DNA of 64,000 nt from Ilyomonas limi (GTDB lineage: Bacteria > Bacteroidota > Bacteroidia > Chitinophagales > Chitinophagaceae), in the NCBI RefSeq assembly GCF_005233845.1, contig NZ_SZQL01000012.1, positions 1 through 64,000 on the forward strand, in the 5' to 3' direction. Positions 1-64,000 of the stretch are shown piece after piece. Position numbers and translations under genes: made by a program. The number at the start of each line of letters is the position of its first letter. Within the stretch, counting starts at the first letter, position 1. The notes beneath the pieces were generated by a model. That model saw nothing but the letters and a program-made list of their open reading frames with translations. It was not told the DNA's origin and made no database searches.

Positions 1-123
1 AGCCGCAGCTCTTCTACCGAAAACAGGTGGTCAATTTATAGCGAAATCACCTGGTCAATTTGCTCCGAAATGCAGTGGTCAGCTTGTAGCGAAATGGAGT
101 GGTCAATATCAGCGAAATCTCCA
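1..123. mobile_element. Terminal end of an IS21-family insertion sequence (partial)
   Basis: Four near-identical 19-20-bp units (tggtcaatttatagcgaaat and variants) repeat with a 24-bp period at 28, 52, 76 and 100, and a fifth degenerate half-unit lies before 26. Multiple short repeats at the tip are characteristic of IS21-family ends, whose istA/istB genes would lie left of this window. The element probably ends with CA at 123, where the coding sequence of the Crp/Fnr gene resumes. The family call rests on end structure only, because no transposase is visible. Confidence 0.62.
28..118. repeat. Four tandem 24-bp-period repeats, transposase-binding type
   Basis: The units start at 28, 52, 76 and 100. 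Each begins tggtca and ends cgaaat, with 4-bp variable spacers (cacc, gcag, ggag). The last unit is one base shorter. In IS21 elements such repeats bind the transposase. Confidence 0.75.
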
Positions 124-659
124 ATATAGGAAGCGATCATATATACTGGAAGACGTTCATGCAATTGCGGAAAGCGCCGGATAAATTGCCGGTATCTTTC
201 TTCTGCCTGATGGCTGAGCATCATATATATTCTGTCACGGCTTGTACCGCAGTCGTCCGTAATAATTTTAGTATATAGCGCATTGAAATTGGGTATATCT
301 TTTAAAAGAGTTTTAAAACTATCTGCGGAAAGCTGGATAATAGTACTATCTTCTAAAGCGTCGATAAATTCATTTGAAGGTGTGTCAGTAACAAGACTTA
401 CACGATCGCATACCCAATGATTGGCCGGTGAAAGATTAAAGATGTGTTCGTTACCCTTGTCATCGATTCGGTATGATCGAAGACAGCCGCTGCATACGAA
501 AGTGTGAAATCTACACACACTCCCCTGACGTAGTAAGTATTGCTTCTTTTTAAGTCGCTTCGGTATCGCCAGGGACTTAATAGTTGCAATCTCCTCGTCA
601 GAAAATAAGCTATGATTTCTGATATAATTTTCAAAGCAATCGAATATACTCGCGCACAT
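36..659 (-). CDS. Crp/Fnr-type regulator with C-terminus replaced by IS end (probably inactive)
   Basis: Residues about 15-130 form a cyclic-nucleotide-binding-type beta-roll, as in the Crp/Fnr regulators common in Bacteroidota. The normal sequence runs to IASYIG (about residue 179). There, family members continue with a winged-helix HTH of about 20-30 residues that contacts DNA. Here the frame instead enters the IS repeats at about position 123 and ends in 28 residues translated from them. The protein therefore keeps the sensory half and helix linker but loses the recognition helix. It is best read as a gene disrupted by transposition. The ATG at 659 starts a typical N-terminus. No neighbouring gene shares its strand until the lacI-type gene. 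Confidence 0.8.
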   Translation of the reverse strand: MCASIFDCFENYIRNHSLFSDEEIATIKSLAIPKRLKKKQYLLRQGSVCRFHTFVCSGCLRSYRIDDKGNEHIFNLSPANHWVCDRVSLVTDTPSNEFIDALEDSTIIQLSADSFKTLLKDIPNFNALYTKIITDDCGTSRDRIYMMLSHQAEERYRQFIRRFPQLHERLPVYMIASYIGDFADIDHSISLQADHCISEQIDQVISL

Positions 660-879
660 TGAACAGGAAGGGCTAATTATATTAATTTATGAGGGCGAAA
701 TTACACTACATGGCAAGGCCTGCAAATGGACAAAAAGGACAATCTGTTGTAAAATCCGTCGGGATTAGTGAGATAGAATCAGGGAACCCGCAATATCTAA
801 GAAATCCCCTTCTGGTATAATCGCAGTATAAAAATTTGAGATGGAAGATTGGTTTAATCCTGTTTTGAAAATGGCTCAG

Positions 880-1090
880 AATAAATGAGTCTGAGCCTGG
901 CTGAATGAAGGAACCAACATACCACTGAGAGCGACTTTAAACTGCTGCAAACTGATGGGAAGCTAAACAACAACAAGGATAATGTAGAGATAAAAATGAT
1001 AAAGCAGATGCTAATGCGATTGCTTTATATGGTTTAATCTATCAGCATAAATATCAGCCTTTACAGTTAGCAGCAGAAGAAAAACAATGA
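880..1090 (+). pseudogene. Decayed gene fragment of unknown family
   Basis: Two frames carry protein-like sequence in succession: SDFKLLQTDGKLNNNKDN, then, after a shift near 980, DKNDKADANAIALYG and YQHKYQPLQLAAEEKQ up to a stop at 1088-1090. No intact start or longer frame exists. I do not recognise the family. The composition looks like a real former coding region rather than random AT-rich sequence. Confidence 0.35.
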
Positions 1091-1193
1091 TTAAAACTGC
1101 TCTGTTAATACAATAAAACAAAATTCTTTCTGCATAGTTCACCGCAGTTGTTAATGCTATAGAGTAGACAGGGAGTAAATCGTTGAGGTAATG

Positions 1194-1398
1194 TACTCAA
1201 AAATAGTTGGTGATTGTTTTAAAACTTTTGTTTATAACATACTTTTTGGTAAGCTTTTTATCTAAGGAAAACTCAATTTTAATCTATTTTAGAAAGGCTT
1301 AATAAAACAAAAAGTTTACTGAAACTGTTTTTAATAAAATACTCTAAAACTCTTGCCAATCCTGCATTCCAAAAGATGCTACCAACTATTTTTGAGTA
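1194..1398. mobile_element. MITE-like element with perfect 18-bp terminal inverted repeats
   Basis: tactcaaaaatagttggt at 1194-1211 is matched exactly by its reverse complement at 1381-1398. The 169 bp between them are AT-rich and hold no reading frame of note. Inner sequences are not complementary, so this is two ends around a non-coding core rather than one hairpin. If the outermost TA is counted as target duplication, the ends are 16 bp and the pattern fits a TA-targeting (IS630/mariner-like) non-autonomous element. That assignment is inference. Confidence 0.6.
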
Positions 1399-1521
1399 AT
1401 TATGCAATCATTAAATAATAAATTAACAGCGGAAAGCAATGCCGTCATCAGTAAGCTGACAACTATGTTTTACAGATAATCACTGCGATCAAACGGGATC
1501 ATTAAATTCTATCACTAAAGA

Positions 1522-2556
1522 TTAGTAGTTAGATGCTCTTACTGAGCTTCGCCTGATGATGATTTCACTTTTGACTATTTCCTTTTTACTTGTAGATAAA
1601 TCGCCTTCTCCCTTCAGAATCTTTTCAAAATAAAGATTAGCAGCACGCTTTCCCAATTCCTTGCCTTTTTGGTCTACTGATGAAAGAGCAGGCTTTATAA
1701 TTTCTGTAAAGTCTTCATTTGCAAATCCAAAAATGCCTAACTGCTCCGGTACTTTTATACCTATGGCATCTGCTACCTGCAGGATGCCTAAAGATTGGTG
1801 ATCGGAAACCGTAAAGAAAGCATCCGGTGGCTCTGGTAGCGTTAATAGCTCAGTTGCTGTTTCAATTGCCTTTTCCTTGGATAGTGCATCTTCAACAATA
1901 AAATTATATGGGATAATCAACTTAGTTCCCTTTATCGCCTTTAAATAGCCTGCTTTTCTGCTTTTGAATATAGTTAGATGCTCGGGTCCTCCAATGAAGG
2001 CGATCTTTTTATATCCTTCCTTAATAAGATTTTTTACAACATGATAAGATACTTCTTCATTGTCATTTGAAACTTTATAGCTATCAAGATCATCAATGTA
2101 CCTGTCAAATTGTATCAACTCAATATTGTTTTCCTTGATGGTTTCCAAATGAGCAGCAGATTTTGTTTCTGCTGATACAGAAATCAAAATGCAATCAACA
2201 TTTTGATGAATTAATGTTTCTATCGCTTTGCATTCCTGTTTAAAGGATTCATGAGATTGTGAAATAATTAAACTATGATTATTTTCAAAGCATGCTTCTT
2301 CCATACCGGCAATGGCTTCTGAAAAGAAGCTTTGATTGATGTGAGGAACAATTACGCCTATAATTTTTGAGGAACCCTGCCGGAGATTGGCTGCATGGGA
2401 GTTGTGCTTATAATTTAATTCAAGCGCTTTTTTCTTTACTGTTTCTTTTACTTTTTCGTTTATGGATGGATGATCATTCAAGGCTCTTGAAATATAAGAA
2501 GCTGAAATACCCAATTCTTTTGCCAGATCATATATGGTTACTCGTTTACTGCTCAT
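1522..2556 (-). CDS. LacI-family transcriptional regulator of the polysaccharide locus
   Basis: The 344-residue protein has the full LacI layout. An N-terminal helix-turn-helix (TIYDLAKELGIS, residues 7-18, then SYISRALN) and hinge helix lead into a periplasmic-binding-protein-like sugar sensor domain from about residue 62 (IIGVIVP) to the end. The length is normal for the family. It is divergent from susC, and the 643-bp gap between them holds several AATCGATT-like sites, two of them inside the susC promoter. It is therefore the likely repressor of the locus, released by a mono- or oligosaccharide. An AAACGTTT-like site lies 19 bp upstream of its own start, which suggests autoregulation. The inducer cannot be read from sequence. 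Confidence 0.92.
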   Translation of the reverse strand: MSSKRVTIYDLAKELGISASYISRALNDHPSINEKVKETVKKKALELNYKHNSHAANLRQGSSKIIGVIVPHINQSFFSEAIAGMEEACFENNHSLIISQSHESFKQECKAIETLIHQNVDCILISVSAETKSAAHLETIKENNIELIQFDRYIDDLDSYKVSNDNEEVSYHVVKNLIKEGYKKIAFIGGPEHLTIFKSRKAGYLKAIKGTKLIIPYNFIVEDALSKEKAIETATELLTLPEPPDAFFTVSDHQSLGILQVADAIGIKVPEQLGIFGFANEDFTEIIKPALSSVDQKGKELGKRAANLYFEKILKGEGDLSTSKKEIVKSEIIIRRSSVRASNY

Positions 2557-2574
2557 TTTGGTTTGATAATATTC

Positions 2575-2588
2575 TAAAAACGTTTACA
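2575..2588. promoter_or_regulatory. Candidate LacI-type operator near regulator start
   Basis: taaaaacgtttaca has the central CG and A/T-rich arms typical of LacI-family operators and lies just upstream of the regulator start. Its core (AACGTT) differs from the susC-side sites (ATCGAT), so it could serve another regulator. Confidence 0.35.
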
Positions 2589-3003
2589 TATTCCATTTAC
2601 GACCTGTCAGTGGTATTTATTTAGTATAGTTAAAATAAAAAGCTTTTAACAAGGAAGGCAAAAATTATTTAATAACAGCCTCCTGCAATCATTAAATCAA
2701 AAGCTCATCATCGCGGTTGTTGAACCTTCTCGTTCGTCCATCTCAGAGGTGCATTACTGCCGTTTTAAATCCGATTATTTTTACCCAGGTTAGGTCTTAT
2801 TAAGAGAAATGGCTGGGATTGATTTTGCTGTTTTGTTGTATATTTTATGTTGTTATTAAATATTTATACAAGCTCATTTATAAGCAATAACTTCTAGGCG
2901 AAAATATATTAAATTAATCATTTTTACCTTAACCCGTTCCTCCTCTTCCCCAATAAAAGATTGGCTTGTTGCTATTGTAAAATACTATAATAAGACTATT
3001 AAA

Positions 3004-3017
3004 TGAAATCGATTTAC
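3004..3017. promoter_or_regulatory. Candidate operator 1 (distal) of the susC promoter
   Basis: tgaaatcgatttac is a near-palindrome centred on CG. It lies 88 bp upstream of the matching site at 3092, a distance compatible with DNA looping by a dimer-of-dimers regulator. Confidence 0.5.
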
Positions 3018-3085
3018 AAAAATATAAATACATAACAACAGGCTAATAATCAGCTTTAAAAGGTGATAATAATTTCTTTAGAAAA

Positions 3086-3118
3086 TTTTTGTCAATCGAT
3101 TTCATAAACTTACTTTTG
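3086..3118 (+). promoter_or_regulatory. Bacteroidota-type promoter of susC
   Basis: A TTTG element at 3088-3091 and TACTTTTG at 3111-3118 match the Bacteroidota -33 (TTTG) and -7 (TAnnTTTG) consensus exactly, with a 19-bp spacer. Transcription should begin near 3123-3126, about 75 bp before the susC start codon. Confidence 0.75.
3092..3105. promoter_or_regulatory. Candidate operator 2 inside the susC promoter spacer
   Basis: tcaatcgatttcat sits wholly between the -33 and -7 boxes. A regulator bound here would block RNA polymerase, which fits a LacI-type repressor encoded by the divergent gene. Confidence 0.55.
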
Positions 3119-3131
3119 AAACCGATTGCAT
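3118..3131. promoter_or_regulatory. Candidate operator 3 at the susC transcription start
   Basis: gaaaccgattgcat shares the CGATT core and the trailing CAT with the site at 3092 and covers the predicted start of transcription. Its centre is 26 bp from that of site 2. A weaker fourth copy (aaaacgattccatg) overlaps the susC start codon at 3189-3202. Confidence 0.45.
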
Positions 3132-3199
3132 AAAAAAAGCCGATGTCATTAATGGCTTTTACTTGAACCTGCTTTTATTCAATTTTTTAAAACGATTCC

Positions 3200-6100
3200 A
3201 TGAAACGATGCTTGCAACAAAAGATGATTATTCCTTGTGCAAAAAATGATGTGGGATATTCTTCAGGAAGTCACCACTTTTTATTGCTCATTATTCTTAG
3301 TTTTTTCTCCATTACAGTTTTTGCTCAACAAAAGGTCACTGGTAAAGTAATGTCTGGTGATACAGCCATAGCAGGCGCCACCGTAACTGTAAAGGGAACA
3401 ACCATCGCTACGGTTACAGATGATAACGGTAGCTTTTCAATCAACGCGCCAACAAATGCAACGCTGGTTATTAGTTATATCGGGTATGCTAACCAGGAAG
3501 TAAAGGCGACAAACCAAAACATTGGTACTATTCAGTTGCAGCACACTACATCACAACTGGGTGAAGTAGTAGTTGTAGGATACGGTACGCAGCGGAAAGC
3601 AACTTTAACCGGCTCCGTTGCTACGGTTTCGGGAAAAGAAATCTCGAAAAGTCCGTCACCTAATGTTACCAGTTCTATGGCAGGAAAGCTTGCCGGATTA
3701 ACTGTAAACCAGCGCAGCGGAGAACCCGGAAGAGATGATCCAAGTATTCTGATTCGCGGCACAGGCACATTTGGCGATGCTTCACCGCTCATTATTATTG
3801 ATGGTGTTGAGCGTAGTTTGCTCAGCAGGCTCAATCCGGAGGATATTGAAAGTGTATCGGTTTTAAAAGATGCTTCTGCTGCCATCTACGGGGCACGCGC
3901 AGCGAATGGAGTAATTTTAATAACTACGAAAAAAGGAGTTAAGGGAAGGACCAGTTTTAATTTTGCTTACAACTATGCTTTGCAGAGCCCGACTAAAACG
4001 CCGGATATGCTGGATGCTGCAACATTTGCCGGGGTGTATAATGAAGGCGATTTTTACAGGCAAGGTCGTCCTGCTAATTATACGCCGTTTTATTCAGATT
4101 CAGCTATACAAAAATTCCGGAATGGCGCTGATCCTGTGCTTTACCCAAATACCAATTGGGTGAAGGCAGTTTTGAAGCCGCATTCAGGCGAGCAAAGAGC
4201 TAGTCTGCAGGCCAGCGGAGGTTCCGATAACGTCCGGTATCTGTTTTCTTTTGAAAGTATAAATCAGGATGGTAATTACCGGAATACTCCTACTAAATAC
4301 AGGCAATACAATGTACGTGTAAAAGTAGATGCTGATGTTACGAAAAGTTTGACTGTTGGCGCAAATGTTTATGCCATACTTGGTAATAAAACGTATCCTT
4401 CCGTGGCAACAAACGTCAACTTCATTAATATTCTGCAGGCGAACCCCACAATAGTTTCGGTTTATCCTAACGGGCTGATAGGTCCGGGAAGGTTAGGTGA
4501 AAATCCGCTTCTGCTGGATCAGCGGGGTTACGATAAAATCGAAGACAATCCTATTTATTCCACCTTTACTGCAACCTACAAAGTGCCGTTTGTGCAGGGA
4601 TTGCGGGTAGATGCGTCTTATAATTATGACTTGAGTAACCAGTTTGAAAAGTTATGGAGTACACCCTATTACTTTTATGAGTACAATGTGAATACCAGCC
4701 AGTACGACAAAAAGCAGGGAACAGGTACCTCCATCGCTTCCCTAACAGATACTTATCGTAAATGGACAACGAGTTTGTATAATGTAAGAATTACTTACGA
4801 CAAATCGTTCAATAACCATCACATCACCGCCTTGCTGGGTAATGAACAGCAAAAAAACACCTACAAGTTCGCATCTGCTTACAGAAAGAATTTTGTGAGT
4901 ACCTCCATTCCGGAGATCAATGTAGGAAGTTCATCTCCGGCCGACAAAGACAATAGCGGAAGTGCTTCTTTTGGGGCTTACAATAATTACTTTGGTCGGT
5001 TGAATTACGATTACCTGTCCAAATATCTACTCGAATTTGTTTTTCGTTATGATGGTTCGCAGATATTCCCTAAAGGCAAAAGATATGGATTTTTCCCAGG
5101 TATTTCTGGTGGCTGGAGAATATCTGAAGAGAAATTTATGAAGGATCTCACTTTTATAGACCAATTGAAATTGAGAGCCTCCTATGGAGAATTGGGTAAC
5201 GACCGCGTAGGTCCATATCAGTATCTGCAATCTTATTCATTTGGAAATAATTATGTATTTGGTACTTCAGATGCACCCGCTATTTATCCCAACACCATGC
5301 CCAATCCAAATATCACCTGGGAGGTTAGTAAGAAGACGGATGTTGGCTTGGAAGCTTCTTTGTGGAAAGGATTGCTTGGGATGGAGTTAACACTGTGGAA
5401 AGAAAACCGGTCTAATATCCTGGCTCAACCCAACTTGTCTGTCAGCAATGTATTTGGATTTTCCGGCTTGCCGAGTGAAAACATTGGAGAGGTTGATAAT
5501 CATGGATATGAATTGGTATTAAGCCACAGAAATAAGGCTGGTAAGCTGACTTACGATATAACAGGAAATGTATCCTATGCAAAAAGCAAGATCATCTTTA
5601 TGGATGAAGCTCCGCAACCCGAGCCTTACCAAAATCTCACCGGTCATCCTGTTGGATCCGCGCTGTATTATAAAGCAGATGGAATTTTCCATACCCAGGC
5701 AGAATTGGATAAATATCCTCATGGTGCCGGCGCACAGGTGGGCGACATCCGGGTGCTTGATTTGAATGGGGACGGGGTAATCGATTCAAAAGATCAGTTC
5801 CGGTTTGATTATTCTTCCACACCTCAAGTGACGTTTGGCTTAAATACAAACTTTCAATACAAACGATTCGACCTGAACATATTTTTTCAAGGACAAACAA
5901 AAGCATATAACTACGATAATACCACAGCAGTGTTAGGCGGTACCGACTTCGCGAATGCTGTTACATGGAGAGCTGCAGACAGATGGACTGTTGATAATCC
6001 GGGCGGTTCAAAGCCCAGAGCGGATGCGTGGTCACCAGGGGCTACAACCTTCTTCCTGTTCGATGCCACCTTTGTGCGGCTTAAAACACTGGAACTGGGC

Positions 6101-6283
6101 TACAGTTTACCTGTTAATGTAGGTAAGACCAAGGTGTTTGATAATGTCCGGTTTTACGTAAGCGGATTCAATTTACTTACCTGGTCTAAAGAAATTAAGT
6201 GGTCAGACCCTGAAATCAGCGGTGATTTTACTACCTATCCGCCGCTTCGTATAATCAATTTTGGTGCTAATGTAAAGTTTTAA
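3200..6283 (+). CDS. susC: SusC-like TonB-dependent outer-membrane transporter
   Basis: The 1027-residue protein has a signal peptide ending near residue 42 (ITVFAQQ), a carboxypeptidase-D regulatory-like domain (about 44-115), then a TonB plug with the family motif EVVVVGYGTQ and LIIIDGVE, and a beta-barrel ending in phenylalanine (FGANVKF). It imports oligosaccharides together with the SusD partner encoded 6 bp downstream. A DLNGDGVIDSKD loop near residue 855 matches the calcium-loop pattern usual in SusC proteins. The assigned start gives a long 26-residue lead before the hydrophobic segment, so ATG at 3224 is an alternative. Transcription comes from the promoter at 3086-3118. The substrate is inferred from neighbouring enzymes to be arabinoxylan oligosaccharides. 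Confidence 0.95.
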   Translation: MKRCLQQKMIIPCAKNDVGYSSGSHHFLLLIILSFFSITVFAQQKVTGKVMSGDTAIAGATVTVKGTTIATVTDDNGSFSINAPTNATLVISYIGYANQEVKATNQNIGTIQLQHTTSQLGEVVVVGYGTQRKATLTGSVATVSGKEISKSPSPNVTSSMAGKLAGLTVNQRSGEPGRDDPSILIRGTGTFGDASPLIIIDGVERSLLSRLNPEDIESVSVLKDASAAIYGARAANGVILITTKKGVKGRTSFNFAYNYALQSPTKTPDMLDAATFAGVYNEGDFYRQGRPANYTPFYSDSAIQKFRNGADPVLYPNTNWVKAVLKPHSGEQRASLQASGGSDNVRYLFSFESINQDGNYRNTPTKYRQYNVRVKVDADVTKSLTVGANVYAILGNKTYPSVATNVNFINILQANPTIVSVYPNGLIGPGRLGENPLLLDQRGYDKIEDNPIYSTFTATYKVPFVQGLRVDASYNYDLSNQFEKLWSTPYYFYEYNVNTSQYDKKQGTGTSIASLTDTYRKWTTSLYNVRITYDKSFNNHHITALLGNEQQKNTYKFASAYRKNFVSTSIPEINVGSSSPADKDNSGSASFGAYNNYFGRLNYDYLSKYLLEFVFRYDGSQIFPKGKRYGFFPGISGGWRISEEKFMKDLTFIDQLKLRASYGELGNDRVGPYQYLQSYSFGNNYVFGTSDAPAIYPNTMPNPNITWEVSKKTDVGLEASLWKGLLGMELTLWKENRSNILAQPNLSVSNVFGFSGLPSENIGEVDNHGYELVLSHRNKAGKLTYDITGNVSYAKSKIIFMDEAPQPEPYQNLTGHPVGSALYYKADGIFHTQAELDKYPHGAGAQVGDIRVLDLNGDGVIDSKDQFRFDYSSTPQVTFGLNTNFQYKRFDLNIFFQGQTKAYNYDNTTAVLGGTDFANAVTWRAADRWTVDNPGGSKPRADAWSPGATTFFLFDATFVRLKTLELGYSLPVNVGKTKVFDNVRFYVSGFNLLTWSKEIKWSDPEISGDFTTYPPLRIINFGANVKF

Positions 6284-6298
6284 ACAAGCTTGTATAAT

Positions 6299-7987
6299 AT
6301 GAAGAAGATAATACCATTTTTATTAATCATTACCTTTTTTTCCTGTAAAAAGGATGTGCTCGATATTTCGCCTGAAGACCGTATTTCTGAGGATGCTGTA
6401 TGGACAGATGAAAACCTTATAAAAGCATATCATACAGAACTATATAATGCCATACCTCATGGCTTTTATATACACATGTATTCTAAATATACCGATGAAG
6501 CCATCAACACAGCTCCCTGTTGTGGTGCAGATATTTTTAAGCAGGATACCTACAATCCGGATAACATAACAGGTGTAAGCGGCGGTGACTTTTGGGGTGG
6601 TTATATGTATTACTGGAATCAAGGCTACCAATACATCAGAAAAATCAATGTGTTTCTTGAAAAGATGGGAGCACAGGATGCTATTCAGTTTCAGGATAAG
6701 GCACGCCTGATTGCTGAAGCTAAGTTTTTAAGAGCATTTGACTATTTCGAATTGATTGAGCGGTATGGAGGCGTGCCCATTGTGACGCAATCTTACGCGC
6801 TTGGTGATAGTGCTACTTTTAAAAGAAATACGTTTGACGAATGTGTTGCATTTATTGAAAAGGACCTCGATGAAGCAATGCCCGACTTGCCGGCAAGATA
6901 TTTATCAACGGATGCAAACTTTGGGAGGGCTACACAGGATGCTTGTATGGCATTACGGTCACGGGTACTGCTATATGCTGCCTCACCGCTTTTCAATACT
7001 GATAATGATAGACAAAAATGGCAAAAAGCTGCTGATGCTGCCGGGGCGCTGTTAAACAGTGGGTATTCCCTTTATCCGGATTATAGAAAACTTTTTATAC
7101 TACCAAGCGGAGCACCTGAAGATGAATACATTTTCTGCAGAAACTTTACAACCACCAACGGTCACCAGGCTCCTATGCACAATCTTGGCCGCCGCTATGG
7201 TGCTTACGGAGGATGGTGGGCAAGCAATGGACCTTCTCAGAACCTGGTAGATGATTATGACATGACCAACGGGGAGCCACCTTTCGTTTATACAAACGGT
7301 ATACAATCTGTAAATCCAGCTTCCGGCTATAACCCCAGTCATCCATACTGGAACAGAGATCCCCGTTTTGATGCTTCTATCATACATGATTCAACAATTT
7401 ATCACGGAGATCTTATTGAGGAATGGGTATCAACAGACGGCAACCAATGGGGATATGACTCTTACAAGCAAAGCAGTGATAACCCACGTGGCGGCTATAT
7501 ACTTAAAAAATTTATGCCGGATGCCGACGTGCCGCTAAGCTGGCAGCAAACTTATACTATTCCGTGGCCGTACTTTCGTTTGGCAGAGATATACCTGAAT
7601 TATGCTGAAGCCAAATTTGAACTGGGAGATGAAGCCGCTTGCAGAGATTACATTTCAAAAGTGAGGGCAAGAGTAGGATTGCCTCCGATACCGGCAACAG
7701 TTACAGGAGAAGCATTGAGAAGAAGGTTGTACAATGAACGGAGAATTGAACTGGCATTTGAAGAGCACCGGTTTTTCGACATCAGAAGGTGGAAAATAGC
7801 GGATAGTGTTGAAAACACACCAATAAGAGGTATGGACGTAATAAAAAATCTTACAACAGGAGTTACGACATACACTCCGGTACAGTTGATACAAAAAATA
7901 CCTTATGATGAAAAAATGAATCTGCTTCCAATTGAGACCAATGAAATACGGCGTAATCCTGAATTGACACAAACTCCTGGGTGGTAA
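6299..7987 (+). CDS. susD: SusD-like surface glycan-binding lipoprotein
   Basis: Starting at ATG 6299 gives a lipoprotein signal with cysteine 16 (TFFSCKK). A TTG nine bases earlier is in frame but gives no better signal. The remaining about 550 residues are the TPR-like SusD/RagB fold, with the family C-terminal pattern (PYFRLAEIYLNYAEA, then RRRLYNERRIELAFEEHRFFD). It caps the SusC barrel at the cell surface and selects the glycan. The gene follows susC by only 15 bp and is clearly co-transcribed. Confidence 0.95.
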   Translation: MKKIIPFLLIITFFSCKKDVLDISPEDRISEDAVWTDENLIKAYHTELYNAIPHGFYIHMYSKYTDEAINTAPCCGADIFKQDTYNPDNITGVSGGDFWGGYMYYWNQGYQYIRKINVFLEKMGAQDAIQFQDKARLIAEAKFLRAFDYFELIERYGGVPIVTQSYALGDSATFKRNTFDECVAFIEKDLDEAMPDLPARYLSTDANFGRATQDACMALRSRVLLYAASPLFNTDNDRQKWQKAADAAGALLNSGYSLYPDYRKLFILPSGAPEDEYIFCRNFTTTNGHQAPMHNLGRRYGAYGGWWASNGPSQNLVDDYDMTNGEPPFVYTNGIQSVNPASGYNPSHPYWNRDPRFDASIIHDSTIYHGDLIEEWVSTDGNQWGYDSYKQSSDNPRGGYILKKFMPDADVPLSWQQTYTIPWPYFRLAEIYLNYAEAKFELGDEAACRDYISKVRARVGLPPIPATVTGEALRRRLYNERRIELAFEEHRFFDIRRWKIADSVENTPIRGMDVIKNLTTGVTTYTPVQLIQKIPYDEKMNLLPIETNEIRRNPELTQTPGW

Positions 7988-8260
7988 GAATAACGTTTTT
8001 ATTCAGGCCTGTATGTAATATGATGTGTATTGCCGCCTGCCAATGGATGACAGTACTTAAGCGATGCTACAGACAACATTTAATTGGGGTATATGGTGCC
8101 ACTGATGCGTTTTCTTGTTGTTCGCTATTATGTCTGGAAAGCTTGTAAGATAACGGATACGGTCGGCAATCAGGAAAAGCCGGCGATTGGTACAGTATTA
8201 TGAAGTAATGTATTGGAAAACTGATAGGAAATTGTAGTTTGGAAAAATTAATCAAGGTAT

Positions 8261-9313
8261 ATGAGTACGCAAAATGAAAAACCAGTGGTTATAAATCTGC
8301 CACCTGTAATTTTTGGAACCAGTGGGTTAGGAAATTTATTTGTGGCGCTTGATGAGGAATCCAAATTTGAGATTATAAAAGAATTTGTACGGCTGTCGAA
8401 AGGTCCTGTAGTTTTTGATTCAGCCGGTAAATATGGCGCCGGACTTGCGCTGGAAGTCCTTGGCAAATGCTTAAAAAGATTAAATGTTCAACCCGAAAAT
8501 GTGATTATCAGCAATAAGCTGGGGTGGGTACGTACAGCATTACAAACAGCAGAACCCACCTTTGAGCCAGGTGTTTGGAAGGATTTGAAATATGATGCTG
8601 TTCAAAAAATAAGCTACGATGGAATTATAGAATGTTTTGAGCAAGGCAATGAACTTTTGGATGGATTTATACCTCAAATGGTTTCGGTACACGACCCCGA
8701 CGAGTATATAGCAGCAGCAACAAACGAGCAACATGTGCAACAGCGTTATAAAGATATTTTGGCTGCTTATGAAGCCTTGTACGATCTTAAGCGACAGGGT
8801 AAAGTACAGGCAATAGGTGTTGGAGCGAAAGATTGGAAAATCATCCAAAGAATTACGGATGATGTGAAGCTTGACTGGATTATGATTGCCAATAGCATGA
8901 CAATTAAACATCATCCGGAGGAACTGCTCAATTTTATGCAGGCACTTGATGAAAAAGGGATCATTATTATCAATTCAGCAGTGTTTCATTCCGGCTTCTT
9001 AATAGGCAGCAATTATTTTGATTATAAATTAATAGAGCCGGGTACTCCGGAAAATGAAGCTTTATTCTGTTGGAGAGAAGCATTTTTTGCTGTATGCAAA
9101 GCATATAACATTAGCCCCGCTGCAGCTTGTGTGCAATTTGCCTTGCATGCTCCCGGTGTAAAGAGCATTGCACTGAGCACTACCAACGTAAAACGAATAA
9201 AGGAAAACCTGGAATTGGCAGATGCTGATATACCAATTGAATTTTGGGAAACGCTTCATGCAAAAGGATTAATTGAGGTAAACTTCTTTAATAAGCTTCA
9301 ACCAATATCATAA
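8261..9313 (+). CDS. Aldo/keto reductase, probable L-galactose/L-fucose (D-threo-aldose) 1-dehydrogenase
   Basis: The 350-residue TIM-barrel aldo/keto reductase shows the full catalytic tetrad: D53 and Y58 (FDSAGKYG), K86 (ISNKLGW) and H144 (SVHDPDEY). Its overall pattern resembles the D-threo-aldose 1-dehydrogenase group, which oxidises L-fucose, L-galactose or D-arabinose at C1 to the lactone with NAD(P). It has no signal peptide and so acts in the cytoplasm on imported sugar. It lies 273 bp after susD and 22 bp before a zinc alcohol dehydrogenase, and a GH95 enzyme follows. The pair could carry out two oxidation steps on the sugar that GH95 releases. L-galactose or L-fucose as substrate is inference. 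Confidence 0.8.
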   Translation: MSTQNEKPVVINLPPVIFGTSGLGNLFVALDEESKFEIIKEFVRLSKGPVVFDSAGKYGAGLALEVLGKCLKRLNVQPENVIISNKLGWVRTALQTAEPTFEPGVWKDLKYDAVQKISYDGIIECFEQGNELLDGFIPQMVSVHDPDEYIAAATNEQHVQQRYKDILAAYEALYDLKRQGKVQAIGVGAKDWKIIQRITDDVKLDWIMIANSMTIKHHPEELLNFMQALDEKGIIIINSAVFHSGFLIGSNYFDYKLIEPGTPENEALFCWREAFFAVCKAYNISPAAACVQFALHAPGVKSIALSTTNVKRIKENLELADADIPIEFWETLHAKGLIEVNFFNKLQPIS

Positions 9314-9335
9314 ATAAAAAAGTACCAATAATAAT

Positions 9336-10352
9336 ATGAAAACATTAGTGTGTACCGAACCGGGAAGATTTGAATATGCCACAGGCGAACAACCGGAATT
9401 AAAGGAAGGTCAGGCTATTATCAAAATAAAACGTATTGGCATTTGCGGAACTGATTTACATGCTTTTGAAGGGACCCAACCTTACTTCAGCTACCCCCGT
9501 ATTCTGGGACATGAACTGGCAGGCGAACTGGTTGCATTTGATAATGCACCAGGCTTTGAAGTGGGCGAAGCTGTCACATTTATCCCCTACTTTAATTGTG
9601 GTACCTGCATTGCATGCCGTAGCGGGAAACCTAATTGTTGCGTAAATATCAAAGTGTTTGGTGTGCATATCGATGGTGGTATGGTTGAATATGTATCGGT
9701 GCCTTCGGCTACGTTGTTGCATGGCGAAGGATTGAGTTTTGATGAACTGGCATTGGTTGAGCCGCTGGCTATTGGTGCACATGGTGTTCGCAGGGCGGCG
9801 ATTGTACCAGGTGAATTTGTGCTGGTCATCGGTGCAGGTCCTATTGGTTTGGGAACAATGGAATTTGCAAGAATAGCAGGAGCGCAGGTCATTGCTTTAG
9901 ACATCAATGAACAGCGATTACAATTTTGTAAAGACAAATTGCAGGTTGCCCATACAATCAATGCGCTTGCATCTGATGTTGCAGAGCAACTAAGAGCAAT
10001 CACCAACGGCGATATGCCCACTGTTGTAATAGATGCAACCGGAAGTCTGAAAGCCATCAACAATGCTTTTCAATACATGGCACATGGTGCACGTTATGTA
10101 TTGATTGGTTTACAAAAAGGAGAGATCTGTTTCAGCCATCCGGAGTTTCATAAAAGAGAGGGCACTTTAATGAGCAGCCGTAATGCAACAAGAGCAGATT
10201 TTGAACACGTAATAGCCAGCATGAAAAGGGGAGAAGTAAAACCCACTACCTATATTACACATCGTGTGTTGTTTGATAGCGTAGCAGATGAATTTGAAAG
10301 TTGGTTGAACCCGGCAAATGGTGTTATTAAAGCAATGGTGGAACTGGAGTAA
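9336..10352 (+). CDS. Zinc-dependent alcohol dehydrogenase, candidate L-galactonate 5-dehydrogenase
   Basis: The 338-residue medium-chain dehydrogenase has catalytic zinc ligands C37 (GICGTD), H59 and E60 (GHE) and nearby E142. The structural zinc lobe has C88, C91, C94 and C101/C102, and the Rossmann motif GAGPIG is at 166-171. It belongs to the sorbitol/threonine/galactonate dehydrogenase group. In known L-galactose pathways an enzyme of this group oxidises L-galactonate to D-tagaturonate. The gene starts 22 bp after the aldo/keto reductase, so the two probably act in sequence. A lactonase between the two steps is not encoded in this locus; the lactone could open spontaneously or by an enzyme elsewhere. 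L-fuconate-derived substrates are the main alternative. Confidence 0.78.
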   Translation: MKTLVCTEPGRFEYATGEQPELKEGQAIIKIKRIGICGTDLHAFEGTQPYFSYPRILGHELAGELVAFDNAPGFEVGEAVTFIPYFNCGTCIACRSGKPNCCVNIKVFGVHIDGGMVEYVSVPSATLLHGEGLSFDELALVEPLAIGAHGVRRAAIVPGEFVLVIGAGPIGLGTMEFARIAGAQVIALDINEQRLQFCKDKLQVAHTINALASDVAEQLRAITNGDMPTVVIDATGSLKAINNAFQYMAHGARYVLIGLQKGEICFSHPEFHKREGTLMSSRNATRADFEHVIASMKRGEVKPTTYITHRVLFDSVADEFESWLNPANGVIKAMVELE

Positions 10353-10511
10353 AAATAAAATGGATACGCTTAAGTGCAATGTTTTCAATGCATATGTTTT
10401 GAGATTTAAAATGAAATTATTGGTATGACTTTTAAAAAGAAAGTAAACAAAATTTATAAAGTACATCATTACTAAACAAGCCTCTGCACGTCTATAATTA
10501 ACATCTAACGA

Positions 10512-12974
10512 ATGAAACAAATATTTCTGGTTCTTCTGCTACTTGCAACAATCGTTTGCTTTTCACAAAACAACGCAGACTTAAAACTTTGGTATAACAA
10601 ACCATCCGGCAATGTTTGGGAGAATGCCTTGCCAATAGGAAATGGCAGGTTAGGCGCTATGGTGTACGGAAATGTGGATACTGAAACGGTTCAGTTAAAT
10701 GAACATACCGTTTGGAGCGGCAGCCCTAACCGCAACGACAACCCTTTGATTTTAGATTCTTTGGCTGAAATACGGAAGCTGATTTTTGAAGGGAGGCAAA
10801 AAGAAGCTGAGGCAATGGCAAATAGAACTATCATCAGCAAAACATCGCAGGGACAAATGTTTGAGCCGGTGGGCAGCTTGCGGCTGGCTTTTGAAGGGCA
10901 GGAAAACTACACCAACTACTATCGCGAACTAGATATTGAAAGAGCAATAGAAAAGACTACTTATAACGTTGACGGTGTTACCTATACCAGAGAAGCAATC
11001 GCTTCTTTTCCAGACCGGTTAATTGTAATGCATTTAACGGCAAACAAACCAAAAAGCATTTCATTTACAGCCCTTTTTTCAACGCCTCAACCTAAAGCAA
11101 CTATTGCTACAACATCTTCAAAAGAGTTAACCATTGCCGGTACCACCATCGATCATGAAGGAGTAGAAGGCAAGGTGAAATTTAAAGGCATTGCACGCAT
11201 CAAACTGGATGGCGGCACTCTTTCATCCAATGATACTTCGTTGATTGTAAAGAATGCAAATGCCGCGACCATCTATATTTCCATCGCTACCAACTTCAAA
11301 AGTTATAACGATATCAGTGGCAACGAAAACGAAAGAGCTGCAGCATACCTGGATAAAGCTTATCCAAAATCTTTTGCAGATATTTTAAAGGCGCATGTTC
11401 TAGCCTATCAAAACTATTTTAACCGAGTAAAACTGAATCTCGGAGGGAGCGATGCCGCTAAACTTCCAACGGATGAACGGTTAAAGAACTTTGCGTCCAC
11501 CAGCGATCCACAGTTTGCTGCACTCTATTTTCAATACGGGCGATATTTGCTGATTTCATCATCGCAACCGGGCGGGCAACCAGCCAATTTGCAGGGCATC
11601 TGGAACAACAAATTGTTTCCACCCTGGGATAGCAAGTACACCATTAACATCAACGCAGAGATGAATTACTGGCCGGCTGAAAAAACCAACCTTGCAGAAC
11701 TGCATGAACCCTTTTTGAAGATGGTAAAAGAGTTATCCCAAACAGGGCAACAAACAGCAAAAGATATGTATGGAGCAGGAGGTTGGATGGCGCATCACAA
11801 TACTGACATCTGGCGGGCAACAGGCGCAGTGGATGGTGCATTTTGGGGCGCCTGGAGCAATGGCGGCGGGTGGACAAGCCAACACCTTTGGGAGCATTAT
11901 CTATACAACGGCGACAAGGATTATTTAGCATCTATCTATCCCATTCTAAAAGGTGCTGCTACTTTTTATGCTGATTTTTTAGTAGAACATCCAAAATATC
12001 ATTGGCTGGTTATTTGCCCGGATATGTCACCGGAGAATGCACCTAAGGCTCACCAGGGCTCTTCGCTGGATGCGGGTGTAACAATGACCAACCAGATTGT
12101 ATTTGATGTGTTTAGCACGGCTATAAGAGCCGCACAGATTTTGAATAAAGATGCCTCTTTTGTTGATACCTTACAACAAAAGCGCAGTCACCTGGCACCC
12201 ATGCATATTGGGCAGTACGGGCAATTGCAGGAATGGCTGGATGATGTGGATGACCCGAATGATCATCATCGCCACATTTCGCACCTTTATGGTTTATTCC
12301 CTTCCAACCAGATCTCTCCTTACCGCACGCCCCAATTATACAGCGGTGCAAAAAATACTTTAGAACAACGTAGCGATGTATCTACCGGCTGGAGTATGGG
12401 CTGGAAAGTGAACTGGTGGGCAAAAATGCTGGATGGTAATCATGCGTATAAACTCATTCAAAATCAACTGTCTCCGGTAGGTGTAAATGAAGCCGGCGGC
12501 GGTACGTACAACAACTTGTTTGATGCGCATCCGCCATTCCAGATAGATGGCAATTTTGGATGCACTTCCGGTATTGCAGAAATGCTGATGCAAAGTGAAG
12601 ATGGTGAGCTTCATTTACTTCCGGCACTTCCCGATGTATGGCAGGCTGATGGCAGCGTAAGTGGTTTACGGGCAAGAGGTGGATTTGAAGTGGTGAGCAT
12701 AGAGTGGAAAAGTGGAAAGCTGGTAAAAGCAGTCATCAAATCGAACCTGGGGGGCAACCTTCGCCTGCGGGTTCCGAATGAAATGAAATTGAATGGTGGC
12801 GCGAGCTTGAAAAAAGCAACTGGTGAGAACACCAATACTTTCTTTCAAACAGAAAAAACGCCCGAGCCAATTATATCGCCGAAAGCCACCATCAATGCTC
12901 CTCAACTGAAAACAACATGGGTGTATGATATACCAACACAAAAAGGAAAGGAATATATAATAATTGGTGATTAA
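10512..12974 (+). CDS. Glycoside hydrolase family 95 (alpha-L-fucosidase or alpha-L-galactosidase)
   Basis: The 820-residue protein has a signal peptide (to about residue 19), the N-terminal GH95 beta-domain ([15 protein letters not shown] near residue 40), the (alpha/alpha)6 barrel and a C-terminal beta-domain. Catalytic residues of the inverting family are visible: the asparagine pair in [10 protein letters not shown] (about 376-378), the acid in [10 protein letters not shown] (E about 508) and the aspartate in QIDGNFG (D about 679). GH95 members cleave alpha-1,2-L-fucose or L-galactose. Next to feruloyl-esterase-like and arabinofuranosidase genes, L-galactose on complex arabinoxylan is an attractive substrate. 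It follows the two oxidoreductases by 159 bp. The choice between fucose and galactose cannot be settled by eye. Confidence 0.93.
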
Positions 12975-16298
<3,324 letters not shown>

Positions 16299-16378
16299 AA
16301 AAAAGCATTAAGCTTTATCCGTATTATAGCCATTGACTCTTGGTTGCTGGTAATAACCCGCTGTAAAATAAAATCTAA

Positions 16379-17509
<1,131 letters not shown>

Positions 17510-17541
17510 CAGCCATCTTAATCTCAATTACAGAAACGAAC

Positions 17542-17684
17542 ATGATAACGATTGGCAATTTCTTAATTGCTGTTGGGCAGCTATCTCAATCGCCGGAATC
17601 CTTTTTGCACAATCAATGCAAACAACCGTCGCCAGTGATAGTGCAAAACGTAAACAAAATGAGAACCGTTTAAACAAAATATGA
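17542..17684 (+). pseudogene. Relic of a secreted-protein start (frameshifted signal peptide)
   Basis: ATG at 17542 opens MITIGNFLIA. A neighbouring frame continues with hydrophobic AAISIAGILFAQ and then SMQTTVASDSAK, ending at a stop overlapping the next start. Together they look like one signal peptide broken by a frameshift, with the rest of the gene missing. Confidence 0.3.
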
Positions 17685-18580
17685 ATACATCAAGACTTTT
17701 GCTGGTGATGCTATGCTTATTTCCTTTTGCAATGTGGGCACAGGAAATCATCAACCTGTACCCGGATAGCATTCCAAATGCCAATCCTACCACATTGCCG
17801 GATGTGCCGCAAAATCCATCCGGGTTGGTGCGGAGAAGCATTCATCCAACGCTGGAAGTGTATTTGCCCGAAAAAGAAAAAGCAAACGGTGCAGCAGTAG
17901 TGATATGTCCTGGCGGCGGCTACAGCGTGATTGTGTATGATGGCGAAGGCGTAACAACCGCTAAGGAATTTGCTAAAAACGGCGTGGCTGCCTTTGTGCT
18001 GAAATACCGGTTGCCAAATGATTCATTTGAAGTGAATAAAACGATAGCACCTTTACAGGATGCGCAGCAAGCTATTAAAATGGTACGTGATAATGCCGGC
18101 AAATGGAACATTGATATAAACAAGGTGGGCATTATTGGTTTTTCGGCTGGTGGACACCTGGCTTCTACCGAAGCTACGCATTACCGGACAGCATTGATTG
18201 AAAATAAAAGCAACACTAATCTTCGCCCCGATTTTCAAATACTTGTTTACCCGGTAATCAGTATGCAGGACAGCTTGACGCATAAAGATTCGCGCAGGCA
18301 ATTAATGGGTGCCCATCCTTCAAAAGAAGTAATCGATGAATACTCAAACGATTTGCAGATTGATAAAGATTCACCGCCGGCTTACCTTACCCATGCTGCC
18401 GATGATAACGTAGTAGATGTAGATAACAGCATTGTTTATTTTGAAGCACTCAGGCATCATAATGTGCCGGTTGAAATACACATTTATCCTAAAGGTAATC
18501 ATGGCTTTATCTTTAAACATCCGGGTTGGATGGAGCCTCTTTTTGAGTGGATGAAAAGCAGCAATTGGATAAATAAATAA
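17681..18580 (+). CDS. Secreted alpha/beta-hydrolase, BD-FAE-like (carbohydrate esterase)
   Basis: The 299-residue protein has a signal peptide (MNTSRLLLVMLCLFPFAMWAQ, cleaved near 20). The hydrolase fold has the oxyanion block CPGGGY near 76, S155 in GFSAGG, D241/D242 (AADDNVV) and H274 (GNHGF). The pattern matches the bifunctional feruloyl/acetyl-xylan esterase (BD-FAE-like) group that is common in Bacteroidota xylan loci. It lies between the CE1 genes and GH51 and so belongs to the de-esterification set. Polymer specificity is inferred. Confidence 0.85.
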   Translation: MNTSRLLLVMLCLFPFAMWAQEIINLYPDSIPNANPTTLPDVPQNPSGLVRRSIHPTLEVYLPEKEKANGAAVVICPGGGYSVIVYDGEGVTTAKEFAKNGVAAFVLKYRLPNDSFEVNKTIAPLQDAQQAIKMVRDNAGKWNIDINKVGIIGFSAGGHLASTEATHYRTALIENKSNTNLRPDFQILVYPVISMQDSLTHKDSRRQLMGAHPSKEVIDEYSNDLQIDKDSPPAYLTHAADDNVVDVDNSIVYFEALRHHNVPVEIHIYPKGNHGFIFKHPGWMEPLFEWMKSSNWINK

Positions 18581-18620
18581 ATTTTTACATTATCAAATAA
18601 CTTTTAAAAGCGGATCAATT

Positions 18621-20759
18621 ATGAAGTGGAATAGGTGTTACAAACTTGCTTTAAAAAAGCATTTTCTAATGTTGCTGTTAGCAGGTTGCATCAATCAGCT
18701 AACGATAGCCCAAACACCGGTGCTGACATTAGATTTTACAAAACCGGGAGCTAACGTCAGTCCCATGTTGTACGGGTTGATGACAGAAGAAATCAACCAT
18801 TCTTATGATGGCGGCTTGTATGCCGAACTGGTACGCAACCGCATATTTAAAGACAATAAAAATACGCCGGAAGGATGGAGCCTTGTACAGGACGATCCGG
18901 CTGCAAAAGCGAGTATAAAACTTATTGGTGCTTCCGAAGAAAAGCGGCCTTATGACGAGCGCCGTCTTGCTATAAACGGCGCACTCTCCACCTGTTTGCG
19001 GCTAACGGTAGAAAAAGCTGTTGGAAGAGTCGGCATTGCCAACGAAGGCTATTGGGGCATTCCTGTAAGGCCTTCCACCGCATATAAAGCTTCTTTTTAC
19101 ATAAAAGGAACCGACCGAAGAGAGCCTTTCCGTCATCCATGGGAACCAAAGCCCACCACGCCACCGCTTCCGGTGATTGAAAACAACACCGCCGGGCCCA
19201 TCACTGTTACCCTGGAAAGCAACGATGGAAAAACGGTGTATGCGTCCGGCACTATCAATCTTGAAAAGAGTGATTACTGGAAAAAATATGAATTGACCCT
19301 GGCTACGGCGGCTGATGTAAAACCCACGAAAGATGCCCGCCTGGTTATTTCTACTGACCGTACGGGGCAGTATTATTTCAACCTTGTTTCTTTATTTCCA
19401 CCCACTTACAACAACCGTCCGAATGGAAACAGAACAGATCTGATGCAGATGCTGGTGGATATGAAACCTAAATTCCTTCGTTTCCCCGGCGGTAATTTTT
19501 TAGAAGGTCCGTTGATTACAGATGCCTTTCCCTGGAAACAAACGCTCGGCCCCTTGGAAAGCAGACCGGGACACAAAGGTTCCTGGGGCTATCGTCCTTC
19601 GGATGGTATGGGGCTGCTGGAGTTTTTGTTGTGGTGCGAAGACATGGGCGCAGAGCCGGTGCTGGCGGTATATGCCGGTTATTCGCTGGAGGGAGACCAT
19701 GTAGATGCGGGCCCACTTTTGAATCCTTATGTAGATGATGCTTTGGACGAAATTCAATATGTTATAGGCGATACCACTACTTACTGGGGTGCTAAGCGTG
19801 CCGCAGACGGACATCCGGCTCCGTTTAAACTTAAATATGTAGAAATTGGCAATGAAGATTGGTTTGACAGATCAAACAGCTACAATGGCCGGTTTACTCA
19901 ATTCAGGACGGCAATTGAAGGGAAATACCCACAATTGACGTGCATTTCTACCATTGCTGATGCACAATACCCGGATATGAAAGTGACCTCCGGCAAAGCG
20001 CCTGCTGTAGTAGACGAGCATTACTACCGCAATTCCTGGGATATGTGGGAAAATGCATCGCAATACGATAAGTATGATCGCAATGGTCCGAAGATTTTTG
20101 TTGGCGAATGGGCAACGCGCGAAGGAGCGCCAACTACGAATTTAAATGCAGCCTTGGGCGATGCTGCCTGGATGACGGGAATGGAACGTAATTCCGATCT
20201 TGTTATCATGTCCTGTTATGCACCGCTGTTTGTGAATGTAAATACGGCTACCGCAACAGCACCCAAAGCCTGGCAGTGGGATTCTGATCTGATAGGTTAC
20301 AACGCACTTAATAGTTACGGTTCGCCATCCTATTATGTGCAAAAGCTATTCAGTCAGTATTTAGGGAACAAGATTGTGCCGGTAACTGCAGCAAACATAC
20401 CTGTTCAAAATAGACCACTTACGAAGAAAGATAGTACGGATGGCATTACATCTAAAACAGTTCCTACTGTATTTTATTCTGCTACCATGAACGATACCAC
20501 AGGCGTTATTTATCTTAAAATGGTGAATACAACTGCAAAAAAACAAGCTATTAAAATAAACTTGGACGGCATTGCTAAAGTAGCTCCGGAAGCAACCCTG
20601 GTGGTTGTGAAAGGCAGCGAGCCGGAGGATACCAATTCTATTACTGATCCGGTTAAAATAGCTCCGGTAACAACAACGGTAAAAGGAATAACTAAAAGCT
20701 TTACAAGAAATCTGGATCCCTATTCTGTAAGTATATTACAACTGCAAGCAGGCAAATAA
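18621..20759 (+). CDS. GH51 alpha-L-arabinofuranosidase
   Basis: The 712-residue protein has a signal peptide (to about residue 30), an N-terminal beta-sandwich, carbohydrate-binding-like insertion (about 95-260) and the GH51 barrel. The acid/base is E412 in EIGNEDW and the nucleophile is E496 in VGEWAT, preceded by FLRFPGGNFLEG near 290. A C-terminal beta-domain ends the chain. It removes L-arabinofuranose side chains from arabinoxylan or arabinan. It follows the esterase by 40 bp and precedes GH127/GH146 and GH43, which together form the arabinose/xylose trimming set. Confidence 0.93.
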   Translation: MKWNRCYKLALKKHFLMLLLAGCINQLTIAQTPVLTLDFTKPGANVSPMLYGLMTEEINHSYDGGLYAELVRNRIFKDNKNTPEGWSLVQDDPAAKASIKLIGASEEKRPYDERRLAINGALSTCLRLTVEKAVGRVGIANEGYWGIPVRPSTAYKASFYIKGTDRREPFRHPWEPKPTTPPLPVIENNTAGPITVTLESNDGKTVYASGTINLEKSDYWKKYELTLATAADVKPTKDARLVISTDRTGQYYFNLVSLFPPTYNNRPNGNRTDLMQMLVDMKPKFLRFPGGNFLEGPLITDAFPWKQTLGPLESRPGHKGSWGYRPSDGMGLLEFLLWCEDMGAEPVLAVYAGYSLEGDHVDAGPLLNPYVDDALDEIQYVIGDTTTYWGAKRAADGHPAPFKLKYVEIGNEDWFDRSNSYNGRFTQFRTAIEGKYPQLTCISTIADAQYPDMKVTSGKAPAVVDEHYYRNSWDMWENASQYDKYDRNGPKIFVGEWATREGAPTTNLNAALGDAAWMTGMERNSDLVIMSCYAPLFVNVNTATATAPKAWQWDSDLIGYNALNSYGSPSYYVQKLFSQYLGNKIVPVTAANIPVQNRPLTKKDSTDGITSKTVPTVFYSATMNDTTGVIYLKMVNTTAKKQAIKINLDGIAKVAPEATLVVVKGSEPEDTNSITDPVKIAPVTTTVKGITKSFTRNLDPYSVSILQLQAGK

Positions 20760-20832
20760 AGTAACAGTAAAATACAATAAAAAGTAGTAGAATCAGAAAA
20801 GTAAATTATGTTGATGTATTAATAAGAAATGA

Positions 20833-23268
20833 ATGCGAATGATAAAAAGAAAAATCATACTGGTACGACTTAGCTGCCTGCTGTTATCTGTAATTATTTT
20901 GAATAATGCCGTTGTTCATGCGCAGGAAAGATTGTACCACAATGAATTTCCATTAAGCGATGTTACGTTGCTGGATGGTCCTTTCAAACAGGCACGTGAA
21001 CTCAATATAAAAACCTTATTGGAGTACAATGTAGATCGTTTGTTAGCGCCTTACCGCAAAGAAGCTGGCTTAACACCTAAAGATTCCAGCTACAAAAACT
21101 GGGAAGGTTTGGATGGGCATATCGGCGGACATTATTTATCTGCTTTGGCTATGAATAAGGCAGCTACCAACAATGCAGAAATTAAACAGCGCATGTTGTA
21201 TATGATTTCCGAACTCAAAGCCTGCCAGGAAGCCAATACAAAAAATCATACTGACTGGGGGAAAGGATATGTCGGCGGCGTGCCCAATAGTGCAGTTATT
21301 TGGGCTACGTTAAAGAATGGAGATTTCAAAGCATTTCATGCGGCATGGGTGCCGTGGTATAATGTACATAAAATGTATGCCGGCTTGCGCGATGTATGGT
21401 TATACACCGGCAACGAAGAAGCAAAAAGTATCTTTTTAAAATTCTGCGATTGGGCAATCAACATCACTGCTAATTTAAGTGATAAGCAAATGCAGCTTAT
21501 GCTGGATACCGAACAAGGTGGCATGAACGAAGTACTGGCAGATGCGTACCAGATAACCGGCGATCAAAAATATCTCACTGCTGCCAAACGGTTTTCGCAC
21601 AGGATGTTATTAGAACCGATGTCGCAAAACATTGATAATCTGGATAACAAACATGCGAATACCCAAGTACCCAAAGCCATCGGTTTTGAACGCATTGGTG
21701 AACTTTCGCAGGATGAAAAATACAAAGATGCAGGTTCGTTTTTCTGGCAAACGGTTACTACCAACCGCAGCCTTGCATTTGGTGGCAACAGCCGCAGGGA
21801 ATTTTTTCCCAGTGCTGCCGCTTGCACCGACTTTTTGAATGATGTGGAAGGTCCGGAATCCTGCAATTCGTACAACATGCTGAAGCTGACGGAGGATTTA
21901 TTCAGAGAAAATCCTGCTGCCAAATACATGGATTTTTACGAGCGTACGGTGTACAATCATATCCTTTCCACCCAAAACCCCAAAACAGGTGGTTATGTGT
22001 ATTTTACACCGGCTCGTCCGCGCAGTTACCGCGTGTACTCCGCACCTAACGAAGCCATGTGGTGTTGTGTTGGCAGTGGTATGGAAAATCATGGTAAATA
22101 CAATGAACTTATTTACACTCACTCCAACGATTCCCTGTTTGTAAATCTTTTTATTGCTTCTGAACTGAACTGGAGAGATAAAGGAGTGAAAATTAAACAG
22201 GAAACTACTTTTCCTTATGAAGAACAAACAACACTTTCTATCGTGAAAGGTGCTGCCCCGTTCACTTTGCTCATTCGTTATCCTCATTGGGTAGCAGCTG
22301 GTACTTTAAAGATTTTAGTGAATGGCAAACCTGTGTCATACACGAATCATCCTTCTTCGTATGTAGCTGTTAAGCGCCCTTGGAAGAAAGGCGATGTGGT
22401 GCAGATTGATTTGCCCATGCACAATAGTATCGAGCATTTGCCGAATGTACCGCAGTACATCGCCATTATGCACGGACCAATATTATTGGCTGCAAAATCC
22501 GGCACCGAAGATTTGAAAGGGCTAATTGCAGACGACAGCCGCTGGGGACATATTCCCGGTGGCAAAAAATTGCCGTTGGATAAAGCTCCCATTTTTGTAG
22601 AAGATAGCTTATCAACTATTACGAACAATTTAGCGCCGGTAAAAAACCAGCCATTACACTTCACCATGCACGATGTGAAAATGGTTAACCAGATGGATGT
22701 TACCCTGCAACCATTCTACCAGATTCATGATGCCCGCTATATGATGTACTGGATGGCATTGAGCAACAATGAATATAAGTCGTACCTCGATTCTATTGCA
22801 GCAGATGAAAAAGAAAAGATGGCTTTGGAAAAACGGACGGTTGATTTTGTAGCGCCGGGAGAGCAGCAGCCGGAAGTAGATCATGCAATGCAAAGTGATC
22901 AATCAAGAAAAGGTTTTGCCCAGGATAAATCCTTCCGCGAAGCATTTAATGGCGGCTATTTTAGTTATGATATGACTACGAACGGAGAAACAAATTTAAG
23001 TTTAATGGTGCGCTATTGGGGTGCAGAGTGGGGCAGCCGGAAATTTGATATTTACATAGATGACCAGAAACTGGTAACAGAAGATAATACCGGCAAATGG
23101 AATCAGTCAAAGTTTTTTGATATTCAATACGCCATTCCTGATTCAATACTGAAAAGAAAGAATCATATCAGTATAAGATTTCAGTCATTGGAAGGCAGTG
23201 CTACTTCGCCTGTGTATTACATCCGGTTGCTTACGAAAGAGATAACCGATCAGTCAGCAGCGCGATGA
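20833..23268 (+). CDS. GH127/GH146 beta-L-arabinofuranosidase (DUF1680)
   Basis: The 811-residue protein has a signal peptide (to about residue 31, VVHAQ) and the (alpha/alpha)6 DUF1680 barrel followed by beta-domains. The zinc-thiolate active site is visible: E342 and C344 (GPESC) and the pair C411-C412 (WCCVGSG), equivalent to the Glu/Cys set of characterised GH127 enzymes. The length with C-terminal extension is closer to GH146 members of Bacteroidota. It would release beta-linked L-arabinofuranose from arabinan, arabinoxylan or glycoproteins. ATG at 20839 is an alternative start. It is co-directional with GH51 and GH43, with 53-73-bp gaps. Confidence 0.9.
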   Translation: MRMIKRKIILVRLSCLLLSVIILNNAVVHAQERLYHNEFPLSDVTLLDGPFKQARELNIKTLLEYNVDRLLAPYRKEAGLTPKDSSYKNWEGLDGHIGGHYLSALAMNKAATNNAEIKQRMLYMISELKACQEANTKNHTDWGKGYVGGVPNSAVIWATLKNGDFKAFHAAWVPWYNVHKMYAGLRDVWLYTGNEEAKSIFLKFCDWAINITANLSDKQMQLMLDTEQGGMNEVLADAYQITGDQKYLTAAKRFSHRMLLEPMSQNIDNLDNKHANTQVPKAIGFERIGELSQDEKYKDAGSFFWQTVTTNRSLAFGGNSRREFFPSAAACTDFLNDVEGPESCNSYNMLKLTEDLFRENPAAKYMDFYERTVYNHILSTQNPKTGGYVYFTPARPRSYRVYSAPNEAMWCCVGSGMENHGKYNELIYTHSNDSLFVNLFIASELNWRDKGVKIKQETTFPYEEQTTLSIVKGAAPFTLLIRYPHWVAAGTLKILVNGKPVSYTNHPSSYVAVKRPWKKGDVVQIDLPMHNSIEHLPNVPQYIAIMHGPILLAAKSGTEDLKGLIADDSRWGHIPGGKKLPLDKAPIFVEDSLSTITNNLAPVKNQPLHFTMHDVKMVNQMDVTLQPFYQIHDARYMMYWMALSNNEYKSYLDSIAADEKEKMALEKRTVDFVAPGEQQPEVDHAMQSDQSRKGFAQDKSFREAFNGGYFSYDMTTNGETNLSLMVRYWGAEWGSRKFDIYIDDQKLVTEDNTGKWNQSKFFDIQYAIPDSILKRKNHISIRFQSLEGSATSPVYYIRLLTKEITDQSAAR

Positions 23269-23321
23269 GCCATATCTATCTAGCTTAAAAAGTGAATAAC
23301 AGAACGTAATTCTTTTTAGAC

Positions 23322-24869
23322 ATGAGTAAAAACAGCAAATATTTTCTTTGTTTTTATATGCTGCTATTGTTGCACACGTTTGTGTCATCGGCACAAAACG
23401 TTCACGCAGATAATGGTAACGGTACCTATACTAATCCTTTGATTTCGGCAGATTTCCCCGACCCTGATGTCATCCGCGTTGGCGATACTTATTACATGGT
23501 TTCTACAACGATGTTTGTGTTTCCCGGCGTTACAATTTTAAAATCGCACGACCTTGTAAACTGGGAATATTGCAGCAATGCAGTGCCGCGTTTTGATTTT
23601 AGCAAATGTTATGATCTCGATGGATGTAATCGTTATGGTCACGGGCAATGGGCAACCAGTTTAAAATATCACAACGGTAAGTTTTACCTGTTATTCATTA
23701 CCCTTGATGAAGGTGGTTTTATGTGTACGGCAGATAAAGCCGAAGGTCCGTGGAAAATTACGCATTTACCAAAGGGTTTTTACGATCCGGGTTTATTTTT
23801 TGATGATAACGGAAAAATTTATGTAGCGCAGGGCTATAGTAGGATTTCTATTACAGAAGTTGATTCCAACCTTCATGCTATTGGTCCTGATTCGCTGGTG
23901 TACACTGGCGATATTCGCAAAGGACTGGAAGGCACGCATGTATATAAAATTAACGGATATTATTATCTCTATTGTACCTATGGTGGCAGGGATGGTATGC
24001 AGGTAGCCTTACGCTCCAAAAACATCTACGGGCCCTACGAACAAAAGCTGCTTATTTACGATACCACACAAGGCATTAATTACGGCATACACCAGGGCGC
24101 CCTCATTCAAACCGGAACCGGCGAGTGGTGGACGATACTGTTTGTAGATAGCGGCCCTTTTGGTCGCTTTCCTTCCCTGCAACCCGTTACCTGGGTAGAT
24201 GATTGGCCCATGATTGGCTTGAATGGAAAAGCAATTGTAACGTATAAAAAGCCAGGTGTTGGCAAAGCATATCCTGTTAAAGACCTTCCGACTTCCGATG
24301 AATTTAATGATACAAAACTAGGTATGCAATGGGGCTGGAATCACAATCCCGATTCTACGAAATGGTCACTCACGCAAAAGCGTGGAAGTCTGCGGCTGAT
24401 GACGGTAAAACCCGCTGCTACGCTTCGCGATGCGCAAAACACATTAACGCAACGGCCTTTTGCGAAACACGATCAAACGGTGCCAACCATTGCCACAACT
24501 AAAATGGATGTGTCGCACATGAAAGATGGTGATGTAGCAGGGCTGGCTGTGTTTCAGGATCCGTACGCTTTTATCTGCGTGAAGCGTGAAAATGGTGCAT
24601 CGTATCTGGCGATGGTAAACAATGGTGAAATGGTTGATTCGGTTGCCTTGCCATCAACAACAGTGTACTTGCGTACGATTGCTTCTAACTCATCGTCCGA
24701 TGCCAGCTTTGAATATAGCTTAGACAACAAAACGTTTAAGCAGCTGGGCGATAAATTAATGATGAAGTTCAGCCTCAAAATGTTTACCGGTAATAAGTTT
24801 TGCCTGTTCAACTATCCGACTCAACAAACTGGAGGATATGTTGATTTTGACTGGTTCCGGGTTAATTAA
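23322..24869 (+). CDS. GH43 beta-xylosidase / alpha-L-arabinofuranosidase
   Basis: The 515-residue protein has a signal peptide (to about residue 25, VSSAQ). The five-bladed propeller carries the GH43 residues D47 or D49 (FPDPDV), D155 (YDPGLF) and E203 (LEGTHV). A C-terminal beta-sandwich (about 325-515) resembles the xylosidase C-terminal concanavalin-like domain. Members release xylose or arabinose from xylo-oligosaccharides. It is the last intact gene of the locus; the decayed glycosidase follows 51 bp later. Subfamily and product cannot be fixed by eye. Confidence 0.92.
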   Translation: MSKNSKYFLCFYMLLLLHTFVSSAQNVHADNGNGTYTNPLISADFPDPDVIRVGDTYYMVSTTMFVFPGVTILKSHDLVNWEYCSNAVPRFDFSKCYDLDGCNRYGHGQWATSLKYHNGKFYLLFITLDEGGFMCTADKAEGPWKITHLPKGFYDPGLFFDDNGKIYVAQGYSRISITEVDSNLHAIGPDSLVYTGDIRKGLEGTHVYKINGYYYLYCTYGGRDGMQVALRSKNIYGPYEQKLLIYDTTQGINYGIHQGALIQTGTGEWWTILFVDSGPFGRFPSLQPVTWVDDWPMIGLNGKAIVTYKKPGVGKAYPVKDLPTSDEFNDTKLGMQWGWNHNPDSTKWSLTQKRGSLRLMTVKPAATLRDAQNTLTQRPFAKHDQTVPTIATTKMDVSHMKDGDVAGLAVFQDPYAFICVKRENGASYLAMVNNGEMVDSVALPSTTVYLRTIASNSSSDASFEYSLDNKTFKQLGDKLMMKFSLKMFTGNKFCLFNYPTQQTGGYVDFDWFRVN

Positions 24870-24920
24870 ACACCGATACAATTTGTGAACTATTACAACT
24901 ACAACTCAATGATCTTTTGC

Positions 24921-25340
24921 TATGAAAATGCAACTGATTACTTTGCCAAAAAAGATGACGTTGGGGATGGGCTTTGCTTTACTTTTTGCCCTTTTTGCAT
25001 TTCCTCTTCTTCCAATCATTAACAATAAACGATTCGGGCTATTTTGAAAAACCTGGGTGAATATGTTTGTCTTCTGCAGCCAGTATAATGGGATGTTTTT
25101 TAACGAAAAACAGCAGGTGTCGAACTGATTCATCATGGTATGAGAGCGGCAACCGGTGGCCGTAAGGTTGCAAAACACACTGGAGCAGTGGGATCTGATT
25201 CCTATATTGATTAACCGGAAAATTGATAAGGCAAACAACACCATTAAAGCAACCCTGCAAAGGAGTTTAATTTTACTTCCGGACTCGCGGTTTCTGCAAA
25301 AGATAAAGGTGTTGAAATCTGTATATATAACGTGAGTTCA
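24921..25340 (+). pseudogene. Decayed secreted glycosidase (N-terminal part, probably GH9-like)
   Basis: ATG at 24921 encodes a signal peptide (MKMQLITLPKKMTLGMGF and on). Protein-like sequence then continues across several frames: VNMFVFCSQYNGMFFNEK, ELIHHGMRAATGG, VRLQNTLEQWDLIP, NRKIDKANNTIKATLQ, EFNFTSGLAVSAKDKGVEI. At least four frameshifts or stops interrupt it. From memory, these blocks occur in the N-terminal domain of large GH9-type proteins of Bacteroidota. The catalytic domain is missing. The decay is clear; the family is less certain. Confidence 0.6.
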
Positions 25341-25837
25341 GGGTATTTTGCGTGTAAAACAAGTTATTAGGTAAAATGATTGATTAAGTTTCAGTCTGAA
25401 TTCAACAATCCTGATTTGATGCAGCAAAATCGCCTATCCAAATGGCTCATTTATAATTAGAACTAAGATCAACTATTGAAAATAAATAAACACCATGAGT
25501 TCGCGTTAGCTTATACAAAAAGTAAGTAAAGTAGCAACTATCTGTTCCCAAACGGAAAAGCAGTCATTTGGTACCGGGCGCGGCGAATTCCCAGTCTGGA
25601 AACGGATAGCAAAACAGGTAAAAGGAAATAAAAAGGATCAACGGTGACAAGATTAGTATTACAGTTGAAAGCTGATTTTCTATTTTTCTTTTAGTTAATT
25701 TATATTGATTGTTCGGAAGATTATGGTGCGGATTTCCATTTTTTAATTTATCCGGAAGCAAATGGTTAGTCCTGTTTAGATAAGCTACGGGTCTTTCAAT
25801 ATTGCGTAGAAGCAATAATTCGTATCAGGTTAGGCAA
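25341..25837. other. Gene-free stretch after the decayed glycosidase
   Basis: No intact frame was found. Short protein-like patches (FNNPDLMQQNRLSKW; LFPNGKAVIWYRAR) suggest that decay of the preceding gene or another gene extends through here, but no alignment can be made by eye. Confidence 0.35.
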
Positions 25838-26932
25838 TCACTTAAACTCCACAATACTGTATCCTGCCTGGTTGGGTTGCCGTACTGCATTGCCCATTTT
25901 AGTAACTACCCGGTCATCGTCCTCTATGATGATAACCCTGTTTTTGCTGATGGGTGCAACATCCTCACACTTATGGTGAAAGTCTATTGCCTTGCCTTGC
26001 ACATCTCTTACAAGGTGCATCCTGTGCTGTTTCAACTCATCCAGTGTGGCTGTCCATAAGTAGCCGCCCAATTGATCGCCGTTTTCATAAGAGGTCAATA
26101 TCAGAAAACGCTTATTAAAACGGTCGTATTCGATAGAGGAAATTGCAATAGTTTCATTGGATGGATTGATGGCAGAAATGGCAAAATCGGTAAGCAGGCT
26201 GATCTCACCTACTTCCACCACGCCGTTGCGGATGGTGTATGGAGAAGTAAGGATTTTTATTTTGTATGCAAAATCATCGTACTTCCTTCCTTCTTCTCTT
26301 ACACCCCAGTACATGGTATTGCTGGTTACGGCCAGCCCTTCAATTTTAAAATAAGGCGCACCGTCGGGAAAACCGGCAGACGTTAACGCTTTGGATATTT
26401 TTTGCCGTAAGCTTACCGATGTGCTATCTGTTCCGTTGATGCTCAGTACTTTGGGGTGTGTTTCATCGCTGGTCCTCCAATATAAAATAGTATTGTAGCT
26501 ATCCCAATCAGTACTGCCTTCTTTTACCCTGTCGAACCCGGTACTTAAAAAAATATAGTTACCATCGGGGGTTATAGCAAAATCTTCATACTTCTTTGCA
26601 TATTTTATCACCGGATTTTCGGAATAAACGGGTGCCTGCAAGGTATCTATAAAGCCGTTCTGCAATGGTAAGTAAAACAGCGAGGTTCTTTTATCAGGCA
26701 TGTCTTTATCATTGGCAAAAAGCAGCTTACTGCCATCATACACAATAGCAGAAGCCTCGCACCATAAGGGCTTTCCTTCAACGGAGAGATCTTTCTCAAA
26801 GCAGTTAATAAAACCCTCACCAACAATGGAAGCAGTGGGAGAGAGTGGCAGTGATACTTTTGGTCTTGCTGTTTTGCACTGGCAGAACAATAGTATAATA
26901 AGTACTACATACAGTAGCTTGGATGCTTGCAT
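25838..26932 (-). CDS. Lipoprotein with predicted beta-propeller fold
   Basis: The 364-residue protein starts with a lipoprotein signal and lipobox LLFCQC (cysteine 19). The rest is beta-rich, with repeated blade-like patterns (DFAITPDGNYIFLSTGFDR near 115, FKIEGLAVTSNTMYWGVRE near 195, AISSIEYDRFNKRFLILTSY near 265). This resembles DUF3616 or phytase/esterase-like propeller proteins, but I do not recognise a definite family. A TATTTTTG -7-like box lies at 26955-26962 on the same strand without a clear -33 element. It is encoded opposite the polysaccharide locus and probably unrelated to it. Confidence 0.75.
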   Translation of the reverse strand: MQASKLLYVVLIILLFCQCKTARPKVSLPLSPTASIVGEGFINCFEKDLSVEGKPLWCEASAIVYDGSKLLFANDKDMPDKRTSLFYLPLQNGFIDTLQAPVYSENPVIKYAKKYEDFAITPDGNYIFLSTGFDRVKEGSTDWDSYNTILYWRTSDETHPKVLSINGTDSTSVSLRQKISKALTSAGFPDGAPYFKIEGLAVTSNTMYWGVREEGRKYDDFAYKIKILTSPYTIRNGVVEVGEISLLTDFAISAINPSNETIAISSIEYDRFNKRFLILTSYENGDQLGGYLWTATLDELKQHRMHLVRDVQGKAIDFHHKCEDVAPISKNRVIIIEDDDRVVTKMGNAVRQPNQAGYSIVEFK

Positions 26933-27288
26933 AAACTTATTTTATTCCGTTGCTCAAAAATAAGTGTTAATGGATTGATGTACGCATTAAATAAGGCGCG
27001 TCTGCTGTTTGCAAATTTGAGAACGGAATAATAAAATAGTTCCTTCATTTTCCGGTTGCCGGTACAAAATTCTGGTGTATATAGAAAACTATTTGTTACC
27101 ACAATCCGGCAACCTGCTTACTGAATTATTTTGTATCGCTTATGTACAATAACTGTTCATTAACGAACGGTTTCGTATTCCTGTATTTTATTAAATCATT
27201 GACAATAAAGCAATCATAAACTGGCACGCTCCTGCATGCAGGATAATATGTTATAACAAACCTTCACTCCATTCTTACAACTGCGCGT
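26933..27288. promoter_or_regulatory. Divergent intergenic region (lipoprotein / permease)
   Basis: No gene was found. It contains a 14-bp palindrome acgaacggtttcgt at 27163-27176 upstream of the permease gene and a -7-like box for the lipoprotein at 26955-26962. The palindrome is a possible operator; its regulator is unknown. Confidence 0.4.
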
Positions 27289-29736
27289 ATGATCAAAACA
27301 TATTTCCGGCTTGCTTACCGGAGCCTTGCAAAAAATAAACTGTTCTCATTTATCAATGTTTTTGGACTGGCAATTGGACTGACCTGTTGCCTGCTTATTT
27401 CCATGTACATTTACCAGGAACTGAGCTACGATGCGCACCAGAAGCTGGGCGACCGTTTGTACCAGTTAGGAACCGAGAGCACGATAGAAGGTAAAGCAAG
27501 CCGTTATGGCCGCACACCAGCTACGATGGTGCCGGCAATGCAGCAGGAGTTTCCGGAAATTGAAAGCACTGCACGGCTTGTGAATTTGTTTCAGGACGAT
27601 AAAACCTTGCTGCAATATCAAATAGGTAATGATGTAAAATCGTTTTACGAGACAAAAGGTTACTTAGCCGATTCCACTTTTTTTCGCTTGTTTACTTACA
27701 GCTTTAAAGAGGGTAACGCGGCAACTGCATTAAACGAGCCTAACTCGGTGGTTATTTCAGATGAGATAGCCCACAAAATATTTGGCAATGAGCCGGCATT
27801 AAACAAAACGCTGCATATTAACAGTAATACCAACGGCGAGTACGATTTTAAAGTAACAGGTGTATTTACACCTGCCAAAACACCGTCGCATATAGATGCC
27901 CGTTTTATCATGAGTATGAAAGGCGGTGATGTAGCACAGTGGGTAAGTGGCATGACCGACATGGTAAATAACAACATGTTTTTTTCTTACCTCCTGTTAA
28001 AGCCCGGCGCTGATGCTAAAAAGCTGGAGGCCAAATTTGCAGCGTTTATACAAAAACATGCCGGTGATGATTTAAAAGGTTCCGGCCGCAGCCGTAAGCA
28101 ATACCTTACACCCGTAAGAGCTATTCATTTATATGCCAATGATGAAGGTAATGTAACGCCGGGCGGCAGCTTAAGTTATTTATACATACTCTTATCTATC
28201 GCTTTTGTTACACTGCTGATTGCCTGCGTTAATTTTATGAATCTTTCTACTGCACGCTCCTCTAAAAGAGCATTGGAGATTGGTGTACGCAAAGTGTTGG
28301 GCGCAGAGAAGAAGGCATTAATAAAGCAGTTCCTGTGCGAAGCAGTTTTATTGTCTTTATTAGCATTTATTATTGCTGTTGCAGGCAGTTTTCTTCTGCT
28401 GCCGCTGTTTGAGAATGTCTCGGGCAAAACGTTTGCTTTCTCCTTAAACCAATATGCCGGTTTGCTTGGTGGCTTCTTGCTTGTTACCATTGCAGCAGGC
28501 TTTATAGCAGGCTTGTATCCTGCTTTTTATTTATCTGCCTTCCGGCCGGTAACGGTGCTTAAAGGCAGGTTTTCCAATTCGCTGGCGGCTATTTCATTCC
28601 GTAAGGTGTTGGTTGTATTTCAGTTTGTTATTTCGGTGGCATTGATTGTTGCTTCTGCTTCTATCAACAACCAGATGAGGTTTTTGCGCAACCAGGATCT
28701 GGGCTTTATAAAAGACCAGCAGGTAATCATTCCGCTGCGTACCACCACAGCAAAAAATATCTATGCTTCCCTTAAAGATGAACTGGCCAATGCTGCTGCA
28801 GTTGATAAGGTAGGCGCTTCTATTTATTATCCCGGTATAACTAATACTACCGATTGGTTGCTGTATAAACAAGGCAGTACGGCTGCGCAAAACAAAGATG
28901 TGTTTATCAATTTTGTAGATGACAGTTATTTACAAACATTGGGTATTACGCCGATTGCCGGCAGGCTGTTTTCGAAGCAGTTTCCAGCCGATACCAATAA
29001 CCGTATTATCTTAAATGAACAGGCGGTTAAAACATTTGGATTTGCTAATGCGAATGATGCAGTTGGTAAAAATATAGTGGGCGAATTTGGTGGTCAGCAA
29101 AACCTGTTTAATATAGTGGGTGTGGTAAAAGACTTTCATTTTAAAGACCTGCATACAGGCATAGAATCGTATGGTTTTTTTCTGAATAGCCGTCCGAGCT
29201 ACGATTATCTGATAGCGCATGTGCAGGTTGGTAATATTAAAACGGCTTTAAGTAGCATGGCTGCCATTTGGAGTAAACTTAACCCGAATGAACCTTTTGA
29301 ATATAGCTTTCTCGACCAGGATTTTGAAAGAAACTATGCAGCCGAAGACCGGTTGGCTGCCATTATCCGTTACTTTACCATTGTAGCCATTTTTATTTCG
29401 TGTTTGGGCTTGTTTGGGCTTACTACCTTTACCATAGAACAACGTACCAAAGAGATGGGCATCCGCAAAGTATTGGGGGCAAGTAATGTGGGTATAGTAT
29501 CGTTGTTGTCGAAAGACTTTTTGAAGCTGGTATTTATTTCTTTCTTTATTGCATCGCCTGTTGCCTGGTATTTTATCAATCGCTGGCTGGAGGGCTTTGC
29601 CTATAGAGCACCTTTTACCATTTGGATTATTTTATCGGCCTGGGCTACTGCATTCCTGATTGCCTTTTTAACCATCAGCATACAGGCAATTAAAGTAGCC
29701 ATCAGCAATCCGGTAAAGAATTTAAGAACGGAGTAG
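27289..29736 (+). CDS. MacB/FtsX-type ABC transporter permease
   Basis: The 815-residue protein has the double-MacB layout. Membrane segment 1 (about 18-42, FINVFGLAIGLTCCLLISMYIY) is followed by a MacB periplasmic core domain. Three membrane helices of an FtsX domain span about 295-430, with the motif RALEIGVRKVLGA. A second core domain and a second FtsX domain (EMGIRKVLGAS near 725) follow. Stand-alone permeases of this kind are abundant in Bacteroidota and usually rely on an ATPase encoded elsewhere. None is adjacent here. The substrate is unknown; peptide or lipid mechanotransmission is typical of the family. Confidence 0.9.
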   Translation: MIKTYFRLAYRSLAKNKLFSFINVFGLAIGLTCCLLISMYIYQELSYDAHQKLGDRLYQLGTESTIEGKASRYGRTPATMVPAMQQEFPEIESTARLVNLFQDDKTLLQYQIGNDVKSFYETKGYLADSTFFRLFTYSFKEGNAATALNEPNSVVISDEIAHKIFGNEPALNKTLHINSNTNGEYDFKVTGVFTPAKTPSHIDARFIMSMKGGDVAQWVSGMTDMVNNNMFFSYLLLKPGADAKKLEAKFAAFIQKHAGDDLKGSGRSRKQYLTPVRAIHLYANDEGNVTPGGSLSYLYILLSIAFVTLLIACVNFMNLSTARSSKRALEIGVRKVLGAEKKALIKQFLCEAVLLSLLAFIIAVAGSFLLLPLFENVSGKTFAFSLNQYAGLLGGFLLVTIAAGFIAGLYPAFYLSAFRPVTVLKGRFSNSLAAISFRKVLVVFQFVISVALIVASASINNQMRFLRNQDLGFIKDQQVIIPLRTTTAKNIYASLKDELANAAAVDKVGASIYYPGITNTTDWLLYKQGSTAAQNKDVFINFVDDSYLQTLGITPIAGRLFSKQFPADTNNRIILNEQAVKTFGFANANDAVGKNIVGEFGGQQNLFNIVGVVKDFHFKDLHTGIESYGFFLNSRPSYDYLIAHVQVGNIKTALSSMAAIWSKLNPNEPFEYSFLDQDFERNYAAEDRLAAIIRYFTIVAIFISCLGLFGLTTFTIEQRTKEMGIRKVLGASNVGIVSLLSKDFLKLVFISFFIASPVAWYFINRWLEGFAYRAPFTIWIILSAWATAFLIAFLTISIQAIKVAISNPVKNLRTE

Positions 29737-29901
29737 GGGCACGGAGAAGGTAAAAGGTTGTAGAAATAATAAACAGGATGTACATAATGAATTAAAGTGT
29801 GTTTCGGGAGTTTGAGAAATAATGTAAGTGGCAAGTAAAAGCTGTAACAGTAAGGAGCTTTTAAAAATATAAAGCTTTTGATAAGCAACAAAAATTCGTA
29901 T

Positions 29902-29934
29902 AAAAAGGCAACGTCGATCTGGCGTTGCCTTTTT
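29902..29934. terminator. Rho-independent terminator after the permease gene
   Basis: aaaaaggcaacg (29902-29913) pairs perfectly with cgttgccttttt (29923-29934) around a 9-base loop, with a T-run on the right arm. The A-run on the left makes it usable in both directions. Confidence 0.85.
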
Positions 29935-29965
29935 ATGTAAGGAGTATTCCTAAATTTAAAGCAAT

Positions 29966-30252
29966 TTATTTGTGCCTCAAAAGTTGCGTGTTATAAACAT
30001 GCTCTTCCTTTGTAAACGTAATATCATAAACAGCTTTAATGAGATTAGCTGCGGGCACGTCTTTACAATCAGAGGCAGCATTAGCCATATTCCACAGTAT
30101 GCTGCCTCTACAATATACAGCTCATAGGAGTAGTGAGACAACAGGAGATAATCCTTATTCCCAAGGTTTAATGGAAAGAAGCGATCGTTTGCTATAAAAC
30201 ACGACTTTTGATACTCCTGAACAAACTCAATTCTTAAAATTAAAGTTATGGT
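29966..30252 (-). pseudogene. Frameshifted gene relic of unknown family
   Basis: On the minus strand one frame reads EFVQEYQKSC, NDRFFPLNLGNKDYLLLSHY and YELYIVEA. After a shift near 30085, a second frame reads NMANAASDCKDVPAANLIK and YDITFTKEEHVYNTQLLRHK to a stop at 29966-29968. Both halves look like real protein. No proper start exists, and the 5' end overlaps the start of the peptidase gene. Family unknown. Confidence 0.4.
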
Positions 30253-32509
30253 CAAATTACCGGCTTACAAAAAGTATGTGGTTGTATTGATACTGCTGCT
30301 GCCAATTGCTTCTTTTGCACAAAATAAAGCACGCTATAGCAATCTTAAAGACGCTATATTCTCTACGTATAAATTAATGGGCGCTGAAGGTCCGCAAAGT
30401 GTAAACTGGATTAATGGCGGTAACCAATATTCTTACATTGATTACAACGAAGCTAAACAGCAGGAAGAAATCCATATTTTTGATCCTGCTACATTAAATC
30501 ATAAATTGCTTTTTGATAATAGTAGTTTGCAATTTCCTGGCACTGATTCTACTTTTAATTATGAGTCTTTTCAATGGTCGCACGATTCAAAACACCTGGT
30601 ATTCAAAACCAATGTCCGCAAGATTTATCGCCGCTCCGGTATTGCCGATTATTATATCTATTCACTCACTGATAAAAGCCTGCAGCCTGTTGCAAAAGAT
30701 GCCCGTACTGCCGAACTTTCTCCCGATGGTTCTATGGTAGGTATTGAGCGGGGTGGCAATATGTATGTGTACCATTTTGCTGCCAACAAAGAAACCCAAC
30801 TTACCAATGATGCCACCGGCGAAGACGCCATATTTAACGGACATTACGATTGGGTGTATGAAGAAGAGTTTGGGCAGGCACAAGCCTGGAACTGGTCGCC
30901 GGATAGCAAGTACATTGCTTTCTGGCAGTTTGATGAAAGTAAAGTACCCGTTTTTAAAATGACGAATTACGAAGGCTTACATCCCGAAGAAATAAGCATT
31001 CCTATTCCGCAACCTGGTGATCCAAATCCTGCTGTAAAGATTGGTGTGATTGATGTAAAAACTGGTCAGAAAGTGTGGCTGACACCGGATGAAACCGGCG
31101 ATTTCTATATTCCCCGGATATACTGGACTTCTGATCCTGATGTGCTGGCTATGATTACATTGAACCGCGCACAAAATGATATGAAATTATACTTCTTTAA
31201 TGTAAAAACCGGCGAACATCATGTGGTGATGGAAGAAAAGAATAATACCTGGGTAGCCATCTTTAATTTTTATACCGATGTAAATGATATGATTTATTTC
31301 CCCGAAAAAACAAGAGAGTTCTTTTGGTTATCAGATCGTTCGGGCTATTATCATATTTACCGTTACAATTATAGCGGACAATTAATTAATCAGGTTACCA
31401 AAGGTGATTGGGATGTGATTAAAGTAAGCGGCATTGATCCTGCAGGTAAAAAAATATATTATCTCTCTGCTGAGGCGTCGCCCTTACAACAGCAGTTATA
31501 CTCCATTGATTTTAGCGGCGCAAACGAAAAAAAGCTCACTACTGTGCCGGGCTACCATAAAATTGATATGAGTCCGAATACAAAGTATTATCTCAATACG
31601 TATAGCAATATTACTACTCCGGTACATGTTTCTTTACACAACAATATGGGCAAAGAACTGAAACTGCTTGTGGATAATCAGCAGGTAAGTAATTACCTCG
31701 ATAATCATGCATATGCATATCCTCAGTTGATTCAATTCAAAACATCAGATGGTGTAATGCTGGATGCTTCTATTATAAAGCCTTATGATTTTGATTCTAC
31801 CAAAAAATACCCTGTAGTTTTTACTGTTTACGGTGGTGTGGAATCGCATGATGTGTTTAACCAATTTGAAACCAGCGGCTGGAAACAATGGCTGGCGCAA
31901 AACGGATATATTGTTGTAGATGTGAACAATCGCGGTATGGCCAACTATGGCAGCGCATTTATGAAGATTGTATATAAGAAGTTGGGCAAATGGGAGAGCA
32001 ATGATTTTGTTGAAACGGCACATTATCTTGCTACGCTTCCGTATGTAGATGCTTCCAAAATGGCGATTATGGGAACGAGCTACGGTGGCTATATTACTAC
32101 TTATACCTTGCTTACACATCCTGGTGTTTTTAAGGTTGGTATTGCCAATTCTCCCGTTACCGACTGGCGCTTGTATGATGATATTTATACCGAACGATAC
32201 ATGGCGCCTTTGCAGGATAATGAAGAAGGATACATTAACAGTGCGGCTATTACTCACGCGGCCAATTTGCAGGATCATTTATTATTAATTCATTCTATGA
32301 GCGATGATAATGTGCATCCTGCCAATACCATGCAATTGCTTACTGCTTTAACCAATGCTGGTAAAGATGCTGAGTTGCGCATTTATCCGCCCGGTGCGCA
32401 TGGCGCTGCTTATAACATGCAAAGTCATCTGCTGATTTATGAAGTGTATTATCGGTATCTGCAACGCTATTTGAAAGGCATTGAAAGCGGGAGTGAAGCG
32501 CAGGAGTAA
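30248..32509 (+). CDS. Dipeptidyl peptidase IV-type serine peptidase (S9B)
   Basis: The 753-residue protein has a signal peptide (to about residue 24, ASFAQ), an eight-bladed beta-propeller (about 40-490) and an alpha/beta-hydrolase domain. The propeller contains the DPP-IV glutamate motif DWVYEEEF near 200, which anchors the substrate N-terminus. The triad is S611 (GTSYGG), D686 or D687 (SDDNVH) and H718 (GAHGAA). It removes N-terminal dipeptides, preferably X-Pro, in the periplasm or at the surface. Family enzymes often have GWSYGG; the Trp-to-Thr change beside the serine is seen directly. No operon partner is evident. Confidence 0.93.
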   Translation: MVKLPAYKKYVVVLILLLPIASFAQNKARYSNLKDAIFSTYKLMGAEGPQSVNWINGGNQYSYIDYNEAKQQEEIHIFDPATLNHKLLFDNSSLQFPGTDSTFNYESFQWSHDSKHLVFKTNVRKIYRRSGIADYYIYSLTDKSLQPVAKDARTAELSPDGSMVGIERGGNMYVYHFAANKETQLTNDATGEDAIFNGHYDWVYEEEFGQAQAWNWSPDSKYIAFWQFDESKVPVFKMTNYEGLHPEEISIPIPQPGDPNPAVKIGVIDVKTGQKVWLTPDETGDFYIPRIYWTSDPDVLAMITLNRAQNDMKLYFFNVKTGEHHVVMEEKNNTWVAIFNFYTDVNDMIYFPEKTREFFWLSDRSGYYHIYRYNYSGQLINQVTKGDWDVIKVSGIDPAGKKIYYLSAEASPLQQQLYSIDFSGANEKKLTTVPGYHKIDMSPNTKYYLNTYSNITTPVHVSLHNNMGKELKLLVDNQQVSNYLDNHAYAYPQLIQFKTSDGVMLDASIIKPYDFDSTKKYPVVFTVYGGVESHDVFNQFETSGWKQWLAQNGYIVVDVNNRGMANYGSAFMKIVYKKLGKWESNDFVETAHYLATLPYVDASKMAIMGTSYGGYITTYTLLTHPGVFKVGIANSPVTDWRLYDDIYTERYMAPLQDNEEGYINSAAITHAANLQDHLLLIHSMSDDNVHPANTMQLLTALTNAGKDAELRIYPPGAHGAAYNMQSHLLIYEVYYRYLQRYLKGIESGSEAQE

Positions 32510-32586
32510 AAGTGTTGAAAAAAACGCATGGTCAAAACCACAGTGTCCTTTGCAATGTGCTTGTATAGGAAATTTAATTCCAAAAT

Positions 32587-32714
32587 CAAACTTTGCCTTT
32601 GTCACACTGAGGTACGAAGCACCTGTGATTTGTTATAAATCAAAGTTTAATTTAAGGAATGATCCGGGTACAATGTTCAGATGCTTCCTTCGGCAGCATA
32701 AAAGGCAAAGTTTG
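32587..32714. repeat. Imperfect inverted repeat (palindromic intergenic element)
   Basis: caaactttgccttt at 32587-32600 is matched by its reverse complement at 32701-32714. Partial complementarity continues inward (gaagcacctg against gaagcatctg). The central text resembles the dispersed 'tgtcacactgagg' type repeats common between genes of this phylum. Copy number cannot be judged from one window. Confidence 0.55.
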
Positions 32715-32816
32715 ATTGCTGAATTTAATAACATACAGAAGGACACATAAACTTTCTAACTTCAATAATGGATACACAAGCGCTCGTAAAAAGGCACTTT
32801 TAGTAAACCTACATAA

Positions 32817-32846
32817 AAAATGCAGCGTGTTTAAACGCTGCATTTT
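32817..32846. terminator. Bidirectional terminator between convergent genes
   Basis: aaaatgcagcg (32817-32827) pairs with cgctgcatttt (32836-32846) around an 8-base loop. It serves the peptidase gene on plus and the baeRF-like gene on minus. Confidence 0.8.
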
Positions 32847-32921
32847 GTCAAACGCACTGTTCCTTCTTCACTTTATTTCTTCCTCCTCTTCACCAAACCT
32901 GTATCCTTAAACAATAAAGTA

Positions 32922-34409
32922 TTAATACCGCAAAATGGCTGCCATAGGTGCATCTGCCGGCATTTCATTTTTTTCCAGCAGATATACTTCGCCACCGTTT
33001 GCCAGTGTTTTTACTACTGCATTGTCTATCAGGTGTTCGCCGCCCTCATCGGGGGTATTGTGTAGTTGCAATTTGTTATTTACCTCATCAAAAGTGCCCC
33101 ACAAATGTTCGCCTTTGGCAACAAACAAGTGCGATATCTGAGAATAATACGCCGCAGGTACAATATCTTCCACAATAGAAGTGGTTTTACTGGTAGCCGA
33201 ATTATTCATGTACAGTTCAAATGCCCGTTTTTTATTTTGTTCAAAATAGGGCTTCATCACTTCCATGGCATCCTTGTAAAGCTCATGTTTATCTTGACGT
33301 TCGCGGTTGCCGGTTAGTGCGTCGGGCCACACATTGTGGTAGTCGCACGCTTTGCGGTACATAGGAATTTCGTATTCCACACCAGCAAGCAACAGCGGTG
33401 CATTTTCTTTATTTAAAAGCTGATCCCATAAAGCATCATCTACTGCTTCAAAATATACCAGCATACTGTCCTTAGGTTCCGGGTTGCCGCCGCCAACACC
33501 ATGATAAACACCCTCCTGCGAATAACGTGGAGCTCTGGTGCCCGAGCTACCTGACCTAAAGGTAGTGGCATCAAGCCCCGACAGGCGTTTTACATCCTCC
33601 ATATCCTGCGGCAGATTCACATCCTTTACTACTTCTATATCCCATGCATCTGCCCTGAAGAGTTTCGCACATTTCTTAGCAATCACCAGTATATAAAAAT
33701 ATTCATTGCGCGTCATCAGCGGTATAAGTGGGGTTACATAAAACGTGGGTTCTATGGTTATACCTTCCACTATAGGTGCTGCTGGCATTTTAATGTATTT
33801 AAAATAGCCCTCCGCAATAAAAACCGCCAAACCTGGTGTCAAATCCATCCAAAAATCAAAATTGCGCAGCAGCTCGTAGCCGGGTTTCAGCAGGCGCTCT
33901 ACATGGCCCTGATCATGACCTTTATCGCCCAAACGGCGGGTAACTTCCTGCAACTGATTTTTAAAGTTGATAGGATCGAAACGGTTATTTACCTGCATAC
34001 CGGAGTTGTGCGTATCGAGATATATGGAGATAGTACAATCGGCTTTATAATTTGCCAGTTCCGAAAAAATTTCTTTGGTAAGAATGCCTGGCAGTTCTTC
34101 CGGCACTACCTCTACGCGCTCTTCTGTAAAGGTTTCATTAACCGTTTTATCACTTGCCTGAGTGTTCATTTTTCCTTTAAAGTTTTCTTCACCTTTACTG
34201 GTATTGCGGTTGGGATGCCGTATCCGTACAGAGGGGTCCAGCTCATCAGGGCCCACTGTATATTTTTCCGTCATTTCGAGGTATTCATCCAACTTTTCGG
34301 GTGGTGTAGCCGCCACGCCCAGCCCTTCTGATTTATTTACGCCCGATGGCATTCCCTTTCCCGGATGGAATGTGCCATTATCATCTTTTCCCATTGTTTG
34401 TTTTGCCAT
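32922..34409 (-). CDS. Bacterial archaeo-eukaryotic release-factor-like (baeRF) protein
   Basis: The 495-residue protein begins with a polar arm (residues 1-80, MGKDDNGTFHPGKG, GLGVAATPPEKLDEYLE). A folded region follows with the ISIYLDTH start typical of baeRF proteins near 125, a nuclease-like block (FYILVIAKKCAKLFRAD near 250) and a C-terminal domain ending ILRY. These eRF1-like proteins are predicted to act on ribosomes or in translation stress, without a known biochemical role in this phylum. A glycine-rich GVGGGNPEP loop lies near 310. The small gene upstream (34648-34824) repeats the N-terminal arm. The terminator at 32817-32846 follows. Confidence 0.72.
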   Translation of the reverse strand: MAKQTMGKDDNGTFHPGKGMPSGVNKSEGLGVAATPPEKLDEYLEMTEKYTVGPDELDPSVRIRHPNRNTSKGEENFKGKMNTQASDKTVNETFTEERVEVVPEELPGILTKEIFSELANYKADCTISIYLDTHNSGMQVNNRFDPINFKNQLQEVTRRLGDKGHDQGHVERLLKPGYELLRNFDFWMDLTPGLAVFIAEGYFKYIKMPAAPIVEGITIEPTFYVTPLIPLMTRNEYFYILVIAKKCAKLFRADAWDIEVVKDVNLPQDMEDVKRLSGLDATTFRSGSSGTRAPRYSQEGVYHGVGGGNPEPKDSMLVYFEAVDDALWDQLLNKENAPLLLAGVEYEIPMYRKACDYHNVWPDALTGNRERQDKHELYKDAMEVMKPYFEQNKKRAFELYMNNSATSKTTSIVEDIVPAAYYSQISHLFVAKGEHLWGTFDEVNNKLQLHNTPDEGGEHLIDNAVVKTLANGGEVYLLEKNEMPADAPMAAILRY

Positions 34410-34647
34410 ATTCTTCCTTTTAAGTGATTAAAAATTGTTGAATATGCTCTTGCGGAGCATTGATATTATACTATATTTTGCAAAGATTTGAACATCGTAG
34501 CCGTAAGCTCTGTTTTTGATATTGCATTTACCTATATAATAAAAAAATTAACGATAGCTGTTTATTTACAAACCACTTAGTGTACATTATTGGTTTGTAT
34601 CAAGCCTTTTTTATCTCTTCGTTTTTGCTGGTATTGCGGTTTGGATG

Positions 34648-34824
34648 CTACCGCTTGATTGAAGGCTGCAACTCATCGGCATTGGTTGTATATTTTCCCG
34701 TTGTTTCCAAATACTTATCCAGCTTTTCGGGCGGTGTAGAAGTAAAACCCAGCCCTTCGTCTTTGTTGATTCCCGATGGCTTTCCTTTACGAGGATGAAA
34801 GGTGCCATTTTGATCTTTGCCCAT
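34648..34824 (-). CDS. Small truncated paralogue of the baeRF-like N-terminal arm
   Basis: The 58-residue frame from ATG at 34824 reads MGKDQNGTFHPRKGKPSG, GLGFTSTPPEKLDKYLE and TTNADELQPSIKR. It matches residues 6 to about 63 of the 495-residue neighbour nearly position by position. An in-frame TAG ends it, yet the matching sequence resumes directly after the stop (HPNRNTSKNEE, as in the large protein) before a second stop. It is either a small stand-alone stress protein or the remnant of a partial gene duplication. The frame also extends upstream to 34893 without similarity. Confidence 0.5.
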   Translation of the reverse strand: MGKDQNGTFHPRKGKPSGINKDEGLGFTSTPPEKLDKYLETTGKYTTNADELQPSIKR

Positions 34825-35065
34825 ACCATATTTTATGTTATAAGGTACAATTAGCATACCAGCAAGGCGTGCCAAAAAGGATGTTGGCCGCATAGCAGGC
34901 TATAGTCTTGTTAAGTAGTTGGTAAAGTAAGATTTTGTAGCCGAGGAGCGCTGCTTTTTAAGAAAAGTGCTGCATTATGCACAAAGATTTGAGCGAAGAA
35001 GTAAAAATATATGTGGTGTTGAAAGTGAGTATAACTGAAGTGGTAACGGTATTTTTATGTTTCAT

Positions 35066-35479
35066 TTATTGATTATGAGAATCGTTATGTTTTGCTATCA
35101 ACCAGGTGAGAAAAAGAATGATTGTTGCTGCAAGCGCTGTAGTTGGTTGCATGTACGAAACGTAGCCAATAATAGAGACCTGGATAGCAAGCCAAAGTAG
35201 AACAATAATGCTGCAAATAAAAGCAGCTTTACCTGCCATATGGCTTCGCCTGAATACGGCAATTGAAGCAATAAGCGCTGAACCGCCAACAATCAGAAAG
35301 AGAAAAAGACCTGGTATAAAATAGTTGCGAAAGGGGCTACCTGCTAGCCATTCCAAAGGAATGTTCTTTGCACCTGACATGCCGTAGTACCCGCCTCCGA
35401 AAGCATTTAATGCTACAAAGCCAAGTAAGATGCCTAAGGTATAACGAGTAAGACTGTCTATAGGCTTTGATGTTTTCAT
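35066..35479 (-). CDS. Small integral membrane protein, hypothetical
   Basis: The 137-residue protein has four predicted membrane helices (about 12-30, 51-72, 83-104 and 113-130) with short loops and a hydrophilic HNDSHNQ tail. The helix pattern resembles small DoxX-like or DUF-type membrane proteins, but no family-defining motif is visible. It stands alone between the small arm gene and the ABC-F gene. Confidence 0.65.
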   Translation of the reverse strand: MKTSKPIDSLTRYTLGILLGFVALNAFGGGYYGMSGAKNIPLEWLAGSPFRNYFIPGLFLFLIVGGSALIASIAVFRRSHMAGKAAFICSIIVLLWLAIQVSIIGYVSYMQPTTALAATIILFLTWLIAKHNDSHNQ

Positions 35480-35621
35480 TATTGTAATGTACTACATCTT
35501 TAATACTATTAACCAGCAGTTGCAAGTTGAATAATCTTTGAGGTAAAAGTGGGAATATGTATCAGGAGCAGAGATGATTTAAATCAGTCTCCAAGTGTAC
35601 AATAAACTAAGGCAGGAAACA

Positions 35622-37217
35622 TTAAAAAGAAGACAGTTCAATCGTTCGCACTACCTGTATCTGCTCCAAAAAATAATCATCGTGCGAAACTACTATGAGT
35701 GTTCCCTGGTACTCATTGATAGCGGCTGTTAATATCTCTATGTTTTGAAGATCTAAATTATTGGTTGGTTCGTCCAATACTATGATATCCGGCGACTGAT
35801 TACTTATTGTAAGGCAACAAAGCATTAACCGCATTTTTTCGCCACCACTCAATGCACTGCAAGCCTTATCCCAATCTTCTTTTGTAAACAAAAAACGGCT
35901 GAGCCTGATTTTAATTTCGTGTTCCTGTAAGGCTGAAGTATTAAATCGTAGGGCTTGTTCATACACATTGAGTCTATCATCGATTAGTGAATAATCCTGA
36001 TCTATATACACCGATGTACTATGTGCCCTGTAAACGGTTCCGGTAGTGGGTTCTAATTTTCCCAGCATTATTTTTATCAAAGTAGTTTTGCCCGAACCAT
36101 TCAACCCTTTCAGGGCAACTCTTTCGCCGCTTACAATTTGTATGTTCAGGTTTTCATTCCAGAGTGATTGCAGGCTGTAGCTAAAATTGATGCCGGTAGC
36201 AGTGAATAATATTTTGCCTTTGTGCAATGCAGCATTATCAAAGCCAAACTTCATTTTATCTATCTCGGGCAGTTCTTTTCGCAGTGCTTGTAACTCCTGC
36301 GAAATGCCGCCTATCTTTTCTGCATGAACGCTTTTTATTTTGGATGTACTCTTCTCCGCGTTGTTTCTCAGTGTATTCAACATAATTGTTGGTGTTCCCG
36401 CTTTTTCCTGCTTTTTTCTTCCGCGCGCATCTAATTTTTGTTGCCGTTCTACTGTTTCGCGTTCTTTTTCTTTAGCTTTTCGCAAGGCTTTTTCTGTGCT
36501 TTTAATGTCTTCGTTCAATGCATTGTTTTCTATTTCCTTTTGCACTGCATAAAACTCATAATTGCCGCCATAAACCGTTATACCCCGCCTGCTTAACTCA
36601 CAAATAGTATCTAAAAGATTTAATGATTTTCTGTCGTGGCTTACAATCATCAAAGTGCTGGACGTAGATTGAACAAAGCTGTATAATAATTGCCTTCCTG
36701 CTGTGTCTAAATGGTTACTTGGTTCATCCAGTAAAACAAACTGGTGTTGGTGAATGGAGATGCCGGCGAGGAAAACTTTCGTTTTTTGTCCGCCGCTTAG
36801 GGTTTCCATTTTTTGTGTCAAATCCAAACCTTCCAGATGCCAGTAATGTAGCGCTGCTGTACAACGTTCTTCAATAGTCCAATCGTCATCGAGTATAGCA
36901 AGGTTAGCTTCCGTCACGTTGCCGTTAAGGATTGCTTTTAGCGCGTTGATTTTGTCCTCAATGCGTAAAGCCTGTGCAATGGTAAGGTGATTATATTGAC
37001 CAAAAATTTGTGGAACATAATAAGGCTTGGTTCCTATACTTAGCTGCCCGTCAGAAGGCTGTAATGCGCCTGCAATAATCTTCAGGAGGGTAGATTTTCC
37101 CACACCATTATTACCAATTAAAGCTAACTTTTCGTGATTATTGACTGTTAAATTGATGTTGCTGAACAACAACTCTTTATTCGGATGCAAATAAGCAATG
37201 TTTTGCAGAATAAGCAT
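35622..37217 (-). CDS. ABC-F family ATPase (ribosome-associated)
   Basis: The 531-residue protein has two ATP-binding domains on one chain. Walker A motifs are GNNGVGKST (about 35) and GLNGSGKTT (about 370); signatures are LSGGQ (about 141) and LSGGE (about 443); Walker B motifs precede DEPSNHLD and DEPTNNLD. A charged coiled linker rich in K and E (about 235-300) joins them, as in the P-site-reaching linker of ABC-F proteins. There are no membrane segments. Such proteins modulate stalled ribosomes, and some protect against antibiotics. The long linker leaves an antibiotic-resistance role possible, but sequence alone does not show it. Confidence 0.9.
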   Translation of the reverse strand: MLILQNIAYLHPNKELLFSNINLTVNNHEKLALIGNNGVGKSTLLKIIAGALQPSDGQLSIGTKPYYVPQIFGQYNHLTIAQALRIEDKINALKAILNGNVTEANLAILDDDWTIEERCTAALHYWHLEGLDLTQKMETLSGGQKTKVFLAGISIHQHQFVLLDEPSNHLDTAGRQLLYSFVQSTSSTLMIVSHDRKSLNLLDTICELSRRGITVYGGNYEFYAVQKEIENNALNEDIKSTEKALRKAKEKERETVERQQKLDARGRKKQEKAGTPTIMLNTLRNNAEKSTSKIKSVHAEKIGGISQELQALRKELPEIDKMKFGFDNAALHKGKILFTATGINFSYSLQSLWNENLNIQIVSGERVALKGLNGSGKTTLIKIMLGKLEPTTGTVYRAHSTSVYIDQDYSLIDDRLNVYEQALRFNTSALQEHEIKIRLSRFLFTKEDWDKACSALSGGEKMRLMLCCLTISNQSPDIIVLDEPTNNLDLQNIEILTAAINEYQGTLIVVSHDDYFLEQIQVVRTIELSSF

Positions 37218-37565
37218 AATTTCTTTCTTTAAAGGTGAATAATGATAGTCAACTGCCGGACAGTGTACTATCTGTTTTATCCGAAAGAAATTACATTTTA
37301 CATTGTACTATTTTTTAATTTGGGTTTACAAATATATAGAAAGGTCGTTTAATCCGGGCTTTATTCTGTGTAAGAGTTTATTTATAGGATATTTACACTA
37401 AAGAATACTATGATAGGTAAGTTTTAAAAATTGCAGTGCATTATCATAATATATTTCCTGCTAATATAAAAGGCTATGGAAAAGAGATCCTATAGAGCAA
37501 AAAACGAATTTTCAAACTGGTATAACATGCGGCATGCTTATTAAAAATAGATTATAAGAACAGCT
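37218..37565. other. 348-bp gap, upstream of ABC-F gene
   Basis: No gene was found. It contains the leader of the ABC-F gene and the 3' flank of the adenine deaminase gene, which points the same way. I see no clear attenuator, terminator or promoter match. Confidence 0.4.
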
Positions 37566-39209
37566 TTATATAAAAGAAAAAGTGTCACCATCAAACAAAC
37601 CTTTATCACTTAGTTTCAGATGCGGAATAACGAGTAGTGCCATAAAGCTCAGTGTCATAAATGGAGCCTGTAGAGGACTGCCTAATCTCTTTGCCATTGC
37701 AGTAATGGATGTATAATTTTCTGCTACTATATAGCCATCACTGGTGCTCATCAATCCGGCAACAGGTAAGGGTAATACCATTTGTTCATTGCCATCAACA
37801 CAGCTAATACCACCTTTGTTTTTAATTATTATGTTGATGGCATGTAACAAATCTTCATCGCTTACACCAACAGCAATAATATTATGACTATCATGCGCAA
37901 CAGAAGAGGCTATAGCACCCTTCCTCAGTCCAAAGTTTTTAATAAAACAGGTAGCTGCCGGCGCATCGCGATAGCGATTGACCACTGCCATTTTCAAAAC
38001 ATCAGTTTCGGTGTCGCTTATCAATAAATTATTTTCCGTCTTAGGCGATAGCCATCGTTTATTAGTGATCAATTCGCCATCCAATGCTTCTATTACAGGT
38101 ATTAATCCATCGTTATTAATGTAATTGTTTGCATGCATTTGCAAGGCTGCTATATCAATAGGTTTGCAGCTGAAATTATTAATAACCTCAGAAGTAGTTG
38201 TAGTAATTAAACTCTTGCCTCCTTCAGCTACTTTTTGTCCATTGATATATGTAGCTGTTGCTTCGAAAACTTTTAAATTATTAACTATAATAAAATCTGC
38301 TTTATCCCCTTCGCGCAACAGACCAACATCTAACGCATAATGTACAACAGGATTGATGCAAGCTGCCTGCAATACTTTAAACACATCAATACCCTTTGCA
38401 ACTGCTCTTGCACAAAGTATATTAATATGTCCCTGCACCAGGCTATCGGGATGCTTGTCATCGCTGCAAAACATAATGTTGTTGTAGTGTTCGTTCAACA
38501 GCGGTACTAATACTTCAAAATTACGGGCAGCACTGCCTTCGCGAATGATAATTTTCATGCCATATTGCAACTTATCTGTTGCTTCTTCAATAGTAAAACA
38601 TTCATGGTCGGTGCTAATACCGGCATCAATATATTGCTTTGCCTGGTCGCCACGCAAGCCGGGTGCATGTCCATCTACCGGCTTGTTAAGTGCTTTGGCG
38701 GCCGCTATTTTTTGCATCACTTTTTCATCTTTGTGCAACACACCGGGGAAGTTCATCATTTCGCTGAGGTAATGTATTTCATTGCGTAGTAATAACGCTT
38801 TCACATCTTTACTATCAAGCAAAGCACCAGCAGTTTCGTACACCGTTGCAGGCACACAACTCGGCGCGCCAAAATAGAATTTGAAAGGGACTTTTTTCCC
38901 ATCTTCAATCATATAATCTACACCAGCCATACCACATACATTGGCTATTTCATGCGGATCGCTTACTGTTGCTACTGTGCCATGCACTACTGCCAACCGC
39001 GCAAATTGTTGTGGCACCAGCATACTGCTTTCAATGTGCACATGACTATCTATAAAGCCAGGCAATAAATAAGGAAGCGTAGTTGCATCTGCATCTTTTG
39101 CTTCTGTTATGCTTTGTATACTATCATTTTCTACCGTAAGATGTACCGGGTAAATTTGTTGTTGAAAGATGTTTACGAAATTAGCGGTTATGGTAAATGA
39201 TGCTGGCAT
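37566..39209 (-). CDS. ade: Adenine deaminase (amidohydrolase)
   Basis: The start at 39209 ([15 protein letters not shown]) is preferred over an upstream in-frame ATG at 39293, because the family N-terminus begins here. The amidohydrolase core has the HxH metal motif DSHVHIESS and further ligands in DGHAPG, STDHECF and SDDKHPD. The C-terminal domain has the family block [12 protein letters not shown]. It hydrolyses adenine to hypoxanthine and ammonia in purine salvage, using a dinuclear metal centre. The length of about 547 residues is normal. It stands alone downstream of the phosphate transport operon, separated by a strong terminator. Confidence 0.93.
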
Positions 39210-39369
39210 ATAAAAATGTTCTGTTGAATAAATATTCGGGTGCAAACTACAGTATAAATATTTTTCTGTAGAAATTAGTAACCTGAAAAGCACACTTCGA
39301 AAGTGCTAAGGTGCAAAGTGTTGCAGAAAATAATTTATATATTTTATTTATCTCCTGCTTTCGCAGTAA

Positions 39370-39405
39370 ATAAAAAACAAAAAGGCTGTCTTAGACAAGA
39401 CAGCC
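39370..39405 (-). terminator. Terminator of the pst-like operon
   Basis: On the minus strand ggctgtctt and aagacagcc (39397-39405 and 39384-39392) form a 9-bp perfect stem with a 4-base loop, followed by a T-rich tract. It lies 34 bp beyond the pstB stop. Confidence 0.85.
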
Positions 39406-39438
39406 GGTTTTGCTCAAACGTACACCCCAGATGTAGGA

Positions 39439-40242
39439 TTAGTGTCCTACTCTCATGTATTCTTTAAGAATATCTGTTTGTGGATTTTCAAAAATATCAG
39501 CGGCATTGCCATGCTCTATTATTTCGCCATAATACATAAACACTACGTAATCCGCCAATCTTTTTGCCTGCCTTAGAATATGTGTTACCATGATGATGGT
39601 GTAATCATCCTTTAGTTTGCTAAACTGTTCTTCTATCACGCGGCTGCTAATGGGATCAAGCGCCGAAGTAGGTTCATCTGCCAAAATAATTTCAGGTTCT
39701 ACTGCCAGCCCGCGTGCAAGGCACAAGCGTTGCTGCTGACCAATAGATAAGCGTTGGGCACTGCTTTTTAAACGGTCTTTTACTTCATCCCAAAGGGCTA
39801 CTTCGCGCAGATGTTTTTCTACCTTTTCGGCAATAACATTTTTATCACGCACACCTTTTAGTTTCAAGCCATAAGCAATGTTATCATAAATGCTCATGGG
39901 TAAAGGATAAGGACGCTGCATTACCAGTCCCATCTTTTGTCTGATCTCTGTAATGCGGTTGCGCTCGGTTAAAATATTTTGTCCATCTATTTCAATGGTG
40001 CCATCTAATCTTAATTCACTGTACAAATCTGTCAGGCGGTTCATGCACTTGAGCAGTGTGGTTTTGCCGCAGCCGGATGGACCAAGCAATACAGTGATTT
40101 TATTTTTAGGAATGGTAATATTGATGTTCTTTAAAATATGTGCCGATTTGCTATACACATTCAGATTGCTGATGTTCATTATCGGCACTTCGGTGGTAAT
40201 ATGTTCTACTCTTTTTTCTGCAGTTACTATTGCTGTTTTCAT
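39439..40242 (-). CDS. pstB: Phosphate ABC transporter ATP-binding protein
   Basis: The 267-residue ATPase has Walker A GPSGCGKTT, the Q-loop MQRPYPLP, Walker B ILADEPTSALD and the switch H in VTHILRQA. The signature reads LSIGQQQR rather than the usual LSGGQQQR. An extra 20-residue lead precedes the core. It powers PstC/PstA. It is the last gene of the run, 64 bp after pstA, and no phoU follows in the window. The phosphate label rests on the PstB type; the true anion might differ given the Rrf2 regulator upstream. Confidence 0.92.
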   Translation of the reverse strand: MKTAIVTAEKRVEHITTEVPIMNISNLNVYSKSAHILKNINITIPKNKITVLLGPSGCGKTTLLKCMNRLTDLYSELRLDGTIEIDGQNILTERNRITEIRQKMGLVMQRPYPLPMSIYDNIAYGLKLKGVRDKNVIAEKVEKHLREVALWDEVKDRLKSSAQRLSIGQQQRLCLARGLAVEPEIILADEPTSALDPISSRVIEEQFSKLKDDYTIIMVTHILRQAKRLADYVVFMYYGEIIEHGNAADIFENPQTDILKEYMRVGH

Positions 40243-40306
40243 GTTGGTTCATTTAAAATTTGGAGGAATTCTCTCTCTCCGCTTATGGAAAAGAGGCGGG
40301 ATAAGG

Positions 40307-41143
40307 TTATTTTTTTCGGTATAACAATCTTGCGGTAATACTGATGATTAATACAATAAATGTGAGCACGATGGCTGCAGCAAATGCTCTGTTTTGTACC
40401 TCTTCAATAGGCGAGCTTAATTGAAAGAAAATAGAAAGCGGTAAGGTTGCGGCCGGATCACTCAATTTCTCCGGCACATGATCGGTATAGCCGGCAGTAA
40501 ACAGCACCGAAGCAGCATCGCCAATACCTCTGCCAAAGGCTAATAAAATGGCTGTTGCAAAGCCAGGCAAAGCCTGCCGGAAAAAAATTTTAAAAGCGGT
40601 TTCTGTTTTGGTAGAACCTAATGAATACGCTGCTTCCTGCAAACCTTTTGGAATGGTCATCAGCACTTCGTCCATTGCTCTTATCATAATAGGTGAAATG
40701 AGTGCTGCTACTGTTACAATGCCTGCTCCCAATGAATTGCGCATGCCCATATACATCAGCAGGATAAAACCAAAGGCACCAAAAACAATAGAAGGTACAC
40801 CCCATAACACATCCAGAAAAAAGCGAATGCCGATGAGTGTACGTGGATATTTGATTAAATAAATATTGATGAACAGCGCAACCGGCAGGCTAATAATAAA
40901 AGCTAACACGGTAGCGCCAATCGCCAGGTACAACGAGCCAACAATAGCATTGAAAATACCGCCGCCGCCACCCATATAAAAGCCACCTTTGGGCTCCTGC
41001 GTCAATACTTCCCACGATAAGGCGGAAGCACCTTTTGCAATAATGCTATATACAATGTGTATTAATACAAGAATAATTAATACAGATACAATAGCCGATA
41101 AATATTTAAAAAAGCTTTCTTCCAGCTTGCGGTTAAGTGTCAT
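40307..41143 (-). CDS. pstA: Phosphate ABC transporter permease PstA
   Basis: The 278-residue permease has six predicted membrane helices and the EAA-type loop MTIPKGLQEAAYSLGSTK (about 170-187) that contacts the ATPase. Its start codon overlaps the pstC stop by four bases (ATGA), which shows translational coupling. It forms the transmembrane channel with PstC in the inner membrane. Confidence 0.92.
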   Translation of the reverse strand: MTLNRKLEESFFKYLSAIVSVLIILVLIHIVYSIIAKGASALSWEVLTQEPKGGFYMGGGGGIFNAIVGSLYLAIGATVLAFIISLPVALFINIYLIKYPRTLIGIRFFLDVLWGVPSIVFGAFGFILLMYMGMRNSLGAGIVTVAALISPIMIRAMDEVLMTIPKGLQEAAYSLGSTKTETAFKIFFRQALPGFATAILLAFGRGIGDAASVLFTAGYTDHVPEKLSDPAATLPLSIFFQLSSPIEEVQNRAFAAAIVLTFIVLIISITARLLYRKK

Positions 41144-42024
41144 ATTGCTTCGGATTTATAGATGATGTAGCGGAAAATAACATTGATGGTAATAATGATG
41201 ATAAAGAGTAACAACGAGCCAAACATTAAGGCAGAATCATACGTTGGAATAGACATCATTTCTCCATAATTATTGGCAACTAAAGCAGGAAGCGGATAAC
41301 CTGCATCAAATACCGATGCCGGCACCTGCACCACATTGCCAATCACCATCATTACGGCAATGGTTTCGCCCAATGCTTTGGAAAAGCCCAGCCCGTAAGC
41401 TGAGATAATGCCCGTTGCACCCTTACGCAAAAACACATACTTAATGGTTTCCCATTTAGTTGCACCCAATGATAAAGAGGCTTCGCCCAACTCCACCGGC
41501 ACTTGGCGAAAGACTTCCAATATCATGTTGAGTATGTAAGGAATACTCATTACGCTTAGTACAAGGGCCCCGGCAAGAATGCTATAGCCCAGTGATTCAT
41601 TGTGAAACATAGGAGCAATAATATCTGCCACCAGCGGCACTATTACCAACACCCCCCACACGCCATATACTACTGATGGAATACCGGCTAAGATGTCTAT
41701 TACCGGGCGCATAACTTTAAGCATCCACGTGGGTGCAAACTGGGTAAGAAAAATAGCAGCCAGCAGGCACAACGGCATAGAAATAATCAATGCCACTACC
41801 GTAACCCAAAGCGAACTGAGAATAAAAGGCCAAAAGCCAAACTGGCTCTCGCTGGGGCTCCAGTCTTGCGAAAAGATGAGTGAACCTAAAGCATGCGTAA
41901 GCCAGAGATCGCTGGACTTTATCACTAGTCCTAATCCTATTGCCAATGGTAGCAAGAGCAAAACAGACAGGCATAGTACCATCCATCGGGAAGAAAGTTT
42001 GTCTATGAATAATCGTTTAGTCAT
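41140..42024 (-). CDS. pstC: Phosphate ABC transporter permease PstC
   Basis: The 294-residue permease has six membrane helices and the EAA-like loop QVPVELGEASLSLGATK (about 175-192). The first helix follows a short basic N-terminus (MTKRLFIDKLSSRW). It partners PstA and is separated from the upstream pstS by a 129-bp gap with a 20-bp inverted repeat, which could lower its expression relative to the binding proteins. Confidence 0.92.
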   Translation of the reverse strand: MTKRLFIDKLSSRWMVLCLSVLLLLPLAIGLGLVIKSSDLWLTHALGSLIFSQDWSPSESQFGFWPFILSSLWVTVVALIISMPLCLLAAIFLTQFAPTWMLKVMRPVIDILAGIPSVVYGVWGVLVIVPLVADIIAPMFHNESLGYSILAGALVLSVMSIPYILNMILEVFRQVPVELGEASLSLGATKWETIKYVFLRKGATGIISAYGLGFSKALGETIAVMMVIGNVVQVPASVFDAGYPLPALVANNYGEMMSIPTYDSALMFGSLLLFIIIITINVIFRYIIYKSEAI

Positions 42025-42070
42025 GGTTTATAAAAGGTTTGTTTGAGCAAGTATTATGAGTGGTGTGTTT

Positions 42071-42154
42071 GTGAATGGTGAATTGTCAATCAGAAGTGAT
42101 AAACAGATACTAAAGTCAATATTCACCATCCAATATTGACAATTCACGATTCAC
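42071..42154. repeat. Intra-operon inverted repeat between pstS and pstC
   Basis: The 20-bp arm at 42071-42090 and the arm at 42135-42154 are complementary at 19 of 20 positions. A second inner pair, gtcaatatt (42115-42123) and aatattgac (42132-42140), also matches. The repeat begins directly at the pstS stop codon. It can fold as mRNA and may protect the upstream message or attenuate pstCAB. Confidence 0.7.
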
Positions 42155-43125
42155 TATTTCAATTTGTTTATTTGTTCGCTGATTACATTTTGCGGCAGCG
42201 GCACATAACCAGCCGATTGCACTAATTGTTGTCCGTCTTTTAATACCCAGTTAAAAAAGTCAAGCACTTCTTTTTTAACCGGTTTGCCTTTAGTAACAAA
42301 GTATAAATCGCGGGCAGGTGGTGCGGGATATTTACCATCATTTACCGCTTTTAAAAAAGTGTTCAAATCGCCATAGCTTTTTTCATCCGCATCTATTTTG
42401 CCATTGCCATTTACATCTATCGGCACGGCTTCAATACCCGGAATCTGTTTGCCTGTTTTGATATTATACAAAAACAAAGTATTGTTATAGCCAATGCCGT
42501 TTTTGTCTTTCTTTACTGCATCCGAAACACCCGGATCGCCGTTCATACCCAAGCCTTTAAGATTTTCTTGTTTTTTGCCAAAAAAAGCCGCCCACGAATC
42601 GGCAGCGCCCGACGCATCCGAGCGGGTAAACACATCTATTTTTGCTCCTTTGCCATTTTTTATACTCAACAAATCGTCCCATGTTTTTACTGATTGATCA
42701 ACAAAAATGGCTTTAAACTGATCTTTGGTGATACCGCGTTCGCGTATAGTATTGATGTATGGGTTGGCCGGATTGATAGTTGGTATTACGGCATCTTTGC
42801 AAAGCGCTATATACCATACACCTTTGCTTTTTTCCACATCGGTTATTTCTCTCGAAAACATACCTATATCCACCGCACCGGTGAGCGCGTCTGTCATACC
42901 TTTGCCAGCACCGCCGGCTTGTATATCAAAGCGTACATCAGGATGCATTTTGTTGTATGCTTCTGCCCATTTTTGTGCTAAAGGATATAAGGCAAATGCC
43001 CCGGAAAAAGAGATAGACACTTGTTGTTGCTCAGTTTCTTTCGAGCTGTTTGCGTCCTCATTTCTTCCGCAGGAAGCGAAGAGGAGGAGTGCCGGAATAA
43101 GTAATAAATGTTTTGTTGTTTTCAT
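42154..43125 (-). CDS. pstS: PstS-like substrate-binding lipoprotein 1
   Basis: The 323-residue protein has a lipoprotein signal (LLLFASCG, cysteine 19) and a PstS-type fold. The anion-site blocks are SFSGAFALYP (about 39-48), QAGGAGKG (about 69-76) and DASGAADSWAAFFG (about 170-183). Residues 237-248 (DVNGNGKIDADE) form a textbook EF-hand calcium loop, which is unusual within this family. It binds the substrate on the outer face of the inner membrane. A near-identical paralogue lies 70 bp upstream, so the pair is a tandem duplication. Confidence 0.88.
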   Translation of the reverse strand: MKTTKHLLLIPALLLFASCGRNEDANSSKETEQQQVSISFSGAFALYPLAQKWAEAYNKMHPDVRFDIQAGGAGKGMTDALTGAVDIGMFSREITDVEKSKGVWYIALCKDAVIPTINPANPYINTIRERGITKDQFKAIFVDQSVKTWDDLLSIKNGKGAKIDVFTRSDASGAADSWAAFFGKKQENLKGLGMNGDPGVSDAVKKDKNGIGYNNTLFLYNIKTGKQIPGIEAVPIDVNGNGKIDADEKSYGDLNTFLKAVNDGKYPAPPARDLYFVTKGKPVKKEVLDFFNWVLKDGQQLVQSAGYVPLPQNVISEQINKLK

Positions 43126-43155
43126 GTTCAGTTACGTTTGAGTTGGTGATAAATG

Positions 43156-43179
43156 CCTTTTCTGTAGAAACAGAAAAGG
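43156..43179. promoter_or_regulatory. Perfect 10-bp hairpin between the two pstS genes
   Basis: ccttttctgt (43156-43165) and acagaaaagg (43170-43179) pair perfectly around a 4-base loop. No T-run follows on the minus strand, so it is more likely an mRNA-stabilising or processing hairpin than a terminator. Confidence 0.6.
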
Positions 43180-43195
43180 AGGATTGAATAAAGGG

Positions 43196-44158
43196 TTATT
43201 TTATTTTTTTTACCTGATCCGCTATTATGTTTTTAGGTAGCGCCACATAGCCGGCGGGTGCTACAAATTGTTGTCCATCCGTCAATACCCATTTAAAAAA
43301 ATCCAGCACTTCTTTTTTATTGCTTTTGCCATTAGTAATAAAATACAGATTGCGGGCTGGCGGCGAAGGATATTTACCATCATTTACCGCTTTTAAAAAC
43401 TGGTGGAGATTGCCGTAAAAATTTTCATCCGGGTCAATCTGTCCATTGCCGTTTACATCAATGGGCACTACATCAATACCGGGCAGTTTTTTGCCGGATT
43501 TAGGGTCAAAAACAAATAAAGTATTGTTGTAGCCAATGCCATTCAAATCTTTACGCACAGCATCTGCCACACCAGGGTCGCTGGGTATGCCAATGCCTTT
43601 GAGGTTTTCCTGCTTTTTGCCGAAAAAAGCCGCCCACGAATCGGCTGCACCGGCAGCATCCGCTCTCGTATATACATTTATTTTGTGTGGCGAACTATTT
43701 TTTGTACCCAACAATTGCTCCCAGGTAGAGATGCTTTTATCTACAAAAATGCCGGCGAACTCTGCTTTCTTAACGCCTCTCAGCTGCAACGCTTTCATAT
43801 TGGGGTTTTTGAGGTTCATGGTGGGCAATACGGCGTCTTTGCACACGGCTATATACCACACACCTTTTGCTTTTTCTGCATCCGAAAATTCGCGCGAAAA
43901 CATGCCCACATCCACCGCACCGCTCATGCAATCGGTAAAGCCTTTGCCGGCGCCGCCGGCTTGAATATCAAACCGTACATCGGGATGCGTTTTATTGTAT
44001 TCCTGTGCCCATACCTGCGCCAAAGGGTATAATGCAAATGCGCCGGATAAGGATATAGAAACAGCTTTGGGCGATTTAGGTGCTCTTGGCTCGCGTCCCT
44101 GGAAACTGATGGTAAGAAGTAATACAGCAGTAAATAATACACGGTTTTTATATGTCAT
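43196..44158 (-). CDS. pstS: PstS-like substrate-binding protein 2
   Basis: The 320-residue protein has the same fold and motifs as the next gene (SLSGAFALYP, QAGGAGKG, DAAGAADSWAAFFG) and the same EF-hand loop (DVNGNGQIDPDE, residues 234-245). The signal peptide lacks a lipobox cysteine (TISFQGRE), so this copy should be soluble in the periplasm while its neighbour is lipid-anchored. The two copies may differ in affinity or in the anion they bind. Confidence 0.86.
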   Translation of the reverse strand: MTYKNRVLFTAVLLLTISFQGREPRAPKSPKAVSISLSGAFALYPLAQVWAQEYNKTHPDVRFDIQAGGAGKGFTDCMSGAVDVGMFSREFSDAEKAKGVWYIAVCKDAVLPTMNLKNPNMKALQLRGVKKAEFAGIFVDKSISTWEQLLGTKNSSPHKINVYTRADAAGAADSWAAFFGKKQENLKGIGIPSDPGVADAVRKDLNGIGYNNTLFVFDPKSGKKLPGIDVVPIDVNGNGQIDPDENFYGNLHQFLKAVNDGKYPSPPARNLYFITNGKSNKKEVLDFFKWVLTDGQQFVAPAGYVALPKNIIADQVKKIK

Positions 44159-44229
44159 AAAATGATGAAGGTTTGGTTGTAATAAGAATTGGGGTTTGCT
44201 AAAAGAACAGTTGGTTTTGTTTTAAGAAT

Positions 44230-45687
44230 TTAAAAAGTAAACTTGCCGATAACAGGTGTAAAGCGCACGCTGAGATAAGTCCAGTAAGGCGTTTTTGAAT
44301 ATTTGCTTAAATCATCTTTCGACTTGATTGAATTTTTTACCTCAATCATAGAGTTAGTAACGGCAGCCCAGCAAAAGCCATATTCCACATCAACAACAGG
44401 CGTGGGCTTGTAATTGATGCGCCAGTCATTTTCAAAACCAAGATATTTATTGTTAGCTGGCATTCCTTTGAAGGCAAAGCCTGTATGCGAATAGAACAAG
44501 TGATTTTCAAGACGTATGCTCCATTTGTTTTTCTGGTATTGGAAGAACAGGTAAGGGTTAATTAAACCGCCACTTTTTACATCACCTGGAAAGGTGGTAA
44601 ACAAATCGAGATTACCCATAAACCGGTGTGCTACACCATATAGCGGAACAAAATTATTGTCTTTGCTGGCTGTGCTGTCTTGTCCGCTCAGGTACTCCAT
44701 ACCAAGCCGGATAGCCAAATTTTTAGAAGAATATTTTATTTCGGGCTGGATATAATAAGCTGCTAACTTTTTACCTGAAGAGTCTTTACCATACTGATAA
44801 TATGCTGCTGCGGTTAAGTACCAGTTGTAAGTTTGGTATTCCAGTCTGCCGCCGCTGGTAAAACGTTGATACGTGGTTTTGTAATCGTAAGCACTTTGGT
44901 AGCCATCCATGGTATTGATAGTAGTAAGTATAAAACTCTTGCTGAGCTTATAATTTAAATAATGCACGAGCAGGTCTTTGTAGTTCTTAAAACCATTTGG
45001 AGCATAGGTGGTAGTAAATGTATTTTCTGCAGATTGGTTAAAGGCAAATGTGAGTTCGGTATTCAGGTTAATTTTATTGTTATAGATAAAACGTATTGCG
45101 TCGTGCGAGTTGCCGGGAAGGCGCCAATCGTTCTCAGCAAATAGCCGTTGGTTGTCATATACTAATCTTTGCCTGCCTATGCGAACGCTCCACTTGTCAT
45201 TAAAATGTGGCTCAATATACCCTTCAAACAAATAAATAGGAAAAGTAGTAGTAGGAGAAGCCGTAGTGCCGGAAGTAGTACCCTGACTTGCTCTCGGGTC
45301 TTGCTCGCCCCACACTCTTGCATCCTGTATGGACGCATAAAAATCCAAGCGCTTAGTTTTAAAATCAACATTCAGCCTGGTGCGCTGGTTAACGAGAAAT
45401 GCCGGTGCAGTGTCTTTTAAGGGAATGTTTCTATAGCCGTGCCTGAACTCGGAGCGTATACGCATATCGACCGAGATATTAAGTGAATTGGCTGGCTTGG
45501 GCACTTCAGCAACCGGTGTAGGGGGAACCGTTACTGCTCCTCTCTGTAAAGAGTCCTGAAGGCCTGTAGCAGGCGTTTGTCCGCTTTGTGTTGCTTTAAC
45601 TATAGCATTGCCAGCCTGTGCCTGTACCTGCGTAAGTGCAAATGAGGTAAATGCCACAAACAGTGTTTTGATTGTATGGTTCTTCAT
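44230..45687 (-). CDS. Outer-membrane porin, alginate-export/OprP-like barrel
   Basis: The 485-residue protein has a signal peptide (to about residue 23, TQVQAQ), a short low-complexity linker and a beta-barrel of alternating strands (SVDMRIRSEFRHGYRN near 70, YIEPHFNDKWSVRIGRQRL near 155) ending in phenylalanine (VIGKFTF). It resembles alginate-export-type porins. Placed directly before two PstS-like proteins and PstCAB, it probably brings the same anion across the outer membrane. Its promoter region holds the likely Rrf2 operator at 45713-45737. Confidence 0.82.
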   Translation of the reverse strand: MKNHTIKTLFVAFTSFALTQVQAQAGNAIVKATQSGQTPATGLQDSLQRGAVTVPPTPVAEVPKPANSLNISVDMRIRSEFRHGYRNIPLKDTAPAFLVNQRTRLNVDFKTKRLDFYASIQDARVWGEQDPRASQGTTSGTTASPTTTFPIYLFEGYIEPHFNDKWSVRIGRQRLVYDNQRLFAENDWRLPGNSHDAIRFIYNNKINLNTELTFAFNQSAENTFTTTYAPNGFKNYKDLLVHYLNYKLSKSFILTTINTMDGYQSAYDYKTTYQRFTSGGRLEYQTYNWYLTAAAYYQYGKDSSGKKLAAYYIQPEIKYSSKNLAIRLGMEYLSGQDSTASKDNNFVPLYGVAHRFMGNLDLFTTFPGDVKSGGLINPYLFFQYQKNKWSIRLENHLFYSHTGFAFKGMPANNKYLGFENDWRINYKPTPVVDVEYGFCWAAVTNSMIEVKNSIKSKDDLSKYSKTPYWTYLSVRFTPVIGKFTF

Positions 45688-45703
45688 GCAGATTAATTTA
45701 CTG

Positions 45704-45711
45704 CAAACATA
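45704..45711 (-). promoter_or_regulatory. -7 box of the porin promoter
   Basis: TATGTTTG on the minus strand matches TAnnTTTG and lies 17 bp before the porin start codon. No TTTG sits 19 bp upstream; the palindrome at 45713-45737 occupies that space instead, which suggests a regulated promoter with a weak -33 element. Confidence 0.55.
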
Positions 45712-45712
45712 T

Positions 45713-45737
45713 AATTCCTATTGGATTAATAGGAATT
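45713..45737. promoter_or_regulatory. Palindromic operator, likely Rrf2 target
   Basis: aattcctatt and aatagaatt-type arms (exactly aattcctatt at 45713-45722 and aataggaatt at 45728-45737) are perfect 10-bp inverted repeats around ggatt. The site touches the -7 box of the porin promoter. Its size and position suit binding by a dimeric Rrf2 regulator, encoded immediately upstream. Confidence 0.65.
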
Positions 45738-45752
45738 AATTCGAAAAAAATT

Positions 45753-46202
45753 TTAACTTTTTTCCGCTGAATCATTTTCAAGCGTTCTTTCACGCTCAAG
45801 AATATTGCTTAATGTAGCATTTTTAAGCATATTCACGGTTTCGTTGCGTACATCGGCAAACACATCGCGAATTCCACATACTTCCTCATTTTTACATTCT
45901 TCGCAACGTTCGTAATATTTATGCGCAACACAGGGCAGCAGGGCAATAGCGCCTTCAAACAGGCGCACTACTTCGGCAATATTTATTTCATCGGGGCTTT
46001 TAAGCAGGTAATAGCCACCTGTCTTTCCTTTGCGGCTGCTTAGCATACCCGCATTGCGGAGGTCGAGCAAAATGGCTTCCAGAAATTTACGGGGAATGCG
46101 TTCGCTTTCTGCAATTTTACTTATTTGCACAGGTGCTTTACTTTGCTCGCGGGCAAGATACACAAGCGCATTAATGGCGTACTTTGTCTTCTTAGACAGC
46201 AT
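45753..46202 (-). CDS. Rrf2-family transcriptional regulator
   Basis: The 149-residue protein has the Rrf2 winged helix (MLSKKTKYAINALVYLA, then QISKIAESERIPRKFLEAIL). A C-terminal region contains four cysteines (LLPCVA, YERCEECKNEEVCG, residues about 90-109) able to hold an iron-sulfur cluster. Such regulators sense Fe-S status, nitrosative stress or cysteine supply. It is the first gene of a run with the porin and pst-like genes on the same strand, 65 bp before the porin. Fe-S or sulfur control over a transporter labelled phosphate is unexpected. The promoter gives almost no leader. Confidence 0.9.
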   Translation of the reverse strand: MLSKKTKYAINALVYLAREQSKAPVQISKIAESERIPRKFLEAILLDLRNAGMLSSRKGKTGGYYLLKSPDEINIAEVVRLFEGAIALLPCVAHKYYERCEECKNEEVCGIRDVFADVRNETVNMLKNATLSNILERERTLENDSAEKS

Positions 46203-46207
46203 TATTG

Positions 46208-46238
46208 CAAAGATACCTATATTGTACTTTAATACAAA
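46208..46238 (-). promoter_or_regulatory. Promoter of the Rrf2 regulator gene
   Basis: On the minus strand TTTG (46235-46238) and TATCTTTG (46208-46215) are separated by exactly 19 bp, a full match to the phylum consensus. The -7 box ends only 5 bp before the start codon at 46202, so the transcript should be leaderless or nearly so. The spacer contains ttgta/tacaa arms, a possible autoregulatory site. Confidence 0.7.
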
Positions 46239-46403
46239 TACTAAGATGCTAAAGCATAGATAAAAGCATGAAAATATCAGTTAGATATTGTGAGTGAAAT
46301 AAAGAAGTAGTAGGTAATAAGAATATACTTGTTCTTTCAGTGCAAAGAACTGGAGTAAATAGCGTTTGTGCAGAGATACCAAACTCCAGATGCTCGTTTG
46401 TTG

Positions 46404-46547
46404 TTGCGGGCGCAGTAAAGCTATTTGTGAGTGTTATTGAAATCTATATAAACCTGTAATAATGGATGATAAACTTTGTTACAAATATCCAGTTAAGTCA
46501 TCAATAATGATTTAAGCTAAGTACAGATTGCTTTACTGTGCCCGCAA
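46404..46547. mobile_element. MITE-like element with 18-bp inverted ends
   Basis: ttgcgggcgcagtaaagc (46404-46421) and gctttactgtgcccgcaa (46530-46547) are complementary at 17 of 18 positions and flank 108 bp of AT-rich non-coding sequence. No target duplication is obvious. It sits upstream of the recombinase gene. A regulatory long-range hairpin is an alternative. Confidence 0.4.
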
Positions 46548-46704
46548 TGATATTAATTATGTTACTCTCAAACATAACATTTATATATCACACCCTTGTA
46601 GATATTAAATGCTGCGAAACCTCACTAAACTCCTGTTCTCTGCTGCGAAAGAAAACTGCGGGAGCAAGCGTTCTTAATTTAAAATAAACAGAGATATTCG
46701 CTGT

Positions 46705-47604
46705 ATGTGGGAAGTATATAAAAAAGGATTTAAAGCTTATCTGCAACTGGAGAAATCATTAAGTGCTAACTCGGTAGCAGCTTACCTGCGCGATGTAGAT
46801 AAGCTGACTGATTTTTTACAGGCAATCAACAATCTGAAAGCACCCGATGAGCTAACGTTAAAAGACCTGCAACAATTTGTACAATGGGCTGCCGGACTGG
46901 GGATCACTGCTTCGTCGCAATCGCGCATTATTTCGGGCGTTCGTGGTTTTTATAAGTATTGTCTGGCAGAAAATATAGTGGCTGTGGATCCATCTGCTCT
47001 GCTGGAAGCGCCGAAGCTAAAACGTGCTTTGCCCGATATACTGAGCTTTGAGGAAATTGAGCACATTATTGCGCAAATAGATGTAAGTACGCCCGATGGC
47101 ACACGCAACAAAGCCATGCTGGAAACCTTGTATAGCTGTGGCTTGCGCGTGAGTGAACTGGTGGATTTGCGCCTAAGCTGGTTGTATCTGGATGTTGGTT
47201 TTATACGCGTGATTGGTAAAGGTAATAAAGAACGGCTGGTACCCATTGGCAGCGATGCCATCAAGTATATTACCATTTATAAAGATGGGGTAAGGGTGCA
47301 TCAACGCATTCAGAAAGGTTTTGAAGATGTGCTGTTTTTAAACCGCTTTGGAAAAAGTCTTTCGCGCATTATGGTGTTTTTAATTATTAAAGATTTAGCA
47401 GCGAAAGCAGGTATCACCAAAAATATTTCGCCACATACATTCCGCCATTCCTTTGCCACGCATTTGGTAGAAGGTGGTGCCAGCCTTCGTGCCGTACAGG
47501 AAATGCTGGGGCACGAAAGTATTACCACCACCGAAATTTATACGCACTTAGACCGGGATTACTTGCGGGCTACGCTGCAACAATTTCACCCTGCGTTTCA
47601 GTAA
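46705..47604 (+). CDS. xerD: Tyrosine recombinase XerD/XerC
   Basis: The 299-residue protein has an N-terminal SAM-like domain (1-90) and a catalytic domain with the family residues: R148 (CGLRVSE), K in GKGNKER (about 173), H and R in PHTFRHSFATHL (about 244-247), H in LGHESI (about 270) and nucleophile Y279 (TEIYTHLD). The length and motif order are those of Xer proteins that resolve chromosome dimers at dif during division. XerD is favoured over XerC by general pattern, but that distinction is weak. It stands alone. Confidence 0.88.
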   Translation: MWEVYKKGFKAYLQLEKSLSANSVAAYLRDVDKLTDFLQAINNLKAPDELTLKDLQQFVQWAAGLGITASSQSRIISGVRGFYKYCLAENIVAVDPSALLEAPKLKRALPDILSFEEIEHIIAQIDVSTPDGTRNKAMLETLYSCGLRVSELVDLRLSWLYLDVGFIRVIGKGNKERLVPIGSDAIKYITIYKDGVRVHQRIQKGFEDVLFLNRFGKSLSRIMVFLIIKDLAAKAGITKNISPHTFRHSFATHLVEGGASLRAVQEMLGHESITTTEIYTHLDRDYLRATLQQFHPAFQ

Positions 47605-47640
47605 TTAAATCATTTTTAATTAAGCAACATTCCATGACCA

Positions 47641-47688
47641 CAGCTCAAGGCTCAATGCATGTGGCTTGCAGCTTATTGCAAGCTGCTA
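47641..47688. repeat. Dispersed 'agcttgcaagc' type intergenic repeat
   Basis: gcagctt (47668-47674) and aagctgc (47680-47686) form a hairpin. The reverse complement of the whole stretch (taagctgcaagcc ... ccttgagctg) resembles 60517-60560 (taagctacaagcc ... cttgagcgctg). It lies between convergent genes and may act as a terminator. Confidence 0.4.
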
Positions 47689-49638
47689 TTATTCAGCTTT
47701 GGCAACAGGCTTATCTTTTAGCTGACTCGCATTTTGTACCAGTTGAATAAACTCCCTGCGGTATCCTTCGATATCATTGCTGGCAGCTTGTGTGGCTAAT
47801 TGTACAATGTCATTGTACCCAAAGCTGCCTTTGTATTTTGAATGGCGTAATAACATACCAAAGGAAGCTACAGCGGAGGCAAAGCGAAAGTTGGGTGAAG
47901 TATTACTCAATGCAACAGTATTACCTTTCACCGGATGCTGCAATAGCTTGCTTACATTTTCATCGGGTTGCTTATACCGTAGTTTTATGTTTAGCAATTC
48001 ATCGGTAAACTGATTGTAAGTTTTTACTTTTTTTGTTGTTTGATAGCGCAATGCATCCACGCTATCCAGTTCATTGGTGGGTACACCTGCCGGAATAATT
48101 TCGTACAAAGCTGTTACAGTATGACCGCTGCCTAACTCACCGGCATCTATTTTATCATTATTAAAATCTTCTTTAGCCAGCATACGGTTTTCATAACCTA
48201 TCAGCCTATACCCTTGTACTTTAGCTGGATTAAATTCTATCTGCAATTTCACATCTTTGGCTATGGTAAACAAGGTACCACCAAACTCGTTTATCAACAC
48301 CTTTTTAGCTTCACTGATGCCATCAATATACGCATGATTGCCATTGCCCTTATCTGCCAGTTTTTGCATTTTTGCGTCCTGGTAGTTGCCCATGCCATAG
48401 CCCAGCACCGTAAGAAAAATACCTGTTTCGCGTTCCTGTTCTATCAACCTTTCCAGTTCATCATCGCTGCTTACACCCACATTAAAATCACCATCGGTAC
48501 AAAGTATCACGCGGTTGTTACCCCCTTCTATAAAGTTTTGTTTGGCAGTGGCATAAGCCAGTTTTATACCCTCGCCACCAGCAGTAGAGCCACCCGCTTC
48601 CAGCCGGCCAATGGCATCTTTGATAGTTGTTTTATGGTCGCCTGTTGTGGGCGGCAATACCAATCCCGCATTGCCTGCATATACTACTATGGATACTTTA
48701 TCCTGCGGACGTAGCTGATCGGTTAATAACTTTAACGACGATTGTACCAATGGCAGTTTATGCTCATCGGTCATACTGCCGCTTACATCTATGAGAAATA
48801 CAAGATTGCTTGCGGGCAATGTTTCAGCAGAAATAATTTTGCCCTGCAAACCAATTAGTAGTAGGTGATGCTCCTCATTCCACGGACAAGTGGAAAGCTC
48901 TGTGTTAATACTACATGGCTCACCACTTTGAGGTTGCGGGTACTGGTAGGTAAAATAGTTAATCATTTCCTCAATGCGTACGGCACCTGCATGCGGCAAT
49001 TCTTTGTTGTTGATAAAACGGCGTACATTACTATACGAAGCTGCATCTACATCAATTGAAAAAGTGGATAAAGGGTTGCCTGTTACTTTTAAAAACGGGT
49101 TTTCTGTTATTTTATCATAACCTTCGCGGTTGAAGTCCTGATTGATATTGGCGTATTTATCAGGGTTAGTCAGTGCTTTATTTTTTTGTGCTCTTCCGGC
49201 TCTTTTGGAGGTAATATAAACGCCTGCTGCCCTTCCTTGTAACACATGGGGCACGGTAAAATTTCTTGTAACAGATAGGGCTCCTGTAAATGATTTTTTC
49301 TGTTGTGCGTCATAGCCTACTACCACTACTTCGTCAAGTGTAGTGTTTGTTTTTTGTAGGGTAACAGCTATTGTATTCTCCTGATTAAGTTTAAACTCTA
49401 CTGTTCCATAACCAAGGGCCGAAATTACCAATACCGCATTTTCAACAGGCATCTCTAATTTAAAATGGCCATTTGAATCAGTTAGCGTTCCGGTGATTGT
49501 TCCTTTTATGCCAACAGAAGCACCTTCAATTGGATTGCCCTTTTGATCCTGTATAGTGCCTTCTATCGTTCTGCCTTCGTTGGCAACAAATGCAAATGCA
49601 AACAGGCATATTGTGCTAAGTAATAACAAGTATTTCAT
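47689..49638 (-). CDS. VWA-domain protein with carboxypeptidase-like N-terminal domain (YfbK-like)
   Basis: The start at 49638 (MKYLLLLSTICLFAFAFVANEG) gives a signal peptide; an earlier in-frame ATG gives 28 extra residues without one. Residues about 22-105 are a carboxypeptidase-D regulatory-like domain. They continue into LDEVVVVGYDAQQKKSFTGAL, the start of a SusC plug, which then breaks off. The rest is a YfbK-type protein: a lead region (NPFLKVTGNPLSTFSIDVD), a von Willebrand A domain with MIDAS motif DVSGSM and the T/D residues in STAGGEG and CTDGDFNVG, and the C-terminal DUF3520-like part. It probably binds metal and partner proteins at the envelope. It is paired with the next gene upstream. 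Confidence 0.87.
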   Translation of the reverse strand: MKYLLLLSTICLFAFAFVANEGRTIEGTIQDQKGNPIEGASVGIKGTITGTLTDSNGHFKLEMPVENAVLVISALGYGTVEFKLNQENTIAVTLQKTNTTLDEVVVVGYDAQQKKSFTGALSVTRNFTVPHVLQGRAAGVYITSKRAGRAQKNKALTNPDKYANINQDFNREGYDKITENPFLKVTGNPLSTFSIDVDAASYSNVRRFINNKELPHAGAVRIEEMINYFTYQYPQPQSGEPCSINTELSTCPWNEEHHLLLIGLQGKIISAETLPASNLVFLIDVSGSMTDEHKLPLVQSSLKLLTDQLRPQDKVSIVVYAGNAGLVLPPTTGDHKTTIKDAIGRLEAGGSTAGGEGIKLAYATAKQNFIEGGNNRVILCTDGDFNVGVSSDDELERLIEQERETGIFLTVLGYGMGNYQDAKMQKLADKGNGNHAYIDGISEAKKVLINEFGGTLFTIAKDVKLQIEFNPAKVQGYRLIGYENRMLAKEDFNNDKIDAGELGSGHTVTALYEIIPAGVPTNELDSVDALRYQTTKKVKTYNQFTDELLNIKLRYKQPDENVSKLLQHPVKGNTVALSNTSPNFRFASAVASFGMLLRHSKYKGSFGYNDIVQLATQAASNDIEGYRREFIQLVQNASQLKDKPVAKAE

Positions 49639-49675
49639 AATTGTAGATTGTATGTAAGTGAATAATAGTATGGGG

Positions 49676-50707
49676 CTATTCAACAATAATTTTATCTGTG
49701 TATTGTTGTTTTGTATCATCATTAATCAGGCGGATAAAATATATGCCTGTTGCGGCGGTGGAAGGAATAATAACAGTAGTTGTTTTGGCGCCTTTTACAG
49801 CATCAAACAAGCTGTGCGTTATGAGCTTTGAATGAACGTCTAATAATTGTATAGAGTAATGTCCTTCATTCTTTACTTCCATATGTATAGCATTGCCGCG
49901 TGTTGCCGGATTAGGATAAACTTTGAATAAATTGGCGTGGAAGATTTTTCGTACAGTTGTTTTGAGAGTGTCTGTCTGTTTTACACGATGATGAGGTATT
50001 GCATAACCTGCAATCACAACTACATCACCCATCGATGTGGGCTCCAGCGTTAAGGATTGTGTATTTAAATTTATTTCACCGGCATTATTGAAAGTATAGT
50101 CTATTTCTTTTGTTTGATAACCTATATACGAGATGCTAACGGTTACTGAAGAACTGTTTGTAGCAAAGCTTAAACGAAATTTACCGGCAGTATCCGATAC
50201 AGTTTCAATCATTGTTCCCTTCAAAATAATAGAAGCACCACTTATAGGAAGCCTGTTTTCATCAACTATGATTCCGGTGATTAATTTATTACTGCTACTT
50301 TGTTCTATGCCACATACCTGTTGTTTGTCTGCAATAACCAAATCCGTCCTTTGCCAGCAGTTATTAAGAAATACAATATTTTCCTTCACGTTTTTATCCT
50401 TCTTAAATTGCCCATTCGCCTTATTCAGCAACAACGTCAATGGAATAAAGGCTGCCATCCACCATATCATTTTCTTTTCCCTTTTCATTGGTACCAGCGG
50501 TCGTTCTGTTTGTTCCTGCGAAAAGCGCCCGCACAATCTGCCTTTGGATTGCGATAAATAATAGAGTACCTGCGCATCACTCATCAGGCTGAAATCGATG
50601 ACTGTTTTAGCACAGCTTGCACAATAGCGGCCTTTGTCCTGCGGCGTCATTGAATCCCAGTTTTCGTGGCATGGCTGCGGAATGCTTACGTACGTTTCTC
50701 TTTTCAT
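49676..50707 (-). CDS. Membrane protein with zinc-ribbon-like N-terminus, carboxypeptidase-like domain and T9SS-type tail
   Basis: The start at 50707 (MKRETYVSIPQPC) is preferred; an in-frame ATG lies 18 bp upstream. Residues about 7-65 hold a cysteine-rich module (PCHENWDSMTPQDKGRYC, SCAKTVIDFS, GRLCG), probably cytoplasmic and metal-binding. One membrane helix follows (about 80-98, IWWMAAFIPLTLLLNKANG). A carboxypeptidase-D regulatory-like domain spans about 150-230. The tail (FKVYPNPATRG to the end) matches the type IX secretion C-terminal domain. A T9SS tail without a cleavable signal peptide is unusual. It is divergent from the sigma factor gene by about 145 bp and 37 bp ahead of the VWA gene. 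Confidence 0.72.
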   Translation of the reverse strand: MKRETYVSIPQPCHENWDSMTPQDKGRYCASCAKTVIDFSLMSDAQVLYYLSQSKGRLCGRFSQEQTERPLVPMKREKKMIWWMAAFIPLTLLLNKANGQFKKDKNVKENIVFLNNCWQRTDLVIADKQQVCGIEQSSSNKLITGIIVDENRLPISGASIILKGTMIETVSDTAGKFRLSFATNSSSVTVSISYIGYQTKEIDYTFNNAGEINLNTQSLTLEPTSMGDVVVIAGYAIPHHRVKQTDTLKTTVRKIFHANLFKVYPNPATRGNAIHMEVKNEGHYSIQLLDVHSKLITHSLFDAVKGAKTTTVIIPSTAATGIYFIRLINDDTKQQYTDKIIVE

Positions 50708-50852
50708 ATAGCATTGGTTTTTCAATGGGATGTGGCTTTAGGTACTTTTACATAAACCGTTCAGAAATTTTTTTACATTATCTTGTGCAACGGAATATTT
50801 GACAGGCTTGCCAATACTATAAAGTTATTACCTAAGCTATACGATCATCATT

Positions 50853-51422
50853 TTGTTACCCATTAAACAAATACAAAAAGCACTGGAAACTGATGAGGAG
50901 TTGCTGTTGTTGTTCAAACAAAACAATAACCAGCAGGCATTGGCTACGTTGTATTTGCGCTATAGCGAGCTGGTGTATGGTACCTGTCTTAAATACCTCA
51001 AAGATGCAGAAGCCGCTAAAGATGCGGTAATGAACATTTATACAGAATTGCTGCAAAAACTACCTGCACAGGAAGTACACCACTTTAAAAGCTGGTTATA
51101 TGTAGTGGTAAAAAATCATTGTCTTATGCAGCTGCGCCGCAGCAAAACAGCAACCATTGTTGAATTTCAACCAACATTTATGCAATCGGCCGACCTGCTG
51201 CATCTGGATGATTTATTGGATAAAGAAGCACATTTTAAAATGCTGGAGCAGTGCATGGAAAAATTGAGTGATGAACAGCGCATGGCAATTCAACTCTTTT
51301 ATTTTGAAAATAAATGCTACAACGAAATAGCAGCGCAAACGGCAATGGAATGGAATAAAATACGCAGCCTGATACAAAACGGCAGGCGCAACCTTAAAAT
51401 ATGTATGGAGCAACATGGCTGA
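50853..51422 (+). CDS. RNA polymerase sigma factor, sigma-70 (ECF type)
   Basis: The 189-residue protein has sigma region 2 (NNNQQALATLYLRYSELVYGTCLKYLKD, about 23-51) and region 4 (LSDEQRMAIQLFYFENKCYNEIAAQTAMEWNKIRSLIQNGRRNLK, about 140-183). No ATG occurs before region 2, so a TTG at 50853 is the most likely start. Its end overlaps the following anti-sigma-like gene by 8 bp, showing coupling. It would direct transcription of a small envelope regulon, perhaps including the divergent genes. Confidence 0.9.
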   Translation: MLPIKQIQKALETDEELLLLFKQNNNQQALATLYLRYSELVYGTCLKYLKDAEAAKDAVMNIYTELLQKLPAQEVHHFKSWLYVVVKNHCLMQLRRSKTATIVEFQPTFMQSADLLHLDDLLDKEAHFKMLEQCMEKLSDEQRMAIQLFYFENKCYNEIAAQTAMEWNKIRSLIQNGRRNLKICMEQHG

Positions 51423-52617
51423 GGCTGATAAACATATTACCTACACACTGGCAGATATTCAGCGGTACCTGCAGGGCGGCATGACTGCCAAGGAAATGCA
51501 CGAGTTGGAGCGTGCCGCCCTCGAAGATCCTTTTTTGGCAGATGCGCTGGAAGGCTACCGCCAAGCAAATATGCAACAGGCGCAAACGCATTTATCGCAA
51601 ATTGAAAGAGCTATACAGCAGCCACAGCAGCAGGGTAAAGTAGTGCCGCTTCCACGCTACAGAAAATATCAAAGCTGGCAGGTAGCCGCGGCCGTAGTTT
51701 TATTGGCTTGTATTGGCAGTATTTCTTTTTTTATCTATTTTAAAAAAGCAAATAATGCTATGCTTGCCAAAAACGAAAGCAGCACGATGCTTCAGCAGGA
51801 TTCGGTGCAAATGCATGTGCAACAGGTTGTTCCGCCTGTAAACGATACAACTGCCATTAAAACGGATAGTGCTGAAAAGGCGCCGGCTGAAAAAGACCAA
51901 CGTTTATTAGCCAAAAACAAAAAAAGGATTATCTCAAAAAAACAACCATCAGCGGCTCAGGCAACGGCGCCAATGACTGCTATGACCAACGATAATAATA
52001 CAGCAGCGGCACAAAGTGCAAATAGTGTAATGGCAATGCGGGCGCCCGCCAGGGTACTTACCGGAACCATTACCGACAACAAGCAACAACCGGTACCTAA
52101 CGCCAAAATCATCCTGCAGGACAGCACTGCAGCAGTTACAGACAGAGACGGTAATTTTCGCATTGCCACTACCGATAGTACGGTTACTGCCAGCATTTCG
52201 GCTTTGGGATACAAACCTTTGCAAAAGCAATCATTAAGGGGCGGTTACAACAGGATTGTTTTAAAAGAAAGGCCTTTTCTGTTATCCGATGTAGAAGTGA
52301 TTAACATAGGTACTGCCGATAAAAAAGTAGCCGATACTACTGCAACAATGCCCGAAGGCGGCTGGCAATCTTTCAGGGAATATGTATATAATAAATTGCA
52401 AAAGAAATATGATACTACCCTAACGAATGCGTACATTGATGGCGATTTGCAGCTTGAGTTTTCTATTAATGATTCAGGCGAACCAAGTGATTTTAAGGTA
52501 TTACATGCGCCCGATTCGCAAACAGCTAACGAAGCCATCAGTGCCATCAAAACAGGTCCAAGGTGGACAACGGGAGATAGAAAGAATAAGCTGCGGATAA
52601 CATTGCGGTATAAATAA
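51415..52617 (+). CDS. Anti-sigma-like membrane protein with carboxypeptidase-like and TonB-C-like domains
   Basis: The 400-residue protein has a cytoplasmic N-terminus (1-80, YTLADIQRYLQGGMTAKEMHELER) of the type that holds sigma factors. One membrane helix follows (about 86-108, WQVAAAVVLLACIGSISFFIYF). A disordered linker rich in A, T and Q leads to a carboxypeptidase-D regulatory-like domain (about 215-290) and a C-terminal TonB-C-like domain (YIDGDLQLEFSINDSGEPSDF, about 343-363). Overlap with the sigma gene supports a sigma/anti-sigma pair. The periplasmic half probably senses envelope or substrate signals. Confidence 0.78.
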   Translation: MAEADKHITYTLADIQRYLQGGMTAKEMHELERAALEDPFLADALEGYRQANMQQAQTHLSQIERAIQQPQQQGKVVPLPRYRKYQSWQVAAAVVLLACIGSISFFIYFKKANNAMLAKNESSTMLQQDSVQMHVQQVVPPVNDTTAIKTDSAEKAPAEKDQRLLAKNKKRIISKKQPSAAQATAPMTAMTNDNNTAAAQSANSVMAMRAPARVLTGTITDNKQQPVPNAKIILQDSTAAVTDRDGNFRIATTDSTVTASISALGYKPLQKQSLRGGYNRIVLKERPFLLSDVEVINIGTADKKVADTTATMPEGGWQSFREYVYNKLQKKYDTTLTNAYIDGDLQLEFSINDSGEPSDFKVLHAPDSQTANEAISAIKTGPRWTTGDRKNKLRITLRYK

Positions 52618-52880
52618 TGCCTGATAAATAGCGCACAGATGACCCGGGTTGATATGCAAGGGTAAAATAGATCGGATAAATGATTGTTGAAAAATTTTAT
52701 ACTTTTAGTATTAGCAACTGCAAAGAGCAGGACGAAGAAAACTACTCAAAATGTTCTTTGCGCCTTAACGCTTAAATTCTTCCAAACAGCCTCTAATTAT
52801 TTCTTAAATTAAACCTTTATAACATTTATTCTGATAGTTAAGAACAAACTTTGTAAGAACAATATTTTATTTATTTGCAC

Positions 52881-54575
52881 ATGAAGTTGAAAATGCTCCT
52901 CGGCTGCTTGCCGGTATTATTCTTTTTTTCTACGCTATTTGCCCAGCAGCACGATATGAAAGGCTGGCAACTGCTCGACCCGGCAAAAGATAGCTTTTAC
53001 GGTATCAGTCTCAACAATACATATCAGTTTTTAGCCTCTAAAAAGCCAAAGCAGGTGGTAGTTGCAGTTATTGATTCGGGGGTGGATACCACGCACGAAG
53101 ACCTGAAAAATGTTCTCTGGCATAACCCAAAAGAAATTCCTGGCAATGGTAAAGATGATGACGGCAATGGCTATGTAGATGATGTGTATGGCTGGAATTT
53201 TTTGGGTAATGAAAACGGCGAAAACCTGAGTAAAGATGTAGATGAAAGAACGCGCGTGTATTACCGTTTCAAAAATCAGTTCTCTGGCAAAAGCATTGAT
53301 GAGGATACCATGAATGAGCTGGAAAAAGAGCAGTATAATACCTGGCTAAAAGCCGCCAGCGAAATACAATCCGGCGGCAACGACCAAACCGAGCTGATGT
53401 ACATGAATATGATGCTCAAGCTCATGCACAAGAATGATAAAAAGCTGCAGGATGAAATGCAAAAAAAGGTGTATTCTATTGATGATGTAGAGCAGTTTGC
53501 GCCCAAAAGCACCGAAGGGAAACAGGCAAAATTTGCTTTACTTACCTTAGCCAAGCTGGCCGAATTAGATAATAGTATGACAAACACCGAAATTATTAAT
53601 GAGCTGGATGATGAAATAGAAAGTAAGCAACAGTCTGTTGATGCGAAAACCACTGCACCACCCAACTATCGCGCACAAATAATAGGCGATGATTATTACA
53701 ACATCAACGACCGGTATTACGGCAACAGCGATGTAATGGCAGGCGACCCTATGCATGGTACGCACGTAAGCGGCATTATAGCAGCACAACGGGATAATAA
53801 TATTGGTATGCAGGGTGTTGCCAACGACGTTAAAATTATGATGATCCGCGCGGTACCGCAAGGTGATGAATATGATAAAGACATTGCATTGGCTATCAAA
53901 TATGCCGTAGATAATGGCGCTAAAGTCATCAACATGAGTTTCGGTAAAGGCTATTCGCCCGAAAAACAATGGGTGGATGAGGCTGTGCGTTATGCCGAAA
54001 GCAAAGATGTGCTGATTGTTCATGCTGCCGGTAACGAAGCAGAAGATATAGACAGCACTGACAATTATCCCAATTCCGACCTGAAAGCTTTTCATACCAC
54101 CGCAACCAACTTTATTACGGTTGGTGCCAGCAGCGATAAACATATTGGTAGCGGCAACATCATTGCTTCTTTCAGCAACTATGGTGCAGGTGAAGTAAAT
54201 GTGTTTGCACCAGGTGTAAAAATTTATTCTACGCTGCCGGGCGGCAACAGGTACGGCTTTTTGCAGGGCACCAGCATGGCAGCCCCTGTGGTAGCCGGCG
54301 TGGCTGCATTGATACGTTCTTATTTCCCAGACTTATCGGCTCAACAGGTAAAATATGCTATCGAAAAATCGGTGGTGCAATTGCCCGATTCGGTGCTCGT
54401 ACAGGAGCCGGGAACCAATAAAACAGTGCCGGTAAAAGATTTGTGCAGCAGCGGTGGATTTTTAAATGCCTATGCAGCCGTACAACTTGCTGCTACTTTA
54501 AAACCCGAAACGCCTGCGCAGAACAAACAGGATACACCTAAGATAAAATTGCAGAATAACATTACAAACAAATAA
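52881..54575 (+). CDS. Subtilisin-like serine protease (S8) with large helical insertion
   Basis: The ATG at 52881 gives a signal peptide (MKLKMLLGCLPVLFFFSTLF, then AQQ). The triad is D65 (VIDSGVD), H292 (MHGTHVSG) and S465 (GTSMAAP), with the oxyanion asparagine in HAAGNEAE. The D-to-H distance is 227 residues, against about 35 in subtilisin. The extra segment (about 105-260) is rich in charged helices. A loop GKDDDGNGYVDDV near 95 suggests calcium binding. It is secreted, and without a T9SS tail probably periplasmic. A 58-bp palindromic terminator follows. Confidence 0.92.
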   Translation: MKLKMLLGCLPVLFFFSTLFAQQHDMKGWQLLDPAKDSFYGISLNNTYQFLASKKPKQVVVAVIDSGVDTTHEDLKNVLWHNPKEIPGNGKDDDGNGYVDDVYGWNFLGNENGENLSKDVDERTRVYYRFKNQFSGKSIDEDTMNELEKEQYNTWLKAASEIQSGGNDQTELMYMNMMLKLMHKNDKKLQDEMQKKVYSIDDVEQFAPKSTEGKQAKFALLTLAKLAELDNSMTNTEIINELDDEIESKQQSVDAKTTAPPNYRAQIIGDDYYNINDRYYGNSDVMAGDPMHGTHVSGIIAAQRDNNIGMQGVANDVKIMMIRAVPQGDEYDKDIALAIKYAVDNGAKVINMSFGKGYSPEKQWVDEAVRYAESKDVLIVHAAGNEAEDIDSTDNYPNSDLKAFHTTATNFITVGASSDKHIGSGNIIASFSNYGAGEVNVFAPGVKIYSTLPGGNRYGFLQGTSMAAPVVAGVAALIRSYFPDLSAQQVKYAIEKSVVQLPDSVLVQEPGTNKTVPVKDLCSSGGFLNAYAAVQLAATLKPETPAQNKQDTPKIKLQNNITNK

Positions 54576-54582
54576 GCTGTAA

Positions 54583-54640
54583 TTATTATATAAAAAACCT
54601 TGATAAGCATGCATGCTTATCAAGGTTTTTTATATAATAA
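54583..54640. terminator. 58-bp perfect palindrome acting as bidirectional terminator
   Basis: Two 29-bp arms (54583-54611 and 54612-54640) are perfectly complementary with no spacer: ...ccttgataagcatg then catgcttatcaagg... Each end carries an A/T run, so transcripts from either side would form a stem followed by U-rich sequence. It begins 8 bp after the protease stop. Confidence 0.85.
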
Positions 54641-54653
54641 CTTCCTGGAAGTT

Positions 54654-54983
54654 CTAATGGCTGCAATGTATAACCTGGCAAAAATAATAGCCATTTACAA
54701 ATTCGGATAAAGAAGGAGTAATACAGGAATGACTAACAAACGTAAAAGGTTTGCTTAAATGCATTTCAAATATTCGCTGATGATAACGTATTTCCCCGAC
54801 ATAAATATCGGAGCTATTATGCGAAAATTTGAATTGCCGCCGTTTTGCGTAAATGAATATAGTGATGCGCGCGTATAGATATATTGCAAAATACAGCCGG
54901 CTTAAAACAAAGCTTGCATAATAAAAAACAAGAAAATAAAGAGAACAGCAGTTATTTAGGAAGGTGTATGCTTTCCTCAGCAT
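54654..54983 (-). CDS. Small hypothetical protein (doubtful)
   Basis: A 109-residue frame ends 14 bp from the palindromic terminator and overlaps the next gene by 32 bp on the same strand. The N-terminal half is hydrophobic and unconvincing. The C-terminal half (FKFSHNSSDIYVGEIRYHQ, FTFVSHSC, FVNGYYFCQVIHCSH) looks more protein-like. No family was recognised. It could be chance coding or a gene relic. Confidence 0.25.
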   Translation of the reverse strand: MLRKAYTFLNNCCSLYFLVFYYASFVLSRLYFAIYLYARITIFIYAKRRQFKFSHNSSDIYVGEIRYHQRIFEMHLSKPFTFVSHSCITPSLSEFVNGYYFCQVIHCSH

Positions 54984-55185
54984 ACTGCATGATGGCGGCT
55001 ATTGTTTTGTTGCGGGGAGAAGCAAGCTTTATATTGCTGAGCCTGGCGTGTGCTTCTTTCAATACCAGATACTTTTGCGATAGTGCCCAATCGGTTTGCA
55101 GGGCAGCTTCTATTTCCTTTTTCTTTTCTACACTTATTTCATCATACAAAAACGATAAGAGATCCTCAGTTGTAAATTTAGGCAT
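54952..55185 (-). CDS. Small conserved-looking acidic protein, function unknown
   Basis: From ATG at 55185 the protein has 77 residues (MPKFTTEDLLSFLYDEIS, then KKKEIEAALQTDWALSQ and a helical tail). The frame extends upstream, but those residues overlap the DivIC gene and look non-coding. The helical, charged pattern with an aromatic FLYDE resembles short anti-sigma or zinc-finger-less regulator starts. It follows the DivIC-like gene on the same strand with a 73-bp gap. Confidence 0.55.
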   Translation of the reverse strand: MPKFTTEDLLSFLYDEISVEKKKEIEAALQTDWALSQKYLVLKEAHARLSNIKLASPRNKTIAAIMQYAEESIHLPK

Positions 55186-55258
55186 AGCGGGGTGTTTGTA
55201 AAAATGATGACATGCATAATAAACGGATAGCAATAAAATATTATTGTAAATTAATTGT

Positions 55259-55570
55259 TTATTTTTTGTTAGCAAGCGTATCTACTATAAAGATGTCCTC
55301 ATTATCACGCTTCATCAGGAAATTTTCGCGTGCAAATTTTTCAATCGAAGCAGGGCTGCTCTCCAGATTGTCAAGCGTTTGCTGTGTGTTGGCAATGGCT
55401 GTTTCATAAAACGCTTTACTTTTTAGCAAAGCATTCAACTGGCGTTTGCGGTCAAGTTGTAAAAAGAGATTGTTATCGTCAAAAAACAGCATCATCAACA
55501 CAAAAGCAATTAAAGCAATCATATACTTATTGCTTACAATTTTAAATATCCGCGAAGCTGTTTTTCTCAT
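55259..55570 (-). CDS. Septum formation initiator (FtsB/DivIC-like)
   Basis: The 103-residue protein has one N-terminal membrane helix (about 17-31, MIALIAFVLMMLFFD) and then a coiled coil (about 36-72). The FARENFLMKRDNEDIFIV block is typical of the DivIC/FtsB family. It acts in the divisome, linking FtsL and FtsQ homologues. It lies 171 bp downstream of enolase on the same strand, a neighbourhood seen often in this phylum and in other bacteria (eno-ftsB). Confidence 0.85.
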   Translation of the reverse strand: MRKTASRIFKIVSNKYMIALIAFVLMMLFFDDNNLFLQLDRKRQLNALLKSKAFYETAIANTQQTLDNLESSPASIEKFARENFLMKRDNEDIFIVDTLANKK

Positions 55571-55699
55571 ATAACGGAAAACATAAATTAAATAGTGAAT
55601 ATTGTAAATGGTAAGTGAAAAACTGTTTAAAACTCACCTTTATTTCCTTTCTAACGTTTGGCCTTTCACTTACCACTCACAAAATTTTGTTCTAAAAAC

Positions 55700-55729
55700 A
55701 AATGGCAGTTATAAAGTTAACTGCCATTT
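55700..55729 (-). terminator. Terminator of the enolase gene
   Basis: aaatggcagtta (55700-55711) and taactgccattt (55718-55729) form a perfect 12-bp stem with a 6-base loop. It lies 13 bp beyond the enolase stop on the minus strand. Confidence 0.75.
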
Positions 55730-55741
55730 ATCATACTTCAT

Positions 55742-57037
<1,296 letters not shown>

Positions 57038-57247
57038 TTAATTGAGGTGCAAAGAAACAAATTCTAAGTGTATTATGTAAAAGCACAGGGAATAAATGTT
57101 TGATACGGGGCTACTATTGCGCTGGTATATGAATGAGTTTGAAATACACTGCCATTCAGGATGTTGTCTCCACCAAACAAAACCTGAAATAATTTACATA
57201 AAAGTGTGCTGTTTTTACAAATAGGAATGCAATCCTGCCGAAAGCGG

Positions 57248-57946
57248 TTATTTGCATTGCTGCCCAGGAACAAATGCCATAAAATGTTCTACCACAAAAA
57301 AGTCTTTGGTAGTGGTATCATTCAGCGAGGGGCGCAACTCAAAATGACCTTTCAGCTTTGCATACAACGGCTCGCTTTTTTTATGTATTGCTTTATTGTA
57401 AGCCGCTTTCATACTCATTGCACTGGGTGCAAGTGCCACGGGATAATTGTTGCCCATTGCACAAATGAGGATATTCATCGTATTGCCATCAGCCGAAAAA
57501 ATGCCTTCTACCGGTACGGGCTGCAGCGGTTGGAAGGGGGTATTATTACGCTGCAAAGTCAAGCGTCTATTAGTTGTATCGTATATCATCCGACCCTCAT
57601 TATCCAGCAGCTTTATAGTGGCATGATTTAAAATTTTAAACTGGCTTATACCTTCGGTGCCGGTAAGTTTTAAGATGCTGTCGGTTAGGGACCATTTGCC
57701 CAAGTCATATACAACATTTTTTCCTATATACGCCAGTTCCATAATAAAGCTGTTGTCGGGCTTCAGGTACAGCTTGGCCGCCATGCCGGGGCAATCGGCG
57801 CAGGGCAGTGTATCGTAGAAAACACCGGCTACATTCTTTGTACCAAAGCCGGTTGGCTGGTTAGCAGTACGGTTGTTATTGTTGTTGTTTTTTTTGTTGT
57901 TACAGGCAAAAAATAATAAACAGGTTAGCACAAATAAATGCTTCAT
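57248..57946 (-). CDS. NlpE-like lipoprotein (copper/envelope stress type)
   Basis: The ATG at 57946 (MKHLFVLTCLLFFACNNKK) gives a lipobox cysteine at residue 15. An Asn/Lys linker follows, then the NlpE-type domain with the metal-like motif PCADCPGMAAKLYL, strands and DSILKLTG (about 40-130). The C-terminal half (EGIFSADGNTMNILIC, MSMKAAYNKA) resembles a second small beta-domain. NlpE signals surface-adhesion or copper stress in other bacteria; here only similarity in motif is seen. The run of six asparagines in the linker is AAC/AAT-coded. Confidence 0.75.
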   Translation of the reverse strand: MKHLFVLTCLLFFACNNKKNNNNNNRTANQPTGFGTKNVAGVFYDTLPCADCPGMAAKLYLKPDNSFIMELAYIGKNVVYDLGKWSLTDSILKLTGTEGISQFKILNHATIKLLDNEGRMIYDTTNRRLTLQRNNTPFQPLQPVPVEGIFSADGNTMNILICAMGNNYPVALAPSAMSMKAAYNKAIHKKSEPLYAKLKGHFELRPSLNDTTTKDFFVVEHFMAFVPGQQCK

Positions 57947-58145
57947 AAGCGCAGGTGTATTGTGTATCAAAAGTATTCGGTTTGAAAATACCGCAATTAT
58001 TATGCACTAAATAAAAATTTAACAATAGTTATCTGGTAAAAGGAAATGGCTTGGGGCTTTTACCGTAATTGAAGATGGGAAAATAATAGCCTTCAAATGG
58101 CATTTTTGATTACAGCCAACAGCTGTTTACTATGGCTCCAAAAGC

Positions 58146-58175
58146 TGCAGCCTTCGTTAACTAATCAAAGGCTGC
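58146..58175 (+). terminator. Hairpin followed by T-run
   Basis: gcagcctt and aaggctgc pair across a 14-bp loop region (58146-58175), followed by atattttttt. No plus-strand gene ends nearby, so its role is unclear. Confidence 0.4.
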
Positions 58176-58191
58176 ATATTTTTTTGCCAAA

Positions 58192-58216
58192 AAAAGCCAT
58201 GCTTGACATGGCTTTT
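58192..58216. terminator. Terminator of the glycosylphosphotransferase gene
   Basis: aaaagccatg (58192-58201) and catggctttt (58207-58216) form a perfect 10-bp stem with a 5-base loop. It lies 22 bp beyond the minus-strand gene end. Confidence 0.8.
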
Positions 58217-58238
58217 CATTTGATCTTATTCTATTTCT

Positions 58239-59633
58239 TTAATAAGCTCTTTCCTCGCGCATAAAAATAGAAAGCAGGGTGCGCACAAATATTTTTAAAT
58301 CGAGGTTAGGCGACCAGTTTTCCATATACCAGATATCGTGTTCTACTCTTTTCTCCATCAGTTCTACACTTTCTGTTTCACCGCGGTAGCCATTGGCTTG
58401 TGCCCAGCCGGTAATGCCGGGTTTAAGAAACTGGCGTATCATGTACCTGTTAATGATGGCACTGTATTGCTCGGTATGTTTTAGCATGTGTGGGCGCGGC
58501 CCAATGATGCTCATGTCGCCTATAAAAACATTCCAGAACTGTGGAAATTCATCAAGACTGCTTTTACGTAAAAAGGCGCCAATAGGCGTTACACGCGGAT
58601 CGTTTTTAGTGGCTTGTAATGTATCGCTTTTGTCATTCACCGTCATGCTTCTAAACTTATAGCACCAGAAAGGCACGTTGTTTTTGCCCGAGCGTTGCTG
58701 TTTAAAAAATACAGGTCCTGGGGATTGCACCTTGATAATAACAGCGAGAATAGGTGTGAGCCAGGATAAGATAAACAACAGGGCAAAGCCGCTAATAGCC
58801 ACATCCACTGCTCTTTTAAAAAGGCGGTTCCTGAAATTTTGCAATGGCTCCGACCGCAAACTGATAACCGGTAGTTCATCAAGAAAGTACTCAATGCGAT
58901 GCTGCGTAGAAGCGCTGAGATTATTGTCGTGCACAAATCTTATCCGTACACAGTTTTTGTCGGCCACTTCCATCAGCTTTTGCATAGCAACACTTTGGTG
59001 TGGTAATATGGTAGAATAAATTTCGCGGATATCGTTTTTTACTGCATAATCTATACAATGGTCTATGCTGCCTACAATTTTTCCTTTATTATCAACCAGT
59101 AAGCCATCGTATTTAGTATCCGGGTTATCAAAAAAACCTTCAAACGAATACATGCTTTTGCGCTGTTGCAAAAGATTGGCAAGTTGCACGCCGGTATTGT
59201 TGTAGCCTACAATAGCTGTTTTACGTTGTAATTTGGCTTTTTCAATAAAGAATTCCAGTACATTATTAATAAAAATACGGCTGGCTATAATAAGTAAAGA
59301 ATAGGAGCAAATAATACTGAGCAATACATGATGAGGCAAGTGGGCTTTCTTTAAAAAATGAAAAAGTAGCATTTGTACACTTACATTTACAATTACGGTT
59401 TTTACAGTACGGCTGGTGATGGCACGCATGGTGGTACGGGCGCCAGATTTGTAAAGCTTGCAAAATACCGCCGAAAGCACCCAACAGCTATTGCATATAA
59501 AAAGATTAATTAGCAACCAGGAGTTGGCGGGTAAATCTATTAACCAGTATGCTAAAAGAGAGCAGCAATTGAGCAGGCATAAGTCCATGAAAAGAAGCAT
59601 GACTTTTAACAGAAATCCGTAACGTTTTCCCAT
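58239..59633 (-). CDS. Undecaprenyl-phosphate sugar phosphotransferase (polyprenyl glycosylphosphotransferase)
   Basis: The 464-residue protein from ATG at 59633 has four N-terminal membrane helices (about 8-115), a Rossmann-like middle domain (KTAIVGYNNTGVQLANLL, about 140-157) and the bacterial sugar transferase domain. The latter has KRAVDVAISGFAL near 277, YKFRSM, RKSSLDEFPQFWNV near 360 and IGPRPH. It moves a hexose-1-phosphate, probably glucose, onto undecaprenyl phosphate and so starts exopolysaccharide or capsule synthesis at the inner membrane. The other biosynthesis genes are absent from this window. Confidence 0.9.
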   Translation of the reverse strand: MGKRYGFLLKVMLLFMDLCLLNCCSLLAYWLIDLPANSWLLINLFICNSCWVLSAVFCKLYKSGARTTMRAITSRTVKTVIVNVSVQMLLFHFLKKAHLPHHVLLSIICSYSLLIIASRIFINNVLEFFIEKAKLQRKTAIVGYNNTGVQLANLLQQRKSMYSFEGFFDNPDTKYDGLLVDNKGKIVGSIDHCIDYAVKNDIREIYSTILPHQSVAMQKLMEVADKNCVRIRFVHDNNLSASTQHRIEYFLDELPVISLRSEPLQNFRNRLFKRAVDVAISGFALLFILSWLTPILAVIIKVQSPGPVFFKQQRSGKNNVPFWCYKFRSMTVNDKSDTLQATKNDPRVTPIGAFLRKSSLDEFPQFWNVFIGDMSIIGPRPHMLKHTEQYSAIINRYMIRQFLKPGITGWAQANGYRGETESVELMEKRVEHDIWYMENWSPNLDLKIFVRTLLSIFMREERAY

Positions 59634-59642
59634 AACTGTCAC

Positions 59643-60047
59643 TTTTAAACCAGTGATATTGGTAAATTATTAAATAAGTAAACTTCAGCAAATATACTAT
59701 ACATGGCTAAAGAGTTTGGCTGTTCTGTAATTTTCATCCATTTTTCAGCTTTAACCAAATCAATTAAAGCTACGATTTATAACCGGGATGTTATGCTTTT
59801 GCAGTGTATTTTATTATATAAAACGTATAACATGCTTACTTTTTAAGCAACGTTATAGGTTAAATTAATAATTTATTAAGCGATAATAGCAATATTTAGG
59901 TGCTTTGACATTAAATAAGTATAATGTCACTTTAGACAGCCGAAGTATTAAAACGACTGCCTTTAACTGCATCTTTGTTTTTTCGCTTCTATTTAGGAAG
60001 TCTTTCAGCACTATTATATTACTTTGCAACACTTAAAAAATGGATGT
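59643..60047. other. Divergent AT-rich intergenic region
   Basis: No gene was found. TTACTTTG at 60019-60026, just before the plus-strand gene, is one mismatch from a -7 box but lacks a matching -33 box. Nothing else was recognised. Confidence 0.4.
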
Positions 60048-60497
60048 ATGGAATACAGTAAAATAATTTCTGTTACCGGTTTAGGCGGTTTATACGAGTT
60101 GGCAGGCAGCAAAAACGATGGCGCCATTGTGCGCTCGCTCGAAGATGGAAGTACAAAGTTTGTTTCGTCGCGCGTACACAATTTTTCGCACCTGGAGAGC
60201 ATAGAAGTTTATACCAATCATGAAAATGTAAACCTCGCAGACGTTTTCAAGGCAATGCAGCAAAGCAGCGAACCACTGCCCGATGCTAAAGATGCAAAAG
60301 CGGTGAAAGCTTACTACGAAAAGGTATATCCCGGTATGGACTTTGACCGTGTATATGCCAGTGATATGAAGAAAATGATAAAATGGTTCTCCATTTTACA
60401 GCAAAACAATATTGAAATAAAGCTGAGAAATGAGGCGGAAACAGCAGCGACAGATGAAACAATGAACGATGAGATTCAGACCTCGGATGAGTCGTAA
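60048..60497 (+). CDS. DUF5606 family protein
   Basis: The ATG at 60048 (MEYSKIISVTGLGGLYEL) is the family start. The 149-residue cytoplasmic protein has a small N-terminal beta-domain (SVTGLGGLYELAGSKNDGAIVRSL) and a helical second part (YEKVYPGMDFDRVYASDMKKMIKW, about 87-110). The C-terminus is acidic and low-complexity. This family is near-universal in Bacteroidota, with no known function. Confidence 0.85.
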   Translation: MEYSKIISVTGLGGLYELAGSKNDGAIVRSLEDGSTKFVSSRVHNFSHLESIEVYTNHENVNLADVFKAMQQSSEPLPDAKDAKAVKAYYEKVYPGMDFDRVYASDMKKMIKWFSILQQNNIEIKLRNEAETAATDETMNDEIQTSDES

Positions 60498-60516
60498 ATG
60501 GATGCACGATGTACGT

Positions 60517-60560
60517 GTTAAGCTACAAGCCTCAGGCTGCAAGCTTCAAGTCTTGAGCGC
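60517..60560. repeat. Second copy of the 'agcttgcaagc' type intergenic repeat
   Basis: taagctacaagcctcagg, then ctgcaagcttcaag and tcttgagcgctg, resembles the reverse complement of 47641-47688. Both copies lie directly after a gene. Confidence 0.4.
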
Positions 60561-60641
60561 TGTACAAAGAAGTGTTTAAATTACACTTTTTCTCATCGAA
60601 TGAACATTTAAAATTTTAATTCACCTTTCATTTCCAACGTT

Positions 60642-60673
60642 CCCCTCTCCACACGAGTGGGAGGGGCGGGGGC
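60642..60673. repeat. G-rich palindromic repeat abutting the M3 peptidase start
   Basis: cccctctccac and gtgggagggg form a near-perfect hairpin, followed by cgggggc. The core aggggcgggggc also occurs in the thrB N-terminal region (minus strand 63867-63879). The frame of the peptidase is open through the repeat back to a GTG at 60657. Confidence 0.6.
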
Positions 60674-60692
60674 GAGTTTAAAACAACTTATT

Positions 60693-62414
60693 ATGCAACT
60701 TAATGCAGACATACAAAAAATACAGCGGCACTTTATTCCCAGGGACTTTAAGCTTACTGCCTGGGAAGCTGTGGAGCCGTATTTTAAAGAATTGTTAGAC
60801 AGAGCAATAAATAGCCGCGCAGATCTTGAACAATGGCTGCACGACACCAGCGAACTGGAAGCGGTAGTAAGCGAAGATGCTTGCTGGCGGCAAATACGAA
60901 TGACCTGCGATACAACCGATAAGGCACTGGAAGAGGCATTTACTTTCTTTTGCATGGAAATACAGCCCAAACTGCAACCGTATGCTGATGCACTGAATAA
61001 AAAGCTCATCAACTCGCCTTATACGCAGGAGCTTGATCAGCAAAAATATTTTACTTATCTCCGCAATGTGCGCAAAAGTATTGAGCTGTTTCGCGAAGCA
61101 AACATACCACTACAGGCAGAACTGAGCGTACTGCAACAACAATATGGTGTAATAACCGGCGCTATGACGGTGGAAGTAAATGGCCAGGAATATACGCTGC
61201 AGCAGGCTTCTAAGTTTTTGGAAAGCCATGACCGCAAGCTGCGTGAAGAAGTGTACAGGAAGATACAAGAGCGAAGACTGCAGGATAGGGATAAGCTGAA
61301 TGCACTCTTTACGCAGTTGATAGAAAAGCGCGATCAAATTGCACACAATGCCGGTTTTGAAAACTACCGGGATTACAAATTTGCCGAAATGGGCAGGTTT
61401 GACTATACCAAAGAGGATTGTTTTCAGTTTCATGAAGCTGTAAAGCTGCATGTATTACCGTTGGTAGCACAAATTAATATTCATAAAAAAGAAAAACTGG
61501 GGGTAGATACACTGCGCCCGTGGGATACCGAAGCAGAACCAGAAGGAGTGGAGCCTTTGCATCCGTTTGAAGGGGGCAAAGAACTGCTGGAAAAAACCGA
61601 GCAATGCTTTGAAGAGTTGAATCCATTTTTTGCTGAGTGCTTAAAAAAGATGAATGCACTTGGTCATTTGGATCTGGAAAGCCGCAAAGGCAAAGCACCG
61701 GGTGGTTATAATTGTCCGCTCGCTGAGAGTGGTGCGCCGTTTATTTTTATGAATGCGGCGGGGCAAATGAGCGATGTAACTACCATGGTGCACGAAGGTG
61801 GCCACGCTGTACATTCTTTCCTGGCGCATAATCTGGAACTGAATGCCTTTAAAGAATATCCAATGGAAATAGCAGAGGTGGCCAGCATGGCAATGGAACT
61901 GTTTACCATGAATCATTGGGATACTTTCTTCGACAATAAGGAAGATTTGAAACGTGCAAAAGAACACCAGTTGGAAAGAGTAATTACCATCTTCCCCTGG
62001 ATTGCTACAATAGATAAGTTTCAGCATTGGATATATGAGCATCCAAAGCACACAGTAGAAGAAAGAACCGAAGCATGGATCAATATTCTGGATGAATTTT
62101 CAACCAATACCGTTGATTTCTCCGGTTTGGAAGAATATCGTAAAAATAGCTGGCAGCGCCAGTTGCACCTGTTTGAAGTGCCGTTTTATTACATTGAATA
62201 TGGCATTGCACAGTTGGGAGCTATCGGCTTGTGGAAGCAATACATTGAAAATCCCGACAAGGCTTTACAGAATTATATTAATGCATTAAGCTTAGGTGGT
62301 ACCAAAACATTGCCACAGTTGTATGAGGCAGCGGGTTTAAAGTTTGATCTATCCCCGGCATACATTAAAAATCTGATGGAGTTTGTAAAAGGAGAAATGG
62401 ATAAGTTGAATTAA
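60693..62414 (+). CDS. M3 family oligoendopeptidase (PepF-like)
   Basis: The ATG at 60693 (MQLNADIQKIQ) is chosen; the open frame upstream is only the G-rich repeat. The 573-residue helical metallopeptidase has the zinc motif HEGGH (H367, E368, H371) with the downstream ligand in MEIAEVASMAMELF (E about 396). The C-terminus has the substrate tyrosine region YYIEYGIAQLGAIGLW. It lacks a signal peptide and so degrades oligopeptides in the cytoplasm. Confidence 0.92.
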   Translation: MQLNADIQKIQRHFIPRDFKLTAWEAVEPYFKELLDRAINSRADLEQWLHDTSELEAVVSEDACWRQIRMTCDTTDKALEEAFTFFCMEIQPKLQPYADALNKKLINSPYTQELDQQKYFTYLRNVRKSIELFREANIPLQAELSVLQQQYGVITGAMTVEVNGQEYTLQQASKFLESHDRKLREEVYRKIQERRLQDRDKLNALFTQLIEKRDQIAHNAGFENYRDYKFAEMGRFDYTKEDCFQFHEAVKLHVLPLVAQINIHKKEKLGVDTLRPWDTEAEPEGVEPLHPFEGGKELLEKTEQCFEELNPFFAECLKKMNALGHLDLESRKGKAPGGYNCPLAESGAPFIFMNAAGQMSDVTTMVHEGGHAVHSFLAHNLELNAFKEYPMEIAEVASMAMELFTMNHWDTFFDNKEDLKRAKEHQLERVITIFPWIATIDKFQHWIYEHPKHTVEERTEAWINILDEFSTNTVDFSGLEEYRKNSWQRQLHLFEVPFYYIEYGIAQLGAIGLWKQYIENPDKALQNYINALSLGGTKTLPQLYEAAGLKFDLSPAYIKNLMEFVKGEMDKLN

Positions 62415-62434
62415 CTAAATGGTTGATATAAAGG

Positions 62435-62475
62435 ATAAAGGGTTATGAAGGAAGCTTTATAACCCTTTATTTTTA
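62435..62475 (+). terminator. Terminator of the M3 peptidase gene
   Basis: ataaagggttat (62435-62446) and ataaccctttat (62459-62470) form a perfect 12-bp stem with a 12-base loop, followed by five T residues. Confidence 0.85.
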
Positions 62476-62500
62476 CACCTTTATTTTTACAACTATTATT

Positions 62501-62875
62501 ATGAACCTGCTTGGCAATTTGATCTGGCTTATCTGCGGTGGCTTTTTATCGGCCTTAGGCTATGCAATTAGCGGACTCCTTTTTTGTGTTACCATTATCG
62601 GAATTCCTTTTGGCTGGCAATGTTTTAAAATTGCAGGCTTTGTATTGTGGCCATTTGGTAAAACAGTTGTTGACTCGCAAAGCAGCAGTGGTTGTTTATC
62701 TCTTTTATTTAACATCATCTGGATATGCACCGGGGGCATCTATACAGCTTTGGTGCATATTGTTTTTGCTTTTCTTTTATTCATCACCATTATTGGTATT
62801 CCATTCGCCCGCAAGCATCTGGAACTGGCTGGCTTGTCATTAGCACCATTTGGAAAGCAGATTATTGGAAAGTAA
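62501..62875 (+). CDS. YccF domain membrane protein
   Basis: The 124-residue protein holds two repeats of the YccF domain (LGNLIWLICGG, TIIGIPFGWQCFKIAGFVLWPFGK; then IIWICTGG, TIIGIPFARKHLELAGLSLAPFGK), with about four membrane helices. Repeats and length match the family. Function is unknown. It is monocistronic, after the peptidase terminator. Confidence 0.9.
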   Translation: MNLLGNLIWLICGGFLSALGYAISGLLFCVTIIGIPFGWQCFKIAGFVLWPFGKTVVDSQSSSGCLSLLFNIIWICTGGIYTALVHIVFAFLLFITIIGIPFARKHLELAGLSLAPFGKQIIGK

Positions 62876-62954
62876 AGTTTATTTGAAATAGCACTCCTTT
62901 AATAGGAACATGAACTGTCCCATTTTGCTTTTTGTTTATTAGTAAAAGGACTAA

Positions 62955-63926
62955 TTATTGCTGCACCTTTACCCCTTCGCCATTAATCCTGGTTACATAC
63001 GTATGGAAGTCTATTCCTATGCGGGTGAAAATAGCTGCCATTATTTGTGCTATCTGTTGTGCGGTAGCTTCTTCTTTGCTTAGCATAAAAACAGAAGGTC
63101 CGCTACCCGAAATACCGCCACCCAAAGCGCCAGCGGCTTTGCATTTCTTCTTCAATTCGTCAAAGCCCGGAATGAGCATACTGCGCACCGGCTCTATAAT
63201 AAAATCTTCCAATGAGCGACCAATCAAATCGTAATCTTCTTTCAAAAAACCAGCAACCAAACCGCCCACATTTCCCCACTGCTTAATAGCATCTTTGAGG
63301 AGCACTTTTTGCTTCAAAATAGCGCGGGCATCAGCTGTTCTTACTTCTATCTGCGGGTGTACTACCGTTACATATAAGTTGGGAGCAGTAAGCGGAATAA
63401 TATCTAATGGAAAAATGGAGCGAATGAGTGTAACGCCGCCATAAATACAAGGCGCAATGTTGTCCGCGTGTTTAACACCACTTGCTACTTTTTCGCCAAA
63501 CATCGCAAACTGAATGAGTTGCTCTTTACTAAAGCGATTACCTAATAAATGGTTAGCTGCTACTACTGCACCTGCCGCACTGGCTGCACTGCTGCCCACA
63601 CCGCTGCCCGGTTTGATACGCTTATGTATTAATACTTCAAAACCGATGTTTTCATCCACCTCTTTCAGCATTTCTATGAGTGGCGCACCTGCCGTATTTT
63701 GTGCAGGATCTTCGGGCAAAGGATAACCATCGGCACTGCGCACGATAATGTTAGGCTCATCCAATAGCTTCACATCCATAATATCGTATGGCTCGTGCAG
63801 GCAAAGCCCCAGCACATCAAAGCCGCAAACCAAATTGGCAACCGTGGCAGGACTAAAAACTCTAATGCCCCCCGCCCCTGAAGGGGAGCTTGTAGCTGCT
63901 GAGGTGGAAGGGGAGTTATTGTTCAT
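62955..63926 (-). CDS. thrB: Homoserine kinase
   Basis: The 323-residue GHMP kinase has the ATP loop GSGVGSSAASAAGAVVAAN (about 110-128), the substrate motif ATVANLVCGFDVLGLCL (about 27-43) and the C-terminal GGGISGSGPSVF motif. It phosphorylates homoserine in threonine synthesis. Residues 1-20 (MNNNSPSTSAATSSPSGAGG) have no counterpart in usual ThrB proteins, which begin near IRVFSPATVANL. They are encoded by the G-rich repeat also seen at 60642. The start codon overlaps the end of a DUF559-like gene. The gene normally follows thrA; here foreign sequence intervenes. Confidence 0.94.
   Translation of the reverse strand: MNNNSPSTSAATSSPSGAGGIRVFSPATVANLVCGFDVLGLCLHEPYDIMDVKLLDEPNIIVRSADGYPLPEDPAQNTAGAPLIEMLKEVDENIGFEVLIHKRIKPGSGVGSSAASAAGAVVAANHLLGNRFSKEQLIQFAMFGEKVASGVKHADNIAPCIYGGVTLIRSIFPLDIIPLTAPNLYVTVVHPQIEVRTADARAILKQKVLLKDAIKQWGNVGGLVAGFLKEDYDLIGRSLEDFIIEPVRSMLIPGFDELKKKCKAAGALGGGISGSGPSVFMLSKEEATAQQIAQIMAAIFTRIGIDFHTYVTRINGEGVKVQQ
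63867..63915. repeat. G-rich palindromic repeat inside the thrB coding sequence
   Basis: On the minus strand the repeat reads ctccccttcaggggcgggg and on, with the hairpin cccct/aggggc. It shares aggggcggggg(g)c with 60662-60673. It encodes residues of the extra N-terminus of ThrB without breaking the frame. Confidence 0.6.
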
Positions 63927-64000
63927 GTTGAATGATTTGTTTTATTTGATTGAGTACACTTTCTAAATTATTCATTACTTTTTCATTCTTAAAACGAAAG
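63916..64000 (-). CDS. DUF559-type endonuclease-like protein, C-terminal fragment (runs off window)
   Basis: The minus-strand frame from the window edge reads FRFKNEKVMNNLESVLNQI, then KQIIQHEQ and a stop at 63916-63918. The pattern 'RF.NE.V..NLE.VL..I' is the C-terminal helix of DUF559 (Vsr/MutH-like) proteins. The stop overlaps the thrB start (atgaacaataa). Only 27 residues are visible, so the call rests on a short motif. Confidence 0.55.
   Translation of the reverse strand, partial: FRFKNEKVMNNLESVLNQIKQIIQHEQ

Follow-up and report, generated by a model that had tools for sequence, protein, structure and literature searches.

A predicted nuclease gene bounded by hairpin repeats and lying in frame within bacterial genes resembles a previously unrecognised kind of selfish element

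The REP/REPIN repeats that are associated with RAYT genes are imperfect palindromes occurring as inverted pairs, and few enzyme genes accompany many repeats. Palindromic repeats can also be part of coding sequence, and the Rickettsia palindromic elements (RPE) are described in the main text of PMC10969869 as lying in frame in unrelated protein-coding genes. Homing endonucleases are another group of relevance, with EDxHD counted among six homing families that have been described (PMC3943268). The Pfam family DUF559 groups proteins of unknown function. Caulobacter cells in which a cytosine methylase has been deleted require one member, VsrA, for their DNA-damage response, and this protein has been proposed to act in mismatch repair (PMC12907096).

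The window analysed here is a stretch of 64,000 nucleotides of Ilyomonas limi (Bacteroidota; contig NZ_SZQL01000012.1, hereafter C4, positions 1 to 64,000), and the contig runs past it. The minus strand near the end of the window encodes the homoserine kinase ThrB (ORF 62955..63926) and, upstream of it, the 3′ part of a DUF559 nuclease gene (63916..64000; PF04480 match of 106 bits). The DUF559 domain occupies C4:63931-64245 on the same strand as thrB (profile E 4.4e-30), and the stop codon TAA of the gene (63918-63916) overlaps the thrB start by 11 nt, which agrees with the original prediction that a DUF559 C-terminus runs into the start of thrB. The first 20 codons of thrB, including the start codon (63867..63926, minus strand; MNNNSPSTSAATSSPSGAGG), directly precede the conserved start of the ThrB family, IRVFSPATVANLVCGFDVLG, and are supplied by the inserted unit, as revealed by the ORF translation, by a second copy before a DUF58 gene and by ThrB relatives. 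All 20 residues had been assigned to a palindrome; they do all come from the unit, but only about seven of them (SSPSGAG) are encoded by the palindrome proper and the others by the rest of the unit. The extension is foreign to the family, as had been proposed. In 29 other thrB loci compared by eye, the usual start is a methionine and a few residues followed by the conserved block; several of the 29 have other short extensions, and three (L197, L201 and L203) have repeat-like codons at this place, with no DUF559 on their contigs among the matches listed. The thrB body was matched in 74 of the 119 genomes searched, some of these matches being weak and to related kinases only.

The thrB unit measures about 545 bp and consists of the DUF559 gene between inverted G-rich hairpin repeats of about 43 nt. 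The right terminal repeat (63867..63909, minus strand) reads GCCCCCCGCCCCTGAAGGGGAGCTTGTAGCTGCTGAGGTGGAA on the plus strand, and its left partner lies just past the window, with the outer end near C4:64411. The pattern of the thrB-type repeat matches at C4:63868-63888 and C4:64390-64410, and the inverted-repeat score is 23.0 compared with 12.0 for the best of 20 shuffles. The predicted combination of a nuclease gene and a palindromic repeat is thus correct in its components, with the amendment that repeats stand on both sides of the nuclease. The G-rich core AGGGGCGGGGG occurs twice in the window versus 0.02 expected occurrences, and one match, at 60662, belongs to a solo hairpin repeat (60642..60676, plus strand) upstream of the likely start codon ATG (60693) of an M3 peptidase gene. 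This repeat had been considered a relative of that at thrB. The G-rich core is indeed common to both, and no DUF559 gene adjoins the solo repeat, but the type is different: it is not among the genome matches of the thrB-type repeat and, by eye, resembles the end of the LeuRS-type unit of the same genome (the CCCCTCTCCAC arm).

A profile search of the contigs found three DUF559 genes in the Ilyomonas limi genome. All three are flanked by G-rich repeats as judged by eye, and the pairing of the ends exceeds shuffles in two of them: the thrB and leucyl-tRNA synthetase (LeuRS) units score 23.0 against 12.0 and 10.5, and the unit before the DUF58 gene on contig C1 narrowly misses, with 10.5 against 11.0. 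The DUF58 protein begins with the same 20 residues as ThrB, and the thrB and DUF58 units are identical over 455 nt save one substitution and one 1-nt gap, while their left ends differ. Near-identical units with different left ends suggest copying by recombination into an existing repeat. LeuRS carries the third DUF559 copy as an in-frame insert within a 1117-aa open frame, and the hairpin type of this copy is found at two places in the genome. The thrB-type repeat has 43 genome matches with at most two mismatches and none in the reversed control, and the surroundings of 30 of the 43 were examined. Nine inverted pairs of this repeat, spaced by 75-189 bp, lack an adjacent DUF559 match. Solo or paired repeats encode the N-termini of an ArgC-type semialdehyde dehydrogenase, CutC, a HAD hydrolase and a Mur ligase, as found by reading the frames, and one repeat is situated inside a histidine kinase.

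The association of DUF559 with such repeats, which had been expected for this genome, extends to copies in relatives and in other phyla. Among the matches listed, DUF559 was found in 91 of 196 genomes. The relative set comprises 83 copies in 80 loci, namely 82 of the best 85 of the 150 matches listed plus one neighbour; three good matches of the 85 were skipped, one of which contains a stop. The named-genome set comprises the best 80 of at least 571 loci. The two sets overlap in at least three loci (L216/L071, L241/L070 and L280/L056), which are counted twice in the active-site tally below. Flanking inverted repeats scoring above 20 shuffles were found in 62 of the 83 relative copies versus 6 of 120 random windows, and in 59 of the 80 named loci; in the remaining 21 relative copies no end repeat exceeded the shuffles. 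In 33 of the 83 copies, the copy's own right end is a better partner for the left end than any of the 40 foreign right flanks with which it was compared, and in some of them this fit reaches the hairpin loop. A C/T-G/A hairpin with arms of at least 6 stands on both sides of DUF559 in 48 of the 83 copies and in none of 200 random windows. Of 21 copies outside Bacteroidota, the hairpin flanks 11 on both sides and is present on one side or both in 17; the grouping followed record titles and placed an Ignavibacteria bin and one uncultured bacterium outside the phylum. Three end types can be distinguished by tail motifs that were written after seeing the flanks. They type 37 of the 83 copies on both sides, and the types are distributed in accordance with the nuclease tree, on which they need 7 changes compared with a mean of 16.7 after shuffling.

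Many copies are embedded in longer genes. Frames of more than 250 aa contain 54 of the 83 relative copies and 47 of the 80 named loci. By our own count, DUF559 lies in such frames in 65 of the 150 matches listed, and GIY-YIG, another small nuclease, is embedded likewise in four of the 139 that are not of UvrC size among 150 listed. The hosts include LeuRS (two sites), MetRS, MetH, AroC, ThrB, ArgB, HisF, UvrC, CinA and restriction enzymes. Pfam confirmed DUF559 within or fused to LeuRS, MetH, UvrC, HisF, MmeI, ThrB, IspG, RecQ, methylmalonyl-CoA mutase, an Lhr-type helicase, HemE, MetRS, adenine deaminase, AroC, CinA, an ArgB-type kinase, an M23 peptidase and HsdR; IleRS, HisA and other hosts were assigned by BLAST to labelled copies and by eye. 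In the named set, 33 of the 47 loci match hosts already seen, L288 weakly, and the set adds HisF (four loci of Pedobacter, one of them run in Pfam), UvrC and MmeI as hosts. For four loci with frames of more than 250 aa (L232, L256, L269 and L283) no host was recognised, and these frames may have arisen by chance. Two restriction enzymes with DUF559 also contain a second nuclease: a GIY-YIG domain is in frame in the HsdR of L034 (aa 265-331), and the 1469-aa enzyme of L098 (genome G147) matches GIY-YIG as well.

Insertion is not confined to gene starts, as had been supposed, since 84 of the 101 embedded copies begin more than 150 codons into the frame. An ATG is present within the 45 codons up to the domain in 39 of these 84 internal copies versus 57 of 62 lone copies, and an ATG, GTG or TTG in 70 of 84 versus 62 of 62. 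This indicates that many internal copies would be made only as fusions if ATG is required, and few if it is not. Internal stops in 5 of the 150 matches listed indicate that decay occurs. Relatives of the DUF559 protein of the window were found in 36 of 72,556 plasmid records and 2 of 50,697 phage records.

Occupied and empty sites in relatives were compared for LeuRS, where both states exist. There are 22 copies in 21 LeuRS genes at two sites, one gene having both: site 1, before TTRPDTIFG, with 16 copies, and site 2, before TMPGYAGSSWYFLRYMDP, with six. In empty LeuRS, the distance between the NWIG and TTRPDT motifs is 23-39 aa in 36 of 40 genes, the other four being without a motif; these genes were chosen by frame length and are not a random sample. 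In occupied site 1 the distance is 157-245 aa in 16 of 16 cases, with the frame open throughout, and carriers are 132-220 aa longer there. Each site falls in a variable loop. Of the 15-column windows immediately downstream, the best ranks at the 90th percentile of conservation for site 1 and at the 98th for site 2; of those upstream, the best ranks at the 80th and 59th, respectively. On the LeuRS tree (FastTree, 59 of 61 genes, two partial genes being left out), site 1 requires 13 changes for 15 occupied of 59 genes, with well-supported branches forcing at least 10 changes for the 14 site-1-only rows, and site 2 requires five changes for six occupied genes. Congeneric genomes share occupied sites (G187/G195 and G007/G106), which indicates that vertical inheritance also occurs.

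By eye, neither a target-site duplication nor a fixed insertion base was seen at LeuRS site 1, and in several genes the loop is partly replaced at the insert. The empty site-1 loop is itself palindromic in L134 (TCAATTTTCAAATCAAAGATTTGAAAATTGA) and L135, and short tandem repeats are present in some other empty LeuRS loops. Solo in-frame hairpins away from any DUF559 insert were noticed in LeuRS of L118 (aa 852), L122 (aa 923), L078 (aa 683) and L049 (aa 993). The 72%-complete genome G012 has two different LeuRS genes (L075 and L107), each with a DUF559 insert, and is possibly a mixed bin. An AlphaFold model of LeuRS with the insert was discarded (mean pLDDT 45 with seven sequences). Splicing of the insert is disfavoured by the lack of a Pfam intein family and by the frame running through all 16 site-1 cases; translational bypassing is disfavoured because it would need no open frame.

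The active site of the nuclease is under constraint. None of the 101 embedded copies has lost D42, E53, D55 or D68, and 60 of the 62 lone copies retain all four; E14 and H59 show no variation across the 163 rows. Of eight pairs compared, four gave dN/dS values of 0.04, 0.06, 0.11 and 0.19, with dS above 1 in three of the four pairs with usable dS; three other pairs are saturated, and the pair from the Ilyomonas limi genome differs by one base, a replacement. A profile search of solved structures gave 3hrl (NGO0050; E 2.3e-33) and I-Bth0305I (3r3p; E 8.9e-6). The predicted fold of a Pedobacter copy (mean pLDDT 88.6) also matches 3hrl first and then 3r3p (E 8.3e-4), with weaker matches to mitochondrial ribosome proteins and modified-cytosine restriction enzymes. 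Judged by profile match and predicted fold, the nearest solved homing enzyme to DUF559 is I-Bth0305I. The nuclease tree, built on 108 columns, is poorly resolved. Host-site labels are clustered on it (29 changes, 50.5 when shuffled), yet mixed: copies from LeuRS site 1, LeuRS site 2 and AroC fall in one clade, which indicates that strict homing to one site is insufficient.

DUF559 was also found in the homing-endonuclease position of three inteins (L231, L233 and L260), all in DNA methylases, two from closely related Microcystis and one from Desulfuromonadales. The intein blocks were identified by eye from their motifs; the Pfam family Intein_splicing matched L231 with 20.9 bits (cut-off 35.8) and gave no match in L260. 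No matching end repeats were found at these three inteins. An intein with DUF559 holds repeat-like codons, for example PPNSPDIGGA. In the LeuRS, MetH, UvrC, HisF, ThrB and AroC cases Pfam reported no intein family.

The checks that were run support the core idea of the original prediction, and the thrB case is one instance of something much larger. The predicted mobile unit of endonuclease and palindrome does enter genes and leave frames open; its mobility we infer from its distribution. It seems, with a probability of roughly 0.6, that the unit is a selfish element with a homing-type nuclease, translated in frame and unspliced, for which cleavage and transfer would be the means of spread. The chances are about even that such units form a class of selfish elements living as translated protein, with hairpin ends serving as codons, essential enzymes occupied without splicing, the element retained because the host gene is required, and solo hairpins left as new N-termini. 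The unit appears to represent a kind of selfish element that had escaped recognition. No description of such elements was found in the literature searched, which covers subscription journals thinly and may miss older work.

In this proposed mechanism the DUF559 protein would be a homing-type nuclease of the PD-(D/E)XK/EDxHD type with a Vsr-like fold, and the ends of the unit are inverted repeats, each able to fold as a polypyrimidine/polypurine hairpin with a tail. Because the unit can be read through in frame, it can occupy variable loops that adjoin conserved motifs in essential proteins, and at gene starts it supplies a new start codon. Rather than being removed by splicing, it would be translated as an additional domain, which probably stays in the protein. 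Repair of a cut made by the nuclease in the empty allele or in a solo hairpin is the most likely way for the unit to be copied in; the solo hairpins and the shorter repeat pairs would represent its non-autonomous or decayed forms. The mixed clade of LeuRS and AroC copies suggests that the unit can also reach new genes, and a hairpin-directed cut would explain both homing and this wider reach. The role of the Caulobacter protein in the DNA-damage response suggests that the family can probably act on chromosomes.

The same role of VsrA, with the mismatch repair proposed in the main text of PMC12907096, can be read as a sign that DUF559 serves the host in Vsr-like mismatch repair or defence, the repeats being recombination hot spots and the in-frame fusions a by-product of selection against broken hosts. 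The constraint on the active sites would be expected from this explanation too. It is nevertheless unlikely, since patchy occupancy, matching end repeats, many unrelated hosts, the presence in inteins and kinship with I-Bth0305I fit a selfish element better.

If the G-rich palindromes were ordinary REP or MITE sequences moved by a RAYT (Y1) transposase, DUF559 would be a passenger. Y1_Tnp is present in 145 of the 196 genomes, specifically in 29 of 31 with type-A repeats versus 116 of 165 without (p 0.006). DUF559 is present in 25 of the 31 versus 66 of the 165 (p 5e-5, uncorrected for kinship), the other six of the 31 yielding no match to it, or, setting aside repeats at DUF559 genes, in 23 of 29 versus 68 of 167 (p 2e-4). 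As Y1_Tnp also co-occurs with repeats, co-occurrence alone does not exclude RAYT, and the flanks do better. A sample of 20 Y1_Tnp genes was drawn from eight genomes, that of the window and seven with type-A repeats. Flanking inverted repeats exceeded shuffles in 10 of the 20, mostly with other sequence such as ACCCCGAAGGGGT, and the DUF559-type hairpin was found at none of the 20, as against both sides of DUF559 in over half of the relative copies (48/83). One of the 20, L301, is a near miss below the threshold, with a C-rich pair and a 5-bp TCCCT/AGGGA hairpin. With the end type following the DUF559 tree as well, movement by RAYT appears quite improbable. Several RAYT genes (L295-L314) have palindromes of their own, which look like a separate, second repeat system.

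That the units are decaying relics of old gene fusions, with no present mobility, is very improbable: occupied sites common to congeneric genomes and the few internal stops among the matches listed would agree with it, but the two almost identical copies in the genome of the window, the intact active sites of all embedded copies and the many changes of state argue against it. Chance or assembly artefact, conceivable where many source genomes are draft assemblies, is refuted by the controls, with no repeat match in the reversed genome against 43 found and the same structures in named isolates such as Pedobacter and Taibaiella.

If the reading as an unspliced selfish element is true, many members of the DUF559 family gain a role, a recurrent in-frame repeat in bacterial proteins is explained, and mobile genes have an additional route into essential genes beside inteins and introns. 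Two questions also become accessible to experiment: by what route palindromes come to lie in frame in coding sequence, and whether new segments of proteins arise from them.

Compared with a classical insertion sequence, the unit has DUF559 as the one gene seen in it and shows no duplication by eye at LeuRS site 1. Its nuclease belongs to the same domain family as the Vsr-like DUF559 endonucleases VsrA and NGO0050 (3hrl); VsrA has been proposed as a repair enzyme, and palindromes are unmentioned in the main text of PMC12907096. With REP/REPIN systems the units share imperfect palindromes, inverted pairs and few enzyme genes beside many repeats. They differ in that the enzyme is DUF559 and not a Y1 transposase, in repeats unlike those at the 20 sampled RAYT genes, and in lying inside genes in frame. 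RPE are similar in that a palindromic repeat is translated in frame inside genes, as found here from the frames of thrB, DUF58 and others. However, RPE are about 150 bp long, with nucleases unmentioned in the main text of PMC10969869, whereas the present units enclose a nuclease gene and, unlike RPE, occur in Bacteroidota and other phyla. Homing endonucleases of the EDxHD type such as I-Bth0305I resemble the units in having a related nuclease domain with the active site kept, sites beside conserved motifs, patchy occupied and empty sites, and DUF559 also inside inteins. Unlike inteins, the LeuRS, MetH, UvrC, HisF, ThrB and AroC inserts belong to no intein family, and, in contrast to both homing genes and inteins, the units are bounded by hairpin inverted repeats and multiply also as gene-less repeat pairs.
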